A DNA stretch of 32,412 nt from assembly GCA_913042205.1 (NCBI GenBank), contig CAJWIY010000021.1:1-32412 (forward strand), given 5' to 3'. A program made the translations under genes and the position numbers. Each line of letters begins with the position of its first letter. Position 1 is the stretch's first letter. Positions 1 through 32,412 of this stretch are shown here, piece after piece. The notes below the pieces were generated by a model. It was not told the DNA's origin. It ran no database searches and saw only the letters and a program-made list of their open reading frames with translations. The DNA is from an uncultured Gammaproteobacteria bacterium. Its GTDB lineage: Bacteria; Pseudomonadota; Gammaproteobacteria; Pseudomonadales; Litorivicinaceae.

Positions 1-946
1 GAGGCACACCAACCCCGGCCACTATACGAGTTGTAGAGATCGATCCCGGTCCAATACCTACCTTCACAGCATCGGCGCCCACTTCGACAAGCGCTTTTGC
101 GGCCTCACCAGTTGCAATATTTCCACCAATCACTTCTACTCGCGGGAAGTTTTGCTTTATCCACGCAACACGATCCAATACACCTTGGGAGTGGCCGTGC
201 GCTGTATCGACCACCAGAATATCGACTCCTGCCTCCACAAGCGCTCGAACGCGGTCTTCGCCTTCCGGCCCTGTACCAACGGCGGCTGCGGCCAATAGTC
301 GCTTAGCTGCATCCTTCGCGGCATCCGGGTGACTTTCGGCCTTCATAATATCTTTGACCGTGACTAGACCCCTCAATCGGAAGTCATCATCCACCATCAG
401 TACCTTCTCGATACGGTGTTTGTGAAGCTTACTCTGAATTTCTTGATGACCAGCACCTTCAGCCACAGTAACCAAGCGCTCTTTTGGAGTCATGACCTCG
501 CGAACCTGCACATCTAAATCCGGCACGAACCGAATATCCCGACCTGTCACGATTCCAACAAGGTTGTCACCCTCGACGACAGGAACACCACTGATATTGT
601 GATGACGGGTGATGCCCAACAGCTGGCGGACCGTGATATTAGGTGAACAGGTCACAGGATCCTGGATGATCCCTGTCTCGAATTTTTTGACTTTACGGAC
701 CTCTTGCGCCTGTGCCTCGATTGTCATGTTTTTGTGCAAAATACCAAGACCACCCTCTTGGGCCATCGCGATCGCCAAAGATGCTTCCGTCACGGTATCC
801 ATCGCCGCCGATAACAACGGCATGTTAAGCTCGATGCCACGAGTGATTTGAGTCTTAAGGCTGACACTCGCAGGAACAACTTTTGAATAACCCGGAACAA
901 GTAGCACATCATCGAAGGTCAGGGCGTCTTCGGCAATTCGTAACAT
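1..946 (-). CDS. guaB: Inosine-5'-monophosphate dehydrogenase (partial, C-terminus beyond window)
   Basis: IMPDH oxidises IMP to XMP with NAD+, the committed step of GTP synthesis in the cytosol. The visible 315 codons begin [19 protein letters not shown], the usual N-terminus of proteobacterial GuaB. They continue through the barrel start, two CBS domains (roughly residues 90-205) and the [10 protein letters not shown] stretch, to the active-site loop [17 protein letters not shown] at the left edge. In the family this loop reads GPGSICTTR. Here the catalytic Cys codon is TCT (Ser304, bases 35-37), a one-base difference from TGT, so activity is in doubt unless this is a base-call error. The ATG at 946 has AGGA upstream. 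The gene is divergent from xseA across 51 bases, as in many gammaproteobacteria. The family assignment is certain; the functional state is not. Confidence 0.97.
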
Positions 947-984
947 GAATAAGTCCTTGAGGGTGGCATGCAAGTGAATAGTTT

Positions 985-990
985 AAGGAG
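985..990 (+). promoter_or_regulatory. Ribosome binding site of xseA deciding a GTG start
   Basis: AAGGAG lies 7 bases before the GTG at 998. This strong Shine-Dalgarno match supports GTG as the start, giving the N-terminus MSEQVKQAENVLTVS, a usual length for XseA. The rest of the 947-997 gap between guaB and xseA holds no promoter I can defend. Confidence 0.75.
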
Positions 991-997
991 TTAAGGG

Positions 998-2293
998 GTG
1001 TCGGAACAAGTGAAGCAGGCTGAAAATGTACTTACAGTCTCCGCTCTGTCAGCCAGACTGACTCAGGCACTTACTGAATTTTTCCCACAAACCGTAACCC
1101 TCGACGCAGAAATAAGTAACTTCAAGACTTATCCGTCAGGCCATTGGTACTTTTCATTGACGGATGGGGACGCCTCCCTAAGCGCAGTCATGTTCAAAGG
1201 CGCAAACCGTTTGGTTCGCTTGGTGGCCCGGGACGGTCTCAAGGTACGTGTGCGGTGTGAGGTCAACTTTTACCCGCCGAATGGTCGCCTACAACTCGTC
1301 GTCAAGCGCATGGCTGAGGAGGGTGTCGGAGACCAAAAAGCGAAACTAGAAGCTCTCAAGGCTAAGTTGATCGCTGAGGGCCTAACAGATAGCCAGCGTA
1401 AACAACCACTGCCTCCGATGCCACGATGTGTCGGGCTAATCACCTCACCGAAAGGAGCTGTCGTTAGAGATATGCTCACAATTTTAAATAAGCGATGGCC
1501 GCTTGCCTCGGTTCGCGTATATTCAGCAGCCGTGCAGGGGGAGAACGCACCACAAGAGCTGGTATCTGCACTCAAACGAGCGACCACTGAAGAATTAGTT
1601 CAGGTGCTGATCATTGGTCGTGGTGGTGGGGCTTCCGAGGATCTAAGCGCATTCAATGACGAGCAACTGTGTCGATCAGTTGCGGCATGTCCGATCCCAA
1701 TCATCTCAGCGGTTGGCCACGAGACTGATTCAGGGCTGACAGATCTCGTCGCAGATTTACGGGCCGCCACACCGTCACAAGCGGCAGAAATCGCAACACC
1801 GGATTTACCCGAGATGATTGAACGGTTAACGCAACTCGAGGCTAGGATCCTGTCGCGGGCCAACACACTCATTTCGCTCGCACAGCAGCGTCTCGAGCTA
1901 TCAGTACACAAGCTTTCAATGAGCGTGAGCCAGCATACCAATCATTCGCGAGATCATTTGCGACGGCTCGAGCGAAACCTTGTGCCGCCCTCTGAATATA
2001 TTAAGCTGAAACGACATGATGTTACTCACTTACAGACGCGCCTGTCGCGTGCTATCGATCAGGGGATCAAACAGACCACGTCAGTTCTCGGGCATCTGAC
2101 CGGGCAGCTTGACTCACTTAGCCCGCTAGCAACACTTGGCCGTGGCTACGGGATCTTATTGAAAGGTGATACTAATAGGCATCGGTCCATTGGGTCTGTC
2201 GACGATGTGGAAGAGCAATCACCAGTTGAAATTCGCCTCAAAGATGGCAGGCTCAACGCGACGATTGACCAAATTCTTAAGGACCCGTCATGA
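998..2293 (+). CDS. xseA: Exodeoxyribonuclease VII large subunit
   Basis: This is the large, catalytic subunit of exonuclease VII, which with XseB degrades single-stranded DNA to oligonucleotides and acts in repair and removal of displaced strands. The 431-residue protein has the N-terminal OB-fold (about residues 10-110, with NFKTYPSGHWYFSLTD and FKGANR). The conserved catalytic region follows, with GLITSPKGAVVRDML, IIGRGGGASEDLSAFND and SAVGHETDSGLTDLVADLRA, then a long helical coiled region (about 280-380) and the C-terminal SPLATLGRGYGI motif. Length and motifs are normal. The start is GTG. The stop overlaps the ATG of the next gene by four bases (ATGA), so the two are translationally coupled. 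The small subunit gene xseB is not in the window. Confidence 0.97.
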   Translation: MSEQVKQAENVLTVSALSARLTQALTEFFPQTVTLDAEISNFKTYPSGHWYFSLTDGDASLSAVMFKGANRLVRLVARDGLKVRVRCEVNFYPPNGRLQLVVKRMAEEGVGDQKAKLEALKAKLIAEGLTDSQRKQPLPPMPRCVGLITSPKGAVVRDMLTILNKRWPLASVRVYSAAVQGENAPQELVSALKRATTEELVQVLIIGRGGGASEDLSAFNDEQLCRSVAACPIPIISAVGHETDSGLTDLVADLRAATPSQAAEIATPDLPEMIERLTQLEARILSRANTLISLAQQRLELSVHKLSMSVSQHTNHSRDHLRRLERNLVPPSEYIKLKRHDVTHLQTRLSRAIDQGIKQTTSVLGHLTGQLDSLSPLATLGRGYGILLKGDTNRHRSIGSVDDVEEQSPVEIRLKDGRLNATIDQILKDPS

Positions 2294-3090
2294 AATTCTG
2301 GTACCCCACTCTCCTGGCCGCACTAATTTCAACATCTGCCTCAGCGGTTGAGGACTTGCGGGTACCGGGAGGAGTTGCCGTGATACCTGTCGAGGCAGAC
2401 GCGCAACCGAGGTTCAACGGAAAACCGGTGCTGACAATTCAAGAAAACGGACAATCTCTTGCAGTAGTAGGCCTGGCGCTATCAACAGAGCCGGGCGACT
2501 ACACACTGGAGAGTGACGGTCAAAGAATCCCTTTCACAGTTTCTCCTAAAAAGTATCTTGAGCAGCGAATATATTTAGAGAATAAGCGTCACGTGACGCC
2601 CAATACACTGGATCTTGATCGCATCAAGAAAGAATCTCAGAAACAGCGCGGGGCGCTTGATGCTTTCGGTGGAAAACTTGATTCTGTTCAGATGATCCTT
2701 CCGGTCGAAGGTCCGATTTCTGGCCCTTTCGGAAAGCGGCGATTCTTCAACGACCAACCAAGGCGCCCGCATTCCGGTACAGATATTGCCGCGCCGGCTG
2801 GGACACCAATTAAGGTGGCTGCCTCGGGGCGCGTGAGTCTTGTCGGAGACTTCTTTTTCAACGGACGGCTGGTGGTAGTGGATCATGGGGAGGGTTTAAA
2901 GACCATGTATAACCACATGGACCGAATTGACGTCAAAGAGAACCAAGTCGTTTCTAGAGGCGAGTCAATCGGTACTGTCGGATCTACTGGCCGTTCTACT
3001 GGGCCCCATCTACATCTCGGTGTCATTCTAAATGGCGTCTCAGTCGATCCAGCCCTCTTCATACCCCAAATTCGTTCACTGCCGCAGTGA
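2290..3090 (+). CDS. Exported M23-family peptidase (LytM domain)
   Basis: Probable periplasmic murein endopeptidase or murein-hydrolase activator. Residues 1-19 form a signal peptide (hydrophobic run ending STSASA). A beta-rich N-terminal domain follows. The M23 domain spans about residues 140-262: HSGTD supplies zinc ligands H161 and D165, and GPHLHLGV supplies H240 and H242. YNHM at 207-210 stands where most members have YxHL. Because all four metal and catalytic positions are present, it should be an active enzyme rather than a degenerate NlpD/EnvC-like activator; that is inference. It starts inside the xseA stop, an association also seen in Pseudomonas. Its TGA directly abuts the stop of the convergent DUF3429 gene. 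Confidence 0.9.
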   Translation: MKFWYPTLLAALISTSASAVEDLRVPGGVAVIPVEADAQPRFNGKPVLTIQENGQSLAVVGLALSTEPGDYTLESDGQRIPFTVSPKKYLEQRIYLENKRHVTPNTLDLDRIKKESQKQRGALDAFGGKLDSVQMILPVEGPISGPFGKRRFFNDQPRRPHSGTDIAAPAGTPIKVAASGRVSLVGDFFFNGRLVVVDHGEGLKTMYNHMDRIDVKENQVVSRGESIGTVGSTGRSTGPHLHLGVILNGVSVDPALFIPQIRSLPQ

Positions 3091-3540
3091 TCAGCTCATC
3101 ATTCGGAACAGCATGAATAAGTGACATCCGGCCACCACGTAGGCGAGGCGTGGTCGCATTTCGAGATACCAAGAAGGTATCGGAAGCTCGGCCAGAATCG
3201 GACGGTCAATGAACCACTGCGCGATGAAACCACCGCCCAGTACGGCCAACGTTAGAGGAGCCGGAAGGGCTATCAAACAAATCCAAGCCGCGACAACGGG
3301 AACTACGGATATTAAGAGTCGTGTGCTTTGTCGGGTCCCGGTAATCAGAGCCAAGCCCCAATGAACGCCCCCCATGAATGATAAGATTGCGAGTGAGTAA
3401 AGAATAAACGCTTGAAAGGCAAGCGATACAAGTTCTTGCGAGAGAAGGGCCGTGACCGCCCCAAACACAAAGGGTATCAGGCCCAAATAGCCTAGCCGCA
3501 TACCCATGGTCTCAACGCGCACTTGCTCGTCCACAGTCAT
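3091..3540 (-). CDS. DUF3429 family integral membrane protein
   Basis: A 149-residue hydrophobic protein with about four to five membrane segments (roughly residues 14-34, 37-60, 73-108 and 125-147). It carries the family signature YSLAILSFMGGVHWG. Biochemical function is unknown. DUF3429 genes are often found near photolyases in proteobacteria (from memory). Here its ATG overlaps the stop of the upstream photolyase-like gene (ATGA), so it is the last gene of the five-gene photolyase operon. The context suggests a membrane role in light or UV response, or transport of a chromophore or precursor, but nothing in the sequence shows a mechanism. Met12 and Met14 are alternative starts. Confidence 0.85.
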   Translation of the reverse strand: MTVDEQVRVETMGMRLGYLGLIPFVFGAVTALLSQELVSLAFQAFILYSLAILSFMGGVHWGLALITGTRQSTRLLISVVPVVAAWICLIALPAPLTLAVLGGGFIAQWFIDRPILAELPIPSWYLEMRPRLAYVVAGCHLFMLFRMMS

Positions 3541-5078
3541 TCCAGATCCAAAGCCATTTGTGAAAGAGGTGGCTTTTTACCATAGCGGGGCCGAGCCTGT
3601 CTCAGTCGACTCCCGTGCGCCCTCAAGACCCGCTGAGCTTCGGGCTTCATATCATGTGACTCGACCCAAGATTTCAGCCGTGATCGTGCTTCACGCCCTA
3701 GTTGAGCGGGGTCTCCAATCGGTTCTGGGTAATCTAGACCGATCCGACAGCCAATTTTCTGTTGCAGACTCAAGGGCATCCGCCATGGCTGGTGGATCCA
3801 CTCTAATGGCACTGATTCCAACTCTGGAATCCATTGCTTGATAAAAATACCGTAGGGATCCTGATCCTCCGACTGTTTAATAGGTGAATACATGCGATTC
3901 GCATTAATTCCAGTAGTACCAGACTGCATTTGAATCTGCGACCAATGAATCCCCGCCTCGAAATCAGTGAACCATCGCGCCATCTGAATCCCGGTTTTAC
4001 GCCAATCAATCCACAAGTGATAACTCGCGATCGAGACCAGCATCGCTCGCATCCGAAAATTCAGCCAGCCAGTTGCGGCGAGGTATCTCAAACAGGCATC
4101 AACAAAAGGCCATCCCAAAGTACCGCGACAGAATCGTTCACGCCGCTCTACCTCCAGGTCCGGCGCTCCATGTCGAAGTCCTATATAGCCACGATGTAAT
4201 TCCTCGAATTCAAGCCGCGGCTCAGACTCTAGTTTTTGAATAAAATGACAATGCCAATGAAGCCTCGACTGAAATGATTTAAGGCTTCTTCGGGCAACAC
4301 TTCTCCCCGTCTCCTCCTTTAGATCCTGACGACGATCCAACGTACGCTGCCAGACCTCTCTTACGCTCAATGCTCCGACAGATAGATGTGTTGATATTCG
4401 TGAGCATGCGATTTCTCCAGTCGAGGGGCTAGACATACCACTTCGGTATGTCTCACAACGGTCATTAAGAAAACTATCCAATAACAATAGCGCGTTACTG
4501 CGGCCCCCTTCTTGGTTGGACATCGGAATCTCGTCCGCAACTGAAAAACTTTGCAGCACGTCAGACGCCGGTTTTGGAGGTAGTCCGATACCAAGTATTT
4601 TCGTGGGTGCAGAGAACTGAGGCAGGCCCATCAACTGGTCCCACTGTGATGACCAACCCCGGCGTTCTTGGAGGCCACGTATCACGCCATGTTGTCGATA
4701 CTCATCCCATGCAATCCCGTGGTCTTCGGACCAACGTTTCACACTCATATCGCGTTCATAGGTCCAACCAGATCCGGTCTCCTGATGGGAAACTATCCTG
4801 CAAAACTGAAATTTTTTGTAGAGACGATCGAGTACCTCCGGAGCGTTGCCGATTAGGATCCAAAGCGGTTGTCCCAATGCCGTTAGTTCTTGGTCCAGAG
4901 ATATCAGAGAGTCTTTGAGAAAGGACCACTGACGACCCGAGGTGTATTCCATTGCCCAATAATCGGGTTCAATAACATATAAGGGGAGTACCTTCCCTTC
5001 CCTAACAGCCTGATCTAGGGGCTCGTGATCAACCACACGTAGGTCGCGTTTGAACCAGACTATGATTTGCGGGGTCAT
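3537..5078 (-). CDS. Photolyase/cryptochrome family flavoprotein of a divergent class I-like branch
   Basis: A 513-residue member of the photolyase/cryptochrome superfamily. The N-terminal antenna-binding Rossmann domain begins IIVWFKRDLRVVDHEPL (to about residue 130). The C-terminal FAD domain includes RLHWHCHFIQKLE, GWPFVDACLRYLAATGWLNFRMR and GINANRMYSPIKQSEDQDPYG. The segment that reads DLAANNGGWQWAAS in classical CPD photolyases reads EAGIHWSQIQMQSG here, so the Asn that faces the flavin is not conserved. I recall this as a separate subfamily with poorly known lesion specificity. ATG at 5078 is preferred over the upstream TTG at 5087: it overlaps the DASH stop as ATGA and lies 11 bases from AGGAGG, while the TTG is only 3 bases from it. 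Function as a DNA-repair photolyase is inferred. Confidence 0.93.
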   Translation of the reverse strand: MTPQIIVWFKRDLRVVDHEPLDQAVREGKVLPLYVIEPDYWAMEYTSGRQWSFLKDSLISLDQELTALGQPLWILIGNAPEVLDRLYKKFQFCRIVSHQETGSGWTYERDMSVKRWSEDHGIAWDEYRQHGVIRGLQERRGWSSQWDQLMGLPQFSAPTKILGIGLPPKPASDVLQSFSVADEIPMSNQEGGRSNALLLLDSFLNDRCETYRSGMSSPSTGEIACSRISTHLSVGALSVREVWQRTLDRRQDLKEETGRSVARRSLKSFQSRLHWHCHFIQKLESEPRLEFEELHRGYIGLRHGAPDLEVERRERFCRGTLGWPFVDACLRYLAATGWLNFRMRAMLVSIASYHLWIDWRKTGIQMARWFTDFEAGIHWSQIQMQSGTTGINANRMYSPIKQSEDQDPYGIFIKQWIPELESVPLEWIHQPWRMPLSLQQKIGCRIGLDYPEPIGDPAQLGREARSRLKSWVESHDMKPEAQRVLRAHGSRLRQARPRYGKKPPLSQMALDLE

Positions 5079-6364
5079 TGTAACCAACGCCTCCTATAAG
5101 TCTTATCAGGGTCATACCGATCAGCCTGGTCATTTAAATTGAAAATCCGTCCACCCCTCGGGTCCGGTCCAACACCAGCAATATAGGCCCAGTTACCCCA
5201 ATTACTGGCCACATCAAAATCGACTAACCGGCTTTCGAAATAGGCAGCCCCCAACCGCCAGTCAAGATTCGATTCATAGATCAGATGGCTGGCGACCAGC
5301 TGCCTGGCACGGTTGCTCATCCATCCAGTCTGGTTTAGTTCACGCATCGCCGCATCAACGATGTCACACCCAGTATTACCTGTACTCCACGCCACAAAAC
5401 GTCGACGATTTTGGTCGACATCTGCGTCCTTATCGTTCGGTCCACTTACCCGGAACAAAGTCCAGTCACATGCTCTCGAGTACCAGCGGAAAAATTCACG
5501 CCATAAGAGCTCAAATCGAAGCCAATAAGTCGACTCATTGGCCCCTTCTCTGTGCTCATAATCAAGTATGTCAGACCAAATCTGACGGGCAGAGATGCAT
5601 CCATGGGCGAGCCAGGCCGATAAGTGACTCGACCGCGTAGGCCCACACAGAGAGTTCCGGGTCAGTTTATAGTGAGACAACGCTCCCGCATCGAGGTATG
5701 CCTGCCAATGCTCCAAAGCTGAAGCTTCACCTCCAATCGTCTGGACCTCGGTCTCAGGCGATGTTTGGTTTCGTAAAGCCTCTATCCACTCGCTTGGATC
5801 TGGCCATGGTTGGGGCAATGACGGGGGCAGCTCAGGAATTGACTGTGGTGGATCCGGAAAAATTCCCGGTTTTTTTTCCACAACTTTCCTGAACTTTGAG
5901 AATGTTGCCGGTAGATCAATCAGGTCAAACGGTAGTTGATCGAAGCGAAAGAGCTCATCGGTATACACAACCTCGCTCTGAAAATCCTCAGCTTGAATTC
6001 GCTCTGTCTCGAGCCGTTCCTCCGTTCCCAAAGGCGCATCACCAAAGACCGTGCATACTTGGCATGCTTGTCGCGCCCGCATCAACGCACGCACTGGTTC
6101 CTCGGCACTGATCCAGAGCCCACATCCTTGCGCGGAGAGATCGTCACGTAGGGACTGAAGACTCTCTGCGCGGAAACGAGCCCAGTGCTCCCCGACGCGA
6201 GGCAACCCAAATTGCTGATTAGCCCAACGCCTGGGCTCCAAACAAGCCAGCGGGACCAGCTGTGCGCCAATCGATTTGGCTAGTGTTGACGCACGCCCAA
6301 GAGCAGGGTTATCAGACAAGCGGCACGTGTCGCGAACCAACCAGACGACAATCTCAGGCTTCAT
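5075..6364 (-). CDS. DASH-type cryptochrome / photolyase
   Basis: Cry-DASH proteins bind FAD and usually methenyltetrahydrofolate. They repair cyclobutane dimers, best in single-stranded or looped DNA, and may also signal. The 429 residues fit the bacterial DASH length. Diagnostic DASH features are [14 protein letters not shown] after the antenna domain, [42 protein letters not shown], and the C-terminal run [22 protein letters not shown] followed by [21 protein letters not shown]. The ATG at 6364 has GAGG 8 bases upstream and lies inside the end of the DUF2256 gene (11-base overlap). The TGA overlaps the next photolyase start. It is the third gene of the photolyase operon and is probably co-translated with its neighbours. 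Confidence 0.95.
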
Positions 6365-6518
6365 GAGTCAACCCTCGTCGCCTGCACCGCTCGCTACAAT
6401 ATACGACCAAATCCCAGTCACGCTCCCATTTTTTTCGCCACGAAAACGAACGATCGCATACCGGGCAGAGTTTGGTCGGTAAATCACTTTTCTTAACTGT
6501 TTTGCCACTCCGGTTCAT
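6354..6518 (-). CDS. DUF2256 zinc-binding mini-protein, 54 residues
   Basis: A small gene easily missed by length cut-offs. It reads [16 protein letters not shown] and then a zinc-ribbon-like core: CPVC (Cys18, Cys21), [13 protein letters not shown], and YCSERCRR (Cys41, Cys45), ending GLTHEA. Four Cys in a CxxC...CxxxC arrangement with a basic, Trp-rich middle is the DUF2256 signature. That family is typically encoded next to photolyase/cryptochrome genes. The ATG overlaps the stop of the upstream FeS photolyase (ATGA), with AAGG 9 bases before it. The 3' end overlaps the DASH gene by 11 bases, so the gene is locked between two photolyase genes. No function is established; a DNA-binding or photolyase-partner role is inference from charge, Cys pattern and context. 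Confidence 0.93.
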
Positions 6519-8086
6519 AGCAACCGGCCTTCTGGTAACACCCTAGTGTCCCCGCCATCTAAAGCTACGCGGTCACGAAAAGCTGTCGCCTTAGCTTTTA
6601 TTGTCTCAAGCTTCTCGCTTCCAAAGCGATCGAGATTTTTTAAGATCATGGCCATACGCGGATTTGACTTGAAACGCTCCCGATGAGTGTGCAAGAAATC
6701 CCAATACAAATAGTTGAATGGGCAGGCATCGTCTGTCGTTGTCTCTTTCACACGGTATCGGCACGACTTGCAGTAGTTACTCATGCGATCGATGTATTTG
6801 CCGCTTGAACAGTAGGGCTTCGACGCCATCACACCGTCGTCGGCAAACAACGCCATCCCAAGCGTATTGGGAAGCTCGACCCACTCATAAGCGTCTGCGT
6901 AAACTGACAAATACCAGTCACAGACGGCTTCAACGGAACACCCCGCGATCAGGGCAAAATTGCCTGTCACCATTAGTCGCTGAATATGATGTGCGTAGGC
7001 GTTCTGTCTTGTGTTGCGTATTGCTTCAGACAGACAGACCATATCTGTCTTCGTTTCGTCCCAAAAAAACGATGGTAGGGGCCATGATGCGTTCAGGGTA
7101 TTACGGTCCTTATACTCAGGCATGTATGCCCAATACAGACCACGCACATATTCACGCCAACCGATGATTTGCCGGATAAATCCTTCTACGGCATTAATAG
7201 GCGCTGCGCCGTTACGGAATGCTTTTTCAGCGGCGACGCAGACCTCTAGCGGACTCAACAGCCCAAGATTCAAGCTGGTCGAGATCAAACTATGGTAAAG
7301 CGTATCCTTACCCAAAACCATGGCGTCCTGAAAGTCCCCGAATGATTCCAACCGCTCTTTTGTAAAATGATCAAATATTTGCAGCGCTTGTGAACGGGTA
7401 ACCGGCCATTGAAAACTATCTATTTCCAACTCACCAAAATGATCGGCAAAATGCGTCTTGACCAGTTCAAAAACCTCTTCGGTGATCGGATCAACTGGCC
7501 AAGTCGGCCGACTGGGGGTCTCTCGGCGATCCAATGCCTTGCGATTATCATGATCAAAATTCCACTTCCCTCCGACTGGATCTTTGCCGTCCATCAGTAG
7601 ACCTGTCGATTGCCTGATCCTCCGATAAAAGTGCTCCATCCGGGGTTGTTTCCGGCCTTTGAGGAATTCGTTGAACTCCTCGTGTGAGCAAATAAATCGT
7701 TTGTCTGGACAAATCTCGAACGGAACAGGAATTCTCGATGTGAGTGCCTCGAACTCGTTCTTCAGGCGCCACTCTCCGGGTTCTGTGACATACCAGGCAT
7801 CGAACTGATGGGCTATCTGTAAGCGTTCCACCTCACCGACAAGACTCTGACTGTTCTCAGAATCGGTCAGTTCGATGTAAATCACTTCACGTCCGGCGTC
7901 ACGTAAATCAGCCGCAAAATGACGCATCGCGCTGAAAATAAGTGCGATTTTTTGCTTATGGTGCTTGACATACGAGGCCTCCGACCAAACCTCTGCCATT
8001 ACGACAACGTCTTCAGGCTCAAGAAGTTGCAGCGATGGGAGGTCAATAGATAGCTGATCCCCAAGGATCAGGCAACAACGGGCCAA
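6515..8086 (-). CDS. Iron-sulfur bacterial cryptochrome/photolyase (FeS-BCP, PhrB/CryB type)
   Basis: A 523-residue member of the COG3046 photolyase-related family, whose characterised members repair (6-4) photoproducts and carry FAD, a ribityllumazine antenna and a [4Fe-4S] cluster. The N-terminus is LILGDQLS. The expected four cluster Cys are visible at 351 (DMVC), 439 and 442 (NYCKSCRY) and 455 (ACPFN), close to the spacing in Agrobacterium PhrB. Other family blocks include [13 protein letters not shown] and [15 protein letters not shown]. The start is taken as TTG at 8086, with AGGAG 7 bases upstream. This puts Met next to [10 protein letters not shown] and removes an overlap with the divergent peroxidase gene; an ATG at 8146 would add 20 atypical residues. 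It is the first gene of the five-gene operon. Confidence 0.94.
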
Positions 8087-8093
8087 AGATGTG

Positions 8094-8098
8094 CTCCT
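8094..8098 (-). promoter_or_regulatory. Ribosome binding site supporting a TTG start of the FeS photolyase
   Basis: Read on the minus strand this is AGGAG, 7 bases before TTG at 8086. It is the only good Shine-Dalgarno near the conserved N-terminus. With this start only 33 bases separate the photolyase and peroxidase start codons, so at least one promoter must lie within the other gene's coding sequence. Confidence 0.6.
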
Positions 8099-8119
8099 GT
8101 AACAACGAGGATGACATCC

Positions 8120-8674
8120 ATGAACCTCAGAAAAAACATTCTCCAATCGGTAGTAGTGGTGATCAGCATGACAATTTTAAAGGCAAACGCGACCTGCGCT
8201 CCTCTTCTTGACCACTCCGCCCGAAAATTAGCCGGAGACCAAGTCGATCGACTCTGTGAGATTTATAAAGGCCAGGTAGTGATGATTGTAAATACAGCGT
8301 CGAAATGCGGTTTTACTCCGCAGTTTGATGGTCTCGAGACTCTCTACCGCAAGTACAAAGATCGAGGGTTTACAGTGTTAGGATTCCCGTCGAAGGATTT
8401 TGGTAACCAAGAGTATGGAACCGAGCAAGAAACTGCTGATTTTTGTCGTTTGACCTATGGGGTCCAATTCCCAATGTACGCGACAACGAACGCAAAAAAA
8501 GGAAAAGCGAATCCGCTCTTTAAAGGATTAGCCGAGGCCGCGGACGGCGATTACCCGTCATGGAATTTCCACAAATATATCCTCGACCGAAATGGCAACC
8601 TGATTGGGAGCTTTGGGTCTTTCACTGGGCCATCATCTAAGCGACTCGCGAGAGTCATCGAGGGAGCGCTTTAG
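8120..8674 (+). CDS. Glutathione peroxidase family protein, predicted exported
   Basis: A thiol peroxidase of the GPx family, reducing hydrogen peroxide or lipid hydroperoxides with glutathione or thioredoxin. The 184 residues begin with a basic then hydrophobic stretch (MNLRKNILQSVVVVISM, possible cleavage near ANA at residue 24), suggesting a periplasmic enzyme. The peroxidatic Cys63 is in NTASKCGFTPQ, and the WNF motif supplies Trp148 and Asn149. The usual Gln of the catalytic tetrad (NQFG) is Asp93 here (SKDFGNQE), a change I recall in a bacterial subfamily. The start at 8120 is chosen over 8111 because GAGG at 8107-8110 lies 9 bases before it. It is divergent from the photolyase operon, so both may respond to light or oxidative stress; that link is inference. 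Confidence 0.9.
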   Translation: MNLRKNILQSVVVVISMTILKANATCAPLLDHSARKLAGDQVDRLCEIYKGQVVMIVNTASKCGFTPQFDGLETLYRKYKDRGFTVLGFPSKDFGNQEYGTEQETADFCRLTYGVQFPMYATTNAKKGKANPLFKGLAEAADGDYPSWNFHKYILDRNGNLIGSFGSFTGPSSKRLARVIEGAL

Positions 8675-8694
8675 TCACCTCTGAGGAGGAAAAT

Positions 8695-9087
8695 TTAAAC
8701 TGAGTATCCCTCACGACGAGCGGACAAACTGATTGACACTGAGTCTGAAAAACGCAGGGCATGAGGTTTGTCGATAGTCACGTCTGCCCACATAACCTGC
8801 GGATGTTCCATGACCAGTGAAAGTACCTCATCAGTCATCCGCTCAAGAAGCAAAAAACGGTTTTGTTCGACGTGTGTGATCACTTTTTTCGTAATCGTTC
8901 GATAATTCAGTGCCTCTTCGATGACGTTAAATGTTACCGCCTTCTGCGCGTGGTAATGAATTCGAATATTGATAACAACATCCTGCTGATTCTTTTTCTC
9001 ATCATCGTTTATCCCGATAAAGGTCCTAAGCCGTAGGTCTCGGATATTTATCTTCGCAATCTGATCGCGCTGAAAATCTGTCATCAC
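8695..9087 (-). CDS. folX: Dihydroneopterin triphosphate 2'-epimerase (FolX)
   Basis: FolX epimerises dihydroneopterin triphosphate to dihydromonapterin triphosphate. It is a paralogue of the folate enzyme FolB. The 130 residues match E. coli FolX more closely than Fol[14 protein letters not shown] near the start, then [40 protein letters not shown] and [14 protein letters not shown]. The ATG overlaps the folE stop (ATGA), so its substrate-producing enzyme is translated just before it. The folM reductase that completes tetrahydromonapterin synthesis is not in the window. It converges with the peroxidase gene over a 20-base gap in which I see only a weak 4-bp hairpin. FolB is the alternative assignment, less likely. 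Confidence 0.9.
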
Positions 9088-9641
9088 ACCTGTCCGATTA
9101 GTCGCATGAACTCGCTCCGGGTCGCCTGTTGCTCTCTGAAATCACCAAGCATTACAGAGCTCGCCATTGTCGAATTCTGTTTCTCAACCCCACGCATCAT
9201 CATGCAAAAGTGACGTGCTTCGATCACGACCCCAACGCCCCTCGCCCCTGTCACCTCTTGGACCGCGAGAGCAACCTGACGGGTCAGGTTTTCTTGGATT
9301 TGTAAACGCCTGGCGAACATGTCAGTAATCCGAGCAAACTTTGATAGCCCAAGTACTTTACCGTTTGGCAGATACCCGATATGACAGCGTCCGGTGAATG
9401 GCAACATGTGATGCTCGCACATCGAATACAACTCGATGTCACGCACTACGACCATCTCGTCGTTATCTGAGTCGAACACAGCGTTGTTGACGACTGTCGT
9501 GAGGTCTTGGCGGTATCCTGATGTCAGAAATTCCATGGCTTTGGCAGCGCGCTGTGGGGTATCTAGCAGCCCTTCCCGCTCAGGATCTTCTCCGATCGCT
9601 CGGATCACATCGCGGTAGGATTCAGATAATGAATCAATCAT
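9084..9641 (-). CDS. folE: GTP cyclohydrolase I
   Basis: Converts GTP to 7,8-dihydroneopterin triphosphate, the entry to folate and monapterin synthesis. The 185 residues include the zinc-binding [10 protein letters not shown] (Cys75, His78), [20 protein letters not shown], and [15 protein letters not shown] (Cys146 as the third zinc ligand). Length and motifs are normal for the zinc-dependent FolE1 type. GGAG sits a few bases before the ATG. It is first in a folE-folX pair, divergent from the flippase-like gene. Because folX follows directly, much of the product may go to monapterin rather than folate. Light-induced folE beside phr/cry genes is known in Pseudomonas putida (from memory), which makes the nearby photolyase operon relevant. 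Confidence 0.97.
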
Positions 9642-9731
9642 AGGGTCTCCAAATTTTTTGGCAACTGCTCAGCAATGCCGGTGATAACACTGTACCATCC
9701 AAAGTAAATTGACGGCTCGCTGCCTTTACCT
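9642..9731. other. Divergent intergenic region, folE / flippase-like gene
   Basis: At 90 bases this is the longest gene-free stretch and must carry the 5' regions of both flanking units. On the plus strand TTGGCA at 9658-9663 and TGATAA at 9682-9687 are spaced 18 bases apart and could form a weak sigma-70 promoter. No convincing operator, palindrome or riboswitch is visible. Confidence 0.35.
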
Positions 9732-10658
9732 ATGGCCCCTTTGATAGAAAACAATAAATTGAAAATGATTTGGCTTAAATTAGTCGTAGCTATCGTACTT
9801 TTATTGGCCACAATCTGGATCGTAACCGGTCTCGTAGACTTAACTTCACTGATGAACGCGATCGGATCGCTACCTGTTCGTACAATGCTTATCGTGTTCC
9901 TCTTGGGAGCGGTAAGCTGGTTTTTGCGTGGTTTACGAACCTATATTTTGTTCGAAAAAGTCCCTCTAGCTCAATCACTCGGAATGAGCTTCGTCCACAA
10001 TACCGCTAACAATCTCGCGCCCATGCGCTTAGGAGAGTTGGTGTTACCGGCATTGGCTCGATGGATGGGGAACATCGAATTTTCTGTCGGGTTAACAGGC
10101 CTTGTATGGATTCGTCTGCTCGATTTCATAAGCCTAATCGGCATAAGTGTCTGCATTATCTTGCTGCCATCCGCGGGGGCAATTATGTTGGTCCTGCTCG
10201 CTGCTTTGATCTTCCTGACACCTCTGTTAATGGCCGTAGTGGTGCCAAAAATCCAGCACATATGGCTACCACGAATACTGGAAAAAGCTCGAGATCAATT
10301 GATTTTTGAGGCACGAAATGGTCGACGACTGCAGCAAATGTGGCGCCTAACTATTCTTGCCTGGCTCTCAAAATTAGTGAGCATGGGAATTCTCTTAGCA
10401 GCGTTATCTGGGATTCCGATGACCGATCTGATGGCCACGATCTTAGGTGCAGAACTATCCTCTATCCTGCCCGTCCACGGACTGGCGGGAGCAGGAAGTT
10501 ATGAGATGGGCGGTGTTTTGGGCTCGAGCTTGATAGGGCTATCGCCGATTCTTGCCCTAGAAATTACAATACAACTTCACATTTACGTACTGAGTCTCAC
10601 GATGGTCTTCGGTATACTCGGCGTTTTGCTACTTATTAAACGGACTTTCGATGTCTGA
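9732..10658 (+). CDS. Flippase-like membrane protein (UPF0104 / LPG_synthase_TM family)
   Basis: A 308-residue polytopic membrane protein with about seven to eight predicted membrane segments. It carries the family's conserved features, for example NLAPMRLGELVLPALAR (cytosolic loop, about residues 93-109) and the late motif GLAGAGSYEMGGVLG (about 253-267). The family includes the membrane half of MprF and YbhN-like proteins, and some members are thought to flip lipid-linked substrates. The gene overlaps the downstream GT2 gene by 8 bases, and that overlaps a GT39 gene. The context therefore points to transfer of a polyprenyl-phosphate sugar to the periplasmic side; this is inference. The aminoacyl-transferase domain of MprF is absent. 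Met12 (9765) is an alternative start. Confidence 0.85.
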   Translation: MAPLIENNKLKMIWLKLVVAIVLLLATIWIVTGLVDLTSLMNAIGSLPVRTMLIVFLLGAVSWFLRGLRTYILFEKVPLAQSLGMSFVHNTANNLAPMRLGELVLPALARWMGNIEFSVGLTGLVWIRLLDFISLIGISVCIILLPSAGAIMLVLLAALIFLTPLLMAVVVPKIQHIWLPRILEKARDQLIFEARNGRRLQQMWRLTILAWLSKLVSMGILLAALSGIPMTDLMATILGAELSSILPVHGLAGAGSYEMGGVLGSSLIGLSPILALEITIQLHIYVLSLTMVFGILGVLLLIKRTFDV

Positions 10659-11637
10659 AACGTTGCCCCGTCTATCAGTTGTTATTCCTCTCTATAAGGA
10701 AGAAGACAACATTGAACCCCTGGTTATAGAATTACATGCCGCTTTGAAAGATTATCCTGGTGAGTTTGAACTGGTATTTGTCGACGATGGCAGTACCGAC
10801 CGCACTCTTGAGTTACTTGTTGAGGCCCGAAAGAATCATGGTGACCACATCATGGTCATCTCGCACAGACGCAACCTCGGACAGACGCAAGCCATGCAGA
10901 CTGGCCTGCAGCTGACCCGCGGTGACGTCATAGCCTTCATGGATGGCGATTTACAAAATGATCCAGCCGATATCCCTAGCATGGTTCAAAGGCTTGAATC
11001 CGACCGGCTAGATCTGCTTTGCGGTTGGCGCAAAAACCGTCAGGACAGTTTGGACCGTACGTTACCCTCAAGAATTGCTAATTGGCTGATAGGATGGGTC
11101 ACTGGTGTAGCCCTTCATGATTATGGATGCAGCCTAAAGGTCGGCCGTCGTGACGTTCTTGAGGGGCTCGATCTGCGAGGAGAAATGCATAGATTTATCC
11201 CATTATGGGTGGCAAATCTGACGCATCCTAGCCGCATCGCTGAAATCCCTGTCAACCATCGGGCTCGCTCTGCGGGGATCTCCAAGTATGGAATTTCTCG
11301 CACCCCGAGAGTCATACTTGATCTGCTCGCTGCATGGTTTTTCCTCAGATTCAAAGAGCGTCCTGGGCATTTTTTTGGGGTCGCTGGTCTGGTCACTGGT
11401 TCGCTTGGTGGGTTAGCCCTTACCTACTTGTTTATACTAAAATTGATAGGAGACGATATTGCGGCTCGCCCACTACTCATTACAGGTGTCTTGCTCGCGT
11501 TGGTCGGACTTCAACTGATTACCACCGGACTCATCGCGGAGATGCTGACACGATTACGGAGTCGTAGGCAGCCATTACTCACAAAAAAAATCGATACGAT
11601 GGTTTGGATGAAAGGATCTGATGACGGCGCTGAGTAA
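10651..11637 (+). CDS. GT2 polyprenyl-phosphate glycosyltransferase (ArnC/DPM1-like)
   Basis: Probably transfers a sugar from a nucleotide donor to undecaprenyl phosphate at the inner face of the membrane. The GT-A domain (residues 8-235) shows SVVIPLYKEEDNIEPL, the nucleotide-binding VDDGSTDRT and the metal-binding FMDGDLQNDPADI. The C-terminus has two membrane helices (about 244-268 and 275-300), as in ArnC, GtrB and DPM1-like bacterial enzymes. The sugar cannot be read from the sequence. It overlaps both neighbours (8 bases upstream, 17 downstream), so the three proteins are made together. The pair with a GT39 enzyme resembles the FlmF/FlmK lipid A sugar-modification pair of Francisella (named from memory). 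Confidence 0.92.
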   Translation: MSETLPRLSVVIPLYKEEDNIEPLVIELHAALKDYPGEFELVFVDDGSTDRTLELLVEARKNHGDHIMVISHRRNLGQTQAMQTGLQLTRGDVIAFMDGDLQNDPADIPSMVQRLESDRLDLLCGWRKNRQDSLDRTLPSRIANWLIGWVTGVALHDYGCSLKVGRRDVLEGLDLRGEMHRFIPLWVANLTHPSRIAEIPVNHRARSAGISKYGISRTPRVILDLLAAWFFLRFKERPGHFFGVAGLVTGSLGGLALTYLFILKLIGDDIAARPLLITGVLLALVGLQLITTGLIAEMLTRLRSRRQPLLTKKIDTMVWMKGSDDGAE

Positions 11638-13195
11638 ACCCGACTGGCGCTTATTTCTTTGCCTTGTCGTTCTGGGCTTAATCGGTACCTGGATTCCCTT
11701 ATTCGACCTCGATGAAGGTGCTTTTTTAGAAGCGACCCGCGAGCTGTTAGATGGTGGCCATTGGGCGGCAACCACACTAAATGGAGAGCCCCGTTACGAT
11801 AAGCCAATCCTGTCTTACTGGCTTCAGGCATCTTCCCTGACTCTTTTCGGATGGCTCAGCCCAGCGATTCCCATCGAAACAATCGGGAGACTACCCTCGG
11901 TTATCGCGGGTGCCCTTTGGGCGACGGTTCTAGGGCGTTTTAGCGAAGAAGTAACCAAGAAACCGGGACTTGGAGTATTCGTTGCCCTAGCTCTGGCGAC
12001 CACCCTCGGTACCTCGATTATCTCGCGCGCCGCGACCGCCGATGCACTATTGAACCTATGGCTTGCTCTTCTTTTTACGGACATTGCACGTTACATCCTT
12101 AACCCAAGCGATTCACTGCGCCTCAAAGTATTTTTGTGGTTGGGTTTGGGAATCCTCACCAAGGGCCCTGTGGCGGTAATTATCCCCGCCTGCGCTTTTA
12201 GCTTCTGGATTCTATTATCCAATCAGTGGTCATTGTTTTGGAGTGCAATCCAATCGTGGGGAGGCTGGGTATTAATTATTGCGCTCCTGACACCTTGGTT
12301 GATTGGCGTCTATGATGCGCAAGGCTATTCCTTCTTCGAGAACTTCATTCTATTGCACAACGTGGAACGATTTTCTGGCAACCTCCATGGTCATGGCGGC
12401 CATCCGCTGTACTATTTATTGGTGATGCCGTTAGTTTTGTTGCCCTACAGCGGGCTAGTGGTAGCGGTTCTAATACGAATCCGCGAATACTGGGCCTGTC
12501 CTATCAATCGATTTGCGCTGATCTGGGTAGCCATCGTAGTGATCTTGGTGTCATCATCGGGAACTCAACTGCCACACTATATTTTGTATTCAACCGCCCC
12601 GTTGTTCGTGCTCTATGCCCGAGTCTTGCCTACCCTAGTTTCTCGACTTTGGGCATTACCCGGTTTGTTTGTTCCTGTATCAATACTTGGGTTTGGTCTA
12701 CTCCATCATCTGTTACCGGAACCAAACCATCTCCGGGATCAGGAGCAGCTCACTATGTTGCTTCAGTTAATGATCGAATGGCGGATACCATTGGCAGCTT
12801 CAAGTCTGGGCTTGTTGCTTTTAAGCCTAACCGCGTTGCTAATCCCCAAGTGGCAGCTCAGTCAACGATTGATAACGCTCGGATGCGTTCAACTAGCGTG
12901 TATAACGCTCATCGTTCTCCCACTCATATCAGAAGCTAGACAGCAGCCATTGAAAGAGGCAGCACTGATTGCTAAAAAGGCGAAAGCTGATGTCGTATCC
13001 CAGGGCATACGTATGCCAAGCTTCTCGTTTTATCGCGGCGCGATTACGAGAGAGCAGGCGCCGACCGAAGGGCAGTGGGTTCTAATTTCTTTAACGCGTT
13101 TTCAAGAGCTAGAGGCCCTAAATTCTGCCTTTGAGACCAAAGCATCTGGCCCAGGCTGGAGACTTATCGCACCACGCGAGCCGTTTAAGATCTAG
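11621..13195 (+). CDS. GT39 / ArnT-like membrane glycosyltransferase
   Basis: A 524-residue integral membrane enzyme expected to transfer a sugar from undecaprenyl phosphate to an acceptor on the periplasmic side, such as lipid A, another glycan or a protein. The first periplasmic loop has the diagnostic acidic pair and following block ([20 protein letters not shown], then [14 protein letters not shown]), as in ArnT and protein O-mannosyltransferases. About eleven to twelve membrane segments follow, then a soluble C-terminal tail from about residue 440. AAGGA precedes the ATG, which overlaps the GT2 gene. No other arn genes (arnA, B, D) are present, so aminoarabinose is unlikely and a simple hexose or hexosamine is more plausible. 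The stop shares CTAG with the convergent msrB stop. Confidence 0.9.
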
Positions 13196-13599
13196 TCTTT
13201 TGATTTCAACTGTAGGCTCGCTGAATTGATGCAGTAACGAAGTCCAGTCGGCATCGGGCCATCATTGAAAACGTGGCCTAGGTGTGCGTCACATATGCTG
13301 CATGTAACTTCGGTTCGTGGCATGAAGAAAATAGATCGATCGTCGTGCTCCTCAATCGCTGCGCCGGATAATGGTTGGAAGAAGCTCGGCCATCCAGTAC
13401 CTGAATCGAATTTGTGATCGGAGTCAAACAACGGGGTATCGCAGCAGATACAGTGATATATAGCCGGTGTCTTCAAATCATGATAGGCATTTTCAAAAGG
13501 GCGCTCCGTCCCCTTCTCTCGCGTAACATGGTACGACTCGTCTGATAGATCAGTTCTCCATTCCACGTCCGATTTCTTTACTTTTTTTTGTGTACGCAT
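13192..13599 (-). CDS. msrB: Peptide-methionine (R)-S-oxide reductase
   Basis: Reduces the R epimer of methionine sulfoxide in oxidised proteins. The 135 residues carry both structural zinc CxxC pairs (Cys50/Cys53 in HCICCD and Cys100/Cys103 in CSICDAH), the substrate block [12 protein letters not shown] and the catalytic Cys123 in RYCINSASL. No signal peptide is seen, so it acts in the cytosol. It is divergent from htpX across 66 bases, pairing two protein-damage functions. The stop codon overlaps that of the convergent GT39 gene. It is single-domain, without an MsrA fusion. Confidence 0.96.
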
Positions 13600-13601
13600 A
13601 A

Positions 13602-13627
13602 CTTGAACTCTTCGCCGAAACCAATAT
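13602..13627 (+). promoter_or_regulatory. Candidate sigma-32 (heat-shock) promoter of htpX
   Basis: CTTGAA (13602-13607) matches the sigma-32 -35 consensus exactly. After 12 bases the segment ACCAATAT (13620-13627) fits most of the CCCCATNT -10 consensus. It lies about 40 bases before the htpX ATG in the only free DNA upstream of that gene. E. coli htpX is heat-shock regulated, which supports the reading. The same bases also contain an alternative sigma-70 reading (TTGAAC, 16 bases, TATGTT). Confidence 0.55.
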
Positions 13628-13665
13628 GTTACTTGTGTGAAGAGCCACCCTCAACAGAGGTCTAT

Positions 13666-14550
13666 ATGTTACGAATAGGATTGTTCCTCCTAACCAACCT
13701 CGCCATTGTGATTGTTGCAAGCATCACACTAAGCCTGCTCGGCTTTGAAGGATATCTCGCAGCAAACGGTGTAGATTTAAACCTCTCGAGCCTACTGGTG
13801 TTCTGTTTCGTTTTTGGTATGGCTGGGAGCGTCGTTAGCCTCCTTCTCTCCAAAACCATAGCGAAAATGGGAACAAGAACCCAAGTCATTGCGCAGCCTA
13901 GAAATCCGGACGAGAAATGGCTCCTTGATACAGTAGCTGAACTAGCTAACGACGCTGGTATTGGGATGCCGGAAGTCGGAATTTTCCAGAGCCCAACGAG
14001 CAACGCGTTTGCAACAGGCTGGAATCGGAACAACGCGCTGGTGGCGGTCAGTACTGGCCTTTTAAACCGATTCAGTAAGGATGAAGCGCGCGCTGTTATG
14101 GCTCACGAGATTGGTCACGTGGCTAACGGAGACATGGTCACCCTCGCCCTGATCCAGGGCGTTGTGAATACCTTTGTGATGTTCTTCTCACGGGTTATTG
14201 GCCATACCATTGACCGGGCTGTATTTAAGACTGAGCGCGGTCACGGACCTGCTTTTTACATCACTACCTTCATTACCGAAATTATCCTAGGCGTACTCGC
14301 CTCTATAATAGTTTTCTGGTTCTCACGCCAACGCGAATTCAAGGCCGATGCGGCTGGCGCACGATTGGCTGGAGGAGCCGCAATGATTGGTGCATTAGAA
14401 CGACTTAGAGCCGAGCAAGGCGCACCGTCGGAACTTCCCGATTCCATGATGGCTTTCGGGATCCGTACAGGGGGGAAATCTATGACACGTCTGTTCATGA
14501 CCCACCCTCCGCTTGAGGAGCGGATTGCAGCTCTTAGGGCAGGCCGCTGA
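13666..14550 (+). CDS. htpX: Membrane zinc metalloprotease HtpX (M48)
   Basis: An inner-membrane protease of the M48B family that removes misfolded membrane proteins together with FtsH. The 294 residues match the usual length (293 in E. coli). They start [14 protein letters not shown] with two N-terminal membrane helices. The zinc site is AHEIGH (His147, Glu148, His151), with the third ligand in [13 protein letters not shown], and two further hydrophobic segments lie between. The start at 13666 is chosen by homology and AGAGG 6 to 7 bases upstream; an in-frame upstream ATG at 13588 would overlap msrB and add an unrelated Cys-rich extension. A heat-shock promoter candidate lies just upstream. 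It ends 10 bases from the convergent metZ stop, with no clear terminator. Confidence 0.97.
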
Positions 14551-14560
14551 TTCAAAAACA

Positions 14561-15775
14561 TTACGGGGCGATTGCGGCGAGGCCGCGCTCGCAATCCTCG
14601 ATCAGATCATCGACTGATTCTAGCCCGACAGCGATGCGAATCATGTTCTCAGAGATCCCCATCAACTTGCGATCAGCATCGTCCAGTCGGCCATGAGTAC
14701 TTGTTGCTGGGTGGCAGATCGTGGTCTTGACGTCACCAAGATTCGCGGTCAGTGACATCAGGCACGTGGCGTTTAAAAATGACCAGACTTCCTCGCGCCC
14801 ACCATCCTTCAATGAGAAACTTAAAACACCACCACCAGATTGCATCTGACGATCAATCAGTTGCTTTTGTGGGTGTGATGGAAGGCCCGCATAATTAACA
14901 TGCGCAATTTGCGGCTGTTCCACGAGCCAAGCAGCAAGCTGATGCGCGTTCTCGCTATGTGCTTTCATTCTAATATCAAGAGTCTCAAGACCTTTCAGGA
15001 ATATCCAGGCATTAAACGCGCTTATGGTCACGCCACCCGAACGAATGAATGCGGTCACCGGTTCAACCAGTTCAGCAGGACCAAGAACCGCACCTCCGAG
15101 CACACGACCTTGTCCATCAAGATATTTGGTCGCTGAATGGATGACCAAATCTGCGCCCATTGACAATGGTGTCTGAAGTACCGGTGTCATGAAGCAGTTA
15201 TCCACCACAAACAAGCACTGATGGGCACGACAAATCGCTCCCAGCGCCTCAATATCGACAATTTCAATGGTTGGATTAGATGGCGTTTCACAATACGCCA
15301 GCTTGGCAGGTCGAGACAGAGCTTGCTCCCAAGCGGAAATATCGGTAGGCGATAAGAGCTCAACCTCCAGTCCATATTTTACAAAAAAATTCTTCACCAA
15401 ATTCAATGTCGCACCAAATACGCCTGTGGATACAAGGATCCGATCTCCTGCTTGGCAGTGCGCCATCAACGTCGACAGTATTGCGCCCATGCCGGACGCA
15501 GTCGCCTCACAGGCCTGTGCCCGTTCCATTACAGCCAATCTCTTACAGAACCCATCAACCGTCGGATTATCAACCCGCCCGTAGATCGACAGGCCAGAGT
15601 TGTTCATGAAGGCATCAGCCATAATAGCGGCGTCAGGGAACACGAAACTGGAGGTTGTAAAGATAGGCTCCGAGTGCTCACGTTCTGGCGTACGATCCAA
15701 GCCGGTACGGATCGCTTGCGTCGCTCCCGACAGTGTAGGGAGTATTGACTTTAGTCGTTTATCGCGATCCATCAT
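14561..15775 (-). CDS. metZ: O-succinylhomoserine sulfhydrylase
   Basis: A PLP-dependent Cys/Met metabolism enzyme that makes homocysteine from O-succinylhomoserine and sulfide (direct sulfhydrylation). The 404 residues show [11 protein letters not shown] (phosphate binding from the partner subunit), [23 protein letters not shown] and the PLP lysine Lys217 in [12 protein letters not shown]. The branch is called MetZ because of the family blocks and its place directly after purF, as in Pseudomonas. MetB (cystathionine gamma-synthase) is the closest alternative. The ATG at 15775 overlaps the purF TGA (ATGA); a second ATG follows at once. The last gene of the long minus-strand run. Confidence 0.93.
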
Positions 15776-17289
15776 GAGGCGTCTGCGCGGAGGTCTAGGC
15801 ATGCATCCTCAGATTCGGCAACTGTTCCCTGCTTGGCTCCGTCGTTACGCTTTCTAGCCAGTGCCTCGAGATACGCATCGTCAACTTCTGTGGTGATGTA
15901 ACAAGCCGAGAACACCGAATCTTCAAATGAGCGTAAGTCAGGATTCAGTTCACGTACCGCGTCTACCAAATCATCAAGTTCCTGGTAGATCAAGCCGTCA
16001 GCACCGATAAGTTGATTGATTTCTTGTGCGCTACGGCCATGAGCGATTAATTCATTAGCGGCCGGCATATCGATCCCGTAAACATTTGGCGAAACCACGG
16101 CAGGTGCGGCTGATGCAAAATATACTTTCTTGGCCCCGGCGTCCCGTGCCATATCAACAATCTGATGACAGGTGGTACCGCGCACGATAGAATCGTCAAC
16201 TAGTAATACGTTTCGATCCCTGAATTCCTGAACTACCGGATTAAGTTTTTGACGGACTGACTTCTGACGTTCAGTCTGTCCGGGCATGATAAAGGTTCTG
16301 CCGATGTAGCGGTTTTTGATAAAACCCTCTCGGAACAAAACTCCAAGTTTTTGAGCAACCTCAAGCGCACTGGTTCGACTAGTATCTGGAATAGGGATCA
16401 CGACATCGATGTCATGATTTGGCATCTCACGAAGTATCCTATCTGCAAGTTTTCGACCCATATTGATCCGCGCTTGATAAACTGATACCCCATCAATCAC
16501 AGAGTCAGGCCGCGAAAGATAAACATATTCAAATAAACATGGATGTGCTTCTTGCTCACCTGCACATAGCTTCCTGTGAAGGTGTCCTTCATTATCAATG
16601 AATGCAGCTTCGCCGGGTGCGAGATCCCCTATCAATGCAAAGCCAGCACAATCAAGGGCCACCGATTCACTCGAAATCATATACTCGACACCCTGCTCAG
16701 TTTTACGCTGACCGATACAAATCGGGCGAATACCACAGGGATCTCGGAATCCTAAAATACCATGACCATTGATCAGTGCCACGACCCCGTATGCCCCTCG
16801 GCAACGTCGATGAACACCCTCAACTGCTGAAAAGAAATCGTCGGGGGTCGGACGGAAATTTCCACGCGCCTCAAGCTCATGTGCAAAAATATTAAGCAAA
16901 ACTTCTGAATCACTATCTGTATTGATATGACGCATATCGTCTTCATACAGCTCTTTCATGAGATCGGAGGTATTAGTTAGATTTCCGTTATGCGCGAGAC
17001 TGATACCAAAAGGACTGTTGACATAAAACGGTTGAGCTTCAGCAGACGAACTCGTTCCTGCAGTTGGATATCGAACGTGGCCAATCCCCATGTTACCAGT
17101 CAAATATTGCATGTGACGCATTCTAAAAACATCACGTACCAAACCATTATCTTTTCTGAGATGAAACTTACCATTGGCTGAGGTAACCATACCTGCAGCA
17201 TCTTGGCCACGATGCTGTAAAACGTTGAGTGCGTCAAATAGCGCCTGATTGACGTTACCACGACCGAAAATACCAACCACTCCACACAT
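15772..17289 (-). CDS. purF: Amidophosphoribosyltransferase
   Basis: Catalyses the first committed step of purine synthesis, making 5-phosphoribosylamine from PRPP and glutamine. The 505 residues start MCGVVGIFG, so Cys2 is the glutaminase nucleophile after Met removal. The Ntn-type amidotransferase domain runs to about residue 235 with [18 protein letters not shown]. The phosphoribosyltransferase domain carries the PRPP loop [14 protein letters not shown]. The non-metal (E. coli-type) form is likely, as no iron-sulfur Cys cluster is obvious. It follows cvpA by 17 bases and overlaps metZ, the standard order. Regulation by PurR was not evident in the short gap. Confidence 0.98.
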
Positions 17290-17306
17290 GATCGACGTTC
17301 CTCTCG

Positions 17307-17825
17307 TCAGCTAATTGGAGCTTCGAAGCCAGAAGCTAAAAGTTGTTCTAGGGCCCATCGCGCAACTGTCTCAAAATGAAGCACAATAACCGCGTTAGTG
17401 TACCAAGTGTCGTTCACCAATGGTGTCAGATTTAACAATCCAATTACCACGGTTACGACCAATGCGCCTCGCGCAAAACCAAACACCATGCCAAGCACAC
17501 GATCCGTTGAGGAGAGACCAGTCGCATCAATCAATGCTCCCAAAAGAAAACCAAGCACTGCACCAACTAGTAAAGTACATATAAATAAAGCGGCGAACGC
17601 GGCAATCGAACGCATTAAGGGATCAATAATTTGTGTTTCAAGTAATTGGTCCATGGGTCCATGGAACTGACGTGCGATTACAAAAGCGGCAATCCAAGAA
17701 CCGAGGCTTAGTGCCTCTTTCAAAAAACCACGCCGAAGACTCATTAGCGTCGAGACCGTTAGTATTGCAATAATCGCCCAGTCAAACGGTGCAAGCCCCA
17801 AGCCCGGCCCGACTTGCTCGGTCAT
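17307..17825 (-). CDS. cvpA: CvpA family inner-membrane protein
   Basis: A 172-residue membrane protein with four predicted helices (about residues 13-30, 33-50, 67-95 and 104-126). It carries the family's [20 protein letters not shown] opening and the conserved [10 protein letters not shown]. CvpA is needed for colicin V export in E. coli and for envelope or bile tolerance in enteric bacteria; the molecular role is unsettled. The gene overlaps dedD by four bases (ATGA) and precedes purF by 17, the classical dedD-cvpA-purF order. Confidence 0.93.
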
Positions 17826-18358
17826 GATTGACCGTGCTCTCTCACATCATATTGCTTTATTTGAGCCTTCAGAGACAACTGAGTCTGGATTTTTCTCAAC
17901 ACTGTTTCGGCGATGGTTCGGTCAAGCAGCGGGCCAACATACACACGCGTAAGAGCACCCTCGGTTCTCAGATATACACGTCCGACCTCCAAGTTCTCAA
18001 GTTTTGCCCGCAGTGCCTGCGCATTCTCACGATTTTCAAATGCACCAATTTGTAAAATGAAACTGGCTAGAGCCTCATTCCCAATCGGGGCGATCATTAA
18101 AGCATCGAGTTTTTCTTTACTCGCAGTTAACGCTGCGCTGTCAACCTTTGGCGGTGTAATGGGACCTGCTGTTGCTGCTGGCGGTTCGGGCAATCGTTCT
18201 AACTTTGGTCCCGCCTGTCGAAAGGTATCAAACTGTGGAGTTAGCAACCAGGGAAGTATCAGAGCGGCTAGAGCGGCTATGGTCGCCGCACCAATCCACT
18301 GATGCTTTCGGCGGTGTGACGATGCTGCTGCTTTCGTCTGTTCAGTTGAAGAGTTCAT
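17822..18358 (-). CDS. dedD: SPOR-domain membrane protein (DedD-like)
   Basis: A 178-residue bitopic protein. It has a basic N-terminus, one membrane helix (about 22-42, IGAATIAALAALILPWLL), a Pro/Ala-rich periplasmic linker, and a C-terminal SPOR domain (about 98-172) beginning ASFILQIGAFENRENAQALRAKL and including VYVGPLLDRTIAETVL. SPOR domains bind denuded septal peptidoglycan, and DedD promotes constriction in E. coli. The gene lies between folC (17-base overlap) and cvpA, exactly the position of dedD in E. coli. Confidence 0.9.
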   Translation of the reverse strand: MNSSTEQTKAAASSHRRKHQWIGAATIAALAALILPWLLTPQFDTFRQAGPKLERLPEPPAATAGPITPPKVDSAALTASKEKLDALMIAPIGNEALASFILQIGAFENRENAQALRAKLENLEVGRVYLRTEGALTRVYVGPLLDRTIAETVLRKIQTQLSLKAQIKQYDVREHGQS

Positions 18359-19571
18359 GCCTTAGTGAGTCTGCTACCAGTAAAAAAGACCCGATGACCA
18401 AAACCTGATCCTCGGAATTCAATTCTGAGGGCAAGCCCTCCAAAGCATCGTCAAGTGTAGCAAAACTCCGCCAACACGTCTGTGCAAAAAGTGAATACCA
18501 GCTGTCCTCCAAGGATTCTACATCTAGGCCCCGGTCGCCGCTGATTCCGACCAACACAATCCTACATGTAAAAGCTCTTAAAACTAGTAACATTGCTCTA
18601 ATATCTTTATCTGCCAAAGCTCCAAATACCACGACCCTTCGATCCTCCGGAATTGATTGGGCTAACGTGCCTGTCACAAATTTGCAGGCCGACGGATTAT
18701 GCCCGACATCCATTATCCACGATCGGCCTGAGGCCCTATACCGCGACAGGCGACCGGGTAAAGTCACCCGAGATAATGACTTCTCAATTCCTTGAGTTAC
18801 CGTGTAACCTAGGTATCTAAATGCAAGACACGCCAAGGCTACGGAATCTCTCGGCAGTTGCATGCCCGAAAGATCAATCTGTTCTCCTGACGCTGATATA
18901 TTTAACTTACCGTTTTTTAGTGCAGTATCCAGCCAGACCAACTGGGCCTCGTGTGTCAGAGCCTCTGCCTCGAGTACATCTCGAACATTTGTTGCTGCAG
19001 TCAACGTGGGAATAGCCTTTCGCATCACACCAGCTTTTTCACGCGCAATGGATTCGATATCGTCGCCAAGAAATAGTTGGTGATCTAAGCCGATCGAAGT
19101 AATGATAGAAACGCTTGGATCAATGATGTTCACGGCATCAAGACGACCTCCTAGGCCAATCTCCAAAATCCAAAGATCTAGGTCCCTGCGCTCAAAAATC
19201 ACAAAAGCAGCCAGCGTTAAGAATTCAAAATAAGTGAGAAAAATGGAACCCCTCGCGGACTCAACCATCTCGAACGCCTTGATCAGCTCGTGGTCAGAAG
19301 CTTGCGTACCATCTACACGGACGCGTTCTTGAATGGCGTAGATATGTGGCGATGTGTATTGGCCGTAAGCCAAGCCTTGAGCCTTAGCTAATACACCGGC
19401 AGCCTCGACGGCTGAGCCTTTGCCGTTAGTTCCAGCTACAGTGATAACTTGCTTTGGAGCGGCCTGCGTTAGTGTGTTCCAGACCTGTCCAACACGCTCA
19501 AGTCCTAATTCTATGTGGTTGGGAGGCGCGAGCGTCTCTATGTAACGCTCCCAATCAGCCAGAGCATTCAA
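18342..19571 (-). CDS. folC: Bifunctional dihydrofolate / folylpolyglutamate synthase
   Basis: An ATP-dependent ligase of the Mur family that adds glutamate to dihydropteroate and extends folate tails. The 409 residues have the P-loop [14 protein letters not shown] (about 42-55), [51 protein letters not shown] and the C-terminal block [10 protein letters not shown]. Length is slightly below the usual 420-430. The ATG overlaps the accD stop (ATGA), the widely conserved accD-folC junction. With folE and folX also in the window, three pterin or folate genes occur within 11 kb, though in separate units. Confidence 0.97.
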
Positions 19572-20422
19572 TGATGCAAACGAGACAGCACGCGGGCAAT
19601 GACATCGCGCATATCGGTTCGGGGCACGATCATATCCACGGTCCCGTGCTCGAGAAGAAACTCAGCCCTTTGAAATCCTGCGGGAAGCGTCTCCCTAACG
19701 GTTTGTTCGATCACCCGAGGGCCGGCAAAACCGACCAGAGCCTTTGGTTCAGCTATATTTAAATCCCCGAGCATTGCGAAGGAGGCTGATACACCACCAA
19801 ACACCGGATCAGTAAGAACAGAGATATAAGGTAGACTGTGTTCACGCATCTTCTCGAGAACAGCTGATGTCCGAGCCATTTGCATCAAAGATAACAACGC
19901 TTCCTGCATACGGGCACCTCCAGATGCTGAAAAACATACCAAAGGCACTCGCTTTTCAATACACAGCTCGGCAGACCGGACGAACTTTTCGCCGACAACT
20001 GCTCCCATTGAACCACCCATGAACGCGAACTCAAATGCGACCGCAATAACCGGCTTCGACTTTAGAGTCCCCTCCATTACTAGCAGTGCATCATTCTCGC
20101 CGGTGGACTTCTGACCTTGCGAGAGGCGGTCTTTATACTTTTTCTGATCACGGAATTTCAACTGATCCTCGGCAACCAGCTCTTCGAATAACTCAACTTG
20201 AGATCCCTCATCCAAGAACGTATTCAGTCGAGCGCGAGCACCCAAACGACCGTGGTGACCGCACTTCGGGCACACAGTCAGATTACGCTCAAGTTCTGGT
20301 TGATACAATACAGCTTCGCAAGCTGTACATTTCGACCAAAGCCCGTCTGGCACACTCGCTTTCCGCTCCACGGCTTTCGAGCGGACGACAGCTGGAACTA
20401 TTTTATCAAGCCAGTTGCTCAT
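19568..20422 (-). CDS. accD: Acetyl-CoA carboxylase carboxyltransferase beta subunit
   Basis: With AccA it transfers the carboxyl group from biotin to acetyl-CoA, giving malonyl-CoA for fatty-acid synthesis. The 284 residues contain the four-Cys zinc ribbon (Cys32, 35, 51, 54: KCTACEAV and VCPKCGHHG). The carboxyltransferase core follows, with [36 protein letters not shown] and [14 protein letters not shown]. It starts 15 bases after trpA and overlaps folC by four bases. The gene and its order are typical. Confidence 0.98.
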
Positions 20423-20437
20423 GCTGTCTCTCCAAGA

Positions 20438-21253
20438 TTATCCATTGGTGTCCATCGCCTGACGCATGGGTTCTAAAATCGCTTTCAATGCGTTGGGGAT
20501 CTTTTCAGGCTGATCAACTAATGCCTCTACCTGACTTACTAGGACAGTGCCAACAATACTCCCATCAGCCGCTGACGAGATTACTGCTGCGTCCTTGGCG
20601 TTGCGGATCCCGAACCCAACACAAATTGGTACTGACACATGCTGTCGCATATACGCAACGCGCTGTGACACGTCAGATGTATCCAATTTCGATGAACCAG
20701 TAATTCCTTTCAGCGACACGTAATACAAATACCCCGACGTAGCTTTCCCGATGGTCTGTAAGCGTTCGTCTGTTGTTGTCGGCGCTGCCAGATAAATAAG
20801 ATCAAGTCCGTTCATCTTGGCGGATTGAACTAGTGAGCCCTCTTCCTCTGGAGGCATATCAACGATCAACAGACCATCGACACCAGCCGCAGCTGCAGCC
20901 TCACAGAAAATGGTCTCGCCCATGGCGATCACAGGATTCAAGTATCCCATCAAAACAATCGGGGTATCGTTGTCATCTTTACGAAACTCGGAAACCGTTG
21001 TTACAACACCTGCAAGCGTCATACCACTATTTATTGCGCGCTCAGCGCCGCGTTGGTTGACCGGGCCGTCTGCAAATGGATCCGAGAAAGGCATACCGAG
21101 TTCAATTATATCGGCGCCCGCTTCTACGACTGCATGCATCGCTGGAACCGTAACGGTTGGTGTTGGATCTCCAGCGACTATGTATGGAATCAATGCCTTA
21201 CGTCCAGAGGCTTTTAATGCCTCCATTCGCCGTTGAATGCGGGTATTACTCAT
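20438..21253 (-). CDS. trpA: Tryptophan synthase alpha chain
   Basis: Cleaves indole-3-glycerol phosphate to indole and glyceraldehyde-3-phosphate, and passes indole to TrpB. The 271 residues are a TIM barrel with the catalytic Glu51 ([11 protein letters not shown]) and Asp62 ([10 protein letters not shown]). The alphaL6 region (KGITGSS, about 185) and the phosphate-binding GFGIRN also fit. The first motif reads GMPFSDP where GVPFSDP is commoner, a mild change. Overlaps trpB by four bases (ATGA), giving coupled 1:1 synthesis. Confidence 0.98.
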
Positions 21254-22476
21254 GTCAGCGAAATTCCTTCCATCTTGGCAACGGTAAATATGTCCTTGTC
21301 TCCTCGGCCAGACATATTACAAACGATCGTCTGATTCGGACGCATTGAGGCTGCAAGTGTTTTCGTGTACGCAAGAGCATGCGCAGTCTCAAGCGCAGGG
21401 ATAATACCCTCTATCTGAGATACTTCGTGAAATGCTGCTAGCGCTTCGTCATCCGTCGCGCCCACGTAGTTGGCTCGACCAATATCTTTAAGATAAGCGT
21501 GTTCAGGACCCACGCCAGGATAATCGAGACCAGCAGAAACCGAGTGCGTATGTGCGATCTGACCGTCACTATTATCCATCAAGTAAGTTTTCGCACCATG
21601 CAATACACCTGGACGGCCCGAACAGAGCGGTGCCGCGTGCTCATTGGTAGACAATCCACGGCCCGCGGCCTCTACGCCATAAATAGCGACTTCCGCATCC
21701 CTGAGAAATGGATAGAACAACCCTATTGCATTTGAACCGCCACCAACGCATGCGACAAGTGCATCGGGATATTTTCCAAAAATTTCCCTCGACTGCCACT
21801 TTACCTCGCGACCAACGACCGCGTTGAAATCCCTTACCAGTTGAGGGTATGGAGCAGGACCTGCCACTGTCCCGATGATGTAAAAAGTATCGTCAACGTT
21901 AGTGACCCAGTCCCGCATCGCTTCACTTAGCGCATCTTTCAGTGTACGTGATCCTGACTCGACCGAAACCACTTCGGCGCCTAGCAGCTTCATCCGATAC
22001 ACATTAGGAGACTGACGCTCGATGTCATCAGCGCCCATGTAGACTACACACTCTAGCCCCAACCGCGCAGCAACAGTAGCGGATGCAACACCATGCTGTC
22101 CCGCACCAGTTTCAGCGATCACACGTGGCTTACCTGAATACTTCGCAAGTAGCGCCTGGCCAATCGTGTTATTGACCTTATGAGCGCCGGTATGGTTCAA
22201 GTCCTCGCGTTTAAAGTAAATCTGTGCACCGCCAATAACCTTTGACCAACGACCAGCGTGATAAAGAGGAGAGGGCCTCCCAACAAAGGAAGCAAGATCA
22301 GCATCAAACTCACGTTGAAAGTCTGGATCGTTCTTCAGATTTTGATAACTGTGATCGAGCTCATTTAGAGCAGCCATCAATGTCTCAGAAACATAGCGGC
22401 CCCCGTAATCACCGAAATGACCACCAGTATCCGGTTCATACTCGAGTGTTCTTAATTCTTGTTCTGTCAGTGCCAT
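21250..22476 (-). CDS. trpB: Tryptophan synthase beta chain
   Basis: A PLP enzyme that condenses indole with serine to make tryptophan, in complex with TrpA. The 408 residues carry Lys100 (HTGAHKVNN) as the PLP lysine, the catalytic Glu in [11 protein letters not shown], and the PLP-phosphate loop GGGSNAIG. The start is placed at 22476 ([16 protein letters not shown]). The reading frame is open further upstream, but that stretch is not TrpB-like and runs back over trpF. It lies 13 bases after trpF. The trpF-trpB-trpA block is inserted between truA and accD, whereas Pseudomonas has only trpF there. Confidence 0.98.
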
Positions 22477-22489
22477 AATATTCTCAATC

Positions 22490-23101
22490 TTAGTTGCGAC
22501 ACGCGCTAACAAAGCGCCGCATCTTATCAGGATCCTTTCGTCCTGGCTCGGTTTCAATGCCACCACTGACATCCAGAGCCCAGGGTGCGACACATTCGAT
22601 CGCGTCCTTCGCATTTTCCGGTGTTAACCCACCGGCAAGTATGATTGTGCGGTCTGTCTTTGGGATCAACCCCCAGTCAAATCGTTCGCCGGTTCCGCCT
22701 GGCCGTCCCTCAACGTAGGCATCCAATAGAAAACCAGAGGCGTTTGGATAGCGCTCCATTTCAACCAGAATATTGATACCAGAACGCACGCGAAATGCCT
22801 TAATGTACGGTAAACCCACCGAATCACAGAATTCCGGACTTTCATTGCCATGGTACTGCACTAGGTTCAATCCCGCATGGTGGAAGATCCCTTGAACCAA
22901 GGCCGCGTCGGCGTCAACAAACAAGCCAACCCGGGTAATGAACGCAGGGACAATTCGCGTCAATTCTGACGCCTGCTCGGGCGTCACATATCGGGCGCTT
23001 GACTGGTAGAATACGAACCCAAGAGCGTCTGCACCACTCTCAACAGCCTCGGCAACATCATCACGATGCATCAATCCACAAAATTTAACTCGTGTCATCA
23101 T
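22490..23101 (-). CDS. trpF: Phosphoribosylanthranilate isomerase
   Basis: Catalyses the Amadori rearrangement of phosphoribosylanthranilate in tryptophan synthesis. The 203 residues begin [10 protein letters not shown] with the catalytic Cys8. The general-acid Asp is in [20 protein letters not shown], and the phosphate loops are [10 protein letters not shown] and LDVSGGIET. The start is ATG at 23101, which shares its A with the truA TGA (TGATG); the ATG at 23098 is an alternative. Monofunctional, not fused to TrpC. Confidence 0.97.
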
Positions 23102-23943
23102 CAACACTCTAACGGATCTGTTCGCAAGATGTCTCTGGCGATCTGAGGAATTCGAACGGTATTAGGCAGATTATAGCTATTACAATAAGTTGGCCCAAGA
23201 AAATAGAGGCCATGTGACGAGGCTGTCACGCCACCTTCAGTGCGTTCTTTTGAAGCAAGAACATGTTCGACCCAACATGTCGGCTGCTCTTTAGCGCCTA
23301 TAGCCATCAATACACCAACAATATTGCGCACCATGTGTTGCAAAAAACCGTTCGCCTCTACATGCAAAGCGATCAACTGATCGTGATGATGCACACTCAG
23401 ACGAGTTACCGACCGCACCGACGTCTTCGCCTGGCATTGCGCGGAGCGGAAGGCGTTAAAATCGTAAGTACCAATCAGCGACTGCGCAGCGACTGCCATC
23501 AATTGTGGATCCAACTTTTTGTGCGTAAGTGTCACCGATTTTTTTAGTAAAGCGCTCCGCGATGATGAACATTTGATTAAGTAGACATACTGCCGAGACA
23601 AGGCACGAAAACGCGCGTGAAACTCACGATCAACTTCTGATGCCCATGCCACCGAAATATCATCTGGCAGTTGCGAATTGACGCCCATTACCCAGTTATA
23701 TGAATCCCGAATCGCATATGTGTCGAAGTGGCAGACTTGTGAACTTGCGTGAACTCCAGAGTCGGTTCGACCAGAGCATGTCACCGAAATCCGCTCGGCT
23801 GCTATTTTGGATAGTGCTTGCTCAACCCTCGTCTGTACAACTTGGTTGTCATGCTTTTGTGTCTGCCAGCCTCGATAGCCAGACCCATCATACTCAACCG
23901 AAATAGCAACACGTCGTTGCTGGCTATCAGGTCTTGTGGACAT
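23101..23943 (-). CDS. truA: tRNA pseudouridine(38-40) synthase
   Basis: Isomerises uridines 38, 39 and 40 in the anticodon stem of many tRNAs. The 280 residues include VEYDGSGYRGWQ, the catalytic Asp61 in CSGRTDSGVHASSQV, the RQYVYLI strand and FLQHMVRNIVG. The start at 23943 (MSTRPDSQQRR) overlaps the fimV end by 17 bases; upstream in-frame codons run further into fimV and are not family-like. The fimV-truA-trpF order is conserved in pseudomonads. Confidence 0.96.
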   Translation of the reverse strand: MSTRPDSQQRRVAISVEYDGSGYRGWQTQKHDNQVVQTRVEQALSKIAAERISVTCSGRTDSGVHASSQVCHFDTYAIRDSYNWVMGVNSQLPDDISVAWASEVDREFHARFRALSRQYVYLIKCSSSRSALLKKSVTLTHKKLDPQLMAVAAQSLIGTYDFNAFRSAQCQAKTSVRSVTRLSVHHHDQLIALHVEANGFLQHMVRNIVGVLMAIGAKEQPTCWVEHVLASKERTEGGVTASSHGLYFLGPTYCNSYNLPNTVRIPQIARDILRTDPLEC

Positions 23944-25918
23944 CAAGTAAAGTGCGAGCCTTTTCTGCGCTTGCATGGTCAGGTGACACCAACACACGTT
24001 CAAGAAGCTCAATCGCCGTCTGGGTCATACCCATGTCGATGTAATTCTGGGCAAGTTCCAGCTGGTGTGATGCGACATCGGCCTCATCGTCAGGGTCCTC
24101 GCCCCACTCCGGGTTTTGATTCAGCGTATCTGCGGAAAACGCATCAATAAGTGAGTCATCTGTTCCCGCGTAAAGCTCTTCAGCCTCCTCTTGCCTCCCA
24201 ACGTTCTCAATCTTTGATTTCAACCTCTCAATAGCCGTTTCCGAAACCGCTATTTCTTTTTGCTTAGTCGGCTCTTCAATCTCTGCTTTAAGACGCTCTA
24301 TTGCCGATTCCAACGCCCCTTCTTCTGGAATAGTCGTGCCTCCAGGGTTAGAAACTGATTCCAGCGTCGCCGTAAAGTCTGACTCAGATACTTGGGGTGA
24401 AGGTAGATCAGAGGTCGGGCCATCCAATGTGGTGCTTGGTAGCTTATCCTTGAAGACTCGGAGCCCTACCAAAATGAAGGCCACCAACGCGACCGAGATA
24501 AGTGCGCCTTTACCAAGATCTGTGCGCGAAAAGGCCTCAACCTGATCCCACGACAGCGCCCATTCATCAATTTCAAACTTGGGGCCAAACACAGTTTGAA
24601 GGTAAGCTTTTAGCTTTTCTTGTGACGGCAACCACTCAGCAAAGTTGTATTTTGGGTCGGTATTTGCCTTTATCGTCCCCGGTGCTGAAAGCGCAGTCTC
24701 GCTCTTTGCCTTGGCCTCACTTGCGATGACCTCAACCTTTGCGTCCATCGCGTCAAGTTTCGACTCTAGAACCGTAATTTTTTCATCAAACTCTGACTTG
24801 GTGGGCGGCACCTGTGACTCCGGGATCCGAAGCTCACCCGGAAGTTTCTTTCTGGCCTCCGTCGCAATCTCTTCGAACTTGACATCCATAGCGTCAAGTT
24901 TCGATTCCAAGGAAGTGATCTTCTCTAGGAGCTCTGTCACCTCCAAACTGATAACCTCGTTTACAGCCGGGTTCGGCACAAGAACAGACGCACTCTCTTG
25001 TTGAGTCTGAGCTTGATCCATAGGCTCGGTGGCTTGAGTTATTGCAGCTATAGCGAGCTCTTCAGTTTCTTGAGTATCGGATAAAGATAAGATCACACCC
25101 GACGTGTTTTGTTTTAATACCTGCTTTGATTCCGATTTTTGATCAACCTGCTCAGTTACAGGTCTCGGTGTCCGGGGGAAATTTTTCTTTGGCGCCTTCA
25201 TATGCGCGTCAAAACGCTTCGCAGCGTCGATGGCTGACTCTTGAGCCAGACGTTCAATCGAGGGTACGGTGAGGGTTTTGTCTTTTTCTAAGGCATTGAC
25301 GTTATTGTATTCAAATGCATCTGGATTTCCATCATACAGGGCCATCATCACCTGCTCGATAGTTAGAGCATCAGGCTTTACTCTCTTAGCCAGACGCCAG
25401 AGTGTTGAACCATCTCTAACAATCAATTTCTTGTTTTTAACTTCTGTGGATGCCTTCGGAATAGCTGACCCGTCGTTGGCTGCAATTTTGATGTCCGGTG
25501 TTTGCGAACCCAATTTAGAATCTGCTTGCCTTGTTAACACAGGCCTCATTGCGATCTGCACGGAAACTGGAATCGATACCGGACCATTGGGTGTAAATAC
25601 TTCAATGAGCGTCGTCAGGTCTGATTTGTTCCACGCTGTCGCCGTTCGAATGACCAGATCAACGCGATCGCCGGTGGAGTCGATAGCGTAGGTAAGCTCT
25701 GACAAATATTCGGGACGATCAATACCTTGCTCTGTAAACGCCAATTCTGATGCGAGTAATGGGAACAATTGCGAGGGCTTAACCGATGCAAGGTTAGTTA
25801 GCTCGAGCCGCACCTCTAGCGGTTCTCCCTGATGAGACACGGCAATTGGCAGTTTCCAATCAAACCCTTTGGCCATTAATGACCAAAGAATCAACGGGAT
25901 CAAAACCAAACGTCTCAT
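23927..25918 (-). CDS. fimV: FimV-like peptidoglycan-binding polar hub protein
   Basis: A 663-residue inner-membrane protein. FimV organises the type IV pilus and cell-pole machinery in Pseudomonas. In order: signal-like N-terminus ([24 protein letters not shown]), the FimV N-domain (about 20-125), a LysM peptidoglycan-binding domain (about 164-220, RDGSTLWRLAKRVKPD), a long low-complexity coiled-coil stretch, one membrane helix (about 470-489, ISVALVAFILVGLRVF), an acidic cytoplasmic tail, and the C-terminal TPR-like FimV domain (about 613-663, LELAQNYIDMGMTQTAIELLERVL). The coiled coil holds a duplicated unit with LESKLDAMD at about 337 and 384, and the tail repeats AIERLK twice. It is shorter than P. 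aeruginosa FimV (over 900). The ATG at 25918 overlaps the usg stop (ATGA). Confidence 0.93.
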   Translation of the reverse strand: MRRLVLIPLILWSLMAKGFDWKLPIAVSHQGEPLEVRLELTNLASVKPSQLFPLLASELAFTEQGIDRPEYLSELTYAIDSTGDRVDLVIRTATAWNKSDLTTLIEVFTPNGPVSIPVSVQIAMRPVLTRQADSKLGSQTPDIKIAANDGSAIPKASTEVKNKKLIVRDGSTLWRLAKRVKPDALTIEQVMMALYDGNPDAFEYNNVNALEKDKTLTVPSIERLAQESAIDAAKRFDAHMKAPKKNFPRTPRPVTEQVDQKSESKQVLKQNTSGVILSLSDTQETEELAIAAITQATEPMDQAQTQQESASVLVPNPAVNEVISLEVTELLEKITSLESKLDAMDVKFEEIATEARKKLPGELRIPESQVPPTKSEFDEKITVLESKLDAMDAKVEVIASEAKAKSETALSAPGTIKANTDPKYNFAEWLPSQEKLKAYLQTVFGPKFEIDEWALSWDQVEAFSRTDLGKGALISVALVAFILVGLRVFKDKLPSTTLDGPTSDLPSPQVSESDFTATLESVSNPGGTTIPEEGALESAIERLKAEIEEPTKQKEIAVSETAIERLKSKIENVGRQEEAEELYAGTDDSLIDAFSADTLNQNPEWGEDPDDEADVASHQLELAQNYIDMGMTQTAIELLERVLVSPDHASAEKARTLLDVHKT

Positions 25919-26727
25919 TGCACGTTCCCTAACGCATCGACAAGAATAGTTTTTGCCTCTTGGGCCCAAATCGTCTTTTCCAGATCCGCGGTCAGCATCA
26001 TATGGACCCAGTCATCACCCACACGACGAGCGCTTACCCTAATGCCCTCGTCACGGGCTACGCGACCAGAATCCGGGGCGACACTCAAGCCCGCTGTATA
26101 AGCTTCCGTTCCAAGCCCTAAAATGCTCTCAGCAACAGCGGGTGAGCATGCCTGCAACCACAAACTTGCGTGCACAGTATAGAACGAGTCAGTCTGCAGA
26201 CGCTCTAAAGAGATGACAGTATGCCTTAAGGCACAAATCGATCTAAGTGCGTTCACCTCGCCCGATTCATCAAGGGTTCGCGCATTAAACGCTAACATAC
26301 CTCCAAACGGCTCGGGGTTTGGATCCCGGCCATTAAATAACTGTGTCACCTGCGATGCCAGTGCCTCGACACCGCCAATGTGTTCTACCACAGGCTCTCC
26401 CACGACACCATGGAGCATTTTGATGTCACCTGATTCAAGGGGTGCAAGAACTCTCCTCAGCATCGGTAACAATGAGAGATTCGGACGAAAAGCAACCGCT
26501 TGCCCGTTGTAAGTTTGATTGAGATCAAACACCAAATCAGCACTTTCGAGACCAGCCTCACTATCGAGCTCAATCACTAGGGTTCGTCCTCGGAACCTTC
26601 GTGCCTCTCCGGCCGAATCCATCGCATCAATCAGCCGCAAGCGATAGTCACCCTCTACGGAATCAACCGCCTCCAGTATCGAATCACAAAGACTGGTCCC
26701 TGCGCCCGTAACGACAAGTTCAATCAC
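25915..26727 (-). CDS. usg: Usg-like, catalytic-Cys-less aspartate-semialdehyde dehydrogenase paralogue
   Basis: A 270-residue protein whose middle resembles the dimerisation and catalytic domain of Asd-like proteins ([37 protein letters not shown]). The N-terminal half is weakly Rossmann-like ([20 protein letters not shown]). Where real Asd has [10 protein letters not shown], this reads [10 protein letters not shown], so the catalytic Cys is gone and dehydrogenase activity is not expected. Position between asd and fimV-truA equals usg upstream of truA in E. coli and the second asd-like gene of Pseudomonas. The start is GTG at 26727: it overlaps the asd TGA (GTGA) and has AGG(G) 8 bases before it. 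The real function of Usg is unknown. It is about 65 residues shorter than typical Usg. Confidence 0.82.
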
Positions 26728-27833
26728 TTTGTATCCCTGAGGATTGTAAGCATCCGCTTTAGTGGTTCTGCGGCACCCCAAAGTAACTGATCCCCCACAG
26801 TAAATGCGTTTACATATTCGGGTCCGAGATTCATTTTACGAACACGACCCACGGGGATCCGAAGCGTTCCGGTGACGGCAGCCGGGGTCAACCGCTCCAT
26901 CGAATCTTCGCGCTCATTCGGGACTAGGTCAGTCCATTCGGTGCTGTTTGCGAGTACATCATTAATCTCATCGATCGGTACGTCGGATGTGAGTTTGATC
27001 GTTAGCGCCTGACTGTGACAGCGCATCGCACCGATACGCACACAGGTTCCATCGATCGGTATTGGGTTCCCTTCTCGACCGAGAATCTTGTTGCACTCGG
27101 CCATTGCCTTCCATTCTTCACGGCTCTGTCCATTCTCGAGCCTCGTATCTATCCAAGGCAGTAAACTACCGGCCAGCGGATAACCAAAATACCCTATCGG
27201 AATTTTATCTCCTCTCAGAGCGTCAGTTACCTTACGGTCGATATCTAAAATTGCTGACGATGGTGTTGCCAACTCCCTGGAAACTTGCGACTGCAAATGA
27301 CCCATCTGCGACAGCAGTTCGCGCATATTGTTGGCCCCCGCGCCACTGGCAGCTTGATATGTCATTGCCGTGACCCATTCAACCCAACCCTCTCGAATCA
27401 AACTGCCCACAGCCATGAGCAATAGACTTACCGTGCAATTACCACCAATAAAATCTTTACATCCATTAGCCACCGCCTGGTCAATGACATCACGGTTTAC
27501 CGGATCTAAGACGATCACACTGTCTGAAGACATTCGCAGAGCAGACGCCGCGTCAATCCAGTATCCGTCCCATCCCGATTCTCGAAGTGGTCCATACACT
27601 AATTCGGTATAATCCCCTCCTTGACAGGTGACAACAACATCACAGCTCGCCAACTCGTTCGTAGACATTGCATCAAGTAAACCTGGTTCAGTTGCTTCAG
27701 CCGGTGCATCCTGACCAACCTGAGAGGTTGAGAAGAATACGGACTCAATACCCGAAAAATCATTATCGGCACGCATTCGGTCCATCAACACAGATCCGAC
27801 CATGCCCCGCCATCCTACAAATCCAGCCCGCAT
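26724..27833 (-). CDS. asd: Aspartate-semialdehyde dehydrogenase
   Basis: Reduces aspartyl phosphate to the semialdehyde, the branch point to lysine, diaminopimelate, threonine and methionine. The 369 residues begin [20 protein letters not shown]. They carry the NADP-binding start, the catalytic Cys133 in [28 protein letters not shown] and the basic catalytic region [16 protein letters not shown]. This is the long, E. coli-type enzyme. It lies 9 bases after leuB and overlaps usg by four bases. Supplying diaminopimelate links it to peptidoglycan, and supplying homoserine links it to metZ. Confidence 0.97.
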
Positions 27834-27842
27834 TCTTTTTCC

Positions 27843-28919
27843 CTAATTCAGTGCATCAAGCACAGCCTCACCCATTGCTTTACACCCGACGATCTTTTCG
27901 CCCGACGCACCGGTCACGATGTCTTTTGTCCTATACCCAGAAGCTAATACATTTTTCACAGACTCTTCGATCGCAGCAGCTGCCTTCGGTGTATTGAGTG
28001 AATGAAGTAACATCATCGATAGGGATAAGATTGTTGCCAACGGATTGGCGATATCCTGACCAGCAATGTCGGGAGCCGAGCCATGACACGGCTCATAAAG
28101 CCCCTGTTTTTGGCGATTCAAAGATGCAGACGGAAGCATGCCAATAGATCCTGTCAGCATTGCGGCAGCATCCGATAGTATGTCTCCAAACAGGTTACCC
28201 GTCACCATCACGTCGAATTGCTTGGGTTGGCGAACGAGTTGCATGGCCGCGTTGTCTACGTACATGTGTGACAACTCGACTTCGGGATACTCTGTACCCA
28301 ACCGCTCCATCACTTCGCGCCAAAGCACAGTGACTTCGAGTACATTCGCCTTGTCGACCGAGCAGAGTCTTTTATCTCTCGCCATCGCGGCCTCAAATGC
28401 GATGCGACCAATCCGCTCAATCTCTGATTCCGAGTAGCGATCGGTGTTAAACCCAACTCGCTGACCCGGTTCTCCCTCAATTCCACGAGGCTCACCGAAG
28501 TAGATTCCCCCAATCAGCTCTCGGACGATCAATAAGTCCAATCCACTCACGACATGCTCTTTGAGTGTCGATGCGGACGCTAATTCCGGATACAGCATTG
28601 CAGGTCGAAGGTTGGCGAACAAATCCATCCCCGCTCGGATTTTCAACAACCCCTTTTCAGGACGCTTATCCATCGACAACGAGTCCCACTTAGGGCCTCC
28701 AACAGCACCAAGAATCACAGCCTCTGACTGTTTTGCCTCGGCCAAAGTTTCCGCCGGTAGTGGTTCGCCAGTGGCATCAATAGCAGCACCGCCAATCAAG
28801 TGAGTTTCTATCTTCAAACCAAGCGAGTACCGATCATTCACTCGGTCAAGAACGCGGCCAGCCTCGCGCATGATTTCAGGTCCTATCCCGTCGCCTGACA
28901 ATAAAACGATGTTTGGCAT
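27843..28919 (-). CDS. leuB: 3-isopropylmalate dehydrogenase
   Basis: NAD-dependent oxidative decarboxylation of 3-isopropylmalate in leucine synthesis. The 358 residues show [12 protein letters not shown] at the start, [14 protein letters not shown] with the substrate-binding region, [46 protein letters not shown] and the NAD-binding [18 protein letters not shown]. Complete and normal. It sits 9 bases after leuD and 9 before asd; no methyltransferase gene intervenes between leuD and leuB as it does in P. aeruginosa. Confidence 0.98.
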
Positions 28920-28928
28920 ATTCGGTAT

Positions 28929-29570
28929 TTACTCTCTAAACAACCACGGGGCTTCTGTCGCACGTCTCGTCTCATAGGCACGAATTGCGTCCGTTTCTTT
29001 TAACGACAAACCGATCTCGTCCAGACCCTCGAGCAAACATATCCTTCGGAACGCATCGATATCGAATGAAGCGCTGAAACCATTGGGACCCGAGACCTGT
29101 TGCGTTTCTAGATCAACCGATATCTCGACAGGCATTTCAGCAGTTGCCAGTCCGAACAAGGTATCTACCTCACCTTCCGTCAAGACCACCGGTAACAGAC
29201 CATTCTTGAAGCTATTGTTAAAAAATATGTCTGCGAAAGATGGAGCAATCACTGCCTTAAAGCCGTATTCAAGGATCGCCCACGGGGCATGTTCCCGACT
29301 CGATCCACATCCAAAGTTATCCCTTACCAGTAAGATCGTTGCACCAGCAAATTTTTTATTATTCAGCACAAAGTCAGGATTTAATCGACGAGCCAAATGA
29401 TCCATACCCGGCTCGCCAGGGTCGAGATAACGCCAGTCATCAAAGAGATTAATACCAAAACCAGTCCGCTTGATCGACTTCAAATATTGTTTTGGAATGA
29501 TCTGATCGGTATCGACGTTGGAACGATCTAAAGGAGCAACCAAACCGGTTTCTTTAACAAATTTCTGCAT
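28929..29570 (-). CDS. leuD: 3-isopropylmalate dehydratase small subunit
   Basis: Swivel domain subunit of isopropylmalate isomerase, which works with LeuC. The 213 residues start [33 protein letters not shown]. They contain [34 protein letters not shown] and the C-terminal helix. Size is normal for proteobacterial LeuD. It follows leuC by 10 bases. Confidence 0.98.
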
Positions 29571-29580
29571 GGTTTGGTCC

Positions 29581-30996
29581 TTACAACCACTCTCTTACAT
29601 CAACAAAGCGCCCCGCAATTGCCGCAGCGGCTGCCATGGCTGGACTTACCAAATGGCTCCGTCCTCCCGCACCTTGGCGTCCTTCAAAGTTACGGTTAGA
29701 TGTAGAAGCACAATGCTCACCTGGACCCAATCGATCGGCGTTCATTGCCAAACACATCGAGCAACCAGGATCACGCCACTCAAATCCAGCTTCACGAAAG
29801 ACGATGTCGAGACCTTCTTCTTCCGCCTGTTCCTTCACCAACCCAGATCCTGGTACAACCATCGCCTGAATTACTGAATCAGCCACGCGCTTGCCGTCCA
29901 CAACCCTAGCCGCCTCGCGCAAATCTTCGATTCGAGAGTTGGTACAGGAGCCGATAAACACCCGATCCAAGTGGATGGATTCAATAGGTTGGTTAGGCTC
30001 GAGGCCCATATACCTCAGAGCGCGCTCGATTGCACTGCGACGAATCGGATCGTCGTCCAGTTTTGGGTCTGGCACATGCCCCGATATACCAGTGACCATC
30101 TCAGGATTCGTCCCCCAAGAAACTTGTGGTTCGATCAAGGTACCATCTACAACGATTTCATAATCAAAGTTCGCATCTGGATCGCTAACGAGGTCCGCCC
30201 AGGCCTCGGTTGCACGACCCCAGTCCTCTCCTCTGGGCGCGAGAGGGCGACCTCTAACGTATTCAACAGTCTTTTCGTCGACGGCAACCAGCCCCACACG
30301 AGCACCCGCCTCAATTGCCATGTTACATACAGTCATCCGTCCTTCCATAGATAACGACTGAATCCCTTCGCCCGCAAATTCTATGGCGCAGCCAGTTCCG
30401 CCAGCTGTGCCTATTTGACCGATAGTCGCTAGAATCAAATCTTTCGCTGTAACGCCAAATCCAAGGGGGCCAGTCACCGTAACGCGCATATTCTTCATCT
30501 TACTAGCGACTAAGCATTGCGTAGCAAGCACATGCTCTACTTCACTGGTACCGATCCCATGAGCCAACGCACCAAAGGCTCCATGAGTCGCTGTATGACT
30601 GTCACCACACACCACCGTCATGCCGGGAAGTGTCGCACCCTGCTCGGGCCCAATCACGTGCACGATGCCCGCTCGCGGGTCACCCATCTTGAATTGGGTG
30701 ACATTGAACGAATCGCAGTTCTGGTCAAGTGTTTCAATTTGTAGACGGCTTGTTGGATCTTCGATAGCTGAGACGCCTGCAGATTGATTCTCAGTAGGCA
30801 CGTTATGATCTACGGTCGCCAGGTTCGCCGATAGCCTCCAAGGCTTCCGTTCTGCAAGCGCTAACCCCTCAAATGCCTGAGGTGAGGTCACTTCATGTAG
30901 CAAGTGACGATCGATATAAATCAACGCACTGCCATCGTCCCGCTGAGTAACGAGATGACTATCCCAAAGTTTGTCGTAAAGGGTGCGACCGGGCAT
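29581..30996 (-). CDS. leuC: 3-isopropylmalate dehydratase large subunit
   Basis: An aconitase-family subunit holding the [4Fe-4S] cluster for conversion of 2- to 3-isopropylmalate. The 471 residues have the three cluster Cys at 351 (FIGSCTNSR), 412 and 415 (PGCSMCLAM), with [20 protein letters not shown] and [13 protein letters not shown] also clear. The start at 30996 ([14 protein letters not shown]) is set by GGAG 6 bases upstream; the open frame upstream is not coding. The 65-base gap before it separates leuC from the MFS gene and is the best place for a leu promoter, but I see no strong promoter or attenuator hairpin. Confidence 0.98.
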
Positions 30997-31061
30997 TTCA
31001 ATCTCCGTAAAAAACACGCCGAACAGTCTATCAGAAAACCTCAGATACCAAAGGCTCTTGG

Positions 31062-32228
31062 CTACAAAGATTGCACACCTAATTGCGCCTTCTTGAGACC
31101 AAACCAAGCAACTAAGGCGGTAAACCCGGTCAGTATCCCTGAGGCAATGAACGTCATGCTACCGCCAAGCGTTTCCCACGTAATCCCAGATAAAGTAGCA
31201 CCTAGAGAACCGCCCAGACCAAAAACGAATCCGCTATAGAGGGCCATTCCGCGGCCTGATAGCTTCCCAGGAAACCACCTTCTCATGAATTCAATGCTAA
31301 CCGAGTGAATTGCACCGAAGGTAAACGCATGCAGAAGTTGTAATCCAACCAAAAGCCATGGCCAGTCTGGATAAATTCCGATGAGAATCCATCGCATTGA
31401 TCCAAAGACCAACGAGAAAGTTAAGAGCAATCGTAGATCAATAGATCGGATAAAATTAGGTAGTACGAAAAATAAAACCACCTCAGCGAGAACACCGAGA
31501 GCCCAGAGCTGACCCGCCTCAAATGCGGTATACCCATGCGACTGGACGTATAGAGTAAAAAATACATTCATCGGTCCGTGGGTCAATTGATTCAATGCCG
31601 TTACGAGCAGAAAAAGCATTACCGAAGCGTTGGTCAGTCGCTTGGTGATACCTTCTGCCCCGGATGTTTCCGAGTCAGTCGCGGCCCGGCTGGGGAGTGT
31701 CAAAGATATCAATACTGAAATAACTAACCCAACAATAATAAGCCATGGAAGGATTGCATACTCAACACCCGAGAAAAGCCACCCCGAGGCAAGCATCATC
31801 AGTATGAAACCGATAGAGCCCCAGACTCGGATAGATGAATACCGATGGTGATCCGAACCCAAATACTCGAGAGTCAACGTATCAAATTGAGCGATGATCG
31901 CGTTCCAGAACACACCGAAGAGCGCCAGTACAAGGCACAAACCGACGAAATCGACATCGAGTAACAGTAGCCCCGCCGCAAATGTTGAGCCGATAATCCC
32001 GATCTGCATTATTCGCAAACGATTTGGTACAAGATCACCCAGTGTGCCCCATAGATAGGGCGCTACAACTTTAGAACCTGTTAGTACACCGATCGCGATA
32101 CCAATTTCAGAAGCGCTGAACCCGAGGGACTGAAAAAAAGGACCAAACCAACCTACGCTGAGAGCAACAATAGCGAAATACAGACCGTAAAGACCGCCAA
32201 GCCTTGCACTTGGAACCCTAATCGTCAC
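31062..32228 (-). CDS. MFS transporter, HcaT/phenylpropionate-permease-like
   Basis: A 388-residue, 12-helix major facilitator. The N-terminus [20 protein letters not shown], the loop-2/3 signature [17 protein letters not shown] and the C-terminal [22 protein letters not shown] with [17 protein letters not shown] fit the MFS_1-like (3-phenylpropionic acid transporter) group. The substrate is unknown. A related MFS gene lies next to aroC in Pseudomonas too. The start is GTG at 32228, overlapping the aroC TGA as GTGA, so translation is coupled. A link to aromatic metabolites is suggested only by this neighbour. Confidence 0.87.
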
Positions 32229-32412
32229 GTAGAAGCGAGCCCAGGAATAATCGGGGTCTGATTCACAACATGACCATTCTGACCACGATGTCTGAGTGCA
32301 TGATCGGTTAGCACCAGAGCTATCATAGCCTCGGCAATTGGCGTAGCCCGAATACCGACGCAGGGATCGTGCCGGCCCTTGGTGATAACGTCGGTCAACT
32401 CACCCTCTTTAT
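32225..32412 (-). CDS. aroC: Chorismate synthase (partial, C-terminal 61 residues)
   Basis: Makes chorismate from EPSP using reduced FMN, the last common step to Trp, Phe, Tyr and folate. Only the C-terminal end lies in the window. It reads [20 protein letters not shown] and then [20 protein letters not shown], the conserved end of AroC, finishing with IIPGLAST. The gene continues beyond the right edge. Its TGA overlaps the GTG of the MFS transporter, so it heads the minus-strand run seen here. Confidence 0.95.

Follow-up and report, generated by a model that had tools for sequence, protein, structure and literature searches.

Three overlapping genes

The window, a 32,412-nucleotide stretch of DNA from a marine gammaproteobacterium, carries on its forward strand at positions 9732-13195 three open reading frames, each overlapping the next, that encode a PF03706 protein, a GT2 glycosyltransferase and an ArnT-like transferase (Table 1). 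ORF coordinates and Pfam matches bear out the first-pass annotation of three overlapping genes in this order, with overlaps of 8 bases (PF03706 and GT2 genes) and 17 bases (GT2 and transferase genes). Its family labels UPF0104 and GT2 also stand, while its label GT39 for the third gene proved loose: the protein matches PMT_2 and, weakly, the arnT model, and ArnT is a member of CAZy family GT83. The neighbours of the cassette in the window are folE, folB and msrB. A scan of positions 9500-13700 returned 5 promoter-like matches against a shuffle mean of 4.9, i.e. no excess, and a terminator scan of the cassette region likewise revealed no excess over shuffles.

Table 1. Features of the cassette region
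Feature	Position	Strand	Length	Basis
Gap before divergent folE; expected site of the cassette promoter	9642..9731		90 bases	position only
PF03706/UPF0104 (MprF-, YbhN-type) membrane protein; candidate polyprenyl-phosphate-sugar flippase/scramblase	9732..10658	+	308 aa	Pfam, fold, invariant residues
GT2 ArnC/GtrB-like polyprenyl-phosphate glycosyltransferase; proposed donor synthase	10651..11637	+	328 aa	Pfam, profile matches, invariant residues
ArnT-like GT-C transferase (PMT_2); proposed periplasmic transferase	11621..13195	+	524 aa	Pfam, profile, fold, invariant residues

The two glycosyltransferases

The GT2 protein scores 108.2 bits for PF00535 (Pfam cut-off 23.3), and comparing its profile with solved structures revealed nearly full-length matches to ArnC (9hwj, E 2.1e-73) and to the GtrB-type protein sll0501 (5eke, E 2.7e-50). 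Two hydrophobic segments lie toward its C-terminus (residues 244-262 and 277-295). By family and hydrophobic segments, the protein is consistent with a polyprenyl-phosphate sugar synthase that has membrane helices at its C-terminus.

The third protein reaches 33.6 bits for PF13231 (Pfam cut-off 26.1) and is the single ArnT-like match in the window's genome. Its profile matched one solved structure, ArnT 5ezm (E 4.3e-46), and its predicted model (pLDDT 92.3) matched 5f15, ArnT with undecaprenyl phosphate, in Foldseek (E 3.1e-18, TM 0.81/0.79). Family and predicted fold thus point to a GT-C transferase of the PMT/ArnT kind.

For the conservation analysis, alignment sets were filtered by length and score (PF03706, 63 to 60 sequences; GT2, 72 to 58; transferase, 107 to 74) and hand-thinned to 53, 45 and 51 sequences, respectively; alignments A1 and A3 hold sequences from loci that were themselves fetched with the transferase. 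Invariant positions are R69, P97, G101, R128, P247 and G255 in the PF03706 protein (53/53), D46, D98 and D100 in the GT2 (45/45), and D31, D60, K61, K181 and R250 in the transferase (51/51). Invariant in the transferase alignment are the residues aligning with Lys-69 and Arg-254 of ArnT, mapped through the profile match to 5ezm and a constant numbering offset; both are needed for ArnT activity, according to PMC5377068.

A predicted MprF-type fold in the PF03706 protein

The first protein belongs to the PF03706/UPF0104 family by its gathering score (67.7 bits, Pfam cut-off 33.4) and its MprF-type fold, and is the single PF03706 (LPG_synthase_TM) match in the window's genome. A search of solved structures with its sequence profile found nothing up to an E of 1, and Foldseek with its model (pLDDT 90.6) returned none at E up to 0.001. 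Because Foldseek gave MprF at E 3.2e-3 only, the fold claim is carried by the VIA comparison, which matched the N-terminal flippase domain of MprF in five entries (Z 15.3-16.5 over 276-281 residues; identity to MprF 12-15%) with the next unrelated structure at 7.1, on a scale where mostly helical models that lack a clear match in Foldseek can still attain a best Z near 14. The best VIA match, 9j8q, has a Z of 16.5 and an rmsd of 5.3 over 276 residues.

The predicted MprF fold extends across nearly the whole PF03706 protein, which, unlike MprF, is without an aminoacyl-transferase domain. MprF moves aminoacyl-phospholipids, so the shared fold is not proof of the substrate. PMC11980842 describes an E295-R319 salt bridge in MprF; the counterpart of its arginine may be a histidine, H283, in the PF03706 protein, an assignment made by spacing only, and this position is histidine in 45 of 53 aligned sequences.

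Linkage of the PF03706 and transferase genes in relatives

Among 76 relatives, searched with the window proteins as sole queries, 21 genomes have a PF03706 match, and a transferase at E<1e-70, a cut picked after viewing the list, occurs in these 21 and in no others. Outside the genus the two genes co-occur in 4 of 54 genomes (p 3e-6); three of these four have all three genes together, and in G037 the transferase begins another contig. Within the genus, all three genes were detected in 17 of 22 genomes; 14 of the 17 keep them on a single contig with the order unchanged, and in G006, G010 and G011 they are spread over several contigs; G005 and G006 have an in-frame stop in the transferase reading. 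The five genus genomes that have none of the three genes are 60% (G004), 56% (G016), 63% (G018), 61% (G021) and 95% (G015) complete.

We then turned to public transferase loci, taking the best 80 of 297 and counting neighbours with home-made profiles. A PF03706 gene lies within 5 kb at 62 of the 80, and none was found beyond 5 kb in the 342 kb of outer flank of these loci, the flanks being at most 8 kb long. Among the non-genus loci that extend at least 4.5 kb to either side, 44 in all, seven have no nearby PF03706 gene. A scan of all ORFs revealed PF03706 genes at L142, L144 and L146. With FLP for the PF03706 gene and GT for the transferase gene, the order FLP-GT2-GT occurs at 43 of the 80 loci (13 from the genus), and cultivated relatives such as Amphritea and Neptunomonas share it; a divergent FLP followed by GT2-GT occurs at 6, GT2-FLP-GT at 4, GT-GT2-FLP at 3, and two more orders once each, making four recurrent arrangements. 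A lack of co-occurrence between UPF0104 and the GT pair in relatives, named beforehand as an outcome that would count against the first-pass reading, was not what these data showed.

A survey of 229 genomes of the class pointed the same way, although it overlaps with the locus set and so is no independent test, some genomes apparently being shared (the contigs of L080 and G231 have the same length, 38,237). With preset cuts, 18 genomes were common to sets of 27 and 37 (expected 4.4, p 1.6e-10). With strict cuts of 1e-160 and 1e-69, picked after viewing the data, 16 genomes hold both PF03706 and transferase genes: within 3 kb of each other in 10, 12 kb apart in G232, and on different contigs in 5. 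In G155, G095 and G242 the PF03706 gene has other company, namely the GT2 gene, a PAP2 gene and a transferase-type gene of another kind; G155 and G095 also have a strong transferase with neither GT2 nor PF03706 nearby. Seven genomes have a strong PF03706 protein and no strong transferase, and in five of these an ArnC-like GT2 gene is adjacent or within 1.5 kb. Linkage of PF03706 and transferase genes is conserved across rearranged gene orders, but it is imperfect.

A PAP2 phosphatase gene, counted with an in-house profile that started from a single PAP2 protein confirmed by Pfam, lies within 5 kb at 52 of 64 non-genus loci versus 0 of 16 genus loci among the 80, and no PAP2 gene was detectable in the window's genome. 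Because it is absent from both, we rejected PAP2 as a core fourth part and regard it as an add-on. When models of PAP2 proteins were compared for lipid A versus carrier action, all scores fell below the cut-off.

Comparison with the aminoarabinose pathway

Two of the three cassette proteins have ArnC and ArnT as their nearest solved structures, which speaks for an aminoarabinose (Arn) pathway whose flippase has been exchanged; the ArnC-ArnEF-ArnT system divides the labour in the same way. Against this, both proteins fall far below curated cut-offs (GT2 versus arnC, 174.9 bits, cut-off 529; transferase versus arnT, 93.8 bits, cut-off 567), and the RYA motif of ArnT is lost, reading A-F-S/T/L/A in the aligned cassette transferases. 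No ArnD deacetylase was found: a PF01522 search of the genome yielded only the allantoinase PuuE (513.9 bits, over a cut-off of 424.6), which lies beside an OHCU decarboxylase, and a dedicated deacetylase or sugar-modifying gene was rejected on this ground. Neither of the genome's two PF01041 (DegT-family) matches qualifies by score as the ArnB aminotransferase; one, which adjoins a PseG-like gene, scores 151.4 bits where the arnB model requires 631, and the second is an O-acetylhomoserine sulfhydrylase. Judged by curated scores for ArnB, ArnC, ArnD and ArnT, an Arn pathway with a replaced flippase is highly improbable, and the earlier suggestion of a non-aminoarabinose sugar receives modest support.

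A second ArnC-like GT2, on contig C79, adjoins PseC/PseG-like genes, neither of which reaches its model cut-off; it was set aside as a cassette part and taken to belong to a separate surface-glycan cluster.

Discussion

We consider it probable that the cassette is a three-component extracytoplasmic glycosylation system in which the flippase candidate is an MprF-type PF03706 protein. Directly supported are the gene structure, the family assignments, the predicted folds, the residue conservation and the linkage across gene orders; from these we infer the reaction of each protein, the direction of flipping and the action of the PF03706 protein on a polyprenyl-phosphate sugar. The GT2 would attach one sugar to polyprenyl (undecaprenyl) phosphate at the cytoplasmic face, the PF03706 protein would carry the resulting lipid-linked sugar across to the periplasmic side, and the ArnT-like enzyme would transfer the sugar to an envelope acceptor, releasing polyprenyl phosphate. 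Co-occurrence and linkage in relatives thus favour the make-flip-transfer scheme of the first-pass annotation, with flipping as its conjectural step. A search of the window's genome for the GtrA family (PF04138) gave no match (control genomes, 7 of 14 positive). Lipid A is the leading guess for the acceptor, plausible if somewhat short of an even chance.

Might the PF03706 protein instead return released polyprenyl phosphate to the cytoplasmic face, or scramble bulk lipid, and export no donor? According to PMC11980842, Pseudomonas aeruginosa MprF is a promiscuous scramblase in vitro, independent of the proton-motive force in its authors' view, and the transferase would free polyprenyl phosphate outside, as PMC12826051 states for the L-Ara4N pathway. 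The genome, however, already has two DedA/VTT-domain proteins, a family credited with recycling in PMC12826051; a house-keeping recycler would need no lasting linkage to one GT2, and the neighbours folE, folB and msrB offer no alternative export candidate. We regard such a role as rather unlikely.

The cassette could also make a glycosylated membrane lipid, with the PF03706 protein flipping the product. A precedent is the GpgSDF operon of Pseudomonas aeruginosa, which, according to PMC12713373, couples a glycosyltransferase acting on phosphatidylglycerol with GpgF, a UPF0104 protein predicted to flip a glycosylated phospholipid (GlcN-PG was still found in the gpgF mutant). Like the cassette, this glycolipid operon is a set of three genes that includes a predicted flippase of the UPF0104 family; the partners differ, since GpgS belongs to GT4 and has a predicted cytoplasmic location, and GpgD is a deacetylase (PMC12713373), whereas the cassette combines a GT-C enzyme that keeps the carrier-phosphate residues of ArnT with an ArnC/GtrB-like GT2 bearing two C-terminal hydrophobic segments. 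Moreover, a periplasmic site of action is expected for the GT-C enzyme, and a product made there would need no flipping. A glycolipid product is therefore improbable, and we retain export of a polyprenyl-phosphate sugar as the preferred reading.

The membrane crossing of lipid-linked single sugars is the least proven step in such pathways; a 2024 paper states that direct flippase evidence was absent for its own and the prototype three-component proteins (PMC11127046). The cassette opens this step to direct test, being compact and conserved and having a candidate flippase matched by fold to MprF, for which transport can already be assayed in vitro (PMC11980842). More broadly, some MprF-type PF03706 proteins may form a separate flippase/scramblase class dedicated to polyprenyl-phosphate monosaccharides, serving an envelope glycosylation system of three or four parts that is widespread among Gammaproteobacteria and Campylobacterota and whose single scramblase could export charged and return spent carrier; we hold the chances for and against this to be evenly balanced. 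The cassette could also help to explain some of the UPF0104 genes that still lack an assigned function.

In the literature searched, which was mostly open-access, we found no description of a GT2, PF03706 and ArnT-like set. Possible parallels are Bordetella Lgm, Francisella Flm and archaeal AglD. The GtrA/GtrB/Gtr, GtcA/YfhO-type and Citrobacter ORF15/ORF14/ORF12 systems, as described in PMC11127046 and PMC7389260, likewise combine a polyprenyl-phosphate sugar synthase, a flippase candidate and a GT-C transferase. Their flippase candidates are GtrA/SMR or MATE proteins, in contrast to the MprF-type PF03706 protein of the cassette.

Cassette layout and host

The first-pass annotation had read a UPF0104 (PF03706) gene, an ArnC/DPM1-like GT2 gene and an ArnT-like transferase gene as one cassette, and both the genes and their grouping proved correct. 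Their same-strand overlap suggests that the three ORFs form one transcript; a promoter and terminator scan at the cassette returned nothing above chance. The divergent pair folE/folB borders the cassette on one side and the convergent gene msrB on the other; the window has 50% G+C and belongs to a 2.02 Mb assembly that is 98.36% complete. Elsewhere in the window, three photolyase-type genes stand in succession (3537-8146, minus strand), two of them combining DNA_photolyase with FAD_binding_7 domains and the third encoding a photolyase-related DPRP protein. Among the best 80 of 297 public loci, the nearest relatives of the transferase come from genomes of marine Gammaproteobacteria and from others labelled Litoricola; HIMB30 and LSUCC0096, which are among them, are described as members of the OM252 clade, 'Candidatus Halomarinus' (PMC8269220).

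Coordinates of the cassette ORFs
Feature	Position	Strand	Arrangement
PF03706 protein ORF	9732-10658	+	head-to-tail overlap with GT2 ORF
GT2 ORF	10651-11637	+	overlaps both flanking cassette ORFs
ArnT-like transferase ORF	11621-13195	+	head-to-tail overlap with GT2 ORF

The three proteins

The PF03706 protein (67.7 bits), encoded by the only such gene in the window genome, was modelled with AlphaFold from 53 sequences (pLDDT 90.6). Residues 9-308 align with the N-terminal flippase domain of MprF (VIA-align, Z 15.3-16.5, Pseudomonas and Rhizobium entries), the next chain scoring Z 7.1; Foldseek ranked the same MprF chains first, yet at E 3.2e-3 and worse. The GT2 profile matched ArnC (E 2e-73), GtrB-type sll0501 (E 3e-50) and dolichol monophosphate mannose synthase (E 5e-25) among solved structures. 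The third protein carries PF13231; ArnT was the sole match of its profile among solved sequences. The model of this protein (pLDDT 92.3) superposes on ArnT with bound undecaprenyl phosphate at TM 0.81/0.79. D31, K61 and R250 each align with a residue of ArnT, and all three are invariant in 51/51 aligned sequences. Burkholderia ArnT is reported to require Lys-69, Arg-254, Glu-493 and the tyrosine (Tyr-43) of an RYA motif (PMC5377068); K61 and R250 correspond to Lys-69 and Arg-254 at a constant numbering offset, and the RYA position reads A-F-S/T/L/A in the cassette family. Because the two basic residues match and RYA is replaced, we infer from sequence that the carrier-phosphate site looks kept and the specificity changed. 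Judged by curated scores, the cassette does not belong to the aminoarabinose pathway, giving modest support to the earlier proposal of a different sugar; lipid A as acceptor is a guess.

Linkage of the three genes

PF03706 matches to the window protein occurred in 21/76 relatives, exactly the 21 with a transferase at E<1e-70; ten further transferase matches were weaker, all without a PF03706 match. Within the genus, 17/22 genomes hold all three genes, and in 14 of the 17 they share a contig and keep the same order. The remaining five hold none; four of them are 56-63% complete and one, G015, is 95% complete. Outside it the set is present in 4/54: G046 and G061 keep the window order, in G047 the PF03706 gene is divergent, and G037 has PF03706 and GT2 on one contig, the GT2 reading containing two in-frame stops, with the transferase starting another.

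Among the best 80 of 297 public loci, PF03706 was found no more than 5 kb from the transferase at 62/80, a GT2 match at 67/80 and both at 58/80; 342 kb of outer flank contained no PF03706. Restricting the count to the 44 non-genus loci whose flanks reach 4.5 kb or more in each direction gave 37, 39 and 35. Four three-gene arrangements recur in these 80, at 43 (13 of the genus), 6, 4 and 3 loci, and two further orders appear once each; transferase-GT2-PF03706 was found at three loci in records titled Sulfurimonadaceae or Campylobacterales. That adjacency recurs despite rearrangement argues for a functional link.

Among 229 genomes across the class, 27 had the transferase and 37 PF03706, with 18 in common against 4.4 expected (p 1.6e-10). 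Stricter cuts (1e-160 and 1e-69), picked afterwards, left sets of 19 and 23 sharing 16: ten with both genes <3 kb apart, G232 at 12 kb, and five on different contigs (G095, G150, G155, G175, G242). PF03706 neighbours were inspected in four of the latter; in G095, G155 and G242 the gene is grouped with an ArnC-like GT2, a PAP2 gene and a further gene of transferase type, and in G175 with the GT2. G095 and G155 each have a strong transferase with neither partner nearby. Three strict transferase genomes lack a strong PF03706 match: in G195 a PF03706 gene (104.9 bits) overlaps the GT2 end, in G138 the transferase sits where its contig begins, and in G215 a GT2 is present, with no PF03706 match in 17 kb. 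Conversely, five of seven genomes with strong PF03706 and no strong transferase have an ArnC-like GT2 adjacent or <1.5 kb away, four of the five with a transferase-profile match nearby. Pfam confirms PMT_2 for those at loci L138 and L143; at L142 only a weak transferase match adjoins PF03706, and on the short contig L144 there is none. The tightest bond thus joins PF03706 to the GT2 proposed to make the donor, which is what a flippase for that donor would predict.

Additional components

At 52/64 non-genus loci among the best 80 of 297, a PAP2 phosphatase is encoded no more than 5 kb from the transferase, often directly downstream; at genus loci the count is 0/16. At L084 (5540-7912) the phosphatase is fused to a second PMT_2 domain in a single 791-aa frame; L097, L108 and L109 have comparably long second transferase-profile frames by profile match. 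Further transferase-profile matches occur at 23/64 of these non-genus loci, some being main-gene fragments, and one in L101 carries the ArnT C-terminal domain. At L092 (3840-7013) a frame of 1058 aa matches PF03706 across residues 775-1037 and, up to E 0.001, nothing else in Pfam. In the window genome, L133 (contig C79) places an ArnC-like GT2 in a PseC/PseG-like cluster, both Pse-like genes below model cut-offs, which possibly serves a nonulosonic-acid-like surface glycan.

Proposed mechanism and comparison with known systems

In the best reading, GT2 would charge the carrier lipid, the PF03706 protein would flip it and the ArnT-like enzyme would transfer the sugar. The flippase role proposed by the first-pass annotation is now much better supported. 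As MprF is described as a promiscuous scramblase in vitro (PMC11980842), an MprF-type mover of lipid-linked sugar is plausible by analogy. With such activity the PF03706 protein may additionally return spent carrier. The window genome encodes two DedA-type proteins. A PF01569 (PAP2) search of that genome found no match (11/14 control genomes were positive); a different enzyme, BacA for example, may therefore dephosphorylate undecaprenyl pyrophosphate there.

We file the cassette, with its flipping step as an inferred one, as a variant of three-component glycosylation. PMC11127046 itself states that direct flippase evidence is lacking for its own and the prototype proteins. A GtrA-family search of the window genome found none. 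The flippase candidates described for known three-component systems are GtrA/SMR or MATE proteins (PMC11127046, PMC7389260), whereas the candidate here is a PF03706 protein of the MprF type.
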